Shown in pieces: positions 1 through 64,000 of a stretch of DNA of 64,000 nt; the stretch's first letter is position 1, and the number at the start of each line of letters is the position of its first letter. The notes beneath the pieces are model-generated. The model had not been told where the DNA came from, ran no database searches, and worked only from the letters and a program-made list of their open reading frames with translations. The DNA comes from Planctomycetaceae bacterium (lineage in GTDB: Bacteria > Planctomycetota > Planctomycetia > Planctomycetales > Planctomycetaceae). Both the position numbers and the translations under genes were made by a program. The DNA is taken from the NCBI GenBank assembly GCA_021732415.1, contig JAKFVC010000050.1, positions 1 to 64,000 of the forward strand, written 5' to 3'.

Positions 1-81
1 TTCGTTCTTGCGAACAATGGTAGTTAATTTTCGGGATCTTTACGATCCGACTGTTCAGATCACCAACCATTTTGATAAACG

Positions 82-113
82 CACCCCGCGAAGAGGTTAC
101 TCTTCGCGGGGTG
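82..113 (+). terminator. Rho-independent-type hairpin for a gene left of the window
   Basis: A perfect 13-bp stem (82-94 with 101-113, starting CACCCCGCG) closes a 6-nt loop and is followed by a T-rich stretch (ttgtcattcttt). This fits a terminator for a + strand gene that ends before or at the window edge. No coding end could be assigned in the first 80 bases. Confidence 0.7.
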
Positions 114-142
114 TTGTCATTCTTTGTCGCGGTCGCGACGTC

Positions 143-166
143 GTAGCCTGACTCTCCCGAGTCGGG
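143..166. repeat. CCCGACTC-family short palindrome
   Basis: A single short palindrome reading GTAGCCTGACTCTCCCGAGT and then CGGG. It belongs to the family seen as a double element at 3317-3381 and 24525-24586, and singly at 48613-48637 and 61670-61694. It lies directly after the terminator at the left edge, again at a gene boundary. Confidence 0.6.
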
Positions 167-221
167 TCGTTTCGGCGTCGTGCGGCCGAATGTTGGGCGG
201 TGGCAAGGAATGCCTGCCTTT

Positions 222-316
222 CATAAGTCCCATCCGTCCCATTGGTCCCATAAGTCCCATGCATTTGTTGGAAGCGATAGGACTTATGGGACGGATGGGA
301 CCAATGGGACTTATGG
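222..316. repeat. Inverted repeat built of 9-bp ATGGGACNN words
   Basis: The left arm (222-260) is made of 9-bp units of the form NNGTCCCAT. The right arm (about 279-316) is made of the complementary units ATGGGACNN. The variable dinucleotides run TT, GG, CA, TT in the right arm, but in the opposite order for the middle two on the left arm, so the arms pair at the conserved ATGGGAC core with mismatches at the swapped units. Related copies lie at 8467-8564 and 61716-61759. The rest of 1-571 holds no convincing gene. An open frame across this repeat translates to a low-complexity S-P-I/R-P-I pattern and is rejected as coding. Confidence 0.85.
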
Positions 317-571
317 GATTGCCATTTGGCAGGCCGCATTCTAAGCCGCGGAGCGGCGACCGCATAAAGCCCAGGGTGGTAACCCCGGGATCCGTCCAGA
401 TGAAATGGACCAAGCCCCGACGGGGCGGCTGAACGAACTACGGAATCGGTCGCCCCTCCGGGGCATGGAGGTAAGTTGGGTGTCATTGTCTTGGGGCTTC
501 CGCCCCAAGCTTTATGCGGTCGCCGCTCCGCGGCTTGGAAAACTGACGGTGAATTGATTTGTCGAGAGGCT

Positions 572-1105
572 ATGATTCCTTATTCTCGGGAATACTTTGC
601 CGCCCTGCAGCGGTTGCCATTCACCAAGGATGAAATTGTGGCAGCTTGCACTCGCCCATCATCACGCAAATCGCGACTCATTCGCCGGGGATTGATAACC
701 TGCGGCTGGCTAATTGCTGTGGTGATGGTCTATGTGGCCAGCATTGGTCCGCTGGCATGGTTGGATAGCCGCGGGTTCGGTAGCGACGAGACTTGGAAGC
801 ATTTGCATAAGACCGCCTATCGGCCGATTTTCCATGCGTGGTGGTACGGTCCCTCTTGGATAGGTAATTCGCTGGGATGGTATACCGAGTTGTTTGCGGG
901 TTCATCAGGTCGGGGCTGGAAAGGCGGGCGTCCTCCCTACTTCACAAAGCGATACAACGATCTATGTCGCAATGTGAGAATCTGGCCCCGATCTACGTCG
1001 GGAGAGCTGACAGAGGAGCAAGCATACGACCCTCAGACTAAGGAAACGGGGGTTTTTGGATGGGATGTTCTTTTGATGGAGCATGCCGAAAGGGAATTTC
1101 AGTGA
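572..1105 (+). CDS. Hypothetical single-pass membrane protein
   Basis: I do not recognise this 177-aa protein. The ATG at 572 is preferred over the open frame from 476, because 476-571 lies in repeat-flanked, low-quality sequence and a GAGAGG motif sits just before 572. Residues about 40-60 (ITCGWLIAVVMVYVASIGPL) form one hydrophobic segment preceded by a basic stretch (SSRKSRLIRRG), suggesting an N-terminus-inside membrane anchor. The remaining two thirds are rich in W, Y, G and R with no recognised domain. It stands alone, about 250 bp before the PVC small basic protein gene. Confidence 0.55.
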   Translation: MIPYSREYFAALQRLPFTKDEIVAACTRPSSRKSRLIRRGLITCGWLIAVVMVYVASIGPLAWLDSRGFGSDETWKHLHKTAYRPIFHAWWYGPSWIGNSLGWYTELFAGSSGRGWKGGRPPYFTKRYNDLCRNVRIWPRSTSGELTEEQAYDPQTKETGVFGWDVLLMEHAEREFQ

Positions 1106-1356
1106 TGTTATGCAGATCGTCTCCTCATGATTTCTCATGACGACGGCGGTGTCTGTAGCTGAAAATCTCCATGTTTGCCCCAGCCTCTCTGTTGATGCTA
1201 TGCTGATTCTCTGTTATCCTGTGTGGCTTGCTGCCCGATAATGGAATGTGGCTCCCGCACTCTGGGGTGGCCCGGCGATTTATCAATCACTCGGTGAGCG
1301 ACTCTATCGCTTGTTGAGATAACGAGTTACAGCGTCAGTTCAGTCGGAGATTTATT

Positions 1357-1602
1357 GTGACCATCGATCGTAGTTTGAAGCGCAAGGGCCGCCTGGCCCG
1401 TTCTCGGAATGTTCTCACGCGAGACGAGCGCATTTTGCAGATGGAAGTCGAAGAGAAGTGGGTCGAAGGCCGCAGTCCTCTCGGTATCCCCAAGACGCGC
1501 GTCGTGAAGCTGACCCTCGGTAAGAAGAAGAAGGTCAAAACCGAAGCCGCTGAAGGTGATAAGAAGGGCGAGAAGAAGGGTGCCGCTAAGAAGGGCAAGT
1601 AA
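1357..1602 (+). CDS. Small basic protein, PVC-superphylum signature type
   Basis: The 81-aa, highly basic product opens MTIDRSLKRKGRLARSRNVL and continues with an ERI...KW..G.S.LG.PK.RV core, then a lysine-rich tail (GEKKGAAKKGK). This pattern matches a small protein family shared by Planctomycetes, Verrucomicrobia and Chlamydiae, which has been proposed to act with the ribosome. That role is from family knowledge and is not shown here. It starts with GTG after a CGGAGA motif. It is monocistronic: 250 bp of featureless sequence lie upstream and a strong terminator hairpin follows 46 bp after the stop. The basic tail fits nucleic-acid binding. Confidence 0.8.
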   Translation: MTIDRSLKRKGRLARSRNVLTRDERILQMEVEEKWVEGRSPLGIPKTRVVKLTLGKKKKVKTEAAEGDKKGEKKGAAKKGK

Positions 1603-1648
1603 GCCCAGCTTAGGTACGCTTCGATTGGCAATTCAGACAGCGAATATC

Positions 1649-1679
1649 CAGGACGACCGAGCAATGCTCGGTCGTCCTG
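1649..1679 (+). terminator. Terminator hairpin of the small basic protein gene
   Basis: A perfect 14-bp stem (1649-1662 with 1666-1679, starting CAGGACGACCGAGC) with a 3-nt loop AAT, followed by TTCGCGTTTG. The U-tract is weak, but stem length and position right after the stop support termination. Confidence 0.75.
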
Positions 1680-1765
1680 TTCGCGTTTGTAGCGTGTCAA
1701 GTCGTAGAAAGGCGCTGACTCGGGCTTTAATTCGTTGTAGAATTTAGTCGATCCCCGAGGAGGAC

Positions 1766-2026
1766 ATGATGACCGTGACGATTGAACTTTCGCCTGAGAT
1801 TGAACTTGCTTTGCGTCAACGTGCTGTTGCGAGCGGCGAGGACTTGGAGACTTACTTGCAGCAATTGGTGGCGAATAGCTTAATTGCAGAGAGCGAAGTG
1901 AAGGTTCCGCGTAGATCTGCAGCTGAGTTTGAACAGCGTTTGGATGCGTGGATTGCCTTGCATCCTCAGACGGATCATCCGATTGATGACAGCCGCGAGT
2001 CGATCTATGAGGGACGTGGTGAGTAG
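1766..2026 (+). CDS. VapB-like antitoxin
   Basis: This 86-aa protein begins MTVTIELSPEIELALRQRA after a first Met; the ATG at 1766 or 1769 could serve, both behind a clear GAGGAGG at 1757-1763. The N-terminal strand followed by helices (about residues 2-45) resembles a ribbon-helix-helix DNA-binding antitoxin, and the acidic C-terminus (DDSRESIYEGRGE) would be the toxin-neutralising part. Its stop overlaps the start of the PIN-domain gene downstream, the usual arrangement of type II toxin-antitoxin pairs, in which antitoxin and complex autorepress the promoter. Antitoxin identity rests mainly on this context. Confidence 0.7.
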   Translation: MMTVTIELSPEIELALRQRAVASGEDLETYLQQLVANSLIAESEVKVPRRSAAEFEQRLDAWIALHPQTDHPIDDSRESIYEGRGE

Positions 2027-2483
2027 GATTCTGCTCGACACCAATATTCTATTGCGAGTGGTCCAGCATTCCAGTGCCGATCACTCAATCGCAAGGTCCG
2101 CAGTGTTAAAGCTCGCACAAGCTGATGTGGAATTGTGCGTTGTGCCCCAGGTCGTTTATGAGTATTGGGTTGCTGCGACACGACCATTGGCATCAAATGG
2201 CCTGGGTTTGGACGTCTCAACCGTAGAAGCCGCGGTTACCAGTCTGCTGCAGGAGTATCAGTTGTTGGAGGATGAGCGTGGCATCTTCACTCATTGGCAA
2301 TCACTAGTAACGGCTTATGGTGTGATGGGAAAAAATGCACACGATGCAAGACTGGTTGCCGCGATGAAACGGCATGGCCTAACTCAAATTCTCACGTTCA
2401 ATGGTGCCGACTTTTGTCGGTATTCGGACATCGAAGTCCTGTCTCCCGCGGATGTGTTGTCTGGCAAGGCCAAGCTCGATTAG
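2007..2483 (+). CDS. PIN-domain toxin, VapC-like ribonuclease
   Basis: The product carries the PIN-domain layout: ILLDTNILLR at the N-terminus (first acidic Asp), VVYEYW (Glu), KNAHDARLVAA (Asp) and TFNGADF (last Asp), the four acidic positions that bind Mg2+ in VapC RNases. VapC toxins cleave tRNA or rRNA and are held inactive by the cognate antitoxin. The start may be ATG 2007 or GTG 2019; GAGGGA at 2009-2014 favours GTG 2019, which would give MSRILLDTN. Either way the gene overlaps the antitoxin gene (3-20 nt), implying translational coupling. The target is not predictable. Confidence 0.85.
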   Translation: MRDVVSRILLDTNILLRVVQHSSADHSIARSAVLKLAQADVELCVVPQVVYEYWVAATRPLASNGLGLDVSTVEAAVTSLLQEYQLLEDERGIFTHWQSLVTAYGVMGKNAHDARLVAAMKRHGLTQILTFNGADFCRYSDIEVLSPADVLSGKAKLD

Positions 2484-2503
2484 CGACCGCGACTCGATGG
2501 TCT

Positions 2504-3304
2504 TTAGAGAGGGCTGCGGAGATCAGAAACCCATTGCGGCTTTCTTCGATCTAGAAACGCTTGCAGACCTTCGCGAGCCTCCGGTTGAGTACGGGCCGCT
2601 GCCGAAACTTGGGCGGCTGAGTTCCAGGCGGATTTCAAGCGCTCTGCAACCGGGTTGAGAAGCTGCTGTTTCGTTGCGTTGAGTGCTCCTGGGGCACCGG
2701 TCAGAACGGCGGCGATTGCGGTCGATAAATCCTGGTCGATCGTTGCTCCTGAAGTCGCCTGGTGGATCAGGCCGAGGCGGCGAGCCTCTTCCGGGAATAC
2801 TGTCTGGCCGGAGAGCAATAACCAGCTTGCGGGGCCCTGCCCGATCCTGAGGACTAGCAGCGGCAGGACCATCGCTGCGATGATGCCTCGTTTGGGTTCG
2901 GGGAGTGAAAAACTGGCGGTTTCCGTTGCCAGGACCATGTCGCAGGCGAGGACCAGGCCGACTCCGCCGGCTAATGCGGGGCCTTGGACCACACACAGCG
3001 TGGGGCACGGGGCGAAAGTTAGCGTGTCCAAAACCTGGCGGAAGATGTCGGCGTCCTGTTGCCAGAGTTCGGCCGCGTTCGGTTGGGCTGCGTTGTCCTG
3101 CATTTCTTGCAGGTCCATTCCGGCACAAAAGACTGGGCCGGTGGCTCGCAATACGATGAGGCGCGTGGTGGCGGGCAGACTTTGCAGGACCTTGAGCAAC
3201 TCGTTGAGCATCGCCCGCGTGAGCGCGTTGCGCTTGGCGGGGCGATTCAGGGTGATGTGAAGCACGTCTCCTTCGGTTGCCACGAGTAGCTCGGTGGGCT
3301 GCAT
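2504..3304 (-). CDS. Enoyl-CoA hydratase/isomerase family protein
   Basis: A 266-aa crotonase-fold protein. The oxyanion-hole segments are visible as GPVFCAGMDL (about residues 56-65) and GPALAGGVGL (about 108-117), and the second acidic position as FSLPEPKRGI. The first catalytic Glu of classical hydratases (in GGGCEL) is replaced by Gly here, so hydration may be altered. Methylglutaconyl-CoA hydratase-like or isomerase roles in acyl-CoA or leucine breakdown are possible but unproven. It lies downstream of gltX on the same strand, separated by a CCCGACTC-family repeat, so it is probably a separate unit. A GAGAG precedes the ATG. Confidence 0.85.
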   Translation of the reverse strand: MQPTELLVATEGDVLHITLNRPAKRNALTRAMLNELLKVLQSLPATTRLIVLRATGPVFCAGMDLQEMQDNAAQPNAAELWQQDADIFRQVLDTLTFAPCPTLCVVQGPALAGGVGLVLACDMVLATETASFSLPEPKRGIIAAMVLPLLVLRIGQGPASWLLLSGQTVFPEEARRLGLIHQATSGATIDQDLSTAIAAVLTGAPGALNATKQQLLNPVAERLKSAWNSAAQVSAAARTQPEAREGLQAFLDRRKPQWVSDLRSPL

Positions 3305-3316
3305 GGTGTATCTCTC

Positions 3317-3381
3317 GTAGCCCGACTCGCTGAGTCGGGGCTTTTAAGACGAGGAAGTCCCGACTCGGAGAGTCGGGCTAC
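3317..3381. repeat. CCCGACTC-family double inverted repeat
   Basis: Two palindromic half-units, GTAGCCCGACTCGCTGAGTC(GGGG) and CCCGACTCGGAGAGTCGGGC(TAC), are inverted relative to each other around a short spacer. Each half can fold alone and both can fold together. The element sits 2 bp beyond the gltX stop (- strand), where it could terminate gltX transcription. Confidence 0.75.
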
Positions 3382-3383
3382 GG

Positions 3384-4943
3384 CTACGCAGGCTGCGCTC
3401 GCAGTAGTGCGGCTTCAATTCTCTTCAATGACTTTTCCCTGCCCAATAATACCAGGCATTCGTAGACCCCCGGGCCTACGGGAGTGCCCGTTGTGCTCAG
3501 GCGCAGGGCGTGGATTAGATCCCCCTGCCCGACTCCCTTTTCTGCGGCGAAGGCTTGCAACGCCGCTTCCAGGGATTCGAGTGTGAAGGACTCGGTCGTG
3601 GCCAGCCGCTGGGAGAATTCTCGCAACAAAGCCGGAACTCCGTCCTTACAGACTCGCTTCTGGAACATCTTGTCGTCAATGGGGTATTCGTCGCGGAAGA
3701 AGTATTCCGTGTCGATGATGTCCGAGAAAAGTTTCAACCGGTCGCCGAACGCCGTGATGACCTGTGAAATAAACTGTTTGGTTTCAGGGGTAATCGGTTC
3801 GGCGATCAGCTTTGCGGCCACGAGATACGGAATGCAGCCTTCGATTTTTTTCTCGAGCGGCAGTTCCTTCATCCAGTGGCTCTGGAAGCTGAAGAGTTTG
3901 TCGGGGTCGAAGCCGGCCGGAGCTTTGACGACTCGTTCGAGTGTGAAGTTCTGGACCATCTCGGCCAGCGACATGATTTCGGTTTTCTCATCGAGCGACC
4001 AGCCCAGGCGGCCGAGGGCGTTCAGCACGCCGGCCGGCAGGTAGCCGATTTTCTCGTAGTATTCGACGGTGACCGGGCTGCGTTCGGGGGTGACGTCCAG
4101 GCCCAGTTTGGGGAAGACCTCGTCCGCGCGCTCGAACAGCATCTTGAATTTCGGGTTCTTGCGGTACTCGGCGATCTTGCGCTTGCTGAGTTTTTCCTTC
4201 GATCCCGGGGCTGCGACGTACGGGACGTGGGCGAATGTCGGCATGACATTTCCCAAGGCGCGGTGCAGCAGGACCTGAATCGGAGTGTTGGAAAGGTGCT
4301 CTTCGGCGCGGATGACGTGCGTGATCTCCAACTGGGCGTCGTCAACGACTGTCGCGAAGTTGTAGAGGGGCCCGCCGTTGGCTCGGACGATGACCGGATC
4401 GGGCAACAGCGACGTATCCCATTCCACGTGGCCACGGATCAGATCATCGAGGGCCAGGGTTTCGCCGCGCGGAACCAGGAATCGAAGGACCCAGGGGCGG
4501 CCTTCGGTGAGATACTGGGCGCGTTCGGCTTCGGTCAGGTCGAGCGATCGTCGAATATTGATATAGGGCCGCTTGGCTTTATCCGCTTCGGCGCGGTCGG
4601 CGGCGATTTCTGCTGGTGTGGAGAAATCGTGGTAGGCCTGGCCGGACTCGATCAGCTTCTGAGCTGCAGCCTTGTAGAGGTCGCTGCGCTGTGACTGGTA
4701 GTACGGGCCGTAGTCGCCGCCGACTTCCGGGCCTTCGTCCCAGTTCAGGCCGAGCCAGCGGAAGGCCTGCAGGATGGGACCGAGGGCCTCGGACATGTTG
4801 CGGGCTTCGTCGGTATCGTCGATGCGCAGGATGAACTTGCCGTTCATGTGGCGGGCAAAAAGCCAGGCGAAGAAGGCGGTGCGCATGCCGCCGATGTGCA
4901 TATAACCGGTGGGACTGGGGGCAAATCGAGTACGGACAGTCAT
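3384..4943 (-). CDS. gltX: Glutamate--tRNA ligase
   Basis: A 519-aa class I aminoacyl-tRNA synthetase that charges tRNA-Glu (and possibly tRNA-Gln if the organism uses the amidotransferase route). The N-terminus [18 protein letters not shown] carries the HIGH-type signature (HIGG, residues 16-19), followed by FILRIDDTD, and the KMSKS-type loop is KEKLSKRK near residue 250. The start at 4943 is chosen because the synthetase fold begins at [12 protein letters not shown]; the longer open frame to 5024 adds 27 unconserved residues. The C-terminal anticodon-binding region is complete. It is divergent from the membrane protein gene at 5229, with the AATGTCT-family inverted repeat between them. Confidence 0.95.
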
Positions 4944-5097
4944 GGTGACGTTTCGATGGATTGGGCGTGAAAACATGCGGAATGGACTCCGCGGATGATA
5001 GGCCCCGTTGTTCCGTGGGGTCAAGCGGCGTCTGAATTGTGTTGCGGGTTGCTTGCGGGATTTGTGTGAGATCCCGACACTGGTGCGGAGAATGACG

Positions 5098-5198
5098 AAT
5101 GTCTAATGACTAATGTCTAAAAGGAGGATTGCGTCGCTGTGTGCCGCAAGTTCGACTTTTGACTGCTATGACCTTTTAGACATTAGTCATTAGACATT
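5098..5198. repeat. Perfect 27-bp inverted repeat of 7-bp AATGTCT words
   Basis: The left arm 5098-5124 (AATGTCTAATGACTAATGTC + TAAAAGG) is the exact reverse complement of the right arm 5172-5198. Each arm is three 7-bp words (AATGTCT, AATGACT, AATGTCT) plus AAAAGG. It lies between the divergent starts of gltX and the membrane protein gene at 5229. A related copy lies at 25891-26003 before fusA. Confidence 0.9.
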
Positions 5199-5228
5199 AG
5201 GCATTTCCATCACTCAGGAGCTCCTGTT

Positions 5229-5726
5229 ATGAACTTTGCGTTGGCATTGGTTTTTCGTTGGATTCACATTGGTTCGGCCATCACTGTCGTGGGCGGGACC
5301 GTGTTCATGTTGTTCGTCTTGCTCCCGGCGGCACGTCAGATTCTCGACGAAGAGCATCTCAAACTGCGTGCGGCGGTGTTGAAGCGGTGGAAGATGTTTG
5401 TGCATGTTGGGATCGGACTGTTTCTGATCAGCGGTCTCTATAACTACATCTTCGTGATGGCCCCGCTCCATAAAGGTGATGGGCTCTACCACGCTCTGAT
5501 GGGAGTCAAGATGCTGCTGGCCCTGGGTGTGTTCGGACTGGCAGAAGTTTTGGTCGGCCGATCGAAGTTGGCGGAGAAGTTGCGGCAGAATGCGTCTAAG
5601 TTCCTGACTATTAACCTTGTCCTGGCTGCGATCATCGTAATGCTGTCGGGATTCTTGAGAACCATTCCGGCGAAACCGGTGCCCGCGGCGGTTCCAGTGA
5701 GCAGCGTCGCGGCGCCGTCAGTCTAA
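5229..5726 (+). CDS. Four-helix integral membrane protein, CopD-like
   Basis: This 165-aa protein shows four hydrophobic segments: residues about 5-35 (IHIGSAITVVGGTVFMLFVL), 57-77 (FVHVGIGLFLISGLYNYIFV), 92-110 and 126-143, followed by a short Ala/Pro/Val-rich tail. Conserved-looking histidines in the first two helices (RWIHIG, MFVHVG) recall small CopD-type or haem-binding membrane families, but no function can be assigned. An AGGAG at 5217-5221 precedes the ATG. The gene is flanked by palindromes on both sides (5098-5198 and 5738-5835) and appears monocistronic. Confidence 0.75.
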   Translation: MNFALALVFRWIHIGSAITVVGGTVFMLFVLLPAARQILDEEHLKLRAAVLKRWKMFVHVGIGLFLISGLYNYIFVMAPLHKGDGLYHALMGVKMLLALGVFGLAEVLVGRSKLAEKLRQNASKFLTINLVLAAIIVMLSGFLRTIPAKPVPAAVPVSSVAAPSV

Positions 5727-5737
5727 AGCGGGACGTC

Positions 5738-5835
5738 ATGGGAGGGTGAGGGACCCAAAGGGTACCCCGCCGAACCGCAAGCGTCTATTGGCCCTCGCCA
5801 GACTATCCGGTTCGGCAGGAGCCTCACCCTCCCAT
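5738..5835. repeat. Nested inverted repeat after the membrane protein gene
   Basis: Outer arms ATGGGAGGGTGAGG (5738-5751) and its exact complement (5822-5835) enclose inner arms GCCGAACCG (5769-5777) and CGGTTCGGC (5808-5816). The element lies 12 bp after the stop at 5726 and may act as terminator or mRNA-stabilising structure. Confidence 0.75.
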
Positions 5836-6676
5836 CGAGTCGAACCTGTTGGCGAATGTCAGGCACAGCCTGACCTACGACCCAGTTGACCGCCTAGCTG
5901 CCAGATGTCTCGCAAGGGGATAATTTGGATTGTTTTGCGGAATTGCCGAATTGGCTTTGCACGAATCAGCCGCAACTGATTTGAAATCGGTCTCAATCGC
6001 CTTAACCGAATAGTCGCAACCCGATGCAATACAGACTGTTGCATCGGGTTGTTGCGTTTTCATCCAGAATGTTGCAAACCACCCATCGACTCGATTTGCG
6101 ATTCTTTCTAGACTCCGCCGCCAAACTGACAGGATTTAAGCCGCCAACTGCCGATCTTTGATCCTCGTGGCTAACTTCCGCTCTAAGATAGGTCAGTTTT
6201 TGTCATTTCTACTCGGCCTGTCGTCGTTGTGATTCTTACTTTTCTGTGAACAAACGACAGTCACTATGTTCTCGCCACGATTGAGGCTGCGGGGAAGTTT
6301 TTGTATTTCGCCGCCTGCCTGTAATCCAAATCGAGTTCCCTAACACATTACTATAAATATTGTTGAGTCAATCCTGGATTGACTCGGCTACGCCACCCTG
6401 TTGCTTTTTACTCGGTCTGGAACGAACTGTCTTGGCAAAAAAGCCGTCAATTGTCGTTCGCAGGCGAACTTTCTGTGTAAGATTTGATCCTGACATGCGT
6501 ATTTACCGTTGGAGAATGAAGGATCGAATCGATTCTGTCGATTTTGACCGAAAAAGTATGATTAGCCAGCGAACCATTTCCAAGTTCGTGGCATCAAACT
6601 TGCGTAACAGTTTACTCGAACCAGACAAGCCCCTTTTCAAACTTGGCTGGTGTTGGTTGTTACCAGGAGGTGCACC
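5836..6676 (+). other. Long non-coding region ahead of the sigma-factor gene
   Basis: Nearly 850 bases without a convincing gene. It holds a GTCAGGCACAGCCTGAC hairpin (5858-5874, a repeat also found at 40789-40853), a terminator-like hairpin (6017-6051), and a 9-bp palindrome GAGTCAATC/GATTGACTC at 6365-6385. The base composition is more A/T-rich than in neighbouring genes. The open frame 6360-6755 overlaps the sigma-factor start in another frame and lacks recognisable features. A long 5' leader or an untranslated RNA is possible. Confidence 0.5.
6017..6051 (+). terminator. Strong hairpin in the sigma-factor upstream region
   Basis: A perfect 13-bp stem CAACCCGATGCAA (6017-6029) pairs with 6039-6051 across a 9-nt loop, followed by TTGCGTTTT. 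It has the shape of an intrinsic terminator but no upstream gene within 290 bp, so it may end a small RNA or act as an attenuator. Confidence 0.6.
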
Positions 6677-8341
6677 ATGTCTCGCTACAAGAATCCAGCC
6701 ATCCGACAGTTCATGGACCAGCAGGTCCGTTTTGCTCCTCGCGATGTGCGGCTAGAACAGATTGAACGTGCAGAATCGCTCCTGCACGAAATTAAAGACA
6801 GTCGTGATTATCCGTATCAGGATATTTTCAAGCAAATTACCAGTTATCGCCCGGAGATGTATCCGGATCTGGTTGTGTCGGGGAAAGACGCAATTCACGA
6901 TTTGCGATTATTGGTCGAAGATTTGTCCGATAGTGCAGACATCGACGCCGCCAGCCTGGGCGAAGATGTCCTCACCGTCGATCAAGTCAGTCAGCGTTAC
7001 AACGTTTCCACGAAGACAGTTGGGCGTTGGCGCGATCGCGGTCTCGTCAGCCGACGCTTTGTGTTTGGAAATCGCAAGCGCATCGGCTTCCTGAAGTCGT
7101 CCATCGAGCACTTCGTGAAGGCTCATCCGGAAGACGTTCAACGAGGCAGTGACTTCAGTCAACTCACGGATGAAGAAAAAGAAGTCCTGATCACCCGGGC
7201 CCGTAAGTTGGCTCGATTTGGAGGCTGTCTCTCTGAGATTTGCCGGCGACTCGCCGAACGGACCGGACGATCACCAGAAACGATTCGTTACACCTTGAAG
7301 AACTACGACCAAGAACATCCTGATTCCGCTGTCTTCCCGAGCGCTTCGCAACCGCTCACCGATGAGACACGGCTGCAGATTTTCCGCGATTTCCGCCGGG
7401 GCGAGTCGGTCGAACGACTGTCCTCACGCTATTGCCGGACTCGGACCAGCGTGTATCGCATCATTGCGGAAGTGCGGGCTCAGCGGTTGCTCGAACAGCC
7501 GATCGAGTTTATCTACAACGAGACGTTCGAAGCGGAAGACGCTGATCAGGTGATTCTGACGGCTGCTCCTGTCGTTGAGAAACGCACGGGCCGGCTGAAG
7601 CCACCTCCGGGACTGCCTCCTTACCTGGCCAGTCTCTATGCAGTGCCGCTGCTGACGAAGGAAGAAGAGGCGTACTACTTCCGCAAGATGAATTACTTGC
7701 GATTCTGTGCGGCTCAGTTGCGAGATCAACTCGATGTGACGCGAGCTCGTTCGCGGGATATCGATACGATTGAAGCTTTGCTCGACCAGAGCAACGAAGT
7801 CAAGAACCTGTTGATTCGCAGTAATTTGAGGTTGGTGGTGTCGATTGCGAAGCGGCATATCAAGCCGTCCAGCAACTTCTTCGAGATGGTCAGTGACGGG
7901 AATATGTCCCTGATCCGAGCCATTGAGAAGTTCGACTACAGCAAGGGAAACAAGTTCTCCACGTACGCCACCTGGGCCATCATGAAGAACTTTGCCCGGT
8001 CGATTCCTGCCGAGAATACGTGGCAGGAACGCTTCCGGACAGGCAGTGACGAGTTGTTCCAGGCGTCTCAGGAGAAGCGTGGCGATCAGTTTGCTGAAGA
8101 GCTGGTTCACCAGCGTCAGCACACGCTGATCATGGGGATCCTGGATCAGTTGGAAGAACGCGAACGCGAGATCATCCGGTATCGGTTTGGTCTCGATCAG
8201 GGGACAGAGCCCCAGACGCTGGAGCAGGTCGGCAGTCACTTTGGTGTGACGAAAGAACGGATCCGGCAGTTGGAGACTCGGGCCTTGACCAAGTTGCGTA
8301 AGATTGCTGAAGAAGGGAAGTTGGATATTCCCGGTGTGTAA
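6677..8341 (+). CDS. RNA polymerase sigma-70 family factor with N-terminal HTH modules
   Basis: A 554-aa sigma factor that would direct core RNA polymerase to a promoter class. Region 2 is clear at residues about 378-445 (LRLVVSIAKRH, DGNMSLIRAIEKFDYSKG, FSTYATWAI) and region 4 at about 488-545 (LEEREREIIRYRFGL, VTKERIRQLETRAL). A region 1.2-like segment (PPYLASLYAVPLLTKEEEAY) precedes region 2. A canonical region 3 is not evident. The N-terminal 300 residues are unusual: a MerR/excisionase-like HTH at about 98-145 (TVDQVSQRYNVSTKTVGRWR), plus two further HTH-like stretches at about 165-212 and 225-270. The ATG at 6677 follows GGAGG at 6667-6671. It looks monocistronic, with a terminator hairpin 76 bp after the stop. 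Confidence 0.85.
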   Translation: MSRYKNPAIRQFMDQQVRFAPRDVRLEQIERAESLLHEIKDSRDYPYQDIFKQITSYRPEMYPDLVVSGKDAIHDLRLLVEDLSDSADIDAASLGEDVLTVDQVSQRYNVSTKTVGRWRDRGLVSRRFVFGNRKRIGFLKSSIEHFVKAHPEDVQRGSDFSQLTDEEKEVLITRARKLARFGGCLSEICRRLAERTGRSPETIRYTLKNYDQEHPDSAVFPSASQPLTDETRLQIFRDFRRGESVERLSSRYCRTRTSVYRIIAEVRAQRLLEQPIEFIYNETFEAEDADQVILTAAPVVEKRTGRLKPPPGLPPYLASLYAVPLLTKEEEAYYFRKMNYLRFCAAQLRDQLDVTRARSRDIDTIEALLDQSNEVKNLLIRSNLRLVVSIAKRHIKPSSNFFEMVSDGNMSLIRAIEKFDYSKGNKFSTYATWAIMKNFARSIPAENTWQERFRTGSDELFQASQEKRGDQFAEELVHQRQHTLIMGILDQLEEREREIIRYRFGLDQGTEPQTLEQVGSHFGVTKERIRQLETRALTKLRKIAEEGKLDIPGV

Positions 8342-8416
8342 TAGCCGGTGTGTAACATCAGTTGCGGCCTGTCAGACCATGGCTGACCGGTTCGATCTGC
8401 TGAGATTCGATAGGCG

Positions 8417-8447
8417 AGGGAGGGTTGGGATTTTCCTGACCCTCCCT
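8417..8447 (+). terminator. Terminator hairpin after the sigma-factor gene
   Basis: A 9-bp GC-rich stem AGGGAGGGT (8417-8425) pairs with 8439-8447 across a 13-nt loop, followed by TGTCATTTTT. It lies 76 bp after the sigma-factor stop. Confidence 0.75.
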
Positions 8448-8466
8448 TGTCATTTTTGGAGAATTC

Positions 8467-8564
8467 ATGGGACTTATGGGACTTATGAGACCAATGGGAT
8501 TAGGAAAAGAGCTGCCGCTCTGGATTTGAAATCCCATAAGCCCCATCCGTCCCATAAGTCCCAT
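8467..8564. repeat. Second copy of the ATGGGACNN 9-bp inverted repeat
   Basis: The left arm 8467-8504 carries ATGGGACTT twice, then ATGAGACCA and ATGGGATTA; the right arm 8531-8564 carries the complementary NNGTCCCAT words with different variable dinucleotides. It follows the sigma-factor terminator directly. The rest of 8342-8844 holds no gene that I can support. Confidence 0.85.
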
Positions 8565-8844
8565 TCCTTTGCAAGGCGCGGCAACTTTGCCCCAGTGAAC
8601 CGGATTTCCGCGCTACTTGTCTATCCGAATGCCGATATACCGGGAATTCGTTTTGCCGTTAAGTTGTAACGGTTCTGACGGCTGGTGGTTGGGGTGTTTG
8701 CATCGGTGAACAGGGATGTGTGAAGATTGGCAGCATAGAAAAAGTCTTATCGCGGCATCCCGGTCGGTCGAATCCGGCATTCACGCTTGCAACGTCTGAA
8801 TGCATTGCTATATTGGTCGATTCACTGCCGTGAAGGCTGCCTTG

Positions 8845-8916
8845 GCTAGCGTAGCTCAATGGCAGAGTACCGGTTTTGTAAACCGGACGTTGTGGGTTCA
8901 ACTCCCACCGCTAGCT
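8845..8916 (+). tRNA. tRNA-Thr (anticodon TGT)
   Basis: The acceptor stem GCTAGCG (8845-8851) pairs with CGCTAGC (8909-8915), discriminator T. The anticodon arm CCGGT-TTTGTAA-ACCGG gives anticodon TGT, and the T-arm GTGGGTTCAACTCCCAC is intact. No CCA is encoded. It is the first of four tRNAs ahead of tuf, the classic tRNA-tufB arrangement. Confidence 0.97.
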
Positions 8917-8983
8917 CTTTCCGTTAATGCCGTTCTTGATTACGGTTACGTACGGCAAAGCGAATCGGCAAAGCATAACAGAC

Positions 8984-9068
8984 GGTGGTTCGCCACCATG
9001 ATAGTAGGTGGTCCGCCACCGGATTTAGAGGGTGGTCCGCCACCGGGTTTAGAGGGTGGTCCGCCACC
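8984..9068. repeat. Four 14-bp palindromes between two tRNA genes
   Basis: The 14-bp palindrome GGTGGTYCGCCACC occurs at 8984-8997, 9007-9020, 9031-9044 and 9055-9068. The last three are spaced exactly 24 bp apart with GGATTTAGAG or GGGTTTAGAG between them. The array ends 11 bp before tRNA-Tyr. Each unit can form a small hairpin; a role in tRNA precursor processing is conceivable. Confidence 0.85.
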
Positions 9069-9079
9069 ATGATTTCACT

Positions 9080-9161
9080 GGGAGCGTACCAAAGCGGCCA
9101 ACTGGGCCAGACTGTAAATCTGGTGGCTCTGCCTTCGTAGGTTCGAATCCTACCGCTCCCA
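9080..9161 (+). tRNA. tRNA-Tyr (anticodon GTA)
   Basis: The acceptor GGGAGCG (9080-9086) pairs with CGCTCCC (9154-9160), discriminator A. The anticodon loop CTGTAAA gives GTA. A long variable arm (GGTGGCTCTGCCTTC) marks it as a class II tRNA, as bacterial tRNA-Tyr is. The T-arm TAGGTTCGAATCCTA is intact. Confidence 0.97.
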
Positions 9162-9288
9162 ATTCCTGGTGGGACAAGACTGGCACTCGCTTTTTCGATG
9201 CGAGTGCCTGAAGATAACCGGCGGCGATAAGTTGTCGGTCAATTTGAGACAGTTTGCGACGAGTTAAGTTGTAGAAGATGTGGGACAT

Positions 9289-9359
<71 letters not shown>

Positions 9360-9476
9360 CTTTGTTGGTGAGAAAAAGTTGAAAAAAATGGCCTTGGGGG
9401 CCTCGTCGATACTGGTGCGCGGACGTCTGTCTGTGTATCCTGTGGGACTTTCCTCGAGGCTTGGCAGGCATGATTG

Positions 9477-9549
9477 GCTGCTGTAGCTCAGTTGGTAGAG
9501 TGCGTCCTTGGTAAGGACGAGGTCGTGGGTTCGAATCCCACTAGCAGCT
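9477..9549 (+). tRNA. tRNA-Thr (anticodon GGT)
   Basis: The acceptor GCTGCTG (9477-9483) pairs with TAGCAGC (9542-9548) with one G-T pair. The anticodon arm CGTCC-TTGGTAA-GGACG gives GGT. The T-arm GTGGGTTCGAATCCCAC is intact. With the TGT isoacceptor upstream, two of the four tRNAs in this cluster are threonine tRNAs. Confidence 0.97.
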
Positions 9550-9769
9550 CTTGCTGGAATTGTCGGCTGAAATTGACAAAATTGACAGTGGTGGCAGGAA
9601 GTCGCCGCGGGGCAGTTTTCAGTGCGAACAGTTGTCAGTGCGAATCAGAGAAGCGACAACGTCAGTTAATTGGTTTTTGTATTTCCGGCGTGCGCCGGAG
9701 TGTGAGCATCACGGATTTGTGCATGGCGGCGAATGCCGTCCGCTGATTGAAAAAGGATAGGGAGAAGAG

Positions 9770-10966
<1,197 letters not shown>

Positions 10967-10995
10967 TTCTTCGGTGATCGGATATTGGATTAAGG

Positions 10996-11042
10996 CTCGT
11001 GTCCCGTCTCGGCGACAAAGTCGGACGGGTCACGAGTTTTTT
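10996..11042 (+). terminator. tuf terminator
   Basis: CTCGTG (10996-11001) pairs with CACGAG (11031-11036) and CCCGTC (11003-11008) with GACGGG (11024-11029), separated by a T-T mismatch, and the stem is followed by TTTTTT. A classic intrinsic terminator 30 bp after the tuf stop. Confidence 0.9.
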
Positions 11043-11190
11043 ATACTGAGTGCAAATCGCTTTTGATTTGTGTACTCTATTTGGTGGTGGGTGATCTGGG
11101 GCCTTGCGGCTTCAGTTCCACACGCGGTCAATTCAAAGCCAACTGCTGTTGCGGCAGTTCGTTTCATTGCAGAGAGTGCGGAGTCGGGTT

Positions 11191-11346
11191 ATGGCTCGGG
11201 AATATGTCTGGTTGGAATGCACTGAATCTGGCGTGCGGAATTACCGCGTCCAGAAGGAAACGCGCGGGACGGAACGCTTGGAGTTGAAGAAGTATTGCCC
11301 CAAGCTGCGTCGCCACACGATTCACAAGGAATCGCGTAAGAAGTAA
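11191..11346 (+). CDS. rpmG: 50S ribosomal protein L33
   Basis: A 51-aa protein, MAREYVWLECTESGVRNYRV..., with the diagnostic LELKKYCP and HTIHKE motifs of L33. Many L33 proteins carry two CxxC pairs binding zinc. Here one Cys of each pair is lost (C10 is followed by TES, C36 by PKL), so only two cysteines remain and zinc binding is unlikely. The ATG at 11191 gives the usual family length; upstream in-frame sequence is not L33-like. The rpmG-secE-nusG order is typical. Confidence 0.93.
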   Translation: MAREYVWLECTESGVRNYRVQKETRGTERLELKKYCPKLRRHTIHKESRKK

Positions 11347-11371
11347 GTCGCCTCGCTCAGAGTGAGCTTAA

Positions 11372-11471
11372 GTGTGAGGGTGTGAGGGTTTGAGAGTGAC
11401 GGGGGTATTGGTAGTTCGAAAGGTGAGGTGTCAAGGCTCTCACACTCCGACACACTGATACTCTCACACAC
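11372..11471. repeat. GTGTGAG-family inverted repeat after rpmG
   Basis: The left arm 11372-11400 consists of 8-bp words (GTGTGAGG, GTGTGAGG, GTTTGAGA). The right arm about 11438-11471 carries complementary TCTCACAC words. Related elements lie at 41844-41946 and 50200-50302. It sits between rpmG and tRNA-Trp. Confidence 0.8.
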
Positions 11472-11504
11472 TGGAACCGCACAATCGAATGGTTATGTCA
11501 CTAA

Positions 11505-11577
11505 AGGGGCGTAGCTTAATTGGCAGAGCACCGGATTCCAAATCCGGCGGTTGGGGGTTCGACTCCCTCCGCCCCTG
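11505..11577 (+). tRNA. tRNA-Trp (anticodon CCA)
   Basis: The acceptor AGGGGCG (11505-11511) pairs with CGCCCCT (11570-11576), discriminator G. The anticodon arm CCGGA-TTCCAAA-TCCGG gives CCA. The T-arm GGGGGTTCGACTCCCTC is intact. It is placed between rpmG and secE, a common bacterial order. Confidence 0.97.
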
Positions 11578-11669
11578 CTCAGTTGGTGGGTTAGGGCTCA
11601 GTTGAGAGTGTCGGGTTGGTCGAAAAGTTGCGGCCGAAGATTTGCAACGGAGCAGCGAATCTCTTGATA

Positions 11670-11739
11670 GTCCTGTTGAGTGGCTATCGATTATCGCCAA
11701 TGATTGGCGAGGTGATAATCGATTACCGCACAGCAGGAC
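11670..11739 (+). promoter_or_regulatory. Large stem-loop in the secE leader
   Basis: Three nested helices: GTCCTGTTG (11670-11678) with CAGCAGGAC (11731-11739), ATCGATTATC (11686-11695) with GATAATCGAT (11714-11723), and a CGCCA/TGGCG tip. It lies 80 bp before secE and 92 bp after tRNA-Trp, so it could be a processing site or leader regulator of the secE-nusG unit. Confidence 0.55.
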
Positions 11740-11819
11740 GGTGTTTGTTTTAGGCAATTCAGGGATCGAAAACATGTCGGCCGCATGCGGGTCGATCGGT
11801 GAAAGAGTCGCTGCGGATT

Positions 11820-12251
11820 ATGGCGAACGTTAATCAAAGTCCCCGGTTTGCGAACGAGCTTGGCTCGATGAGTCTGTACAAGAAGACTCAGGGTCGGCTG
11901 ACGCGACAGTTGACGTTTGTGGCAGTAGTTGTGGGTGCTGGGTGTGCGTGCTATCAGCTTTCCACCAGTTGGTTGCTGGAAGCTGAACCGGCAGTTCGCA
12001 TTGGGGTGCCGGTCGCAATTGCGGCCCTTATCACGTGGTTGGCGTTTCGGGCAGTGAATTTTCCTCCGTTCGCGGAGTTTTTGATCTCGGTTCAGGCAGA
12101 AGTGACGAAGGTCAACTGGCCGAGTATGGGTGAACTGAAGCGAGCCACCATCGTGGTGATTGTCGCTATGTTCTTCCTGGGATTCATTTTGTTTGCGTAC
12201 GATTTCGTGTGGTACAAGGTGTTGTCGTTGTTGGGTGTGTTGCAGGTATAG
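11820..12251 (+). CDS. secE: Preprotein translocase subunit SecE
   Basis: A 143-aa membrane protein of the SecYEG channel. The conserved SecE core is residues about 92-140: EVTKVNWPSMGELKRAT followed by the hydrophobic VVIVAMFFLGFILFAYDF. The N-terminal part carries two further hydrophobic stretches (about 31-47 and 60-75), so three membrane segments are likely, more than the single-span form of many bacteria. The ATG at 11820 is chosen; an in-frame GTG at 11799 is possible but lacks a ribosome site. nusG follows at 12318. Confidence 0.92.
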   Translation: MANVNQSPRFANELGSMSLYKKTQGRLTRQLTFVAVVVGAGCACYQLSTSWLLEAEPAVRIGVPVAIAALITWLAFRAVNFPPFAEFLISVQAEVTKVNWPSMGELKRATIVVIVAMFFLGFILFAYDFVWYKVLSLLGVLQV

Positions 12252-12317
12252 TGCGAGCGACAGCACGATAAGATAAGTGATACGACTGAACGACTTCCGA
12301 TTTGGGAATGCCTGCTG

Positions 12318-12914
12318 ATGGCGGATGAACCTGATAACGACGAGACTCAAGAATCACCAGGGGAAGCACCCGATCCGGTTCCTCCGATGCTGTGGTATGT
12401 CTTGAAGGTTCAAAGCAATCGCGAGAAGACGATTCGCGACAACCTGCTGCGCCGGATGAAGCGCGAGGGATTGGAGCATTTCTTCGGCGAAATCAAGATT
12501 CCGACGGAGAAGGTTGTTGAGACAAAGGGCGGCAAGAAGAAGGTCACTGAGCGTAAGCTGTATCCCGGCTACATCATGATCAACATGGTCTTGAATGACG
12601 AGACTTGGTATCTCGTGCGAGAGACTGGTGGCGTTGGTGACTTCACCGGCGCGGCTCGCAAGCCGATGCCGATGCAAGATCACGAGATCGCGAAGATGTT
12701 GGGTGCGGGCACAGAGCAGGCAGTCGAACCGACCAAGGTGAAGATTGATTTCGCTCGCGGTGACAAGGTGAAGATTAAAGAAGGCGGGTTCGAAGGGTTT
12801 GAAGGGGCGATCGACGCGATTGACGATGCCAATGGGCGCGTCAGCGTGCTGGTTGAAATCTTCGGGCGATCGACACCGGTTGAATTGGAATATTGGCAGG
12901 TCGAAACGGTTTAG
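12318..12914 (+). CDS. nusG: Transcription termination/antitermination protein NusG
   Basis: A 198-aa NusG. The NGN domain spans about residues 24-125 ([44 protein letters not shown]) and the KOW domain is about 143-195 ([37 protein letters not shown]). An acidic 23-residue N-terminal tail ([19 protein letters not shown]) precedes the NGN domain. The protein binds RNA polymerase and links it to Rho or to the ribosome. Its position between secE and rplK is standard. Confidence 0.96.
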
Positions 12915-12990
12915 GTTTAAAACAAGAATTCTTCCGAATTCTTCTACGGTTTTTATCCGGTAGATAATTCAAATAGTTGGTTGAGAGACG

Positions 12991-13416
12991 ATGGCCAAAG
13001 AAGTCAAAGCCCAGGTGAAGATTCAAGTGACCGGCGGTCAGGCGACCCCGGCACCCCCAGTCGGTACCGCGCTCGGTCCGCACGGTGTCAACATCGGGCA
13101 GTTCGTCATGCAGTTCAACGAGAAGACTCGTGAAATGATGGGGGTCACCATTCCGGTGATCATCACCATTTACAACGATCGCTCGTTTGAGTTTATTCTC
13201 AAGAGCCCGCCGGCCGCCGTGTTGCTGAAGCAAGCGGCCAAGGTTGCCAAGGGAGCCGCCAATCCGAAGACCACCAAGGTTGGACAGGTGACGCTGGCGC
13301 AGGTTCGCGATATCGCTCAGAAGAAGTTTGCCGACTTGAACGCTCCGAATCTCGATCACGCGTCCCGCATCATTGCTGGTACGGCCCGCAGCATGGGTAT
13401 CGAAGTCATCGGGTAG
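12991..13416 (+). CDS. rplK: 50S ribosomal protein L11
   Basis: A 141-aa protein of usual length, binding 23S rRNA at the GTPase-associated centre. Visible signatures are the N-terminal VKIQVTGGQATPAPPVGTAL and GVNIGQFVMQFNE, and the C-terminal RNA-binding domain ending in ARSMGIEVIG. GAGAG lies just before the ATG. A 12-bp palindrome-like EcoRI-rich stretch (AAGAATTCTTCCGAATTCTT) lies in the nusG-rplK gap. Confidence 0.97.
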   Translation: MAKEVKAQVKIQVTGGQATPAPPVGTALGPHGVNIGQFVMQFNEKTREMMGVTIPVIITIYNDRSFEFILKSPPAAVLLKQAAKVAKGAANPKTTKVGQVTLAQVRDIAQKKFADLNAPNLDHASRIIAGTARSMGIEVIG

Positions 13417-13529
13417 TGTTTGGGGATGCGGCCTGCGGTTGCGGCCGCAGTTGATAGATTCAATCAGGTCATAGTTTATTGCAGTGCTCAAATTGAGCCT
13501 GCGAATTGAAGACAAGCGAGCAGTGTTCG

Positions 13530-14234
13530 ATGGCCAAGCTTTCCAAGCGTATGACACACCTGGTGAAACAGGTCGAGACCCTCGGTGCGTTGCCGGTCGT
13601 GGATGCCGTTTCCAAGCTCAAGGGTTTGGAAGAGACGTTGCCCGCGAAGATCAAGCGGACGAAGTTCGACCAGACCGTGGAAGTCGCGGTGCGGTTGGGT
13701 GTTGATCCCAAGCAAGCCGACCAGATCGTTCGTGGTTCGATCGTATTGCCGAATGGTATTGGCAAGTCGAAGACGGTGTTGGTGTTTGCTCAAGGGGCGA
13801 ACGCCGATGCAGCGAAGGCCGCCGGTGCTGACTATGTTGGTGGGAAGGATCTCGCTGACAAGATCAAGGCGGGCTGGGTTGACTTCGACGCGGCCATCGC
13901 GACCCCGGATATGATGGGTGTCGTCGGCCCGCTCGGTAAAGTGCTGGGGCCCCGTGGTTTGATGCCTTCGCCGCGTGCTGGTACGGTGACTCAAGATGTT
14001 GCCAATACCGTGCGTGAGTACAAGGCTGGTAAGGTTGAGTTCCGCGTTGACTCGGGTGGCAATGTCCACTGCGTCGTCGGCAAGTTGAGCTTCACCCCCG
14101 AGCAGTTGAGTGAAAACATTGAAGCCCTGTTGAAGTACCTGCGGTCGTTGAAGCCGGCTTCTTCGAAGGGTGTTTATATTCGCAACGTCACTGTGTCCGC
14201 GACGTTCAGCCCGGGCATCAATATCGCTGCCTAG
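13530..14234 (+). CDS. rplA: 50S ribosomal protein L1
   Basis: A 234-aa L1-stalk protein of normal length. Signatures include [40 protein letters not shown] and GTVTQDV. L1 commonly represses its own L11-L1 mRNA. The ATG at 13530 (MAKLSKRM) is preferred over the TTG at 13506 because the family begins with such a basic start. It follows rplK by 113 bp. Confidence 0.96.
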
Positions 14235-14390
14235 TTGGGCTGGCGTTTGTCTGTGTGAATTGTTGTCGGCAGCGTATGTTGGGTCGTTACGAATCGGTTC
14301 AGTGGGTTATTGGCGTCGCCCAGATCGGCGACGTTCATTTCGTGTCCCAGGCGGCGTGATGCTGTATTCGGGACCGATTGAGAGCGAATC

Positions 14391-14966
14391 ATGAGCAAGC
14401 GAGTAAAAACGTTGGTGATGTCTGAAGTCACCAAGCGATTTGGCGATAACAAAGACTTCCTGGTGCTGGATGCCTCTAAGGTAACAGCCGTTAAGGTCAA
14501 CAAATTGCGGTTGCGGGCTGAGAAGCTCGGGATCAAGATTTTGACCGTCAAGAACACGCTGGCGCTGAAGGCGTTGGAAGAAGTCGGTGTGAAGAGTCTG
14601 AAGCCGATCCTGACCGGGCCCAGTGCCCTGGTCTGGGGTGGTGCCGACATCGTCGCGCTGTCGAAGGAAATCACGAAGTGGGCGAAGGAGAAGGATCTCA
14701 AGGATCTGAAGATCAAGGGTGGTACTCTGGATGGCCAGACCCTTGATGCAAAAGGTGTTGATACGCTGAGCAAGAGTGCCGGGAAGCCGGAATTGCTGGG
14801 CAAGATTTTGACGTTGATCAAGTCGCCGGGTGCTCAGTTGGCTGCGGCCCTGATTGGCCCGGGCGGTTACATCAACGGTCAGATCAAGGCGATCGCCGAA
14901 AAAGAAGGCGATGCTAAAGAAGGCGAAGCGGCAGCGGAGACTCCCGCCGATGCCCCGGTTGCGTAA
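14391..14966 (+). CDS. rplJ: 50S ribosomal protein L10
   Basis: A 191-aa stalk-base protein that anchors L7/L12 dimers. The N-terminal RNA-binding domain shows LRLRAEKLGIKILTVKNTLA and the C-terminal L12-binding helix region continues to an Ala/Glu-rich tail (EGEAAAETPADAPVA), which makes it longer than the roughly 165-aa E. coli form. The 156-bp leader between rplA and rplJ is where L10 autoregulation normally acts; I could not identify the RNA motif with certainty. Confidence 0.95.
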   Translation: MSKRVKTLVMSEVTKRFGDNKDFLVLDASKVTAVKVNKLRLRAEKLGIKILTVKNTLALKALEEVGVKSLKPILTGPSALVWGGADIVALSKEITKWAKEKDLKDLKIKGGTLDGQTLDAKGVDTLSKSAGKPELLGKILTLIKSPGAQLAAALIGPGGYINGQIKAIAEKEGDAKEGEAAAETPADAPVA

Positions 14967-15189
14967 TTGACCGGCGTCGTAGCGGATTCGATATATCGTG
15001 GGGGTTTGGTCGAGCTGGGCAGCGTTGCCTGGTTTTAGGTTAAATCTCAAGCAGAGCATTCCTGTTGGATGCGATGGCTGGCGGTGCAGTGAGGACCGAG
15101 CTTTCGCGGTTAGAGCCTCACTGGATTCATTCAACTGGTACGTTTGAGGGGGTTCCTCGAACGACGTGGCGAGAAAGAGAGACGTAGAG

Positions 15190-15597
15190 ATGTCCGACAC
15201 AGCAACTGTTGACCCGGCGATCAGCGCGTTGGGCGATCAAATCGTAGGCTTGACCCTTCTGCAGGCAAAGGCTTTGGCCGATTACCTCGAAAACACCCAC
15301 GGCATCAAGCCGGCTGGCGGTGGCGTGGTGATGGCCGGTCCGGCCGCTGGTGGTGCCGCTCCTGTGGAAGCTGCCGCCGCCAAGACCGAATTCGACGTCA
15401 TTCTGACCGGGTTCGCCGACACTGCCAAGATCGCCGTGATCAAGGTTGTTCGCGCTGCCACAGGCTTGGGCCTGAAGGAAGCCAAGGACCTGGTCGAAGG
15501 TGCTCCGAAGCCCGTCAAGACCGCGATTCCCGAAGCCGATGCCAAGAAGCTGAAGGCTGAAATCGAAGCGGCTGGCGGTAAGGCCGACGTCAAGTAG
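15190..15597 (+). CDS. rplL: 50S ribosomal protein L7/L12
   Basis: A 135-aa stalk protein that recruits translation GTPases. The N-terminal dimerisation domain is followed by an Ala/Gly/Pro hinge (about residues 50-65, [15 protein letters not shown]) and the globular domain [11 protein letters not shown]...[22 protein letters not shown]. The start at 15190 ([10 protein letters not shown]) follows a purine-rich GAGAAAGAGAGACGTAGAG tract; the in-frame ATG-like start at 15166 would overlap this ribosome site. The 223-bp gap after rplJ holds no gene. Confidence 0.95.
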
Positions 15598-15722
15598 TTC
15601 CGAATGGAGCTGAAGTTTCCGTCCAGAGTGCTGCATCTATTCGCAGTCCGTGAGTTCGGTCTTCAGTCGTTTGGTCTTGATGGTGTGAGTGACTCGCCAG
15701 TCGAAAAGAATCCAACAGAAAT

Positions 15723-15751
15723 GCCTGCACCTCGGGTTTCGGGGTGCAGGC
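15723..15751 (+). terminator. Hairpin after rplL
   Basis: GCCTGCACC (15723-15731) pairs with GGTGCAGGC (15743-15751) across an 11-nt loop. The following CTTCTGGCTCTT has only a partial U-tract, so it may be a partial terminator that reduces read-through from the stalk genes into rpoB. Confidence 0.6.
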
Positions 15752-16285
15752 TTCTGGCTCTTGGACTGCGTACACTTGCAATTCCAAATCTAAAGCGATA
15801 ATTTAGGTTGCGCGGATTATACTGACCCGGTAAAACGTACGTACCGGCAGTTTTCAGGATGATTCGGAGTCGACGAGAAGCCTCATCGTCGAATCTCATT
15901 GGTCCGCGTTACTTTTGAGGGACGGCACACCTGCGGTTGTGCACGAGTTGGGTGGATTTGGCGTCGTTACGGAAGAATCGCCGCGCTCAACGTGTGGGTC
16001 TATTGAGCCCAGCCGCTAGTAATCCGCATATGAGGCGACAGTTGCCACGAATTAGTGTGCCGGTAAATATCGTACGAGTAATAAGTTGGGCAGTTGCCGG
16101 GCGTCAGTCCGAGCGGTGCTTGACAAGTCTTTTGTCCCGCCGCCAACGGTCGAGTGCCCCTCCTCGAATTCGTTGTTGAGGCGTCCGCGAGCCGGTGCGC
16201 GGGGTTCATCGGCGAATTGCGGATTTTCTACCAACTGGTCTCAGTTGGCTTTTTTTCATGTGTCTCAGGAAACAGAGAGCGCTGT
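15752..16285 (+). other. Long rpoB leader without a gene
   Basis: Some 530 bases between the rplL hairpin and rpoB. No open frame here has recognisable protein features; the rpoB frame stays open upstream to 16154, but that part does not resemble RpoB. The length would allow a separate rpoBC promoter, though I could not pick out one convincingly. Confidence 0.5.
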
Positions 16286-20032
<3,747 letters not shown>

Positions 20033-20100
20033 TTCGTTGCGATGGTGCTCCTGTTGCTCGTGTTGAGTTGATTCTCGGACCATTAGATTTCAGTTTTTCC

Positions 20101-20139
20101 ACACCCTTAGGCCGGACATTCCTGTCCGGCCTAAGGTGT
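20101..20139 (+). promoter_or_regulatory. Strong hairpin between rpoB and rpoC
   Basis: A perfect 12-bp stem TTAGGCCGGACA (20107-20118) with 20123-20134, loop TTCC, extended by ACACC/GGTGT (20101-20105 with 20135-20139) across one bulged C. No U-tract follows, so mRNA processing, stabilisation or partial attenuation between the two largest polymerase genes is more likely than full termination. Confidence 0.65.
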
Positions 20140-20219
20140 CGAAATATAAAAGACAAGACTATCGGAAGTTTCTTCCGCACAGAAATTTCCTCCATCCCGC
20201 ATCGGAAGGAGCGTGTGAC

Positions 20220-24518
<4,299 letters not shown>

Positions 24519-24524
24519 TTCGTT

Positions 24525-24586
24525 GCCCGACTCTCTGAGTCGGGTGCTGGGATGGCGGAAATGCTCCCGACTCAGAGAGTCGGGCT
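24525..24586. repeat. CCCGACTC-family double inverted repeat after rpoC
   Basis: GCCCGACTCTCTGAGTCGGG (24525-24544) and CCCGACTCAGAGAGTCGGGC (24567-24586) are each palindromic and mutually inverted. They begin 6 bp after the rpoC stop and may terminate or punctuate the rpoBC transcript before rpsL. Confidence 0.8.
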
Positions 24587-24804
24587 GCAAATCCGCAAAA
24601 TACGTGAAGAATAACGGCCAATTGGCCGAATGAGCCAATGATTTGTGTTGGTTCGCAAGCTTGACTTCGCACTCAGTCAACGTTAGAGTGCCTGATTCCT
24701 TCGCGACTGGCTCCGGCCGGCGCGAAATGCACACGAACATTCAAAAGTGATTTCCCATAGTGATCTGGGGAGTAGTCCTCGATCACCCTCTGTAGGTTGA
24801 AACG

Positions 24805-25212
24805 ATGCCGACGATCAATCAATTGGTGCGCAAGCCGCGCGAGCAACAGAAGAATCGTTCCAAGAGTCCCGTGTTGGAATCTTGCCCGTTCAAGCGGGGT
24901 GTTTGCTTGCAGGTGAAGACGATTACCCCCAAGAAGCCGAACTCGGCTTTGCGTAAGGTGGCTCGTGTTCGCTTGTCGAACAAGAAGGAAATCACCGCGT
25001 ATATTCCTGGCGAAGGCCACAACCTGCAGGAACACTCGATTGTGCTCGTGCGTGGTGGTCGTGTCCGCGACTTGCCCGGTGTGCGTTATCACATTATCCG
25101 CGGTGTGCTCGATACGTTGGGTGTGGGAACGCGTAAACAGGCCCGCAGCCGTTACGGCACCAAGAAGCCGAAGGGCGGCGCTGCTGCCCCTCCGGCCAAG
25201 GGCAAGAAATAA
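24805..25212 (+). CDS. rpsL: 30S ribosomal protein S12
   Basis: A 135-aa decoding-centre protein. Signatures: [45 protein letters not shown] and [21 protein letters not shown]. The lysine residues linked to streptomycin response are in the KKPNS segment (Lys, sensitive-type residue) by family knowledge. The short Gly/Ala/Pro/Lys tail ([12 protein letters not shown]) makes it slightly longer than usual. It opens the str group rpsL-rpsG-fusA. Confidence 0.97.
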
Positions 25213-25334
25213 TTCAAAACGACTGCCGGCATTTGCAGATAGCAAGTGCAGTGCGGGGTAGTGCGGTAATTACGTGTTAAACATATTGAGAGTTCAGTCG
25301 GTTCGCAAATTTGACTCATAGGGTGTAGCGAGAG

Positions 25335-25808
25335 ATGGCCACGAAGTTTACCGCCAGTAGCACGCAACTGAAGCCGGATCCTCGGTTTGGATCACGGTTG
25401 GTGTCGAAATTCGTCAACTGCCTGATGCACGACGGTAAGAAGAGCATCGCCATGACGGTGTTCTACGATGCCATGGATCTCGTTCACAAGCGTCTGCCGG
25501 ATGTCGATCCGGGTGAAGTTTTCCATCAGGCGATTGAGAACGTCAAACCGCAGATCGAAGTTCGGTCGCGTCGTGTCGGTGGTGCGAACTACCAGGTTCC
25601 GACTCCGGTCGATTCGAAGCGTCAGCAGACGCTGGCGATTCGCTGGATTCTGGCCGCTTGCCGTGGCAAGAAGGGTCGCCCGATGCACCAGCGTTTGGCT
25701 GACGAACTAGTCGGTGCGTTCAAGCGTGAAGGCGCCGCGATGACCACGCGTGATCAAGTTCACCGCATGGCCGATGCGAACCGTGCGTTCTCGCACTTCG
25801 CGTTCTAA
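25335..25808 (+). CDS. rpsG: 30S ribosomal protein S7
   Basis: A 157-aa primary 16S rRNA-binding protein of the 30S head, of usual length. Signatures include [36 protein letters not shown]-like segment (here [15 protein letters not shown]) and [15 protein letters not shown]-type C-terminus (here [17 protein letters not shown]). GCGAGAG lies before the ATG. A strong terminator follows, so fusA is probably expressed from its own promoter. Confidence 0.97.
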
Positions 25809-25837
25809 ACTGCGTTCCAGGAACGAATTCAATTACC

Positions 25838-25873
25838 AGCCGCGAGCGGTTATCCCGCTCGCGGTCGGCTTTT
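25838..25873 (+). terminator. Terminator after rpsG
   Basis: CCGCGAGCGG (25840-25849) pairs with CCGCTCGCGG (25855-25864) across TTATC, with further pairing of AGC/GCT at the base, followed by TTTTA. It separates rpsL-rpsG from fusA. Confidence 0.85.
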
Positions 25874-25890
25874 ATAGGGGTGGGATGGAA

Positions 25891-26003
25891 ATGACTAATG
25901 TCTAATGACTAATGTCTAAAAGGAAAATACCTGCTATCGCGAGTCGTGGTGAGCAGGGTCGCGTTAGCTTCTTCTTTTAGTCATTAGGCAATTAGACATT
26001 AGG
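25891..26003. repeat. AATGTCT-family inverted repeat before fusA
   Basis: The left arm 25891-25923 repeats ATGACTA and ATGTCTA words and ends AAAAGG, as in the copy at 5098. The right arm 25974-26003 is the imperfect complement (CTTTTAGTCATTAGGCAATT and on). It ends 21 bp before the fusA start codon. Confidence 0.85.
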
Positions 26004-26024
26004 ATTTCGCCGAAGGCGCTCATC

Positions 26025-28103
26025 ATGTCTTCCGACATACAAACAATTCGAAATATTGGCATTATTGCCCATATTGATGCCGGGAAGACAACAACCACTG
26101 AGCGCATTCTTTACTACACTGGTGCCTCGCACCGCATGGGTGATGTCGATGACGGCACCACCGAAACGGATTTCGACCCCGAAGAGCAACAGCGCGGAAT
26201 CACGATTTATTCGGCGGCTGTCACCTGCCATTGGCGTGACAGCACGATCAATTTGATTGATACCCCTGGGCACGTGGATTTCACGGCCGAAGTCGAGCGT
26301 AGCCTGCGGGTGCTCGATGGCAGTGTGGTCATTTTCAGTGCTCGCGAAGGTGTTGAGGCGCAAAGCGAAACGGTCTGGCGACAGTCCAACAAATACAACG
26401 TGCCTCGGATCTGCTTCGTCAACAAGATGGATCGGGTCGGGGCTGACTTCGGGCGGGTCTTTAATCAAATTAAGACCCGACTGAGGGGGAATCCCCTGGC
26501 GATTCAGATCCCGATTGGGGCTGGTTCGCCGCCGACTTCGAATTCGTTCGAGGGGATTATTGATTTAATTACCCGGCAGGCGCTGTATTTCGATACTTCC
26601 AGCCAGGGGAAGGTGATTGAGACCCGCGAGATTCCGGAAGCATACCGGGAGAAAGCGGAAGCAGCGCGACGGCAGATTCTCGACTTTGTGGGAATGCAGG
26701 ACGAAGAAGCCCTGACGACCTACATGGAGACCGATGATTTACCGGTTGAGACGATCTACAGGTTGCTGCGGAAGGCGACCGTGGAGGGACAGGTGCAGCT
26801 GGTGCTGTGCGGTTCCTCGTTGAATTACATCGGCGTGCAGCCTGTGCTGGATGCCGTCGTGCATTACTTGCCGAGTCCGTTGGATCGGCCGCCGGTGACG
26901 GGGACTAACCCGAATCCCAAGAAGACTGAGCCTGAAGTTCGGAAGACGACTGAGAAAGAGCCCTTTTGTGGGCTCGTGTTCAAGATCGTCGCGGATGCTC
27001 ATGGCGAACTGTGCTTCGTGCGGATTTACTCGGGGGTGTTGAATAGCCGGTCCCGAATGCTGTGTCCGCGCACCGGCAAGAAGGAGCTGATCAGTCAGCT
27101 CTGGAAGGTGCAGGCATCGCACAAGGACAAGATTGACGAGGCGGGACCCGGCAGTATTGTCGGGGTGGTGGGGCCCAAGGAAGTCGTGACGGGTGACACG
27201 TTGTGTGAAGCCAATCATCCGATTGCCTTGGAAAGCATCACGTTTCCCGACACGGTCATCTCGATGGTGGTGGAGCCCGATTCGAGTGCCGAGCGAAAAA
27301 AGCTGTCTGAAACGCTAAAAACGTTGTCGAAGCAGGATCCGACCTTCCGCACCAAGGAAGAGGAAAACGGCCAGACAACGATCAGCGGAATGGGTGAACT
27401 GCATCTGGAAGTGATTCGTCACCGGATGGAACGTGATTTCGGGTTGAAGGTTCGAGTGCATAAGCCTCGAGTCAGCTACCGCGAAACGATTGCGAATTCC
27501 ACCGAGGCCGAAGGGACGTTTCACCGCCAGGCTGTGGGGGTCACGCAGACCGGTCGAGTCAAGTTGCGGGTTGAGCCCTACCAGGGGGATGAACCGCTGA
27601 AGGTGGAGAACAAGCTGAAGCCGAACACACTCCCCAAAGAGCTCATGTCGGTGTTAGAGCAGGCAATTGCGGATGAATCTAAGGGTTGTGGCCAACTGGG
27701 TTGTCCGTTGACTCATGTGAAGTTCACGATCCTGGATGCCGATTATAGCCAGATTGAAACGACCGATGTGGCCATCCAGGCTGCGGCGGTGGATGCGGTC
27801 CGCAAGGGGCTGCAGCAGGCGGGAGTGGTGTTGCTCGAGCCGATTATGAAGCTCGAGGTCGTGACTCCCGAAGAGTTTTTGGGCAACATTCAGTCGGATT
27901 TGCTGTCGAGAAAGGCCTCGATTCTCAATACAGAACGGCTCGAAGAGCTGCATGTGATTGAGGCGGAAGTCCCGCTGGCGAGGATGTTTGGGTATTCGAC
28001 GCAGGTTCGCAGCCTCTCACAGGGCCGTGCTTCCTACTCGATGGAGCCACTCAAGTACGACACGGCGCCCCAGGAAGTACTCAAAGAAATGCTGGGGGAG
28101 TAA
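26025..28103 (+). CDS. fusA: Translation elongation factor G
   Basis: A 692-aa translocase GTPase with P-loop AHIDAGKT (15-22), RGITI (57-61), DTPGH (79-83) and NKMD. Domains II-V are complete, ending in the YSTQVRSLSQGRASYSMEPL motif. Switch I is preceded by TTETDFDPEEQQ rather than the common ATMDWMEQEQE, as in the EF-G subtype known from spirochaetes, planctomycetes and some deltaproteobacteria. The third-position pattern (more GGG, TTA, ATT) looks less biased than in tuf or rpsG. It is isolated from rpsG by a terminator and an inverted repeat. Whether it is the main translocase cannot be told from this window. Confidence 0.93.
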   Translation: MSSDIQTIRNIGIIAHIDAGKTTTTERILYYTGASHRMGDVDDGTTETDFDPEEQQRGITIYSAAVTCHWRDSTINLIDTPGHVDFTAEVERSLRVLDGSVVIFSAREGVEAQSETVWRQSNKYNVPRICFVNKMDRVGADFGRVFNQIKTRLRGNPLAIQIPIGAGSPPTSNSFEGIIDLITRQALYFDTSSQGKVIETREIPEAYREKAEAARRQILDFVGMQDEEALTTYMETDDLPVETIYRLLRKATVEGQVQLVLCGSSLNYIGVQPVLDAVVHYLPSPLDRPPVTGTNPNPKKTEPEVRKTTEKEPFCGLVFKIVADAHGELCFVRIYSGVLNSRSRMLCPRTGKKELISQLWKVQASHKDKIDEAGPGSIVGVVGPKEVVTGDTLCEANHPIALESITFPDTVISMVVEPDSSAERKKLSETLKTLSKQDPTFRTKEEENGQTTISGMGELHLEVIRHRMERDFGLKVRVHKPRVSYRETIANSTEAEGTFHRQAVGVTQTGRVKLRVEPYQGDEPLKVENKLKPNTLPKELMSVLEQAIADESKGCGQLGCPLTHVKFTILDADYSQIETTDVAIQAAAVDAVRKGLQQAGVVLLEPIMKLEVVTPEEFLGNIQSDLLSRKASILNTERLEELHVIEAEVPLARMFGYSTQVRSLSQGRASYSMEPLKYDTAPQEVLKEMLGE

Positions 28104-28137
28104 CGGGCACTGTGAAGCAATTAGGAGTTTGATATTG

Positions 28138-28173
28138 GCTCCCCTCTCCCCGGAGTACCAGGGCGAGGGGAGC
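28138..28173 (+). terminator. Hairpin after fusA
   Basis: GCTCCCCTC (28138-28146) pairs with GAGGGGAGC (28165-28173) with an 18-nt loop containing further CCCC/GGGG pairing. It lies 35 bp after the fusA stop; there is no U-tract. Confidence 0.6.
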
Positions 28174-28473
28174 GAAGTCAGATCAGAGGCTGGCGGTAAT
28201 TTCGCCTGAAAACAGCAGTTAGAGAGATTGCACAGTTCTGGTGAAATAGTTCACCAATCAGAGCTGCGTAATGCGAATTTAACCGAGTCGCCGGCTTGAA
28301 ACTGGTTCTTGGTGAATTTGTAGAATTGGTGAAGCAAGAGCGTTGACATGAGGCATCCCGACAGGTAACATCGCCGGCTTTCCGCTTCTGTCGGAGTGCA
28401 GACGATAGAAAAGAATTCGGGGATCGCCCGAAGACGGCGAAACCTGAAAACTGTATGAAGAAGGTAGCGTAGC

Positions 28474-28806
28474 GTGGCTGGGAAAAAGCAAGAACGAATC
28501 CGAATTCGCATGGAAGCGTATGACCACTCGGTGCTCGATCAGTCGGCACTGGAAATCGTGGACACTGCGAAGCGGACGGGTGCCATTGTGCACGGGCCAA
28601 TTCCATTGCCCACGCGAATTGAACGCTATACCGTGCTGCGTAGCCCTCACATTGACAAGAAGTCCCGTGAGCAGTTCGAGATCCGTACGCATAAGCGCTT
28701 GATTGATATCATGCAGCCAACTGGCAAAACGATCGATGCTTTGAACAAGCTCTCGCTGCCGGCTGGTGTGGATATTAAGATCAAGGCTTCTGCCGGCGGA
28801 AACTGA
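28474..28806 (+). CDS. rpsJ: 30S ribosomal protein S10
   Basis: A 110-aa protein of the 30S head and partner of NusB/NusG in antitermination. Signatures are [35 protein letters not shown] and [15 protein letters not shown]. The start is GTG at 28474. It opens the S10-spc-alpha run and is preceded by a 370-bp non-coding leader after fusA, where its promoter should lie. Confidence 0.96.
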
Positions 28807-29009
28807 GTTTCGCAGGGATGTCAATCTCCAGTTTGCTTTTGATAAAGCGACCGGGGCTGCAGAACAGCAAATGAGTTAGGCGATGAGTCGCGCCAGCAAG
28901 ACGCGGCTCTCGATTTTTTTCGACGCCATTCAATTGTCGTTGATCAATGATCGCCAGGGGTGCCGCAAATGAGCGGCCCCAACGAGTGAGCAGTATTGGA
29001 ATCGCTATT

Positions 29010-29717
29010 ATGCCAGTTGGACTATTGGGTCGTAAGGTTGGAATGACGCAAGTCTATAGTGCGGACGGCAAGTTGCTGCCCGTGACTGTGATTAAGGCTG
29101 GTCCGTGCGTTGTATTGCAGATTCGTACCATGGATCGCGACGGCTACGAAGCGGTTCAATTGGGATTTGAAGATAAGCCCCGTCGTCTGGCCGCCCGGTC
29201 GGAGCGTGGGCATGTGGCGGATATCGGCAGCAAGCGAGCCAAGGCCCGGTCGGGTGCCGGCGTTGCATTGCTGCAGAAGGCTGGCTGTGAACCACAGCGG
29301 TATGTGCGTGAGTTTCGGATGGATGGCGAGACGGTTGAGAACACTGTCGGTCAGGTCCTGGATGTTTCGCTGTTTGGTGAAATCAAGCGGGTTGACGTGA
29401 TCGGGACCATTAAGGGTCGCGGTTTTGCCGGTGTTATGAAGCAGCACGGATTCGGCGGTATGTGCGCCAGTCACGGTGTGCAACGTAGTCACCGTGCTCC
29501 GGGCTCGGTCGCCGCTCACTCCACGAATCGCGGTTTCAGCGGGAAGATCAAGAAGGGGAAGCGAATGTCGGGTCGGTGGGGTAACTCCCAGGCCACGATT
29601 CGTAACCTGGATGTCGTGCAGATCGATACGGAGAACAACGTGATCCTGGTTCGCGGGGCGATTCCCGGTGCGAACGGTGGGTACGTGATTATCCGCAAGA
29701 CGAATAAATTGGGTTAG
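29010..29717 (+). CDS. rplC: 50S ribosomal protein L3
   Basis: A 235-aa protein near the peptidyl-transferase centre. Signatures are GLLGRKVGMTQVYS, VIGTIKGRGFAGVMKQHGFG and HRAPGSV with KRMSGRWGN. It is slightly longer than the E. coli protein. The ATG at 29010 (MPVGLLGRKVGM) fits the family; the open frame to 28947 is unconserved. The gap to rpsJ is 203 bp, with a run of TTTTTTT at 28914. Confidence 0.96.
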   Translation: MPVGLLGRKVGMTQVYSADGKLLPVTVIKAGPCVVLQIRTMDRDGYEAVQLGFEDKPRRLAARSERGHVADIGSKRAKARSGAGVALLQKAGCEPQRYVREFRMDGETVENTVGQVLDVSLFGEIKRVDVIGTIKGRGFAGVMKQHGFGGMCASHGVQRSHRAPGSVAAHSTNRGFSGKIKKGKRMSGRWGNSQATIRNLDVVQIDTENNVILVRGAIPGANGGYVIIRKTNKLG

Positions 29718-29827
29718 TCGTTGGGTTGAAGTAAAAGGTGATGGGCAAGAGTGTCCATCCTACGAAACCCATCCTACGAAAGCAGTCGTGGCGGTCTTTT
29801 GGGGCCGTCATTACAGGGTAAGAGATA

Positions 29828-30475
29828 ATGGTATCGTTGCCAGTTCATAATCAAGCCGGCGCTCAAGTTGGCACCTACGAGTTTGATCTCAATGAGATCG
29901 CTGCGGGTGTCAACAAGCAGTTGCTGCATGATGTGGTCGTGATGTACGAGGCGAGTAAGCGCGTGGGAACGGCTCGTTCTCGTTCACGCGGTGAAATCGT
30001 CGGTAGCACGAAGAAGTTGTACAAGCAAAAAGGCACCGGCCGTGCCCGTATGGGGCCGAAGCGATCGCCCATTCGTCGTGGTGGCGGACATGCGTTTGCG
30101 AAGGTGCCGAAGGACTGGAGCTACCGGTTGCCGCGGAAGGCCATTCAGTTGGCGACCCGGATGGCGCTGTTGAGCAAGTTCCAGGACGACCAGGTGACCT
30201 TGGTGGATTCGTGGAATGTCAGTGAGCCGAAGACGAAGGTTGTCGTCAATGCATTGAAAGCATTGAAGGTTTCCGATCGGACTTGTCTGCTGGCGATTGA
30301 AGCTCATAGCCCTGTGCTGGTGAAGTCGGCTCGTAACATTCAGGAAGTGTCGGTTTCGACCGCGTCTGATTTGAATGCGTATGACCTGTTGCATCAACGT
30401 CAGTTGGTGTTGACCAAGGGTGCATTGGATCAACTGCGGAAGTTGGATGGTTCGGCTGAGAAGGCTCCGCAGTAA
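29828..30475 (+). CDS. rplD: 50S ribosomal protein L4
   Basis: A 215-aa exit-tunnel protein. The tunnel loop is RSRGEIVGSTKKLYKQKGTG followed by RARMGPKRSPIRRGGGHAF. In other bacteria L4 represses the S10 operon through an S10 leader hairpin; I see no clear match to that leader here. The gap after rplC (110 bp) contains two CATCCTACGAAA direct repeats (about 29756-29783). Confidence 0.95.
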   Translation: MVSLPVHNQAGAQVGTYEFDLNEIAAGVNKQLLHDVVVMYEASKRVGTARSRSRGEIVGSTKKLYKQKGTGRARMGPKRSPIRRGGGHAFAKVPKDWSYRLPRKAIQLATRMALLSKFQDDQVTLVDSWNVSEPKTKVVVNALKALKVSDRTCLLAIEAHSPVLVKSARNIQEVSVSTASDLNAYDLLHQRQLVLTKGALDQLRKLDGSAEKAPQ

Positions 30476-30572
30476 TACATTGAAGTCAGTAATAGATTGA
30501 AGCAAGTTGTTGTCGAGTCGCTCCTGGTGGCTCGCAAGGCTGACACGATAGATTTAGGTTTGGTTCGTTATC

Positions 30573-30881
30573 ATGGCAATACTCAGTGCGTCAGGCGTCG
30601 TCCTCGAACCGTATCAGATTGTGCTCCGTCCCCTGGTGACTGAAAAGGGAACGCACATTTCGGCAGCATATAACGCGTATACGTTCGAAGTGCATCCTCA
30701 AGCCAACAAGCTTGAGATTCGCGACGCCGTTCAGCAGTTGTGGAACGTGCGAGTGATTGATGTGCGGACGCAAACTCGGGTGGGCAAGCCGCGCCGCACG
30801 AAGACGGGTGAGACGCTGACTCCGGGTTGGAAAAAAGCGATTGTCAAGTTGCATGACGAAGACCGGATCGCGTTCTTCTAA
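30573..30881 (+). CDS. rplW: 50S ribosomal protein L23
   Basis: A 102-aa protein at the tunnel exit that docks trigger factor and SRP. Signatures: IVLRPLVTEKGTHISAAYNA, YTFEVHPQANKLEIRDAVQQ and VRTQTRVGKPRRTKTG. Length is normal. It begins with an ATG in the context TTATCATGGCA with no strong ribosome-binding site. Confidence 0.95.
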   Translation: MAILSASGVVLEPYQIVLRPLVTEKGTHISAAYNAYTFEVHPQANKLEIRDAVQQLWNVRVIDVRTQTRVGKPRRTKTGETLTPGWKKAIVKLHDEDRIAFF

Positions 30882-30946
30882 GCTTCGACAGGATTTGCGG
30901 TTCGCCAGTTTCAAACAAATGGGGCGAACTGTTACGGGAATAAATC

Positions 30947-31804
30947 ATGGGAATTCAAGTTTACAAACCGACCAGTGCTGGCCGCCGAAATTCATCGGTC
31001 AGTGATTGTGCGGATTTGACACACGGCAAGAAAAATCGTCCTGAGAAGTCATTGCTGGTCCGGATTCGCAAGACCGGTGGCCGTAACTTCCAGGGTAAGA
31101 TCACGACCCGTCACAAGGGTGGTGGTGCTCGTCGCATGTATCGCTTGATCGACTTCAAGCGGACCAAGGACGGCATTGTCGCGACGGTGGCGAGTGTTGA
31201 GTACGATCCCAATCGCACCGCACGCATCGCTCTGTTGCACTATGCTGACGGCGAGAAGCGCTACATCATTGCTGCTGAGGGGATGAAGGCTGGAGACAAG
31301 GTTGAGAGCGGCCCGGGGATCGAACCGAAGATCGGCAACTGTATGCCGATGTCGGAGATCCCTGCTGGTACCGTTGTGCATAACGTCGAAATGATTCCTG
31401 GCCACGGTGCTCAGTTGTGCCGCAGTGCTGGAACGTATGCGACGATGAATGCTCGCGAAGCCGGCTGGGCTCAGATCACGTTGCCGTCGGGTGAAGTTCG
31501 ACGTGTGTCGAGCAAGTGCCGGGCTGTGATCGGAATCGCCAGCAATATCGAACACATTAAGGTCCGCTGGGGTAAGGCTGGTCGTACCCGTCACCGCGGT
31601 ATTCGCCCGACGACGCGTGGTTCAGCAATGAACCCGGTCTCGCATGCGATGGGTGGTGGTGAAGGTCGTCGTTCTGGTGGTCGTGATCCGATGAGCCCCA
31701 ACGGTAAGTTGGCCAAGGGCGGACGGACTCGCAGTCGCCGTAAGAACTCAGCGAAGGCGATCATTCGTCGTCGCAAGTCAGTGCGTTACGGCCAATTGAA
31801 GTAG
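30947..31804 (+). CDS. rplB: 50S ribosomal protein L2
   Basis: A 285-aa universally conserved protein needed for subunit association and peptidyl transfer. Signatures: LLVRIRKTGGRNFQGKITTR, HKGGGARRMYRLIDFKR, and the C-terminal AMNPVSHAMGGGEGR with its functionally important histidine. Length is close to other bacterial L2. It continues the normal S10-operon order L23-L2-S19. Confidence 0.97.
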   Translation: MGIQVYKPTSAGRRNSSVSDCADLTHGKKNRPEKSLLVRIRKTGGRNFQGKITTRHKGGGARRMYRLIDFKRTKDGIVATVASVEYDPNRTARIALLHYADGEKRYIIAAEGMKAGDKVESGPGIEPKIGNCMPMSEIPAGTVVHNVEMIPGHGAQLCRSAGTYATMNAREAGWAQITLPSGEVRRVSSKCRAVIGIASNIEHIKVRWGKAGRTRHRGIRPTTRGSAMNPVSHAMGGGEGRRSGGRDPMSPNGKLAKGGRTRSRRKNSAKAIIRRRKSVRYGQLK

Positions 31805-31876
31805 TAGCCGGTATTTGGAATTCGTAGACAGTATTTGTTGGCAAATTAGTTGTTGACAGAGGCATAGAGGCTAGCG

Positions 31877-32149
31877 ATGGGACGTTCGTTAAAAAAAGGC
31901 CCGTTTGTTGATCCAGGACTGCTCGCGAAAATCGAGAAGCTCGAATTAACACGGTCAAAAGACCCGATCAAGACGTGGGCCCGACGCAGCACGATCGCCC
32001 CTGAGTTTATTGGCTATACGTTTTTGGTGCATAACGGCCGCATTCACATCAGTGTGTATGTGACCGACGAAATGGTCGGACACAAGCTGGGCGAGTTTTC
32101 GCCGACGCGTACGTTCCGTGGCCATACGGGCAAAAAAGGCAACAAGTAA
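31877..32149 (+). CDS. rpsS: 30S ribosomal protein S19
   Basis: A 90-aa head protein that contacts S13. Signatures: [52 protein letters not shown]. The length is normal. Confidence 0.96.
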
Positions 32150-32284
32150 TCGATATCAGCCTGGCGGATACCGCTGGGTGAACATAATAGTGAGCTCGAC
32201 CGCAGTAGTTGGTAACCGCAGTCGTTGGTAACAGTGGCAGGCGCGAGCAAGTCAGACAGGGTTGAGACACACGGAGAGTCGGTC

Positions 32285-32629
32285 ATGGCATTCGAAGCAA
32301 CACACCGTTTTGCACGCATCTCCGCATCGAAAGTGCGGCCGTTTGCTCAGTTGATTCGTGGACGCGAAGCCCGCGTCGGGTTGGACTTGTTGAAGTATGT
32401 CCCGAATCGTGGAGCCGCAATGCTCCGCAAGGTGTTGAGCAGTGCGATGGCGAACGCCGAAGATCGCGGTGCTCGTGATGTCGACAAGATGTTGATCAAG
32501 ATCTCGAAAGTGGATGAAGGTCCGATGTTCAAGCGATTACACGCTCGGGCACGCGGCATGGCCTACTTGATTCGTCGCCGGTTCGCTCACATCCATGTGA
32601 CGATCGACGCGGTCGGTGGCGAAGAGTAG
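32285..32629 (+). CDS. rplV: 50S ribosomal protein L22
   Basis: A 114-aa tunnel-lining protein. Signatures: FARISASKVRPFAQLIRG, RGAAMLRKVLSSAMANAE and the extended loop FKRLHARARGMAYLIRRRFA. The ATG at 32285 follows CGGAGAGTCGGTC; the upstream open frame from 32225 is unconserved. The 135-bp gap before it contains the direct repeat GTAGTTGGTAACCGCAGT/GTCGTTGGTAACAGT. Confidence 0.95.
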   Translation: MAFEATHRFARISASKVRPFAQLIRGREARVGLDLLKYVPNRGAAMLRKVLSSAMANAEDRGARDVDKMLIKISKVDEGPMFKRLHARARGMAYLIRRRFAHIHVTIDAVGGEE

Positions 32630-32772
32630 AGATCCAAGAATAGAGATCATCGAAATAAGTTAGTTTGAATCATTGTCAGTCGGATGGGTCGTCAAGCTGT
32701 TGCCGGAAAGGCTAGTCCGGTAAAGCCCTCGAGTATCGTCTGGCCTGCAGCCTATGTGATTGGTCAGTTTTT

Positions 32773-33474
32773 ATGGGACAGAAAGTACGTCCGACAGGGT
32801 TCCGCGTAGGGATCGTTGAAGACTGGCGCAGCCGTTGGTATGCGTCGAAGAAGGAATTCGGCGAACTGATCGTCGAAGATTTCCGGATCCGTCAATACAT
32901 CCATAAGAAGTACCAGTTCGCTGGGATTCCGCGTATCGAAATCGAGCGGACCCGCGACCAGGTTATCGTCCATCTGCACACTGCCCGACCCGGTATTATC
33001 ATCGGTCGTAAGGGTCAGGAAGTCGATCGTCTGAAGGCTGAGTTGGAAGACTTGGTTGGCCGGCGGATGGATTTGAAGATTGTTGAAATCACTAATCCCA
33101 ATCGCAGTGCGGTTCTCGTTGCCGAGGATATCGCACAGCAGTTGGCCAAGCGTGGTAGTTTCCGACGTACCATCAAGCGGTCCCTGGACCAGGTGATGGA
33201 AGCCGGAGCTCTCGGTGTGAAGGTAGAACTCTCAGGTCGTCTCGGCGGGGCAGAAATGTCACGTTGTGAGAAGGCGCACCGCGGTTCGATTCCGTTGTCG
33301 ACGTTGCAAACGCACATCGATTACGGTCTCCGCAAGTCGCAAACGACCATGGGTGTTATCGGCGTTAAAGTGTGGATCAATCTGGGCGAGTATACAGCTG
33401 AGGAGTCTGGCGATGGCACTCATGCCAAAGCGGGTCAAGCACCGCAAAGAGCAAAGAGGTCGCATAAGAGGTAA
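32773..33474 (+). CDS. rpsC: 30S ribosomal protein S3
   Basis: A 233-aa mRNA-entry protein. KH domain motif: RPGIIIGRKGQEVDRLKAEL; C-terminal domain: SGRLGGAEMSRCEKAHRGSI and GVIGVKVWINLGEY. Its last 20 codons (about residues 214-233, a basic tail ending RAKRSHKR) lie inside the beginning of rplP in another frame, a 62-bp overlap. The tail is not conserved in sequence in the family, but a basic tail is common. Translation of rplP is therefore probably coupled to that of rpsC. Confidence 0.96.
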   Translation: MGQKVRPTGFRVGIVEDWRSRWYASKKEFGELIVEDFRIRQYIHKKYQFAGIPRIEIERTRDQVIVHLHTARPGIIIGRKGQEVDRLKAELEDLVGRRMDLKIVEITNPNRSAVLVAEDIAQQLAKRGSFRRTIKRSLDQVMEAGALGVKVELSGRLGGAEMSRCEKAHRGSIPLSTLQTHIDYGLRKSQTTMGVIGVKVWINLGEYTAEESGDGTHAKAGQAPQRAKRSHKR

Positions 33475-33832
33475 TGCCACTCGTGGCAATACCGTATCGA
33501 TCGGCGACTGGGGCCTCCAAACTGTTCAGGGTGGCTACGTCAAAGCGACAACGATCGAAGCGTGCCGCATTGCGGCGAATCAATATATCCGTGGCGAAGG
33601 CAGACTGTTCATTCGGATCTTCCCGCACAAACCCGTCACCGCGCGACCGTTGGAAACGCGTATGGGTAAGGGTAAGGGCGAACCGGATCACTGGGTGGCA
33701 GTTGTCAAGCCGGGAACCGTGATGTTCGAGTTGCAGGGCGTCAGTCGTGATGCAGCCCGTGAATGCTTTGCACGCCTGGCGTACAAGCTTCCGGTCCGCG
33801 TCCGTTTGATCGGCCGGCCGCTGGGAACGTAA
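33413..33832 (+). CDS. rplP: 50S ribosomal protein L16
   Basis: A 139-aa protein that helps position tRNA in the A site. Signatures: [35 protein letters not shown], and [20 protein letters not shown]. The ATG at 33413 follows GAGGAG at 33400-33405; an ATG at 33422 (MPKRVKH) is a possible alternative and would still leave a 53-bp overlap with rpsC. The length is normal, so the overlap is not an artefact of an over-extended start. Confidence 0.96.
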
Positions 33833-33892
33833 CGCGAAGAATCGGTGCCGCGGTTGGTGCCGAGTTGAATCATTTGGAAAAGTGTGTCGATC

Positions 33893-34123
33893 ATGGCGAA
33901 AGTCAAAGTCAAAGCAAAAGACCTCCGCGAATTGAGCGATGAACAGCTGCAATTCTCGTTGAAAGAGACTCAGGAATCGCTGTTTAAGTTGCGGTTCCAG
34001 TCGTCTTCCGAGAAGCTGGATTCACCGAGCAATCTGCGTCGCTTGCGCCGTGAGATCGCGCGGATCAAGACAATTGAGCACGAACGGCTGTTGAGCCGCG
34101 GTCCGCTGGAAGTCCAGCCGTAA
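33893..34123 (+). CDS. rpmC: 50S ribosomal protein L29
   Basis: A 76-aa two-helix protein at the tunnel exit. Signatures: KAKDLRELSDEQLQFSLKET and LFKLRFQSSSEKLDSPSNLR, with RREIARIKTIEHER. The ATG at 33893 is preferred to the GTG three codons earlier. A short tail follows the usual end. Confidence 0.94.
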   Translation: MAKVKVKAKDLRELSDEQLQFSLKETQESLFKLRFQSSSEKLDSPSNLRRLRREIARIKTIEHERLLSRGPLEVQP

Positions 34124-34182
34124 AACTTTCAGTGGTATCTGGCGGCCCTCACGTTTAGGTTTACGTCACAGGTAAGAGCAAA

Positions 34183-34461
34183 ATGCATAAGCGGATGGTC
34201 GGTGTTGTTAAGGGCGACAAGATGAATAAGTCGCGCCGGGTTGAAGTCGAGCGTACTTTCAAGCATGCAAAGTACGGTAAGACGGTCCGGGCGCGTACGG
34301 TTTGCCACGTGCATGACGAGAACAACACGAGTCACGCTGGTGACATCGTGGAAATCGTCGAGTGCCGTCCGCGTTCACGTTTGAAGCGGTGGGAACTGGT
34401 TCGCGTCGTCACGACGGCGACATCGGATGCTCCGCTGGCTGTGGAAACTCCCGCTAGCTGA
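34183..34461 (+). CDS. rpsQ: 30S ribosomal protein S17
   Basis: A 92-aa early-assembly 16S rRNA-binding OB-fold protein. Signatures: VGVVKGDKMNKSRRVEVER, KYGKTVRARTVCHVHDENN, GDIVEIVECRPRSRLKRWEL. A short Thr/Ala tail extends the C-terminus. Confidence 0.95.
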   Translation: MHKRMVGVVKGDKMNKSRRVEVERTFKHAKYGKTVRARTVCHVHDENNTSHAGDIVEIVECRPRSRLKRWELVRVVTTATSDAPLAVETPAS

Positions 34462-34547
34462 AACTAGCGATGTTGTTTGCGAGATAGTTTGATAGTGTCT
34501 GATAAAGAACTTGACGGCTCCAATCGAGCCGCTGACGGAATGAAATC

Positions 34548-34916
34548 ATGATCCAGATGCAGACGATGCTGGATGTTGCGGATAACACCGGAGCAAAGGT
34601 GGCCCGTTGCATCAAGGTGTTGGGCGGGACCAGCCGACGAACGGCGGGGCTCGGCGACATCATCGTAGTGAGTATTCAAAAAGCACTGCCAGGTTCGGGC
34701 GTGAAAGCCGGTGACGTCGTCAAGGGCGTGATCGTGCGTGTCCGATACGGAAACCGGCGTGTTGATGGTAGTTACGTGCGTTTCGATAAAAACGCAATTG
34801 TCCTGATCGACGCGGATGGGAACCCGAAGGGGACCCGTATTTTCGGTGCCGTGGCCCGTGAGCTCCGAGACCGGAAGTTCATGAAGATCATCAGTTTGGC
34901 GAGCGAGGTGGTCTAA
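34548..34916 (+). CDS. rplN: 50S ribosomal protein L14
   Basis: A 122-aa interface protein of normal length. Signatures: [60 protein letters not shown]. Its stop is only 2 nt before the rplX start codon, the tightest junction in this ribosomal run. Confidence 0.97.
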
Positions 34917-34918
34917 TC

Positions 34919-35278
34919 ATGCGAATCAAGAAGGGCGATCTGGTTGAAGTCACGACGGGTGCGGATGCTCGCAAGCAGCCGCGCAAGGTCCTGGAAATCG
35001 TCCAGGATGGCCAGAAGGTCATCGTGGAAGGTGTCAACCGAGTTTACAAGCACGTGAAGCGTGGTCATCCGAAGGCTCCGCAGGGCGGACGTCTGTCGTT
35101 GGAAATGCCGATTGCGATTTCCAATGTGGCGCTGTACTGTGATAGCTGCAAGAAGGGTGTCCGAGTTGGCGTGAAATACGACGACAAGGGTGCGAAGAGC
35201 CGTGTCTGCCGCAAGTGCGGTCACGTGTTCAACGTCATCAGCCCCGCCAACCCCAAGTACGCAACTCAATCCAAATAG
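34919..35278 (+). CDS. rplX: 50S ribosomal protein L24
   Basis: A 119-aa assembly-initiator protein with KOW motif (MRIKKGDLVEVTTGADARKQ, GVNRVYKHVKRG). The C-terminal part carries CDSC (C74, C77) and CRKC (C97, C100), a zinc-ribbon form found in some bacterial L24 proteins. It starts 2 nt after rplN. Confidence 0.95.
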   Translation: MRIKKGDLVEVTTGADARKQPRKVLEIVQDGQKVIVEGVNRVYKHVKRGHPKAPQGGRLSLEMPIAISNVALYCDSCKKGVRVGVKYDDKGAKSRVCRKCGHVFNVISPANPKYATQSK

Positions 35279-35358
35279 TCTGTTGTTGACTGACAATATT
35301 ATCGCGAGACACGTCACGCGAGGCTGTTGACGTCAATCGCTGCGATAGGTGAATTTGA

Positions 35359-35910
35359 ATGGCTCCCCGGCTGCAGGAACACTACAAGAATAACGTCTTT
35401 GCCAAGTTGACTGCTCAACTCGGTACGAAGAATCCGCACGGGATTCCCCGGATGACCAAGATCGTCCTGAATATGGGCGTCGGTGCGGCAACTCAAGATC
35501 GTAAGCGTCTGGAAGAAGCTGTCGGTCATCTGCGGACGATCGGCGGACAGAAGCCCCAGGTGACCAAAGCGAAGAAGTCAATTTCAGGCTTCAAGCTGCG
35601 TGAAGGCCAGGAAATTGGCTGCATGGTGACCTTGCGTGGCGCCCGGATGTATGAATTCTTCGATCGCCTGGTGTCGCTGGCCCTGCCTCGTGTTCGCGAC
35701 TTCCGTGGCTTGAGCTCGAAGTCGTTCGACGGTCGTGGTAACTACACACTGGGTCTCAGCGAATTGCTCGTGTTCCCGGAAGTGGATGCTGACAAGGTGC
35801 ATCATCAGCAGGGTATGCACATCACCATCGTGACGACCGCGGAAAAAGACAGCGATGCGCGGGCCTTGCTACGTGAGATGGGCTTGCCCATGCGACCCGA
35901 CGGTGAGTAG
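35359..35910 (+). CDS. rplE: 50S ribosomal protein L5
   Basis: A 183-aa 5S rRNA-binding protein. Signatures: NPHGIPRMTKIVLNMGVG, TKAKKSISGFKLREGQEIGC, FRGLSSKSFDGRGNYTLGLS. The length is normal. The first Met lies in GAATGGCTCC with no clear ribosome-binding site. Confidence 0.96.
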   Translation: MAPRLQEHYKNNVFAKLTAQLGTKNPHGIPRMTKIVLNMGVGAATQDRKRLEEAVGHLRTIGGQKPQVTKAKKSISGFKLREGQEIGCMVTLRGARMYEFFDRLVSLALPRVRDFRGLSSKSFDGRGNYTLGLSELLVFPEVDADKVHHQQGMHITIVTTAEKDSDARALLREMGLPMRPDGE

Positions 35911-36031
35911 CAGGCACCGGCAGTTTGTGTTAACGAACGCGGCGTCAATCCAATAGAAATGTCTTCGCCCCTAGTGTCTCCGGTTGTGAGACGACTCATT
36001 TGAGTCAACTTAGCGTATGCGGGAATAAAAC

Positions 36032-36217
36032 ATGGCCAGTAAGGCGAAAATCGAAAAAGCGAAGCGGAAGCCCAAATTCAGCAGCCGACTGGAACGTCGT
36101 TGTGCTTTGTGCGGTCGTCCGCGTGCCGTTTACCGTAAGTTCACGCTGTGCCGCTTGTGCTTCCGTGACATGGCCCTCGACGGGCTGTTGCCGGGCGTCA
36201 AGAAGGCCAGCTGGTAA
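36032..36217 (+). CDS. rpsN: 30S ribosomal protein S14, zinc-binding short type
   Basis: A 61-aa S14 of the short zinc-containing class: cysteines at 24, 27, 40 and 43 ([24 protein letters not shown]), followed by the LPGVKKASW end. The ORF is complete despite its small size and lies in the expected L5-S14-S8 order. Its RBS is weak (GGGAATAAAAC before ATG). Confidence 0.95.
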
Positions 36218-36334
36218 TATTTGTGTGAGTTGGTGGGTGGGATAATCGTGTCCTTTCCCCAATAGATGAGACAAACTACGCTGGCGTTGAAGCCGCGTGT
36301 GTACAGTAGAGTGCCAGAGCGAGCCGTTTTTATT

Positions 36335-36730
36335 ATGATGACCGATCCGATTGCCGACATGCTCACGCGGATTCGCAATGCGATTACGATTGAGCGTCCC
36401 TATGTGGATATTCCGTGCTCCAAGCTGAAGATCGCTCTGGCCAATGTGCTGCAGCGTGAAGGCTACATCTGGGAGCATGAAATCATCGACAGCAAGCCGG
36501 CTGCCACGTTGCGAGTTGTGTTGAAGTACGGCCCCAATGGCGAGCGGGTCATTCAGCACATCAGCCGTGACAGCAAGCCTGGTCGCCGCAGCTATTGCAC
36601 CGTGGATAACCTGCCGGTGGTGTTGCAGGGTCTGGGTATCAAGGTGTTGTCGACGAACAAGGGTCTCTTGAGCAATCGCGAAGCGAAGGCTCAAGGGGTT
36701 GGCGGCGAAGTGTTGTGCACGGTTTACTAG
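36335..36730 (+). CDS. rpsH: 30S ribosomal protein S8
   Basis: A 131-aa central-domain 16S rRNA-binding protein. Signatures: TDPIADMLTRIRNAITI at the start and VLSTNKGLLSNREAKAQGVG near the C-terminus. Either Met of the initial Met-Met pair (36335 or 36338) could start; the open frame from 36266 is not conserved. In other bacteria S8 represses the spc operon. An AATCCGGC/GCCGGATT hairpin (36754-36777) follows. Confidence 0.95.
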   Translation: MMTDPIADMLTRIRNAITIERPYVDIPCSKLKIALANVLQREGYIWEHEIIDSKPAATLRVVLKYGPNGERVIQHISRDSKPGRRSYCTVDNLPVVLQGLGIKVLSTNKGLLSNREAKAQGVGGEVLCTVY

Positions 36731-36900
36731 GGCCCCGGTAAAATGGCCACAATAATCCGGCTCGAATGGGCCGGATTGCGGGCTTTTGAGATAGATACAG
36801 GTTTAAGGCAGGGAGAAACGCGGTTCAGGCCGTTCTGCGATTGAGTTGCAGAAATGAGCCGAGCTGGCGGAGACATCCCCAACATTGGGTTCGATTGACT

Positions 36901-37449
36901 ATGTCCAGGATCGGTAAGAAGCCTATTGCAGTGCCCGCCGGAGTCGATGTCAAAATCGCTGGCGGTGAGATCACTGTGAAAGGGAAGAACGGTGAGTTGA
37001 AGTTGGCGTATCATCCGGCCATGACCGTCGAATTCGACGCGGCATCGCGGAACGTGAATGTGACGCGGCCGGATGACCAGCGTCAAAATCGTGCCTTGCA
37101 CGGTTTGACTCGCAGCTTGGTCAACAACATGGTCACCGGTGTCACGACCTACTTCGAAAAGAAGTTGGAGATCCAGGGCGTCGGTTACCAGGCGGCGATT
37201 AAGGGCAAGAACGTTGAGTTGCAGGTGGGCTTCGCGAATATCGTGAAGTTGCCGATTCCGGCTGGCGTGATCGTCGAGATCCCCGATGCGACACACGTGA
37301 ATATGAAGAGTGCGGACAAGCAGGCGGTCGGTCAGTTCGCTGCTGTGGTTCGCGGAGTCAAGCCACCCGAGCCTTACAAAGGCAAGGGAATTCGGTACGC
37401 CGGCGAGTACGTTCGCCGTAAGGCCGGTAAGGCCTTCGGTAGCAGCTGA
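36901..37449 (+). CDS. rplF: 50S ribosomal protein L6
   Basis: A 182-aa protein near the sarcin-ricin loop. Signatures: MSRIGKKPIAVPAGVDVKI, TVKGKNGELKL, and the C-terminal PPEPYKGKGIRYAGEYVRRK followed by AGKA. The ATG at 36901 fits the family start; the 170-bp gap upstream has the hairpin at 36754-36777. Confidence 0.96.
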   Translation: MSRIGKKPIAVPAGVDVKIAGGEITVKGKNGELKLAYHPAMTVEFDAASRNVNVTRPDDQRQNRALHGLTRSLVNNMVTGVTTYFEKKLEIQGVGYQAAIKGKNVELQVGFANIVKLPIPAGVIVEIPDATHVNMKSADKQAVGQFAAVVRGVKPPEPYKGKGIRYAGEYVRRKAGKAFGSS

Positions 37450-37550
37450 TGATTGCTGCACTGTGATCGCTGCTCTGTGATGTGCGGTGTCGGCTGGGCG
37501 TGTTGAATTGTATTTCATTTGGTATGGCGTCAGCGGTTTAGGGTAAAGAG

Positions 37551-37919
37551 ATGAAACTGTCAGCTCGGATTGGTAAGCAGCGCCTGAATCGGCGGTTCCG
37601 GGTCCGTAATCGGATTCGCGCCACGGCGACGCGCCCCAGATTGACCGTATTTCGCAGCAACAAACATATTTACGCGCAGATCATCAATGATGCAGACGGT
37701 CTGACACTGGCTTCGGCGAGTACCGTCGAGACGCAGGCGTTGGCTGAGGGTGCGAACGGTGGCAACAAGGCCGCCGCGGAAGCGATCGGCAAGCTGATTG
37801 CGACTCGGGCCATCGAGAAGGGTGTCAAGGAAGTCGTGTTCGACCGCGGGCAGTATCGTTACCATGGTCGCATCGCGGCCCTGGCCGATGCAGCTCGTGC
37901 GGGTGGTCTGGAATTCTAA
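37551..37919 (+). CDS. rplR: 50S ribosomal protein L18
   Basis: A 122-aa 5S rRNA-binding protein. Signatures: [34 protein letters not shown] and [20 protein letters not shown]. The length is normal. Confidence 0.96.
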
Positions 37920-37994
37920 TAGATACGAATAGTGGCAGGAGCAGCAGAAAACCCTGCCCCACAGATACCGGTAACGACCGGGGAGTAATCAGCC

Positions 37995-38483
37995 GTGGCG
38001 TCAGTATCCGAAGCACGATCCGATGGTAAAGAGAAGGTTGTCCAGATTCGTCGTTGCGCTTGCGTGGTCAAGGGCGGTCGACGTTTCAGCTTTACCGCAC
38101 TGGTGGTAACGGGCGACGAAAAGGGCAAGACCAGCTACGGCTACGGCAAGGGTATTGAAGTTCCCCTGGCTGTGGACAAGGCTGTGCGTTCTTCGGTCCG
38201 GAATACGATTCGTGTGCCGATCGCCGGCAAGACGATCCCGCATATGGTCGAAGGCCGCTTCGGTTCGTCACGCGTGCTGTTGATTCCTGCTGCTCCCGGT
38301 ACGGGCGTAATCGCCGGTGCCAGCGTGCGAGCGGTCCTGGAATCGGCTGGCGTGCATGACATTCTGACGAAGGCCCGGGGATCGACGAACCCGCTCAATA
38401 TGGTGAAGGCGACGATGAATGCGTTGTCGAAGCTGCGGACTCGTGAAAGCATTGCTCGGTTGCGTGGCGTGGAACTCGGTTAA
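37995..38483 (+). CDS. rpsE: 30S ribosomal protein S5
   Basis: A 162-aa protein of the mRNA-entry region. Signatures: RRCACVVKGGRRFSFTALVV, GKTSYGYGKGIEVPLAVDKA, VLLIPAAPGTGVIAGASVRA and the AGVHDILTKARGSTNPLNMV end. It starts with GTG (GTGGCGTCAG). It is followed directly by rplO, with no rpmD (L30) gene between them. Confidence 0.96.
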   Translation: MASVSEARSDGKEKVVQIRRCACVVKGGRRFSFTALVVTGDEKGKTSYGYGKGIEVPLAVDKAVRSSVRNTIRVPIAGKTIPHMVEGRFGSSRVLLIPAAPGTGVIAGASVRAVLESAGVHDILTKARGSTNPLNMVKATMNALSKLRTRESIARLRGVELG

Positions 38484-38592
38484 TTTAACCGGTTAGTTGA
38501 TGGGGCAAGTTTCGACAGGCCAATTGGCTGCGTTCGGTTAAGCAAATTGCTCGTGATGCGAATAAGCTTACGAGTCACAAATAGGTGTTGCC

Positions 38593-39045
38593 ATGATTCT
38601 TGATGACGTTCACAAGGGAATTAAGACCAATACCCTGCGGAAACGCGTGGGTCGCGGTCCTGGTTCTGGCCACGGTCGGACCTCCGGTCGCGGTGAAAAG
38701 GGTGCGGGTAGCCGCGCGGGTAATTCCCGTCGTCTGAGCCACGAAGGTGGTCAGGTGCCTTTGGCTCGTCGTATTGCAAAGCGCGGTTTCAACAACAAGT
38801 TCTTCGCGACCAACGTCGCGATTGTGAACTTGTCGGATATTGAAAACGTGTTTGAAGCGGGTGCCGTGGTCGATCCCGACTTGCTGAAGATTACTCGGCT
38901 GGTTCAGGGTCGGCACGATGTCATCAAGATTTTGGCTGACGGAGACATCACGAAGGCGTTGACCGTGAAGGCTCATCGCTTTTCGAAGGCTGCCGCGGAG
39001 AAGATCATCGCGGCCGGTGGAACGGTGGAAGTGTTGCTGGCATAG
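38593..39045 (+). CDS. rplO: 50S ribosomal protein L15
   Basis: A 150-aa late-assembly protein. Signatures: RKRVGRGPGSGHGRTSGRGE, SRRLSHEGGQVPLARRIAKR, and a C-terminal KAAAEKIIAAGGTVEVLLA-like segment. Ends at TAG 39045. A GCGGACGCT/AGCGTCCGC hairpin (39083-39103) lies in the 206-bp gap before secY. Confidence 0.95.
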   Translation: MILDDVHKGIKTNTLRKRVGRGPGSGHGRTSGRGEKGAGSRAGNSRRLSHEGGQVPLARRIAKRGFNNKFFATNVAIVNLSDIENVFEAGAVVDPDLLKITRLVQGRHDVIKILADGDITKALTVKAHRFSKAAAEKIIAAGGTVEVLLA

Positions 39046-39082
39046 GATGCCCCTGGTTGACGCTGCTGGCGTCGGTAGATAC

Positions 39083-39103
39083 GCGGACGCTAGCAGCGTC
39101 CGC
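39083..39103 (+). repeat. Hairpin between rplO and secY
   Basis: A perfect 9-bp stem GCGGACGCT (39083-39091) and AGCGTCCGC (39095-39103) with a 3-nt loop. The preceding sequence ACGCTGCTGGCGTCGG is an imperfect echo. There is no U-tract; punctuation or stabilisation of the message is more likely than termination, since secY follows. Confidence 0.55.
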
Positions 39104-39251
39104 CACGGGGGCGTGTTGATAAGTGAGAAATGTGGACTGATCCATTTTGTCCAACGGTGGTCGTTGGTGTGGTGAATTCGACAGCAGGTGTGGAGAGTCC
39201 CGCGACAGTTGGCCCAGCGGATCGGGCAGGCTGTGAACAGGAAAAGTCGCG

Positions 39252-40604
39252 ATGATTGAAAAGCTGCTGACGGTCTTCCGCATCCCGGAACTGAGATACA
39301 AGATTTTCTTGACTCTCGGTTTGCTGGCGGTGTATCGCCTGGGGTACTACATTCCCCTGCCGATTATCGACCAGGCTCAGTTGAAGTTGGCTCTGGAGAG
39401 CCAGGCGAATGATCAATCTGGGCTGGGACGTGCGATGCAAGTCGTGCAATTGTTCTCAGCAGCCAGCATTGGTATGAGCACGATCTTCGGATTGGGCATC
39501 ATGCCGTATATTTCCGCCTCGATTATCTTCCAGCTCTTCGCGACGGTCTATCCGCCGCTGGAGAAGTTGCAGAAGGAAGGTGAAGCGGGCCGGAAGAAGA
39601 TTAACGAATACACCCGGTACGCTACAGTGGTTCTGGCATTTGCTCAGAGCTATATGTGGGTGCTGTACTTGTCGGGGACAATGAAGCCGAGTCCGATACT
39701 GGACGATTTCAATAGTTTCGGATTCCACATCGCTGCAGCGTTGACGATGACGGCCGGGACCGTGTTGTTGATGTGGATTGGTGAGCAAATTGATGAATAC
39801 GGTATCGGCAATGGAATCAGCTTGCTGATCATGGCCGGTATCTTGTGCCGGATGCCGGAAGCCTTGCAGTCACTGTTGAAACCCGCCCTCAAGGATGGTT
39901 TCAAACTGGGATCGGGGGCTGGTATCGATAAGCTGTTGATTTTGTCCATGCTCTTCGTCGCCGTCATCATAGGCGTGGTGGCGATTACGCAGGGACAGCG
40001 GAAGATTCCAACGCAAAGTGCGAAGCACGTGCGTGGCCGCCGGACTTGGGGCGGTCAGAAGCAGTTTTTACCATTGCGAGTCAATCAGTCAGGTGTGATG
40101 CCGATCATTTTTGCATCGAGCCTGTTGTTGATTCCGGTATTGCTGTTCAGCAAGCTCGGCCAATGGACTGGAAGCTCGTTCCTGACGAACTTGGGATCGG
40201 CATTCAGTTCGGATCGCGGCGTGATGTACAACATGTGTTACATCGGTTTGATTTACTTCTTCTGCTACTTCTGGACAGCGATTACGTTCAACCCGAAAGA
40301 CATTGCCAACAATCTGAAGGATTACGGCAGTTTCATCCCGGGTTATCGTCCTGGCCGCCGGACGGCAGAGTATCTGGAAAAGGTTATGGTTCGTATCACC
40401 TATGTGGGTGCCGCGTTCCTGAGTGTCGTCGCGGTGATCCCGACGATGATTGCGTCATTCCTGAACGTGGATATGCTGGTAGCCAGCTTCTTCGGCGGGA
40501 CCGGACTGTTGATCGCCGTGTCAGTGGCTCTCGACGTCGTCCAGAAAATTGACAGCCACATTGTGATGCGAAATTACAGCGGATTGCTCGAGAGCGATAA
40601 GTAG
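39252..40604 (+). CDS. secY: Preprotein translocase subunit SecY
   Basis: A 450-aa channel-forming protein with about ten membrane helices. Signatures: LLAVYRLGYYIPLPIIDQA, GLGIMPYISASIIFQLFATV (the signature segment after the plug region), GEQIDEYGIGNGISLLIMAG, and the C-terminal GYRPGRRTAEYLEKVMVRIT loop. It pairs with SecE (11820-12251) from the same window. adk, map and infA, which often follow secY, are absent; rpmJ comes next. Confidence 0.96.
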   Translation: MIEKLLTVFRIPELRYKIFLTLGLLAVYRLGYYIPLPIIDQAQLKLALESQANDQSGLGRAMQVVQLFSAASIGMSTIFGLGIMPYISASIIFQLFATVYPPLEKLQKEGEAGRKKINEYTRYATVVLAFAQSYMWVLYLSGTMKPSPILDDFNSFGFHIAAALTMTAGTVLLMWIGEQIDEYGIGNGISLLIMAGILCRMPEALQSLLKPALKDGFKLGSGAGIDKLLILSMLFVAVIIGVVAITQGQRKIPTQSAKHVRGRRTWGGQKQFLPLRVNQSGVMPIIFASSLLLIPVLLFSKLGQWTGSSFLTNLGSAFSSDRGVMYNMCYIGLIYFFCYFWTAITFNPKDIANNLKDYGSFIPGYRPGRRTAEYLEKVMVRITYVGAAFLSVVAVIPTMIASFLNVDMLVASFFGGTGLLIAVSVALDVVQKIDSHIVMRNYSGLLESDK

Positions 40605-40657
40605 TCTCTGGGGTCATCTGCTGATAGCGAATCAGTTGAGAAAGTAAGGGTAGGGAC

Positions 40658-40774
40658 ATGAAAGTCCGCGCAAGCGTCCGCCGGATCTGTGAAAAGTGTA
40701 AGATGGTGCGTCGCAAGGGTCGCGTGTACGTGATCTGTTCAGCCAACCCACGCCACAAGCAGCGTCAGGGCTGA
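40658..40774 (+). CDS. rpmJ: 50S ribosomal protein L36
   Basis: A 38-aa protein, [20 protein letters not shown] and on to RHKQRQG, the standard L36 length and sequence pattern. The zinc site is C11, C14, C27 and H33. GTAGGGAC precedes the ATG. It lies 53 bp after secY and 120 bp before rpsM, the usual position. Confidence 0.95.
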
Positions 40775-40788
40775 GTTGTCGTAGAGGG

Positions 40789-40853
40789 GTAGGTCAGGCT
40801 GTGCCTGACGGATGGTCCGACACGCGTAAAGAGTCAGGCACAGCCTGACCTAC
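40789..40853. repeat. GTCAGGCACAGCCTGAC-family inverted repeat after rpmJ
   Basis: The arms at 40789-40809 (GTAGGTCAGGCTGTGCCTGA + C) and 40833-40853 are exact reverse complements, and each arm is itself nearly palindromic. A half-element occurs at 5858-5878. It sits inside the ribosomal run, between rpmJ and rpsM. Confidence 0.85.
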
Positions 40854-40894
40854 AAGAGAATAGAACGACCAGCTAGGAATCGGAGCCAGGGCTC

Positions 40895-41278
40895 ATGCCG
40901 CGTATTCAAGGTGTGGACATTCCCAACGACCGTCCCACATACATTTCGTTGACGTACTTGTACGGAGTTGGCCAAGCCACGGCCATCAAGATTTGCCGCC
41001 AACTGGGGATTGATCTCCATAAGAAGGGCAAAGAGCTCACGGAAGACGAAGTCGCACGCATTGCGAACCTGCTCGATAAGGAATACCTGACTGAAGGTCA
41101 GCTACGCCGTAAGATCGCCCAGGATATCGCCCGCTTGCGAGATATTCAGTGCTATCGTGGGTTGCGACATCGCCGCGGCTTGCCCGTGCGTGGTCAGCGG
41201 ACTCGAACCAATGCTCGCTCTCGGAAGGGTGTCCGTAAGACGGTCGCCGGTAAGAAGGGCGTCAAGGATATGCGCTAA
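40895..41278 (+). CDS. rpsM: 30S ribosomal protein S13
   Basis: A 127-aa head protein that contacts P-site tRNA. Signatures: MPRIQGVDIPNDRPTYISLT, YGVGQATAIKICRQLGI, CYRGLRHRRGLPVRGQRTRT and the NARSRKGVRKTVAGKKG tail. The length is typical. Confidence 0.96.
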   Translation: MPRIQGVDIPNDRPTYISLTYLYGVGQATAIKICRQLGIDLHKKGKELTEDEVARIANLLDKEYLTEGQLRRKIAQDIARLRDIQCYRGLRHRRGLPVRGQRTRTNARSRKGVRKTVAGKKGVKDMR

Positions 41279-41412
41279 TCGGCCCCCTGTTAGGGTGCGG
41301 CGGTTGGTGTGTGAGCAGACAAGACAAAACTATTTGGCAGACAGATTTCTGGCCCTGGTGCTCAGTTAAATCGAACGGCGTGTAGAACAAGTGCCGTTCT
41401 GGGAGAGTTGTT

Positions 41413-41793
41413 GTGGGGAAGGCGAAAAAGAAAAAGATCCGTCGTAATGTGTCGCGAGGCGTGGCACATATCAAGGCGACGTTCAACAACACCTTGGTCA
41501 CGATCACCGACGTCAATGGCGACGTTTTGTGCTGGGCCTCGGCTGGTACGTCTGGCTTCAAGGGCAGCCGTAAGAGCACCCCGTTCGCCGCACAACGTGC
41601 TGCTGAAACGTGTGCCGAACGTGCGTCGAAGTTCGGCGTGAAGGAAATCGAAGTCAAGGTCAAGGGTCCGGGTTCGGGCCGTGAGAGCGCGATCACGGGA
41701 CTGCAGAGTTCAGGTCTGATCGTCAAGATCATTGAAGACGTGACTCCGTTGCCCCATAATGGTTGCCGCCCGCCGAAACGCCGCCGCGTCTGA
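41413..41793 (+). CDS. rpsK: 30S ribosomal protein S11
   Basis: A 126-aa platform protein. Signatures: [58 protein letters not shown] and the [13 protein letters not shown] end. It starts with GTG (GTGGGGAAGGCG) after GGGAGAG. Confidence 0.96.
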
Positions 41794-41843
41794 TTTGCAG
41801 GCCGGTTGATTGGATTGGTTTCACTTAAGTGGACGCGATGGAA

Positions 41844-41946
41844 GGGTGTGAGAGTATGAGTGTGTGAGAGTAACGGGGTGAGATTAGATGCCAGACTCTG
41901 GCAGCGTGTTCTCCCTCATACTCCCCTACTCTGGTACCCTCACACT
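41844..41946. repeat. GTGTGAG-family inverted repeat between rpsK and rpsD
   Basis: The left arm 41844-41878 carries GTGTGAGAGTATGAGTGTGT + GAGAG words; the right arm about 41911-41946 carries complementary CTCATACTC and CCTCACACT words, imperfectly paired. The rpsK-rpsD gap (250 bp) is the widest in the alpha section because of it. Confidence 0.75.
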
Positions 41947-42043
41947 GCCGCTAAAGCGGATTAGACAAACAGTAGCACGAGTTAAATAAGATCGTTTTCC
42001 CGGCCGCGTTTTCGAGCGCGGCCCGAGTTTTCTGAGTGAGATC

Positions 42044-42670
42044 ATGGGACGCTATACCGGACCTGTCTGCCGCCTCTGCCGCCGTGAAGGCGTCAAGTTG
42101 TTTCTCAAGAGCTTGCGTTGCGATTCGCCGAAGTGTGCGATCGAGCGACGTGAGTATGCTCCCGGTATGCACGGGGAGAAGAAGACGAAGCCGACCGAAT
42201 ACGGCAAGCGTCTGCGTGAGAAGCAAAAACTCAAACGCTACTACGGCCTGTACGAGCGACAGTTCCGCCGCATGCTGGACATCGCTTCGCGGTCGACCGG
42301 TAACACCGGTGACTCGTTGCTGAGCTTGCTCGAACGCCGCTTGGACAATGTCGTTCATCGCCTGGGTTTTGCGGGCTCGCGAGCCAGTGCCCGGCAGTTG
42401 GTGGGTCACGGTCACATTCGCGTCAACGGCAAGAAGGTCACCATTTCCAGCTACCTGCTGAAGGCTGGTGATTCGGTGACGGTGAAGAATCGCCCGAAGA
42501 GCTTGGGGGCTGTGCGAACAAACCTGGAAGAAGCTCGTGTTACGACACCTGATTTTCTGACAGTGATTCCGGGTGAAATCCCCGAGGGCAAGGTCTTGCG
42601 GTTGCCGGAATTCGGAGATTGTTCTCTGCCGATCCAGGCACAGTTGATCATCGAGCTCTGCTCGCGTTAA
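42044..42670 (+). CDS. rpsD: 30S ribosomal protein S4
   Basis: A 208-aa 16S assembly protein, known as a translational repressor of the alpha operon. The N-terminal region has four cysteines (C9, C12, C26, C31: GPVCRLCRREG, RCDSPKCAIERRE), a zinc-binding form. The S4 RNA-binding motif is LDNVVHRLGFAGSRASARQL followed by VGHGHIRVNGKKV. Confidence 0.96.
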   Translation: MGRYTGPVCRLCRREGVKLFLKSLRCDSPKCAIERREYAPGMHGEKKTKPTEYGKRLREKQKLKRYYGLYERQFRRMLDIASRSTGNTGDSLLSLLERRLDNVVHRLGFAGSRASARQLVGHGHIRVNGKKVTISSYLLKAGDSVTVKNRPKSLGAVRTNLEEARVTTPDFLTVIPGEIPEGKVLRLPEFGDCSLPIQAQLIIELCSR

Positions 42671-42808
42671 ACTACGCTGTTCGCACAGGTCCTGCCGTGG
42701 GATTGGTCGCGGTTGGATTTCGTTCGCGAATAGTGGTGCATGCGGGCTTGAAAAATGCCCTTACTCGACTGACAACAGTCGAATTCGAAAACATTGGGGG
42801 AAACACAG

Positions 42809-43831
42809 ATGCGTATTCGTTGGCGGGGATTGGAGTTGCCGAGCCGGTTGATTCCGGAGTTGGCCACGCTGACACCGACTTACGGCAAGTTCGTTGCCGA
42901 GCCGTTCGAACGCGGTTTCGGTGCGACGATTGGTAACAGCTTGCGCCGAATTCTGCTCTCCAGCCTGGAAGGCAGCTCGATCACCCGCGTGAAGATGCAG
43001 GGTGTGCAGCACGAATTCACCACGATCCCCGGTATTGTGGAAGACGTCACCGACGTCATCCTGAATATCAAGTCGCTGGTTGTGAAGAATCACAGTGCTT
43101 CGGCGAAGACGATTCGGATTGATCGCCACGAACGTGGTGTGGTCACGGGTGCGGACATCATCACCGACGATCAGGTTGAGATCATCAACAAGGATCTCGT
43201 GATCGCGACGATGACTGACGACGTGCCGTTCCTCGTCGAGTTGACGGTGGAAAATGGCCGCGGTTACCTGCCGGTCAGCGAGCACTACAAGGCTGACCAC
43301 GAAGTCGGTGTGATTCCGGTCGATGCGATTTACTCGCCGGTCACCCGCGTCCGCTACAAGATTGAAGATACCCGCGTCGGTCAGCGTACGAACTACGACA
43401 AGCTGACGTTGGAGATCTGGACCAACGGGACGATTACGCCGGATATGGCGTTGGTCGAATCGGCCAAGATTCTGCGTAAGCACCTGACCCCGTTCGTGAC
43501 CTATCGTGAACCGGGCCCGGAATTGCCGCCAGAACAAGGTCTCAAGGGTCTGATGGAAGCAACTGGCTACTCGCCGGTTGACTTGGAATTGGAAGAGAAG
43601 CTGAACCAGAGCCTGGCCGAACTGAATTTGTCGGTCCGTGCTACGAACTGTCTGGAATCCGAGGGGATCAACACGGTTCGCGACCTGGTCCGCCGCAGCG
43701 ACGAGCAATTGTTGCAAGTTCGCAATTTCGGCGAAACAACCTTGTTGGAAGTCAAAGAGCGGCTGCAGGCGATTGGTTTGCGACTCGGGATGCGAGTGGC
43801 TCCTCAATCGGGCAGCAGTGCCGCAAAGTAG
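42809..43831 (+). CDS. rpoA: DNA-directed RNA polymerase subunit alpha
   Basis: A 340-aa subunit that nucleates polymerase assembly. N-terminal domain signatures: [51 protein letters not shown]. The C-terminal domain (about 265-325) holds [20 protein letters not shown] and [20 protein letters not shown], the part that touches UP elements and activators. The ATG at 42809 follows a GGGGGA; a TTG at 42794 is an alternative. Confidence 0.97.
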
Positions 43832-43884
43832 TATTTGAGAAGTGTTTTGGACGAGTTAAGCTACGTCTCAGAAGATATTCGATC

Positions 43885-43913
43885 GTCATCGCCAGCGTGT
43901 TGCTGGCGATGAC
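43885..43913 (+). promoter_or_regulatory. Perfect hairpin between rpoA and rplQ
   Basis: A 12-bp stem GTCATCGCCAGC (43885-43896) pairs with 43902-43913 across a 5-nt loop GTGTT. No U-tract follows, and rplQ starts 79 bp later, so it is probably an mRNA structure rather than a full terminator. Confidence 0.65.
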
Positions 43914-43992
43914 CATTTGACAGCGGTTTCTGTGACGTTTGGATATAGCAGCCTTTAGAGCGAGCCCTTAAAAGCGAGATAGTAGATCAGCC

Positions 43993-44607
43993 ATGCGTCA
44001 CAAAATTGCCGGCCGGACGTTGAACCGGACTGCGTCACACCGTAAGGCGATGTTCCGCAACATGGCAGCCAGTCTGATCAAGACGCTGCGTAGTGAAGAA
44101 GGCGCGGAAAACAATCCCGAAGTTCCCGGCCGGATCACCACCACGGTGCCCAAGGCCAAGGAAATTCGCCCGTTCGTCGAGAAGCTGATCACCCTCGCCA
44201 AGAAGGGTGTGCTGACCGAGAAGGCTGCTGAGCAGTATGCCACGAAGGCCGCGAAGGACACGGCTGAGTGGAAGGCGTGGCGTGAGTCACCCACCTGGTC
44301 GAAGTGGGCCCAGGCCCGTGCTCCCGGAATTGAAGCTCGCCGTCGTGCGTTTGCGGCTCTGCGAGATATCGTCGCTGTGGAGATTCTCTTCAGTGACTTG
44401 GTTGAGCGGTTTGCTGATCGTCAGGGCGGCTATACCCGCATCCTGAAGTTGGCGAAGTTTCGGATTGGCGATGCGACTCGGCATGCCATCCTGGAGTTTG
44501 TTGGTCAGAATGATCGCGTGAAGCGAGTGCGTGCTAAGAAGACAGATTCATTGCAGGTCACTGCATCGAAGGCGCCCGCTGCTGCGGAAGGTACCGCCAG
44601 CGCTTAG
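43993..44607 (+). CDS. rplQ: 50S ribosomal protein L17, enlarged
   Basis: A 204-aa L17, against roughly 115-130 in most bacteria. The conserved core is present: [63 protein letters not shown] and [20 protein letters not shown]. Between core segments are a short insertion after residue 33 ([14 protein letters not shown]) and a longer one at about 72-112 ([20 protein letters not shown] and [17 protein letters not shown]). A 25-residue tail follows the core. It ends the ribosomal run. Confidence 0.93.
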
Positions 44608-44668
44608 TTGCTGAAGTTGCCCAGACTTCAGGCCGGTGTTCTGACGAATTCCGGTGCAGGATAGATCA

Positions 44669-44696
44669 GGGTGACCACTCAGAGAGTGGTTCACCC
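44669..44696 (+). terminator. Hairpin after rplQ
   Basis: GGGTGACCACTC (44669-44680) pairs with GAGTGGTTCACCC (44684-44696) with one bulged base and a 3-nt loop AGA. It lies 61 bp after the rplQ stop, without a U-tract. Confidence 0.6.
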
Positions 44697-44746
44697 GCAC
44701 GGCGTCGAGATGCGTAGCGTTGTTGAAGAAAGGATTCCTTCACAAC

Positions 44747-45337
44747 ATGGGTGCCTCACGGACGCCGTTTGATTTCAGTACCGCGATGTATCGCCTCTGC
44801 GATGACATCACTCAACGTCTGCCCGATCTGCGGCATGTTCGCATGCCCGAAGTCGCAGTCACGTTCGCCCAAGCCCGCCGTCGCGTCACCTATGGCATTC
44901 AGGCCAAGCTGACACCGTTACGGTTCGAGGACGGTTCTCTCACCACAGAACGTTACGGCAAGCAATGGGCTGTGCCGCGTCTCTATCACGGGCAGCAGGA
45001 GCTGCTGTATATCCTGACGTTCTACTTACCGCGGTTCTTTGATCACAGCTTCCGCGAGAAGCTGATCACCGTAATTCACGAGCTATTCCATATCAGCCCG
45101 GAATTCAACGGAGACATTCGCCGTTTCGGCGGCCGTTACCACGCACATTCGCACAGTCAAAAAGAGTACGACGAGTGCATGGGTGAGCTGGTCGACGTGT
45201 ATCTGAAGAAGCGACCGCCCCGTGAGCTGTATGCGTTCTTGGAGATTCCATTCACGCAACTGCAGGCTCAGTATGGCGGCGTGGTGGGATTGAAGGTGCC
45301 GATTCCCAAGTTGATTCCATTGTCGAAATCGGCGTGA
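44747..45337 (+). CDS. Putative HExxH metallopeptidase-like protein
   Basis: A 196-aa protein of unknown function. Residues 111-115 (HELFH) form an HExxH zinc motif, within a longer conserved-looking block that runs to a histidine-rich stretch GGRYHAHSHSQKEYDE (about 129-143), which could supply further ligands. This resembles small putative phage-type or SprT-like metallopeptidases, but no specific family is certain. No signal peptide is seen, so it should be cytoplasmic. The ATG at 44747 is chosen; a TTG at 44720 lies in the same frame. It follows rplQ by 139 bp with a hairpin between and may be partly co-transcribed. Confidence 0.7.
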   Translation: MGASRTPFDFSTAMYRLCDDITQRLPDLRHVRMPEVAVTFAQARRRVTYGIQAKLTPLRFEDGSLTTERYGKQWAVPRLYHGQQELLYILTFYLPRFFDHSFREKLITVIHELFHISPEFNGDIRRFGGRYHAHSHSQKEYDECMGELVDVYLKKRPPRELYAFLEIPFTQLQAQYGGVVGLKVPIPKLIPLSKSA

Positions 45338-45434
45338 GTCAGACCCGACATGGGACGGGGAAATTTGAGTGTGGACAGCGAAAAAGGAGTTGGGCATTTT
45401 TGCCTGTTTTGTTTCGCGCACTAGCGCGCCCCTA

Positions 45435-45620
45435 AGCCCCAACGGGGCAAACTAGGCCAGCCCAGGGCATCGCCCTGGGTTGCAGGTCGATTTATAGAGT
45501 AGAAGCCCTGAAGGGGCGTACTAGTGCTGTGCTAGTACGCCCCTTCAGGGCTTTGAATATTCTCTTGCGAGTTTACCCAGGGCGTTGCCCTGGGCTGGCC
45601 TAGCTCGCCCCTTTGGGGCT
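45435..45620. repeat. Three-layer nested palindrome
   Basis: From outside in: AGCCCCAACGGGGC...ACTAG (from 45435) with CTAGCTCGCCCCTTTGGGGC (to 45620), imperfect; GGCCAGCCCAGGGCATCGCC + CTGGGT (45455-45480) with 45575-45600, near-perfect; and AAGCCCTGAAGGGGCGTACT + AG (45503-45524) with 45532-45553, perfect. Each layer is also partly palindromic by itself. Confidence 0.85.
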
Positions 45621-45999
45621 GAAAATCACCGATCGCTTTGCAGCAAAAATCGGAAGAACATTAGACCTGGTCAAGACCCAGTTTTCGCCAGCCCCGACCC
45701 GCCCCTGCTCCGCTCGGCCGACTTCCTCAACTGCCCTGCGCGTGGCGGTAAGTTCGAGGGCGCACATCAGGGTTCGAGATATTCCTCAACTGCCTGAAAA
45801 TTCCAGTTTTCCGTTGAGTTCCGACGTCTGTCGATCGACTTCATTCTGGAGTTTCGCCGCGTTCCGAATTCGGGGTTCCGGCGGGGACATGTTAGAAGTT
45901 GTTGGGGTGTCGCGCGCTGACGTGGTGCTGGATGAAGTAATTCGGCAGCGAATTAAAACAGGCAGCGAATTGGCGAAGCGGAGAATCTGTGCAATTGTA

Positions 46000-46690
46000 C
46001 AAAGAAGTCAAAGAGTTCAAAGGAGTCGGGAGTATTGTGAGTTGCCTCAAACGGAGAAACGACAACCTGGAGTGGATGTTAAAGATGAAGAATTTGGAAC
46101 ACTGATCTTCGCTAATGAATACAGATCAAGAATCTTGGAATTGAACGTCGAGTTGACTTGCAGTCTAAGACTTATTGTCTCTAGTTAGTGTTGATTAGCG
46201 TAGATCAGTGTTCCCCAAATCCTCTTCGGTCCTGACTTGAGGGCATGCGATATACACCGGTTCAAAGAAATCAAAGAATTCAAAGAATTCAAACAAGTCG
46301 CGAGTTTGAAGTGCCTGTAGGATGGCCGCCCCGGCCGTCTCTTCGTCGCAGGATAGGCTTCCTGCCTGCCAGTTTGGTCGAATAAGCGACCATGGTTACT
46401 GTGCAAAAGTTCAAAGAAGTTGAAGAATTCAAAGAAGTCGAAGAAGTCGAAGAGCTCACAGAGGTCGAAGGGGTCAAAGACGACGGGTTCTGGCTGCTCG
46501 AACCAAAAAGGAGACGGCCGGGGCGGCCATCCTACGGGCATAAAGAGTTCAAAGAAGTCAAAGAGTTCGGCGAAGGCGTGAGTGAAGGTGGCTGTAGGAT
46601 GGCCGCCCCGGCCGTCTCCTTTTCGTCTTTGGGTACGCAAGTGGACGGTAGAGGTTCAAAGAAGTCGAAGAGTTCAAAGAAGGCGCGGGA
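46000..46690. repeat. Repeat island of TTCAAAGAA/GTCGAAGAA words and GGATGGCCGCC units
   Basis: 9-bp words such as TTCAAAGAA, GTTGAAGAA and GTCGAAGAA run in tandem at 46000-46028, 46261-46292, 46408-46478, 46545-46568 and 46653-46683. Between them lie three copies of GTAGGATGGCCGCCCCGGCC + GTCTC: direct at 46318-46342 and 46593-46617, inverted at 46511-46535. An inverted repeat of the AACACT-GATC family spans about 46095-46215. The whole 45338-46736 stretch (1.4 kb) therefore holds repeats and no supportable gene; open frames here encode K-E-V-E-E low-complexity sequence. Confidence 0.8.
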
Positions 46691-46736
46691 ATTCTCAGCT
46701 GGGTTCGCTCGACTCTGGAGAGTCAAGCGACGTTGG

Positions 46737-47687
46737 TTAGGCCGCTTTCTTGCGAGCCAGGCGGCGGGCTTCGCGGTCGCCGGGGGCTGTCTTCCAGCGT
46801 TTGTGGAGCCAGAAGTATTGTTCTGGGGCCCGGCGGACGGCTCGTTCGAGGGCGGCTGTGTACTTTTGCGTGATCTCGAGGATCGGGTTGTCGGTGTCGA
46901 GTTGTTGCGGGTCGATGACTTCTTCGACAGCGAGCTCGAAGCGTTCCCAGTACTCTCCACGTTCGGGTAGCCGGCGGGAGCAGCCGACGCAGATCAGGGC
47001 GTTGTATTGTTGGGCCAGCAGGGCGATCGTTTTCAGGGTCGAGGCTGGCTTGCCGAAGAATTCGACGAAGATCCCGCCGCGGCCGGCGTCTTGATCGCCC
47101 AGCAAAGCGAAGCGGCCCCCCTGCTCTAACAATTCCAGCATGTCGTCGAAGCAGTTTTTCTTGGCGATCAGTTGGTGTCCGGTCTGCTGACGGAAGCGAG
47201 CGAACCAGTTCTGGAGATAGGGGTTGTCGAGTTCTCGCGCGACGACTCCCATCTGGAAGCCGAAGAGGCCGAAGACCGAGATCGCCATTTCCCAGTTGCC
47301 GTAATGGCCGCTCAATAGCAGGACCGGGCGGTTGGAGAGGAGGGCGCGGACGGCGTCCGGTCGGTTGTGGAATTGGATGACGTCGTACGTGTTGTGTAGA
47401 TGGAGCTTGCGGGGTAAGTGAGCGATTTCCGATAGCAATCGGAAGAGGTGGACCCACATGTCGTGGATGGTCTGGTCGATTTCAGCCTCGTTTTTTTCGG
47501 AGAAGGCTTGTCGCAGATTGTCGTGGGCGACTTGATAGCGGGTTAGCTTGCGGGGCAAAAGATTGCAGATCACCCAGGCGAGGTTTTTGGCCAGGCGAGC
47601 ACAGCCGCGCGGGGGGAGGATCTGCCAGACGCAGAGGAGCATCCGGAAGACCAGGTATTCGCCGCGATATCGGAGGTTGCGCCACAT
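46737..47687 (-). CDS. Lysophospholipid/lipid A acyltransferase, LpxL/HtrB-like
   Basis: A 316-aa protein of the late lipid A acyltransferase family, which transfers an acyl chain to a lipid A precursor at the inner membrane. The catalytic HX4E box is H128-E133 (SGHYGNWEM), and the second conserved block GDQDAGRGGIFVEFFGKPAS is present. A hydrophobic N-terminus (YLVFRMLLCVWQIL) would anchor it. Three genes upstream on the same strand encode LptE-like and BamD-like lipoproteins, so an outer-membrane role is consistent. The lipid substrate in planctomycetes is inferred. Confidence 0.87.
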   Translation of the reverse strand: MWRNLRYRGEYLVFRMLLCVWQILPPRGCARLAKNLAWVICNLLPRKLTRYQVAHDNLRQAFSEKNEAEIDQTIHDMWVHLFRLLSEIAHLPRKLHLHNTYDVIQFHNRPDAVRALLSNRPVLLLSGHYGNWEMAISVFGLFGFQMGVVARELDNPYLQNWFARFRQQTGHQLIAKKNCFDDMLELLEQGGRFALLGDQDAGRGGIFVEFFGKPASTLKTIALLAQQYNALICVGCSRRLPERGEYWERFELAVEEVIDPQQLDTDNPILEITQKYTAALERAVRRAPEQYFWLHKRWKTAPGDREARRLARKKAA

Positions 47688-47718
47688 GATGAATTGCTTA
47701 TTGGAAGAGCGATGTATC

Positions 47719-47978
47719 GTGGGACGGGTCTCCAGGCCCGTCCGTCCTCTGCTAACTCAACTTAGGTTGACCACGAATCACACCAATGACACGAATAGAA
47801 GACTTTTAACATCCTCGCGTTCAAAATATTCTGTGTTTTTATTCGTGTGATTGGTGTTATTCGTGGTCCTAATTCTGGTCGTTTTTTGTCCCTTAACTCT
47901 AGTTCGTTTGTGGTTTGGGTTCTGGGCGTATTGAGTTGTATTGAAGGGGGACGGACGGGCCTGGAGACCCGTCCCACG
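47719..47978. repeat. Nested composite inverted repeat, module set 1
   Basis: Outer arms GTGGGACGGGTCTCCAGGCC + CGTCCGTCC (47719-47747) and their complement (about 47947-47978) enclose inner arms 47769-47799 (GACCACGAATCACACCAATG + ACACGAATAGA) and about 47841-47869. The inner arms are 9-bp words (CACGAATCA, CACCAATGA, CACGAATAG). The element fills the 305-bp gap between the LptE-like and LpxL-like genes. The outer arms recur at 51128-51311 around different inner arms. Confidence 0.85.
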
Positions 47979-47992
47979 ATACCATCAGACTT

Positions 47993-48571
47993 TCATAATG
48001 TTGGGGCTTCCATTAGATCGACGATTTCTCTGGCCATGCGGTCCATGACTTGTTGGTAGGCGGTTGCCAGTGATTGGCCGACTTCCGGGGCGAATTCTGC
48101 GTTTTGGATGAGCTGGATCTCGCTTTGCGAAATGGGGACTCGCTTTTCGGCCAGGACTTCGCCGGTCTTGAGATTCTCCCAGCGGACTTCGACTGTCAGC
48201 GACATTTGCAGTTCGCGGGGGTCGTCGTTTTTCGTTTCGCCGAGGACCCGCTTACGGGTGTTGACGATCTTGCCGATCAACTGCGTGTCGGCTGCGGGCT
48301 GGTCGACGACGCGAAAGGGGGTTCGCAGTTGGATCTCTTTTTGGACGGCTTCCGTGAGTTGAAACTCAAGGCCGCGGCGATCCGATTGAGATTTGAAGAT
48401 CGGCACGTAGACCGATTGGATCTCGGGTTCGAAGCCGTTGCCCATGCGGTAGCCGCAGCCGGTCATGAGGAGAGACAGGCAGAACAGCAGGATGCGGACG
48501 CGATTCGACCGAGTTGCCAGGCGACTTGGCGGCGCTGGTAGTGACTCGGGAATTCGCGATCGGTGCCCCAT
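47993..48571 (-). CDS. LptE-like LPS-assembly lipoprotein
   Basis: A 192-aa predicted lipoprotein. The signal peptide ends in a lipobox LLMTGC with Cys39 as lipidation site, followed directly by GYRMGNGFEPEIQSVYVPIF, the pattern of LptE family members, which plug LptD and deliver lipopolysaccharide to the outer membrane. The ATG at 48571 is chosen; the longer frame to 48703 adds unconserved residues before the signal. It is followed by a BamD-like gene upstream on the same strand (67 bp apart). Confidence 0.78.
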   Translation of the reverse strand: MGHRSRIPESLPAPPSRLATRSNRVRILLFCLSLLMTGCGYRMGNGFEPEIQSVYVPIFKSQSDRRGLEFQLTEAVQKEIQLRTPFRVVDQPAADTQLIGKIVNTRKRVLGETKNDDPRELQMSLTVEVRWENLKTGEVLAEKRVPISQSEIQLIQNAEFAPEVGQSLATAYQQVMDRMAREIVDLMEAPTL

Positions 48572-48612
48572 GGTGTTTCTCAAACGGCTGCCTGCACTTG
48601 TCGCTGCATTTC

Positions 48613-48637
48613 GCCCGACTCTGGAGAGTCCGGCTAC
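48613..48637. repeat. CCCGACTC-family single palindrome
   Basis: CGCCCGACTCTGGAGAGTCC + GGCTA lies in the 67-bp gap between the BamD-like and LptE-like genes, so the family is also found inside a likely operon. Confidence 0.6.
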
Positions 48638-48638
48638 G

Positions 48639-50123
48639 TTACGGTTTTGCTCGTGCTGGCGAATCGAACTTCGTCCGCTCGATTTCTTCTTCGGACGGAT
48701 CATTCACGAGTTCCGGTGGATCGACTTTACCCTTGGCCGGCGGCAGCTCTTCGTAGCTGTCGCTGGGTTCTTCATAGTTGCGGTCGTCCGATTTGGGCTC
48801 CGTGGCGGGCAGTTCCTCTTCTGCGGGGATCTTCGCTGGTGGCGTCGTTTTCTTGTCCTGCTTGCGCGGGAATTGCGGTCCGGCGGGTGGGGTCTCAGCG
48901 GCGGGTGTTTTGCCCTTCGCTGGAGTCTGGGGGGCGGCCTTGGGAGACTTGGGGGCATCCAGCGATTTCTCGTCGGGATAGTGTTCCAGCATTCCCGAGT
49001 AGTACTTCGGACCCAATTCCTGCAGGCGTTTCGCGGCCCGTTCGGCGAACGAACTGTCCGGGAAGTCCTTCAGGATGGACTCGAGGTAGATTGCTTCACC
49101 CTGCGGTTTCTGACGGTGTCGGTAGTACTCGGCGCGGGACCAGTTGCGTTCGGCGCCACGGTCTTTGATTTTGACGAGGTCGGCTTGCAGCGCTTCTTTT
49201 TCTGGAATGTTGGGGAACAGATTGAGCGTGCTGTGAATCAAATCGTCCGCATCGACGAGGTCCCGGCCGTCATAGCGGGGCCCCTGGTAGGAAGCCTGTT
49301 TGATTGTCGAACCGACCACGAACGCGGTCTGGGTGTGCTCACTTTTGGGATATTCTCGGCGTAGAACATCGAGGTAGTGATCGGCGTCGCGCAACTGACC
49401 TTTGCGGATGTGATAGACGGCCGTCATCATCAATGCGTCATCGGCCAGCGGGCCCAGCGGATCGTGTAGCCAGACTGACTTCAGGGCCTTGCGGGCATTG
49501 CCGGGTGTGTCGAACGCCGGGCGAGTCTTGTCAAAGAAGTTGGGGACCAGAGGCAGCGCATGCGGAATCGGCTTCCGGTTCACCTTCTCCGGTTCTTTGA
49601 CATCGGTAGCACTCACCTGGATCAGTTCATCGGACTTGGCCGTGCCGTCGCCATTCAACCAGATCACGGCGATGGTGTATAACCGCTTGGTGGTCTTTTC
49701 GAGATAGCGGCTGGACGGGAACTTCTTGATCAGCCCATCGTATTCGTCCTGAGCCCACGCGTAGCGTTGATCGGCATAGTAGCATTCCGCCACCATATAC
49801 ATGGCATCTTCTTCGACGGGGTAGTCGTAGAATTTCTTGGCGATGGCCTTAAATTCCTTGGCCGCGACCGCGTATTCTTTTTTCTCGAACTTCGCCATGG
49901 CCAGATCGTATTCGGCGAATCCGGCGTCTGGATCGACGATTTCGCGGGCCTTACGCTTGGCGAGAGGATTCTTGAAGAAGCGGTCTTCGCTGACCGTTTC
50001 CCGGGAATTCCGGCCCCCCATGGAAGAGCACCCGGTAATCCAACTCAGCGCGCAGACTAACGCCACGCACGTGATGAGTCGTACCGGAAAGGGATCGCGA
50101 GGGGATTGTAGCGACGCATCCAT
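48639..50123 (-). CDS. BamD-like TPR lipoprotein with long Pro/Lys/Glu tail
   Basis: A 494-aa predicted lipoprotein: signal peptide LITCVALVCALSWITGC with Cys32. Residues about 70-150 hold TPR-like helices (FAEYDLAMAKFEKKEYAVAA, YYADQRYAWAQDEYDGLIKK FPSS-type repeats), and further TPR-like motifs occur at about 230-270 and 320-360 (AIYLESILKDFPDSSFAERA). BamD (YfiO) is the TPR lipoprotein of the outer-membrane beta-barrel assembly machine, and it usually has about 245 aa. Here the last 130 residues are low-complexity (P, K, E, T), unusual for BamD. The ATG at 50123 is chosen since the frame to 50246 runs into a repeat. Confidence 0.7.
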   Translation of the reverse strand: MDASLQSPRDPFPVRLITCVALVCALSWITGCSSMGGRNSRETVSEDRFFKNPLAKRKAREIVDPDAGFAEYDLAMAKFEKKEYAVAAKEFKAIAKKFYDYPVEEDAMYMVAECYYADQRYAWAQDEYDGLIKKFPSSRYLEKTTKRLYTIAVIWLNGDGTAKSDELIQVSATDVKEPEKVNRKPIPHALPLVPNFFDKTRPAFDTPGNARKALKSVWLHDPLGPLADDALMMTAVYHIRKGQLRDADHYLDVLRREYPKSEHTQTAFVVGSTIKQASYQGPRYDGRDLVDADDLIHSTLNLFPNIPEKEALQADLVKIKDRGAERNWSRAEYYRHRQKPQGEAIYLESILKDFPDSSFAERAAKRLQELGPKYYSGMLEHYPDEKSLDAPKSPKAAPQTPAKGKTPAAETPPAGPQFPRKQDKKTTPPAKIPAEEELPATEPKSDDRNYEEPSDSYEELPPAKGKVDPPELVNDPSEEEIERTKFDSPARAKP

Positions 50124-50199
50124 GCGTCGGGTTTCCTTCGGGTGAAGTGACGGCTGCGACGGGGTTATTGAGACTGATGTCGATTGGACGGCTTGTGCA

Positions 50200-50302
50200 G
50201 TGTGAGAGTATGAGGGATGGAGTGTATGAGGGTGAGGACTATGCAATCACAGTCAGATCCAGCTCATACTCCGTTACTCTCGCACACTCATACCCTCATA
50301 CT
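50200..50302. repeat. GTGTGAG-family inverted repeat between BamD-like gene and recO
   Basis: The left arm 50200-50238 holds AGTGTGAGAGTATGAGGGAT + GG... words; the right arm 50263-50302 holds complementary CTCATACTC and CACACTCATACC words. Pairing is imperfect because words are shuffled. Confidence 0.8.
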
Positions 50303-50339
50303 AATTTGATATCACACAGACTGCTGAGCCATCCCGATG

Positions 50340-51095
50340 CTACGGGTTCATAAACTTCAGGTAGCCCATCATCTTGGGCCGTTTACCGAGGACGTGGCAA
50401 ATTGTGGGTGTCATGATTCGCCGGAGTTCTCGTTGCTGCGGAGCGGAAACAACCAGGCGTTGCCAGGCCGCTTCTTGTCCCGTCAGCAGTTGATTCAAGA
50501 TCGCGAGAGTTCCGGGTTGGATATGGCGGGCGTGATCAGCCTCGGGGTGGCAATCGGGGCAAATCAGACCTCCATGTCCGACGCTAAAATCAAACCAGAT
50601 ATCGGGAGCCACCGGCCGGCCACAATCGGCGCAGCCTTCCAACATCGGCAATTGTCCTATTTCTTCCAGCAGGACCAATTCCCATCGCAACACGGCCAGT
50701 TCCAGCGGCCCGTCGCCTGCGAATCGGTCCAGCGATTTCAATGCTTCGGAATACAAATCGGGATGGGGATCATCCAGTTCCGTCAGGCTGTCGAGCAATT
50801 CCGCGAGGTAATACCCCGCGTAAAGACTCTCCAAACTTCCGTGTCTGGCCGTAAATCGCTTCTGAAGTTTCGCCTCAGTGAGGATATCGAGACCTCCGCT
50901 CGACTTACGGATGAGGACTATATTGCAAATCGTTAACAGGTCAAGAGCAGACTCGAAGGCACTCTTGAGGCGTTTGGCCCCTTTGGCGACGGCGGCCAGC
51001 TTGCCGAAGTCGCTGGAAAAGAGCGTGACGACCTTGCTGCTTTCGCTCCAGTCGGCGAGGCGGATGACGAGCGCTTCGGTCTTTTCAGTCGACAC
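50340..51095 (-). CDS. recO: DNA repair protein RecO
   Basis: A 251-aa recombination mediator that, with RecR, helps load RecA on SSB-coated single-stranded DNA. The N-terminal OB-fold is seen in EALVIRLADWSESSKVVTLF and SSDFGKLAAVAKGAKRLKS. The zinc site is C155, C158, C179 and C182 (EGCADCGRPVA, LICPDCHPEADH). The length is typical. It is flanked by palindromic elements on both sides. Confidence 0.9.
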   Translation of the reverse strand: MSTEKTEALVIRLADWSESSKVVTLFSSDFGKLAAVAKGAKRLKSAFESALDLLTICNIVLIRKSSGGLDILTEAKLQKRFTARHGSLESLYAGYYLAELLDSLTELDDPHPDLYSEALKSLDRFAGDGPLELAVLRWELVLLEEIGQLPMLEGCADCGRPVAPDIWFDFSVGHGGLICPDCHPEADHARHIQPGTLAILNQLLTGQEAAWQRLVVSAPQQRELRRIMTPTICHVLGKRPKMMGYLKFMNP

Positions 51096-51127
51096 GTGGG
51101 GAGGGCCTTTGAGAGAGCGAAGTCGCC

Positions 51128-51311
51128 GTGGGACGGGTCTCCAGGCCCGTCCGTCCCTTGCTGATTGGACGCGGTTGGACCACGAATGAAAGTCCTAATT
51201 TCCTCTCCGTGTTCTCCGTGTCTCCGTGGTGAATATTCTGTCTCTTTGCACCACGGAGACACGGAGAACACGGAGAGGAGGGGGACGGACGGGCCTGGAG
51301 ACCCGTCCCAC
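51128..51311. repeat. Nested composite inverted repeat, module set 2
   Basis: Outer arms GTGGGACGGGTCTCCAGGCC + CGTCCGTCC (51128-51156) and complement (about 51281-51311) are the same as in the element at 47719-47978. The inner arms differ: 51202-51231 (CCTCTCCGTGTTCTCCGTGT + CTCCGTGGTG) is the exact complement of 51249-51278, built of 8-9-bp CTCCGTGTT words. The element fills the gap between recO and the dehydrogenase gene. Confidence 0.9.
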
Positions 51312-51317
51312 GACACG

Positions 51318-52298
51318 TTACCACTTCCAGTCGGTCCGACCCTTCAAGTTACGAATACACTCCGCCGGCCAGCCGCCCTTTGACAGGGTCACGATGGTCT
51401 CGGCAAAACGAACGGCGATGTCGTAGTTGCTTTCCTGATCGAGGCCCGCCACGTGACCACTGAGCAGAATGTTTTCCAGCTTCAACAGGGGGCTGGTTGT
51501 GGGCAATGGTTCCTTGTGGAACACATCGAGGCCGGCCGCGGCCAGTTGGCCCGATTGCAGCGCTTCGCACAGGTCGTCTTCGTTGATCAACTGACCGCGG
51601 CCGGTGTTGATGATGATTGCGCCCTTCTTCATCTTCGCGATGGTCGTTTTGTTGATCAAATTGAAGGTCTCGGGGGACATCGCCAAGTGCAGAGAGATGA
51701 ACTCGCTGCGCGCCCAGAGTTCGTCCAGCGAGACGTATTCGATGTTCCATTTTTCGGCGAAAGCGGTGTTCGGATAGAGATCGTAGGCGATCACTTTTAT
51801 GCCCAACCCGACCGCCTTCGGGACGACAGCCTGGCCGATGCGGCCGAGACCCACGATCCCCAAAGTCTTGCCGGCAGCACGCGGAAACGCGACGCGCTTC
51901 CAACGCCCTTCGCGTACTTGATGATCCAGCGCTGGGAAGCCTCGAGCACAGGCCAACAACATGGCAATGGTGTGTTCGGCGACCGATTCGTCGAGAACAC
52001 CGGGGGTCGTGGCGACGGCGATGTTGTGATCGTCTGCAGCCGCCAAATCGACCGCATCAAAACCGACTCCACGGCGGGCGATGACGCGCAGCTTGGGGAG
52101 CGATGAGATGACTCGACGAGTGTAAGGTTCGGATCCAGCGACGACGGCGTCACAATCCTGCAGGACGGAGATCAGATGATCTTCGTTGAACATATTCGTG
52201 CCCACCGGCGGGAGGACAACGTCAAATCCCGCGCGGCTGAAGATTTCGAGATGCGGGCCTTCATCGGTATTGAGCGCAGTACAAGCAACCTTGGGCAT
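51318..52298 (-). CDS. D-isomer-specific 2-hydroxyacid dehydrogenase
   Basis: A 326-aa NAD-dependent dehydrogenase resembling D-3-phosphoglycerate dehydrogenase. The Rossmann motif is G150-LGRIG at about 150-155 with acidic D173 after beta-2 (AYDLYP), favouring NAD. The catalytic triad is R234 (NTGRGQ), E263 (HKEPLP) and H282 (SGHVAG). No ACT domain follows, so an allosteric serine site is not seen; the substrate may be another 2-hydroxyacid. The ATG start (MPKVACTALN) is followed by a complete domain. Confidence 0.87.
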   Translation of the reverse strand: MPKVACTALNTDEGPHLEIFSRAGFDVVLPPVGTNMFNEDHLISVLQDCDAVVAGSEPYTRRVISSLPKLRVIARRGVGFDAVDLAAADDHNIAVATTPGVLDESVAEHTIAMLLACARGFPALDHQVREGRWKRVAFPRAAGKTLGIVGLGRIGQAVVPKAVGLGIKVIAYDLYPNTAFAEKWNIEYVSLDELWARSEFISLHLAMSPETFNLINKTTIAKMKKGAIIINTGRGQLINEDDLCEALQSGQLAAAGLDVFHKEPLPTTSPLLKLENILLSGHVAGLDQESNYDIAVRFAETIVTLSKGGWPAECIRNLKGRTDWKW

Positions 52299-52417
52299 CG
52301 AAGTCAGACTCCCCAGAAGACAATCGAGATTGAGTTTGGACGATCAATTTGCAGGGTATGTGAAACACCGAATGGCCGCAACTCAATTGCGGACGGCATT
52401 CGATTTACATTCTTGAA

Positions 52418-52481
52418 CTTCGTGTCCTTCGTGAGCTTCTTTTCAAATGCATTTTTACAGAAGCTCACGAAGGACACGAAG
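52418..52481. repeat. Perfect 23-bp inverted repeat of CTTCGTGTC words
   Basis: The arms at 52418-52440 (CTTCGTGTCCTTCGTGAGCT + TCT) and 52459-52481 are exact reverse complements, made of 9-bp words CTTCGTGTC, CTTCGTGAG. A single similar arm lies at 53032-53065 in front of the PQQ-like gene. The pair sits between the dehydrogenase and GxxExxY genes. Confidence 0.9.
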
Positions 52482-52533
52482 GAAGAAAGAGGAGGGTTAG
52501 TGGATATTGATGGTCTGTCGGAATTACTGTCCG

Positions 52534-52938
52534 TTAATTGCCTTTCGGGTCTTGTAGCACCATGCGCGAAATTCCGTCCACGAGTTTCATTTCATGAAAG
52601 TTCAAGACCAAACCCAGTGGAACATTCAGCAATTTCATGTAACTCAATAATTGAGCCTTGTGGACTGGAAGTACCTTTTCTACAGCCTTTATTTCCAAGA
52701 GAAGAACTCCGTCAACAAGTAGGTCGAACTTTAAAGGCTCAGTGAAAGTCGACCCTTTGTATTCGATCTCGACCTGCTGTTGTGTCAGAACCGGAATTCC
52801 GCGGAGTTCAAATTCACGAATCAAGCACTTTTCGTATATGGTTTCCAGCAACCCGGGCCCAAGAATTCGATGAACTTCGATTGCCGCACCGATCGCTTCT
52901 CGACTCAAGCGGTCCGCATCGGCGAATTTTGGATGCAT
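52534..52938 (-). CDS. GxxExxY family protein
   Basis: A 134-aa protein with the family-naming motif GLLETIYEKCL (about residues 29-39) and the nuclease-like core LKFDLLVDGVLLLEIKAVEK (D...ExK at about 73-90), consistent with a PD-(D/E)XK-like fold. The function of the family is not established; copies are often scattered in planctomycete genomes. It is flanked by CTTCGTGTC-family repeats on both sides, in a stretch of lower GC and looser codon choice than its neighbours. Confidence 0.85.
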   Translation of the reverse strand: MHPKFADADRLSREAIGAAIEVHRILGPGLLETIYEKCLIREFELRGIPVLTQQQVEIEYKGSTFTEPLKFDLLVDGVLLLEIKAVEKVLPVHKAQLLSYMKLLNVPLGLVLNFHEMKLVDGISRMVLQDPKGN

Positions 52939-53105
52939 GATCTCGTCTCGTGATGAGCAGATGTAAAACCGAAAACAAGTTGTCGAAATCCTAAATCTAT
53001 TAGCCGACCATCAAAGTCGACTATTCTTTATCTTCGCATCCCTTCGTGTCCTTTGTGATCTTCTGTTCAAAATGTATTTTGTTTTTGGCAAGAGCGTCTC
53101 ATCTG

Positions 53106-54608
53106 TTACTTCTGCGCTGCCAGATCCAAACACATCATGTGGTCTTCGCACCGCAAGTACAGTCGTTTCCGCGACAGGACCGGGGCGGCCCAGCTGGGGT
53201 ATTTCATGCCGGGGAATTTGATGCGGGAGATCTCTTTGAATTCCTTCGGATTGACTTCGACCAGTGCAAGGAGACCGCGTTCGCCGAGGACGATGAATTT
53301 GCCTTCGGCCATGATGGCTGAGCCGCGTCCGTAATAGCGTGACGAGTTGGCTTCGACGTCGTTGGGGTCCTCCGGCAGGTTCGCGGGCAGGCCGTCGGTT
53401 TCCCAGACGATGTCTCCCGTTTTCAGATCGATGCAGCGGAACTTCGCTTCGCCTTCGTGACGGCCGCTGAAGCCGTAGAGATACCCGGCGTGATGAATGG
53501 TCGTGGACCAGTGCGTCTGCAAGTTGCGGCTCTTCCAGATCTCGACGGCCCCTTTGCCGTCTGGCTTGATCTTCAACAATGCGGCGCCCGCCTTATAGGC
53601 CGCCGAAAGCAGGACCTCGTCGCCGATGATGACCGGCCGGGCCGCGTTGACCGATTCGAAGGAATCCGAGCGGAAGAAGTAGCTGAACCGGATTTCGCCA
53701 TCGGTGGGGTTCAGTGACACCAGGCCGTCTCGCATCAGGGAGAAGACATGGTCGTGACCGTGGATCTTTGCCGCGATGAGAGAAGAATAGCTGGCCAGCT
53801 TGTCGTCGAGTTGCGAGCCGTCGGGTGAAGTCCAAGTCTTCTTGTCGACGTTCTGCCAGACCGTTTTTCCAGTGTCGGCGTCGAAGGCGACGACACCCGC
53901 ATTGGGTTTGCCACCAACCATGACAATCAGCAATTTGCCATGCAGAATGGGCGTGCTGCCCACGCCAAAAAACGCGTCGGGGATCTTCCAGTCGGCTGCG
54001 GTGTCTCGCAACCAGATCTGCTTGCCGGTTTCAATGTTGAGGCACAGCAGCTTGCCCTCGGCGCCAAAGGTGTAGCAGCGGTCGGCGGTCAATAACGGGC
54101 TGCAGCGCGGGCCGTTGTTGTAGCCATAGGGGTCCGAGAAGTTGCTGTCGTAGGCGTGGGTCCAGATCGCTTTACCAGTGTCGGCCGTGAGGCAATCGAC
54201 GATCTCTTCATTGCGGACGCGGTGATGGACGACAAGTCGGTTTCCGCGCACCGAGGGGGCGCTGTAACCGGTGCCGACGGCCTTTTCCCAGACCACTGGC
54301 GGGCCTTTCTCCGGCCACTTGGCGAGTAATCCCGTTTCGGTGGAGGTGCCGTCGTCGCGCGGACCGAGGAACTTGGGCCAGTCTTCACCTTGACGCGTGG
54401 CTTCGGCGACTTTCGGGGCCGCGGTGTTTACCACTACCGGTTCAGTCAGTTCGGCCGGGGCATCAACTTGGGCGCGGGCTGCCGGTTCCGGAGTCGCTGG
54501 TTTCTGATCGGCGGCCTTGGCGGCGTCTTCGGCGTTGGCACATCCCCACTGCAATCCACTGCAAATGACAAGCAGCACTGCATACCACGTATTTTTGAAG
54601 CGATTCAC
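53106..54608 (-). CDS. PQQ-like beta-propeller lipoprotein
   Basis: A 500-aa protein of the PQQ-binding-like repeat family. Repeats such as GKAIWTHAYDSNFSDPYGY, FGAEGKLLCLNIETGKQIWL, NAGVVAFDADTGKTVWQNVD and FRCIDLKTGDIVWETDG show the DxxTG..xW blade pattern. Seven- or eight-bladed propellers of this kind are often periplasmic or surface proteins in planctomycetes. GTG at 54608 is chosen because GAGGGT precedes it and the resulting signal (LLVICSGLQWGC, Cys23) looks like a lipoprotein signal; the TTG at 54635 is less likely. The enzymatic role is unknown. Confidence 0.82.
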   Translation of the reverse strand: MNRFKNTWYAVLLVICSGLQWGCANAEDAAKAADQKPATPEPAARAQVDAPAELTEPVVVNTAAPKVAEATRQGEDWPKFLGPRDDGTSTETGLLAKWPEKGPPVVWEKAVGTGYSAPSVRGNRLVVHHRVRNEEIVDCLTADTGKAIWTHAYDSNFSDPYGYNNGPRCSPLLTADRCYTFGAEGKLLCLNIETGKQIWLRDTAADWKIPDAFFGVGSTPILHGKLLIVMVGGKPNAGVVAFDADTGKTVWQNVDKKTWTSPDGSQLDDKLASYSSLIAAKIHGHDHVFSLMRDGLVSLNPTDGEIRFSYFFRSDSFESVNAARPVIIGDEVLLSAAYKAGAALLKIKPDGKGAVEIWKSRNLQTHWSTTIHHAGYLYGFSGRHEGEAKFRCIDLKTGDIVWETDGLPANLPEDPNDVEANSSRYYGRGSAIMAEGKFIVLGERGLLALVEVNPKEFKEISRIKFPGMKYPSWAAPVLSRKRLYLRCEDHMMCLDLAAQK

Positions 54609-54694
54609 GAGACCCTCGCAGTCGGCGTTTTCCAAGATCGGTCGAACTTATCAACAGTTATGGATTGAACTCCGAATCGAGCGGGGATGCAACC

Positions 54695-55093
54695 TCAGAC
54701 AGGCGTTTGGACTGCGACGTAGTTCGAGACCTCAATCAAATTCAGATCAGGGTCGCGAAAGTAGATCGACTCGATGGGACCGAGAGCGCCCGTTCTGCGG
54801 ACCGGGCCTTCCAGGATCGCGATGTGGCACGATTGGATGTGGGCGATGACTGCCGCCAGCGGCGTGCTGGAAATGAAGCACAGATCGGCCGAGCCTGGCG
54901 TTGGCCGTTGGGCTTTGGGTTCGAATTCCTGGCCCGCTTGGTGCAGGTTGATTTTGCTCTGACCGAACGCCAGTGCCCGACGCCCCGCCCCAAACGTGAC
55001 GACCTGCATGCTCAGAACTCGCTGGTAGAAGTCGCAGGTGGTGTCGATGTCTTGAACGGTGAGGACCAGGTGGTCGAGTCGATCGATCTGCAT
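54695..55093 (-). CDS. VOC family (glyoxalase-like) protein
   Basis: A 132-aa protein of the vicinal-oxygen-chelate superfamily: N-terminal DHLVLTVQDIDTTCDFYQRV and C-terminal IESIYFRDPDLNLIEVSNY, the two beta-alpha-beta-beta-beta modules with metal-ligand positions H8 in the first and E near the C-terminus. Functions in the family vary (lyase, dioxygenase, antibiotic resistance); the substrate is not predictable. The gene is followed by a 400-bp palindromic block upstream. Confidence 0.85.
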   Translation of the reverse strand: MQIDRLDHLVLTVQDIDTTCDFYQRVLSMQVVTFGAGRRALAFGQSKINLHQAGQEFEPKAQRPTPGSADLCFISSTPLAAVIAHIQSCHIAILEGPVRRTGALGPIESIYFRDPDLNLIEVSNYVAVQTPV

Positions 55094-55126
55094 GGAAGCC
55101 TTCGTCTATAGCGCGAGATCGGGTGT

Positions 55127-55488
55127 ACGATTTTCGAAATTGGCGGTATTGGACTCGTGGTACATGAAGAGCGCCCGATCCGCCAATTTCCAAAAATCGT
55201 GGCCCCGACCCCTGAGTTACTTGGAGAGATGTTTTTTTGGAACACTAATCTTCGCTAATCTCCACTAATCAAGAATGCATCGAGTATCGCCCTTGAACTC
55301 CTTTGTTCTTGTCTTGATTAGTGTGGATTAGCGAAGATTAGTGTTCTAAACTCTTCTTCTTGTATATTCAGTCTGTGTTGGTACATGCCGGGGTCGGGGC
55401 CACGATTTTTGGAAATTGACGGATCGACGTCTGTCTGGCTTTCAGTGATCGAGGGCCGCCAATTTCGAAAAATCGTAGACCCGACCCC
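55127..55488. repeat. Three-layer nested palindrome (a-b-F-F'-b'-a')
   Basis: Layers from outside in: ACGATTTTCGAAATTGGCGG (55127-55146) with CCGCCAATTTCGAAAAATCG + T (about 55456-55476); CCGCCAATTTCCAAAAATCG + TGGCCCCGACCCC (55180-55212) with 55390-55422; and the inner pair 55239-55274 with 55312-55346, whose arms are 10-bp words around CTAAT (CACTAATCTT, CGCTAATCTC). The inner family also occurs at about 46095-46215. The block fills the 405-bp gap between the VOC gene and the endonuclease V fusion; no gene is seen in it. Confidence 0.9.
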
Positions 55489-55498
55489 TCGTCTCAAG

Positions 55499-56614
55499 TT
55501 ATTCCTCTTTCGGTTGAATCAGTTTCGCGGCGTCTCGGCTGAGGCGGTCGGCCCAGAAGGTGGGATCGGGCAGGCGATGAGTCTGATTGAGTCTGCAGAC
55601 CAGTTCGGTGGCCGTGGCCAGATCCATGCGATGGCCGGGTGAGAAATACAACGGCTTCTTGCTCGTAAAAGGACGGAGTGCGGTTCCGACGACTTCGCCT
55701 TCGTGGATGATGGGGCGTGTCTTGCCCGGTTCAACGTCCTCCATGTCGACCTGGCCGAGGGGCAAGGTTTTGCCGACTCCAATCGTTGAGAGTCCAGTGA
55801 CAATTCCCAGGTGCGTGGCGATTCCCATCTTCCGCCGGTGTAGTGTTCCATGCCCATCGACGAAGAGAATCTGTGCAAGCTTGCCGGCGGATTTGACGGT
55901 CTCTAATAGTGGCAGGATGATGGGGATCTCGCGGAATGCCAGGAACCCTGAGATGTAGGGGAAACGTAACTCTTGCTCATGTGTAGCGGACCAGACCAAT
56001 TCACCGGTGTTGATGTCGACCAGGGCATACGCCGCGATAGCTCGTGTCGTTGTGGTATACGAGACATCGACCCCGCCCACTAGATGATCCAACTCGCCAC
56101 CCGCAATAGTGCCGTCGAGTTGATCGCGGATCGCTGCTGGAAGTACCAGAGAGACTTGTTCTGAGACAGTTGTTTGCCAGTCGGCCAGCGACTGTAGAGG
56201 AGCGTTGGAATGGAATTTCTCGACACCATAGTGACTGAGATCGACTTTGCCAGAGACAACCGCAATTCCGTCCGCTTCCAGCAAGGCCGTCTGATCCGCT
56301 GCTGAGCGGGCCTTATAGTCGCCCAGCGATCCATCGGCGCGTACGACACGATGCGTGCGACAGCGGGGCGTGGGCGGCTCTTCGATGAGCCAACTGGCAA
56401 CCCATTTGGCTGCGTGCGAACTGCCCAAGGCCTCGGCGAGCTGGCCGTACGTAGCGACCCGGCCTGGAGGAATCTGTTCCACGAGCAACCGGAGCGCGGC
56501 GGTTAGGTCGGGGAGTTCGGGCATCGCTGCGGCGAATGGTAATTCAAGATTGGCCAAGCTGTGGAGTTGTCCTGAAGTGGTGGATTCAGACAGAATACAA
56601 CGACTATCAATCAT
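55499..56614 (-). CDS. Alkyltransferase-like domain fused to endonuclease V
   Basis: About 371 aa. The N-terminal part (about residues 48-100) is MGMT/ATL-like: IPPGRVATYGQLAEALGSS and RCRTHRVVRADGSLGDY. In O6-alkylguanine transferases the active Cys lies next to HRV; here that place is Thr, with a Cys three residues before the His, so alkyl transfer is doubtful and lesion recognition (ATL-type) is more likely. The C-terminal part (about 180-370) is endonuclease V: VGGVDVSY (catalytic D about 183), GFLAFRE (E about 229) and LFVDGHGTLHRRKMG (D about 253), which nicks 3' of deoxyinosine. The start is uncertain: GTG 56626, ATG 56614 or ATG 56524. It is divergent from the GNAT gene. Confidence 0.85.
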   Translation of the reverse strand: MIDSRCILSESTTSGQLHSLANLELPFAAAMPELPDLTAALRLLVEQIPPGRVATYGQLAEALGSSHAAKWVASWLIEEPPTPRCRTHRVVRADGSLGDYKARSAADQTALLEADGIAVVSGKVDLSHYGVEKFHSNAPLQSLADWQTTVSEQVSLVLPAAIRDQLDGTIAGGELDHLVGGVDVSYTTTTRAIAAYALVDINTGELVWSATHEQELRFPYISGFLAFREIPIILPLLETVKSAGKLAQILFVDGHGTLHRRKMGIATHLGIVTGLSTIGVGKTLPLGQVDMEDVEPGKTRPIIHEGEVVGTALRPFTSKKPLYFSPGHRMDLATATELVCRLNQTHRLPDPTFWADRLSRDAAKLIQPKEE

Positions 56615-56665
56615 AGCAATCGTCACCGTGGATCAAGTACCAACGACGACACCGGCCGATTCAAC

Positions 56666-57532
56666 ATGCCAACTCCACTTCCTGACAGCCAGTTTCACAT
56701 TCGTCGAATGACACGTTCAGACGTGCCGTTGGCACTGCAACTGACGGTTCAGGCGGGTTGGAATCAAACGCCTGCCGATTGGTTGCGGATGCTCGAGATG
56801 GAACCGAATGGCTGCCTGGTGGCTGAGGTCGAGGGGACGCTGGTTGGGACGACGGTCTGCTGTACCTTCGATGGAATCGCGTGGTTAGCGTTGGTGTTGG
56901 TGGACACGGGATTTCGCGAGCGGGGGATCGGCCGCCGGCTGGTGCAGACCGGACTGAAATACGCGGATGACATGGGCGTGCGGACTGTGCGGCTGGATGC
57001 GACACCGCTGGGCCGGCCCGTTTATGAGCGACTCGGCTTTCAGCCGCAGTTTGAGCTGTCGCGGTGGGGTGGTATCCCAACGAGTTCGGTCGTTAATTCG
57101 TCGATGCCACAAGTTGAAGTTGAGACGCTGGCCGCCGATTACGAACCGCTCTTCGAACTTGATCGACGGGCCATCTGTACGAACCGAAAAAAATTGTTGC
57201 AGCGATTGTTCGCCGAGTCTCCACCAGCCATCGTCAGGACCGCGGGGCGAGTTGCGAGTTTTTTGACTCGGCGACCGGGACGGATCTCAACCCAGATTGG
57301 ACCGGGTATCGGATCGCGTGGGGAATGCCGGATGTTGTTGGAGAGGGAGCTCGTGGCTTCTCGGGGGCAGCCAGTCATCATCGATATTCCGGTTGATCGA
57401 CCAGATCTCAATGCCGTTGTGGAGCAGGCCGGATTGACCGTGCAGCGGACGTTGTTGCGGATGTATCGCGGGGAAACCGTTGTTGAGAATGCGAGCCTGT
57501 TTCAGATCAGTTCGGGGGCGGAGTTGGGATAA
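56666..57532 (+). CDS. GNAT family N-acetyltransferase, two-domain
   Basis: A 288-aa protein. The N-terminal GNAT domain (about 10-135) carries the acetyl-CoA loop FRERGIGRRLVQTG and a C-terminal strand-helix RLDATPLGRPVYERLGF. The second half (about 145-285) resembles the accessory domain found in YitH/HolE-type acetyltransferases. The substrate is unknown. It is read divergently from the endonuclease V fusion (52 bp between the start at 56614 and this one), so they may share a regulatory region. Confidence 0.85.
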   Translation: MPTPLPDSQFHIRRMTRSDVPLALQLTVQAGWNQTPADWLRMLEMEPNGCLVAEVEGTLVGTTVCCTFDGIAWLALVLVDTGFRERGIGRRLVQTGLKYADDMGVRTVRLDATPLGRPVYERLGFQPQFELSRWGGIPTSSVVNSSMPQVEVETLAADYEPLFELDRRAICTNRKKLLQRLFAESPPAIVRTAGRVASFLTRRPGRISTQIGPGIGSRGECRMLLERELVASRGQPVIIDIPVDRPDLNAVVEQAGLTVQRTLLRMYRGETVVENASLFQISSGAELG

Positions 57533-57533
57533 A

Positions 57534-57669
57534 TTTGGACTGCGGTGATTCAGCACCGCTTTCTGGTGGGATGTTGATAGACTGATAAGTCGCAGCTTGT
57601 GCTCAACCCGCAGCTGACTTGGTACCTCAACCTGAAATTGAAAGCGGTGATGAATCACCGCAGTCCAAA
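57534..57669. repeat. 30-bp inverted repeat around the GNAT-DUF1549 gap
   Basis: The arms TTTGGACTGCGGTGATTCAG + CACCGCTTTC (57534-57563) and 57640-57669 match as reverse complements at 29 of 30 positions. The right arm ends 30 bp before the start of the DUF1549/DUF1553 gene. Confidence 0.9.
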
Positions 57670-57699
57670 GTTGCGTGTGATGTCACCGAAGGATTTCCC

Positions 57700-59937
57700 A
57701 TGACGGCCAGACGCTCAGCTTGCGATGCTCGGTGGCCGCTGATGTTTTCTGTTGGCCTGCTTGGGCTTGGCATGGGGTTTGTCCGCGGTGAGGAGACCAT
57801 TCCGGTCGAACCCATCGTCGAGCCGGAAATCTCTGCGAGCGACCGTACACATTGGGCTTTCCGACCGTTGCTCGATAGTGAAGTCCCTGCAGTTCGGGAT
57901 ATGGCCTGGCCGGTCAATCCTGTTGATCGGTTTATTCTTTCCCGCTTGGAAGCCGCGAAGCTCCGCCCAATGCCTCCCGCGGATCGATTGACCTATCTGC
58001 GGCGCGTTACGTTTGATCTCACCGGTTTGCCGCCGACTCCTGACGAGCAGGCGGACTTCCTGGCCAACTCTACGCCCGATGCTTGCGAGCGGTTGATTGA
58101 TCGACTGTTGGCCTCGCCTGCGTATGGTGAGCGGTGGGCTCAGCATTGGCTCGATCTGGCGCGGTTTGCTGAGACTGACGGGTATGAACATGATCTCGTC
58201 CGACCGAATGCCTGGCGATTTCGGGACTGGGTTGTCGATGCCTTGAATCGAGATCTTCCGTATGACGAATTCGTTCGCTTGCAGTTGGCGGGTGATCTGA
58301 TTCATCCCGGTGACCCGTCGGCAACGGTGGCGACTGGCTGGCTGCTGTGCGGGCCCGATATGCCTGATATCAATAATCAGGATGAACGCCGCCACACGGT
58401 GTTGAATGAGATGACTTCAACCGTGGGAGCCGTGTTTCTGGGACTGCAAGTCGGGTGTGCTCAGTGCCATGATCACAAATATGATCCGCTCAGTCAGGCT
58501 GATTTCTATCGACTGCGGGCCTGTTTTGAAGCGGGTGAAATCTTCAAAGATCATCCCATTCCCACCGCTGCCGAACAGGCGGAATTTGCCGCCCGAGAGC
58601 AGGAGCGCGGGGCAGCGAGTCGAGAACTTGAGCCCCGGCTGACGGGATTGATGGATGCCGCGAAGCAGCGGCTGCGGGACAAGAACCCGGACCTGCAGCC
58701 CAGTGCGAAGGAGTTGCTGGCCGCTCTGACGGAGGAAGAACGCCGGCAACATCAGGAGTTGTCTCGGCAACGCGATCTGCTGCCGAAACTTCCCGAATTG
58801 CCTGCGGGACGCGTCCTGCGGGAAGGGGCACCGAAACCCTGTCGTCTCGCGATTCGCGGCGATTTTCGTCGGTTGGGAGCGGAGTTGTCCCCGGGCTGGC
58901 CGCGGGTATTGCGGACTTCGGCGGCGTCTGATCAGGGCCCTGCCCCGCAGGCAAATCCTCGGCTGGCATTGGCCCATTGGTTGACGCAGCCCGAGAATTC
59001 CCTGGCTTGCCGTGTCATCGTGAATCGGGTCTGGCAATACCATTTCGGTGAAGGTTTGGTGAGGTCCTCGAGCGACTTCGGGACGATGGGAGTCAGTCCC
59101 ACGCATCCTGAGTTGCTGGACTGGCTGGCTCGAGAATTTCCGCGTCATGGTTGGAGTCTCAAGTGGTTGCACAAGCTGTTGCTGATTTCAGCGACGTATC
59201 AGCAGGCGAGCCGCCCCGATTCATCCGAGTGGTCTGCCCCGTTGCGTGACGACGCCAAGGCGGCGTGGCTGGAAGCTCGGGCTCTTGATCCGCAAAACAA
59301 GTTGTTGAGCCGCATGTCACGCTTGCGATTGGAGGGCGAGGCGATCCGGGACAGCATGCTGGCGGCCGCGGGTGAATTGAGTGCTCGGCGCGGCGGGCCC
59401 GGGATTCGGCCCCCGTTGCCAGCAGAAATGGTGGCGACGTTACTGAAGAATCAGTGGCCGGTGACGCCGGATGTCACGGAGCATCGTCGGCGAAGCGTCT
59501 ACTTATTCGTGCGCCGCAATCTGCGTTATCCGTTATTTGAAGCATTCGACCGGCCCGATTCTAATGCCAGTTGCCCGCGGCGAAATCAGTCGACGATCGC
59601 TCCGCAGGCGTTGATTTTGTTGAATTCGGAAGTGTCGCTGGCGGCAGCTCGGGATCTGTGTGGATCGCTACTGCGTCACTCGCCAAACGAACGAGCTGGT
59701 CAGGTTACGTTGGCCTATCAGTTGACCCTGGGACGTTCGCCGCAGGCGGATGAGATGCAGACTGCACTGGGCTTTTTGCGAGCGGAGACCGAGCGGCTGG
59801 AGGCCACAAAACGGCCGGCCACGGAGTTGGCGGTCCCGGATCATTTGCCTGCTGGCGTGAGTGCCGAATCTGCCGCGGCGCTGACGGAGTTCTGTTTGGC
59901 GATCTTCAATGTGAACGAGTTCATCTACGTGGATTGA
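57700..59937 (+). CDS. DUF1549/DUF1553 (PSCyt2/PSD1) domain protein
   Basis: A 745-aa exported protein: signal peptide LMFSVGLLGLGMGFVRG, then the PSCyt2 (DUF1549) region with VDRFILSRLEAAKLRPMPPA, DRLTYLRRVTFDLTGLPPTP, RWAQHWLDLARFAETDGYEH and the c-type haem-like CAQCH (C253, C256, H257), then PSD1 (DUF1553) with LAHWLTQPENSLACRVIVNR, VWQYHFGEGLVRSSSDFG and RRNQSTIAPQALILLN. Such proteins are abundant in planctomycetes and linked to polysaccharide degradation by association; no activity is proven. The ATG at 57700 follows GAAGGA. Its usual DUF1501 partner is not adjacent here. Confidence 0.9.
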   Translation: MTARRSACDARWPLMFSVGLLGLGMGFVRGEETIPVEPIVEPEISASDRTHWAFRPLLDSEVPAVRDMAWPVNPVDRFILSRLEAAKLRPMPPADRLTYLRRVTFDLTGLPPTPDEQADFLANSTPDACERLIDRLLASPAYGERWAQHWLDLARFAETDGYEHDLVRPNAWRFRDWVVDALNRDLPYDEFVRLQLAGDLIHPGDPSATVATGWLLCGPDMPDINNQDERRHTVLNEMTSTVGAVFLGLQVGCAQCHDHKYDPLSQADFYRLRACFEAGEIFKDHPIPTAAEQAEFAAREQERGAASRELEPRLTGLMDAAKQRLRDKNPDLQPSAKELLAALTEEERRQHQELSRQRDLLPKLPELPAGRVLREGAPKPCRLAIRGDFRRLGAELSPGWPRVLRTSAASDQGPAPQANPRLALAHWLTQPENSLACRVIVNRVWQYHFGEGLVRSSSDFGTMGVSPTHPELLDWLAREFPRHGWSLKWLHKLLLISATYQQASRPDSSEWSAPLRDDAKAAWLEARALDPQNKLLSRMSRLRLEGEAIRDSMLAAAGELSARRGGPGIRPPLPAEMVATLLKNQWPVTPDVTEHRRRSVYLFVRRNLRYPLFEAFDRPDSNASCPRRNQSTIAPQALILLNSEVSLAAARDLCGSLLRHSPNERAGQVTLAYQLTLGRSPQADEMQTALGFLRAETERLEATKRPATELAVPDHLPAGVSAESAAALTEFCLAIFNVNEFIYVD

Positions 59938-59947
59938 GTGTCGTTGA

Positions 59948-60394
59948 TCACTTCCTGACATCTGCCATTTCGCGTTTGCTTTCCCAGCGTTTCGGCAGCC
60001 CTTCCGGGGTGTAGCGGATCAGGATGAACTCCCACTTCTCGTAGATCGAGAGGTCGATATGCTGCTTGGCGAGTGCGATAGCATCTTGCTCCATTGTCTC
60101 GCGGAGCTGCTTGTTTTCGGGCGTTTCGAGTGACGGATCGAAGTCGACGGTCAGCACGATCCGCAGTCTGCTGGGGCCTCGGCCGCGTTCTTTTCCCCCT
60201 TCGACTCGCGGGGACGTTTCTCGCTTGAAACGCTGGACGAGGGCATGCCGCAGCGGTATGAAGGGGCGGTTATTGAAATAGGTGTAGAGCCACATCGTGC
60301 CCGTCGTCATGATGGCGAAGGTGAGCATTGCGATGACGACATATTTACCGGGAATACCGGGTTCTTCATTCGGGTTGGCAGGTTCGGATGACAT
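59948..60394 (-). CDS. Hypothetical single-pass membrane protein
   Basis: I do not recognise this 148-aa protein. After a short polar N-terminus (MSSEPANPNEEPGIPGK) a membrane helix YVVIAMLTFAIMTTGTMWLY (about 18-37) is followed by a basic region and a soluble domain with strands such as RLRIVLTVDFDP and WEFILIRYTPEGLPKRW. The ATG at 60394 is chosen, since the longer frame to 60529 runs into the inverted repeat at 60447-60599. Its stop lies 11 bp from the end of the DUF1549/DUF1553 gene, so the two are convergent. Confidence 0.7.
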   Translation of the reverse strand: MSSEPANPNEEPGIPGKYVVIAMLTFAIMTTGTMWLYTYFNNRPFIPLRHALVQRFKRETSPRVEGGKERGRGPSRLRIVLTVDFDPSLETPENKQLRETMEQDAIALAKQHIDLSIYEKWEFILIRYTPEGLPKRWESKREMADVRK

Positions 60395-60446
60395 TTCGTG
60401 AAGCGGGTCTCTGGAGTGGTGTTTGACAATCGCGGGGAGCGTACGT

Positions 60447-60599
60447 GTAGCGGAATCTCGTAAGAGTTCCGCCGGGGTGCTTAGCGGTTCACGATCGCCT
60501 AATTTGACCGCACCACACTCGTCATGCAATCGTGTTTTCGGGGTTCGGGAAAGTGTGGCTCGAATGTTATTCGGCGGAACTCTTACGAGATTCCGCTAC
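60447..60599. repeat. Perfect 28-bp inverted repeat
   Basis: GTAGCGGAATCTCGTAAGAG + TTCCGCCG (60447-60474) is the exact reverse complement of 60572-60599. The right arm ends 8 bp before the stop of the oxidoreductase gene (- strand). Confidence 0.9.
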
Positions 60600-60606
60600 T
60601 GCCATT

Positions 60607-61608
60607 CTACGACGCGGGGCGAACCCACGTTCCGGATTTGCCCGCTGCGACAATGGCTTCGATGACGTGCATGTTACCGACGGCATCTGAAATGGGAGTC
60701 GGAACTGGGGTGTCATTGAGGATGGCTTGTGACATCACATCCCCCTGGATCGTGTATTGATCGCAGGTTGACAACACAATCTCGGACGTAATGGCCGCCG
60801 TAGCATGCCACATTTTGCACGGGCGATCGGGTGGTGCGTTGAAGGGGATTTCAATTTCGATCCGGCCGGTGGTGCCGACGATGTGGACTCGTTGATAGGG
60901 AAAGAGCTGCGTGCTGCAGGTGAAGGTCGCAGTTCCCTCGCCGAAATCCATGATTGCCGAGGCGATGCGGTCGGTCTTGAATTGCGGGTCGTATTCCACT
61001 TGCCCGAAGACGCGTGACGGTTCATGGCCGAAGATGAAGCGGGACAGCGAGATCGGATAGCAGCCAATATCCATCAGTCCGCCGCCGCCGAGGTCCGCCA
61101 TGTTGCGGATGTTGTTGCCGTCCGTGTTGAAGTACGAGAAGAACGACTGAATCGTGCGCAGAGTGCCGATCTGGCCTGTGGAAACCAGGCGCTTGGCCGT
61201 CACCCATTGCGGATGGTGGCGGTACATGAAGGCTTCCATCAGTTTCAGCTTGGGGAACCGCGCGCCGGCGTCGACGAGCAACTGGCCTTCCCGGGCCGTT
61301 AAGGCAATCGGCTTTTCACACAGGACGTGCTTGCCCGCTTCCAGGGCATGAATCGACAGGGGCACGTGCAGGTGGTTCGGCAGTGGATTGTAGATCGCGT
61401 CGATGTCGGGGTCGGCGATCAGGGCCTCGTAGGAACCGTAAGCCTTGGAGAGTCCCAATCGTTCGGCCGCGGCTGTGGCTTTATCAAGTGAGCGCGAGGC
61501 GATCCCGACGACTTCAGAATATTGGCCGCGCTGCATGGCCGGAATGACCTTCTCGGTGGCGATCTTCGCGACGCCGAGGATGCCCCAGCGCACTTTTGGG
61601 TGACTCAT
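60607..61608 (-). CDS. Gfo/Idh/MocA family oxidoreductase
   Basis: A 333-aa NAD(P)-dependent oxidoreductase. The N-terminal Rossmann motif is RWGILGVAKIATEKVIPAM, and CEKPIALTAREGQLL marks the catalytic Lys block (KP of the EKP motif). A D-x-G-C-Y motif (GLMDIGCYPISLSR) follows, as usual in the family. Typical substrates are sugars or cyclitols; which one cannot be told. The gene starts at 61608 and is complete. Planctomycetes carry many paralogs. Confidence 0.88.
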   Translation of the reverse strand: MSHPKVRWGILGVAKIATEKVIPAMQRGQYSEVVGIASRSLDKATAAAERLGLSKAYGSYEALIADPDIDAIYNPLPNHLHVPLSIHALEAGKHVLCEKPIALTAREGQLLVDAGARFPKLKLMEAFMYRHHPQWVTAKRLVSTGQIGTLRTIQSFFSYFNTDGNNIRNMADLGGGGLMDIGCYPISLSRFIFGHEPSRVFGQVEYDPQFKTDRIASAIMDFGEGTATFTCSTQLFPYQRVHIVGTTGRIEIEIPFNAPPDRPCKMWHATAAITSEIVLSTCDQYTIQGDVMSQAILNDTPVPTPISDAVGNMHVIEAIVAAGKSGTWVRPAS

Positions 61609-62059
61609 GTGGAAGGATCTCTACTGGAATACTTTGGATGTTGTGAACGCTGCCTAATACTAGCCCGCTGTAGCCTGACTCTCCAGAGTCGGGCGAGTTG
61701 ATTGCGAGTTTAGGAATGGGACTTATGGGACCAATGGGACGGATGGGACTTATGGGATTGGTGTTGAGTGCGGTGAGCTGAATTTGCCTGGCTCGTGAGC
61801 GGCACGGCGCTAGCCGCCGGTTCTGTTGGATTGGACGTCATACACAAGAACCGGTGGCGAGTGCCAATTGGCACTCGCTTTGAAGGAATTCCGTGTCAAT
61901 TCTGTGTTTGACTCAATCAGCCGGCACGCGTTAGCGTCCGGTTTCCGCTGGAAATTCGAGTCGATTGTTGCCCGAACCGTGGGCTAACGCCCAACGGCTG
62001 ATTTGTCGAATGGCTAAAGCGAGTACCATTTGGCTAGCGCCAGTCCGCTCACGGAATGA
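61609..62059. other. Non-coding gap with mixed repeats
   Basis: About 450 bp with no gene. It holds a CCCGACTC-family palindrome (61670-61694), a single arm of the ATGGGACNN 9-bp family (61716-61759), GCCGCCGGTTCT (61813-61824) against AGAACCGGTGGC (61847-61858), and a perfect 22-bp palindrome centred on AATT at 61857-61878 (GCGAGTGCC...). The tail holds CTAACGCCCAACGGCTGATT-type repeats. Confidence 0.7.
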
Positions 62060-63586
62060 TTACGCCTGGTCGACGTGCCGTGCCTGGCGTTTGGGGAGCG
62101 AACGGGGCGTGACGTTCCTGGGGGGCATTGGTTCGTGAATGTAGTCTCGTAAGTACTGGGGTCGGTCGTTGCGGCCGCCGCGTTGGTAGTCTCGCCAGAG
62201 GGGCATGGCGATTGTTGCGGGATGGTGTCCCGCGACCTCGGTCAGGTAGCGGAAGAGCAACTCGGACAACTGAGTCAGGGCGATGCCGTTGGTGCGTTGC
62301 GTCGTCGCGAACAACCAGTCGGACCAGCGCAGGAATGACCAGAATGGGGACTCTTCACCCCAGATCAGCGGCGTCGATTCGATGAAGTTGCCGCTGTTGG
62401 CGACCAGGTCCCAATAGCGGGACAGTCGCCGCAGACGCTGCATGGTATCGAAGTCGATCAGGCTGTTGGCGAGGATCTCATAGGGGGAGTAGGAACTGTA
62501 TTTCAACTGCCATTGGTCGTCGTGGCGAATGATCGGTGTGCCGCGCAAGCGCTTCAGCATGCCGATCTGGATTTCCTGCGGGTGCAATCCGACCAGGCGA
62601 TCAAATCCGACGCCAAAGCTGGAGATATCCTCGCCGGGAAGCCCGACGATCAAGTCGGCGTGGACGTGGACGCCGGTGTGCTCACGCAGCCAGTTCAAGT
62701 TGGTAACGACCTTGGCGTTGTCCTGCCGGCGGCTGATGAGGTCACAGACTTCTTCGTTGAAAGTCTGAATGCCGACTTCGAATTGCAGCATGCCTGGCGG
62801 GAAGCGGGCAATGATTTCCCGCAGTTGTTCCGGGAGGCGGTCGGGGATCATTTCAAAGTGGAGGAACAAATCGGGATGCAGTCGGGCCAGGAAGAAATCC
62901 AGGATCGACCGTCCCACGTGAAGATTGAGATTAAACGTGCGATCGACAAATTTGAACTGGCGGACGCCGCGCGCCAGCAGGCGGTCCATGGCCAGTAAAA
63001 AATCCTCCAGTCCTGTCTGCCGTACGGGAATATCCAGGGCCGACAGGCAGAACTCGCAGGTGAATGGGCAGCCACGGGAAGCCTCGACGTAGATGACTCG
63101 CTGGGCGATGTCTTCGTCGGTATAGAGATCGTACGGTAGCGCCAGCTTCGAGAACTGGGGGAGTTCCGCCGGAATGATTTTCTCGGCTGGACGCAGGCCT
63201 GACAGGATTTGTTCACAGACTCGGGGGAAGGTGAGGTCCGCTTCACCCGTGATGACATAATCGGCGAGTTCGACGATCGGCTGGCCGTCGGTTTCGTAGC
63301 TGACTTCAGGGCCGCCGAGAATGATGATGATATCGGGTCTGACCCGCTTGATGTCGCTGACGAGCCGGGTGGCTTGATCGATATTCCAGATGTAGACGCC
63401 CAGGCCGATGATTCGCGGATTCTGGGCCAGCAGCGTTTCGAGTATATCGATGGGACGCTGGCTGATTTCAAACTCGACGATGGTCGCCCGTGCTTGCAAG
63501 GGGCCCAGATTGGCCAGCAAATATCGCAACCCGAACGCGCAGTGTGCGTATTTGGCGTTCAAGGTCGTCAGGACGATATCGGGCAT
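62060..63586 (-). CDS. B12-binding domain radical SAM protein
   Basis: A 508-aa protein. The N-terminal B12-binding-like domain (about 1-140) has the YAHCAFGLRYLLAN and IIIILGGPEVSYETDGQPIV pattern. The radical SAM core begins with ASRGCPFTCEFC (C173, C177, C180, the 4Fe-4S cluster ligands) and includes FEMIPDRLP and FEVGIQTFNEEV. The C-terminal third (about 370-500) resembles DUF4080. The reaction is unknown; related proteins act in methyl transfer or modification. The ATG at 63586 is chosen because the longer frame to 63721 crosses a palindrome. No strong ribosome-binding site is seen. Confidence 0.87.
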   Translation of the reverse strand: MPDIVLTTLNAKYAHCAFGLRYLLANLGPLQARATIVEFEISQRPIDILETLLAQNPRIIGLGVYIWNIDQATRLVSDIKRVRPDIIIILGGPEVSYETDGQPIVELADYVITGEADLTFPRVCEQILSGLRPAEKIIPAELPQFSKLALPYDLYTDEDIAQRVIYVEASRGCPFTCEFCLSALDIPVRQTGLEDFLLAMDRLLARGVRQFKFVDRTFNLNLHVGRSILDFFLARLHPDLFLHFEMIPDRLPEQLREIIARFPPGMLQFEVGIQTFNEEVCDLISRRQDNAKVVTNLNWLREHTGVHVHADLIVGLPGEDISSFGVGFDRLVGLHPQEIQIGMLKRLRGTPIIRHDDQWQLKYSSYSPYEILANSLIDFDTMQRLRRLSRYWDLVANSGNFIESTPLIWGEESPFWSFLRWSDWLFATTQRTNGIALTQLSELLFRYLTEVAGHHPATIAMPLWRDYQRGGRNDRPQYLRDYIHEPMPPRNVTPRSLPKRQARHVDQA

Positions 63587-63671
63587 GGGGGGAAACGGGT
63601 TGACGGAGAATGAAACAGTATGACATCCAGCATACAGGATTAGAGTAGGCTCTCGCCACAGCGTCCGCCCC

Positions 63672-63741
63672 CGTAGCCGCGTTTCGCCAGAACGCGGGTG
63701 AGAGACTGGCGAGGCCCGCACTCTGGCGAGCTGCGGCTACG
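63672..63741. repeat. GTAGCCGCG-type inverted repeat
   Basis: GTAGCCGCGTTTCGCCAGAA (about 63675-63694) and CTCTGGCGAGCTGCGGCTAC (about 63721-63740) are reverse complements at 16 of 20 positions. It sits between the radical SAM gene start and the terminator at 63780, at a gene boundary like the other elements. Confidence 0.7.
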
Positions 63742-63779
63742 ACCAGTTGCTACTCAAGAGTTGAATTACGCAAATAAAA

Positions 63780-63805
63780 AGCCCGACGTCAGACAACGTC
63801 GGGCT
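63780..63805 (-). terminator. Terminator of the last, - strand gene
   Basis: AGCCCGACGT (63780-63789) pairs with ACGTCGGGCT (63796-63805) across a 6-nt loop. On the - strand it is followed by TTTTTATTTG, a good intrinsic terminator, 35 bp past the stop of the partial gene. Confidence 0.9.
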
Positions 63806-63839
63806 CTACGCTGATTTGGATGTTCTACCGTGTTCGCAC

Positions 63840-64000
63840 TTACCACACGTCGTCATTCACCAATTTTGCTACGGGGGAGACGCGTCGGGGGGGAAATTGA
63901 GAGGGTGCCTGAGCGAGGATTCGCAGCCAAACTTGGCGGCCCTTATAAGTGCCTTCGACGGCCAGGTGCGGCCCCAGGTCATCGTCTTCACCGATGCTGT
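63840..64000 (-). CDS. Partial CDS at the right edge, unknown function
   Basis: On the - strand the last 160 bases read as an open frame ending at TAA (63840-63842): ...SIGEDDDLGPHLAVEGTYKG then RQVWLRILAQAPSQ...VAKLVNDDVW. The frame stays open to the window edge, and the strong terminator just downstream supports a real 3' end. I do not recognise the fragment, and the N-terminus is outside the window. Confidence 0.6.
   Translation of the reverse strand, partial: SIGEDDDLGPHLAVEGTYKGRQVWLRILAQAPSQFPPRRVSPVAKLVNDDVW

Follow-up and report, generated by a model that had tools for sequence, protein, structure and literature searches.

The palindromic elements described here are probably nested mobile palindromes of two kinds, with a REPIN of the RAYT type on the outside and separate repeat families inside, the word-like modules among the latter likely being related to GxxExxY genes. 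Within the window (the whole stretch of 64,000 nucleotides that was analyzed), two such elements lie where the original prediction had placed them, with arms extending slightly further out. Their outer arms are identical over 31 nt, and the inner inverted pairs that had been described are real (91% complementary in element 1, 100% in element 2). Each element sits in a gap of its own, and both gaps are bordered by minus-strand genes, as had been noted: a 316-aa acyltransferase-like ORF and an LptE-like ORF for element 1, recO and a D-2-hydroxyacid-dehydrogenase-like gene for element 2 (all named by eye from translations). The arm core has four matches in the window, against none in 100 shuffles, and both elements fold much more stably as DNA than shuffled sequence does (z = -14.4 for element 1 and -17.5 for element 2). 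An Rfam search of the elements matched no RNA family. The features of the window are as follows.

47714..47982, no strand: element 1, outer REPIN with type B arms and an inner M2 (CACGAATCA) palindrome
47714..47747, + strand: left outer arm of element 1, a REP with head GTGG, a GACGGG-TCTCCAGG-CCCGTC hairpin and tail GTCC
47769..47868, no strand: inner module M2 of element 1, CACGAAT-type words with a 9-bp word period, arms 47769-47800 and 47837-47868
47948..47982, - strand: right outer arm of element 1, inverted
50204..50302, no strand: another palindrome of the word type, M8 (GTGTGAGAGTATGAGGG), located in the following gap of this gene cluster; not present in the relatives G003 and G002
51127..51312, no strand: element 2, outer REPIN with type B arms and an inner M3 (CTCCGTGTT / CACGGAG) palindrome
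51127..51157, + strand: left outer arm of element 2
51201..51279, no strand: inner module M3 of element 2, a perfect 31-bp inverted pair (51201-51231 and 51249-51279) with a 17-nt loop
51282..51312, - strand: right outer arm of element 2
52413..52486, no strand: M1-type hairpin close to the 3' end of the GxxExxY gene
52534..52938, - strand: GxxExxY gene (PD-(D/E)XK nuclease superfamily)
53041..53082, + strand: M1-type arm and loop lying 5' of the GxxExxY gene, in opposite orientation to the 3'-side hairpin

The original prediction would have fallen had these two copies been the only ones, but the outer arm is far from confined to these two elements. About 600 copies occur genome-wide (296 forward and 302 reverse; 0 for a reversed-pattern control), which corresponds to an outer family of about 300 element copies in this planctomycete genome. 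All 84 catalogued outer elements are convergent doublets; besides them we found 15 single arms, one tandem pair and no other arrangement. Each arm has a GTGG or GTAG head (variable base 89% G, 10% A) followed by a 7-9 bp stem, and the elements, which end at G-T-A-T/C-C-G-T-G, measure 90-391 bp with a few longer; their spacers exceed typical REPIN spacers. Type B arms share 96.5% mean pairwise identity, against 70-86% for related interiors. Two RAYT genes of the genome (G000) are flanked by inverted arms of this family, one by type B (G000:C40) and one by type A (G000:C9), and ten other Y1 matches carry other REPs. As one RAYT gene is flanked per arm subtype, we assign the outer elements to REPINs, a known kind. 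The C40 RAYT shows an HUH motif (MPNHVHV) and a catalytic tyrosine motif (AIQYIGRN) in alignment; its profile matches fall below the curated cut-offs of both NCBIfam REP_Tyr_transpos (NF047646, E 2e-16, 60 against 80 bits) and Pfam PF01797 (21.4 against 23 bits). The predicted model of a 48% homologue had as its best match 4er8, an E. coli RAYT in complex with REP (E 1e-6). In the 87% complete assembly of G003, which holds ~67 elements, no RAYT closer than 43% was detected. This result, the sub-threshold profile matches and the long spacers weigh against the REPIN reading.

REPINs are intergenic, number in the hundreds and consist of two inverted REPs whose GTAG-type heads point outward; each REP family has one RAYT, adjacent to or between REPs, and arms are better conserved than spacers (Bertels and Rainey 2011, PMC3116915; Nunvar et al. 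2010, PMC2817692). The outer elements share the GTAG-type head, the inverted doublets, the copy number, the RAYT-flanking REP and arms better conserved than the rest. By analogy, a RAYT presumably mobilizes them in trans: the RAYT Y1 transposase would recognize both REP hairpins of an inverted pair, each with head GTGG/GTAG and a GACGGG/CCCGTC stem, in single-stranded form and would copy such pairs in trans. Unlike described REPINs, most elements here hold other palindromes (at least 16 families) and they reach ~390 bp and more, some composites being copied as units. The earlier statement that no described family has this architecture was nevertheless too strong, as reported REPINs or head-to-head REP dimers include some whose spacers are structured or varied (PMC3116915, PMC3733652). 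REPINs inserted into REPINs have been described as well; in five regions of P. fluorescens SBW25, one REPIN has inserted within or beside another (PMC3116915). The available excerpts of Di Nocera et al. 2013 (PMC3733652) describe GTAG-tagged head-to-head REP dimers with several spacer types per family and structured spacers, list planctomycetes among the carriers, mention some REP dimers inside longer palindromes, and cover RAYT genes that have REPs or long TIRs on their flanks (REPtrons/TIRtrons); these excerpts contain no comparable scale of nesting and no link between word palindromes and a PD-(D/E)XK gene. In the literature searched, we found no description of nesting on this scale or of what the word-type inner modules are.

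Inner palindromes are the rule rather than the exception. About 75% of the outer elements hold one or more, and the inner families number at least 16, most of which also occur free-standing. Some inner modules are REPINs of other RAYTs, triple nests exist (e.g. L040:15630), and some composites of outer and inner parts form subfamilies copied as units; the interior of element 1 is shared at 73-75% with elements at L057 (6313, 8460 and 11329) and L103. M1 was found 33 times inside outer elements versus 18 times outside, with interiors making up 1.3% of the DNA, a strong enrichment, but one drawn from stretches picked around outer arms and from composites copied as units. Once inside, an inner module could ride as cargo of the outer REPIN. 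Such nesting would extend REPIN/RAYT biology to hundreds of elements that act as carriers of other mobile palindromes, and, with sister species providing empty sites, it lends itself to a population-biology approach.

The word modules CACGAATCA, CTCCGTGTT and CTTCGTGTCC are not REPs; they share a grammar of ~9-bp words, with about three such words each in M2 and M3. The window gene at 52534..52938 links this class to a protein family. It is a full member of the GxxExxY family (TIGR04256 129.7 bits, PF13366 124.7 bits, above the curated cut-off), its flanking inverted-repeat score of 57 is reached by only 6 of 1011 control genes, and it is a candidate parent of M1-type word palindromes. The stretch comprising the gene and its M1 repeats (52410-53082) is absent from the corresponding slots of G003 and G002, where other word palindromes occur; this pattern may reflect an insertion that differs between close relatives, or a loss in both of them. 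Word inverted repeats flank GxxExxY at 5 of 10 unselected loci versus ~1.4% of the 1011 control genes, and palindrome-flanked GxxExxY genes occur in Planctomycetota, Gemmatimonadota and Bacteroidota. Five GxxExxY genes, from Treponema, Prevotella, Persicobacter, Fusobacteria and Sphingomonas, had no significant flanking repeat. Two of three predictions of a GxxExxY gene between word repeats held: M3 pairs 451 and 511 bp apart (L252 and L253) both enclose one, as predicted beforehand (E 9e-45 and 7e-49), and the stretch between two M1 hairpins 507 bp apart (G003:C386) contains none and is a palindrome array.

Because M3-like and M1-like palindromes bound GxxExxY genes, the word palindromes look like ends and miniatures of a GxxExxY-encoded element. 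M3 is probably such a miniature form and so, perhaps, is M2, the latter by word grammar alone: no M2 palindrome was found beside a GxxExxY gene, and it shares only the triple 9-bp word pattern. Like bacterial MITEs, the word palindromes are short, non-coding, inverted and abundant, and far outnumber gene-bearing copies; unlike them, they enclose a GxxExxY PD-(D/E)XK nuclease gene instead of a known transposase, with no target duplication established. We infer that the nuclease moves the word palindromes. A wider proposal, which we regard as plausible yet somewhat short of probable, is that GxxExxY proteins are the mobilizing nucleases of an undescribed multi-phylum element class that is bounded by inverted arrays, each with about three ~9-bp words; palindromes built of such words (CACGGAG, CACGAAT, CACGAAG etc.), which abound in planctomycetes and other bacteria, would then be miniature derivatives, carried as nested cargo in RAYT-driven REPINs.

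GxxExxY genes might instead be passengers, the word palindromes being moved by something else that merely tolerates or targets the gene. We consider this the less likely reading, though a serious one: about half of the examined GxxExxY genes lack a flanking word repeat, word repeats vastly outnumber these genes, and the G003:C386 prediction failed. Against it, members of this gene family from three or more phyla are enclosed by such repeats, and the words in the arms differ; both gene-sized M3 arm pairs held it, and no other gene bounded by M3 arms was seen in the DNA examined. GxxExxY was detected neither in a phage collection nor in a protein-level scan of a viral collection, nor near 155 word-bearing loci of the latter, the last result counting against the GxxExxY link. 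Available excerpts of the literature searched make passing mention of the gene and contain nothing on repeats or mobility, and a literature search for the word sequences themselves returned none. For GxxExxY, a widespread nuclease family without a function reported in the literature searched, the inner layer suggests a testable role. The hairpins bounding these genes in several bacterial phyla may point to an undescribed type of mobile element, and offer a possible explanation for word-like palindromic repeats recurring across phyla. If the nuclease moves the word palindromes, this would amount to a novel mechanism of DNA mobilization; otherwise an explanation for the association is still needed.

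The original prediction had read the two elements as a cassette with exchangeable inner palindromes. This survives insofar as one arm family encloses at least 16 inner kinds in 84 elements and two slots combine the same arms with a different interior, but not as a claim that swapping via arms is the main route. The slot of element 1 holds a lone M1 hairpin in G003 and is empty in G001, and that of element 2 holds an unrelated GTAGCCTGACTC REPIN in G003 and G002. Further slots are likewise empty in G002 or hold something different in G003 or G002. Two orthologous slots (L057:11329 and L064:16431) agree between G000 and its relative G003 in their outer arms but differ in their interiors, the G000 copy at L064:16431 being a hybrid that pairs a type B with a type A arm; at the shared slots L064:760 and L035:17795, spacers diverge much more than flanks. 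These four slots are what exchange would produce if identical 22-31 bp arms served as handles and interiors were swapped by homologous recombination or gene conversion, and so are arms ~96% alike between copies whose same-kind interiors differ by 14-30%. As a general explanation exchange is nonetheless unlikely, since arm subtypes are strongly co-inherited and pair with themselves (61 BB, 9 AA and 3 A/B hybrids versus 17.5 hybrids expected at random), inner modules are also free-standing, some composites are copied as units, and empty sites indicate that whole elements come or go. Unit copying, the empty sites and different occupants in sister species, and the two same-arm slots together argue for nesting combined with turnover and, now and then, replacement. 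Most of the pattern is accounted for by nesting, the copying of composites as units and the turnover of slots; slots would turn over between species, and arms might sometimes exchange interiors. Slots with palindromes in both G000 and G003 gave p = 0.008 in a hotspot test, with no association for G002, but we make no hotspot claim because the G000/G003 overlap is confounded by shared descent and by the choice of element-bearing stretches.

Retention by a host function, such as ending transcription or stabilizing mRNA, with inner palindromes merely lengthening the hairpin, appears very unlikely. It would suit the very stable folds and the position of elements in tandem gene pairs, a short distance past the stop codon of the upstream gene (median 4 bp). 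However, neighbor orientation equals the background within the limits of crude gene calls (44 unidirectional, 17 convergent and 15 divergent versus 413, 148 and 150), with no preference for convergent or tandem pairs; copy number ranges from hundreds to none within one genus, and slots are empty or otherwise occupied in sister species. A reading of the outer elements as ordinary DDE-transposase MITEs, not REPINs, was rejected as highly improbable: their terminal inverted repeats and 90-390 bp length without coding capacity fit the usual MITE description, but no target-site duplication was detected (flanking direct repeats of 83 elements were no commoner than in shuffled pairs), every arm forms a hairpin of its own, headed by GTGG/GTAG, and only Y1/RAYT genes, no DDE transposase gene, were seen between such arms.

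The outer REPINs and their cargo differ in range. Counted on both strands, arm copies number 598, 133, 21 and 0 in four congeneric genomes, with few or none elsewhere; the outer arm is restricted to the genus. By contrast, 23 genomes out of 294 sampled from the whole phylum contain M3, with up to 257 arms per genome.

Both window elements lie where the original prediction placed them, each between two minus-strand genes and each enclosing its own inner inverted pair, with outer arms slightly longer than first described (47714-47747 / 47948-47982 in element 1; 51127-51157 / 51282-51312 in element 2). These arms match each other exactly across 31 nt, and the arm core (GGACGGGTCTCCAGGCCCGTCC) occurs four times in the window vs. 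0 in 100 shuffles. Folded as single-stranded DNA, element 1 reached -79.6 kcal/mol (z -14.4) and element 2 -89.3 kcal/mol (z -17.5). They are not the only two copies genome-wide: the source genome (9.87 Mb, 350 contigs) contains 296 forward and 302 reverse copies of the core at up to 3 mismatches, and none of a reversed-core control. Across four congeneric genomes, arm copies on both strands numbered 598, 133, 21, and 0, with few or none in the rest of the family and class. The 1.15 Mb fetched around arms yielded 84 doublets (90 to 707 bp), convergent in 84/84, and 15 single arms. A single arm forms a hairpin on its own, with a GTGG or GTAG head. Pooled element ends read G-T-A-T/C-C-G-T-G ahead of GGACGGG; outward of these ends the sequence is near random, and no target duplication showed up. 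Arm tails distinguished subtypes B (GTCC) and A (GAGCC), which pair with their own kind (61 BB, 9 AA, and 3 hybrids vs. 17.5 hybrids expected at random).

Y1 transposases gave 13 matches in this genome, among them the C40 gene below; two Y1 genes lie within inverted outer arms:

C40:22859 (contig of the source genome), Y1 transposase gene inside inverted type B arms, ~810 bp end to end
C9:94834 (contig of the source genome), second Y1 transposase, 65% identical to the C40 one, inside inverted type A arms

The C40 protein carries both the HUH motif and the tyrosine, matched NCBIfam REP_Tyr_transpos at E 2e-16 with a score below the family cut-off, and has a 48% homologue whose model best matched 4er8, the E. 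coli REP-associated transposase (RAYT) bound to a REP hairpin. Other RAYTs of the genome are flanked by different REPs, including GTAGCCCGACTCTCTGAGTCGGG (C21) and GTAGGATGGCCGCCCCGGCCGTC (C167), kinds also found within outer elements. The outer elements qualify as REPINs as PMC3116915 and PMC3733652 define them. They form a new family within a known kind, and their cargo is unusual; the suggestion that no described family has this architecture goes too far. The arms, their pairing, the gene associations, the slot differences, and the copying of composites as units are shown directly, whereas we infer which protein moves which element: RAYT most likely copies the outer doublet via single-stranded hairpins, as proposed for REPINs generally, and the sequence between the arms would travel along.

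At least one recognized inner palindrome family was present in 63 of the 84 outer elements (16-17 families in all), with two or three nested layers in a few. Most inner families are found away from outer elements as well, and some lie mainly there (M6: 5 inside vs. 96 outside). Seven composite groups had interiors that matched for the greater part of their length (identity 70-86%); outer and inner parts can therefore be copied as one; element 1 groups with L057 6313/8460/11329 and L103 (73-75%). The M3 palindrome of element 2 was detected in 23/294 genomes drawn from the phylum, with 257 arms in one genome of a different family; the ranges of inner and outer parts are therefore quite different. 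In the congener G002, the slots of L064:13900 (L124) and L035:17795 (L129) hold other nested palindromes, a REPIN in a REPIN and a REP pair inside CACGGATGAA words; nesting is thus not restricted to the outer family studied. It also occurs in Verrucomicrobiota, where a RAYT gene of a Prosthecobacter MAG (L159) has nested palindromes on both sides (GTAGGCCGGATGTGTTTGGCGC outer, GAGTTCTCTTCGCCAAACTATCCGGC inner).

Slots in sister species differ by gain or loss of whole elements and by nesting. The element 2 slot, adjoining recO (identity 99% in G003, 95% in G002, 82% in G001), holds a GTAGCCTGACTC REPIN in G003 and G002; the element 1 slot holds a lone M1 hairpin in G003 and is empty in G001. 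In G002 the slots L057:8460, L057:11329, and L064:11987 contain no element. The L057:8460 slot in G003 (L120, C917) contains the same composite plus a ~210-bp inverted-repeat element inserted into the right arm between 12-bp direct repeats (GGCCAAGAGACC). This inserted element, with ends TTGGGATTACCCTACTTT / AAAGTAGGGTAATCCCAA, is of a different kind and sits nested within a REP arm. The proposed exchange of interiors has partial support: at L057:11329 and L064:16431, G003 has outer arms around a different interior, which is either replacement or, fitting equally well, independent reoccupation. A third palindrome of GTGTGAGAGTATGAGGG words lies in the same gene cluster (window 50204-50302), its slot clean in G003 and G002.

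Arms of the word palindromes M1, M2, and M3 share a 9-bp period (identity 0.61-0.68 at lag 9); the M2 and M3 modules of the window elements lack a GTAG head, and no accompanying RAYT was seen. A scan for arms spaced further apart reached a nuclease gene:

Window 52534-52938, GxxExxY gene (TIGR04256, PF13366), flanked on both sides by M1-type repeats

Its slot in G003 and G002 holds other word palindromes. Word repeats also bound GxxExxY genes on plasmids of Gemmatirosa (GAACCGCAGAGGACGCAGAGG), Bacteroides (TTCACCACAGAGGACGCAGAGG), and Bernardetia (AACACAGAGATAAGGAG). Among 1011 control genes, 2, 10, and 14, respectively, attained these flank scores; the score of the window gene was attained by 6 controls, and the score of a weak homologue (L233) by 8. 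GxxExxY genes from Treponema, Prevotella, Persicobacter, Fusobacteria, and Sphingomonas scored at control level. Two M3 pairs in other families had been singled out beforehand as spaced widely enough for such a gene, and both enclosed GxxExxY (E 7e-49, 9e-45), the only such genes in 249 kb of M3-rich stretches. A predicted GxxExxY gene between M1 hairpins in G003 was not found, a failed prediction, and none lay near words in 155 word-bearing loci of a viral collection. Word palindromes are probably the termini and miniature versions of a GxxExxY element, their words probably serving as nuclease binding sites; for M2, word grammar alone suggests the link. The portions of the literature searched contained no report of this association, which is no proof of absence overall, and the passages on GxxExxY or PF13366 read there do not deal with repeats.

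One intergenic stretch in G003 (L272, C386, 3600-4500) is densely packed with several palindrome families, including two near-identical M1 hairpins ~510 bp apart. In the window, overlapping ORFs on both strands at 46185-46970, built of short repeated words (KEVEEFKEVEE-type translations), look like another word-type repeat array between genes, and 490-535 (+) matched the Rfam Acido-Lenti-1 RNA at 37.1 bits (gathering score 37).
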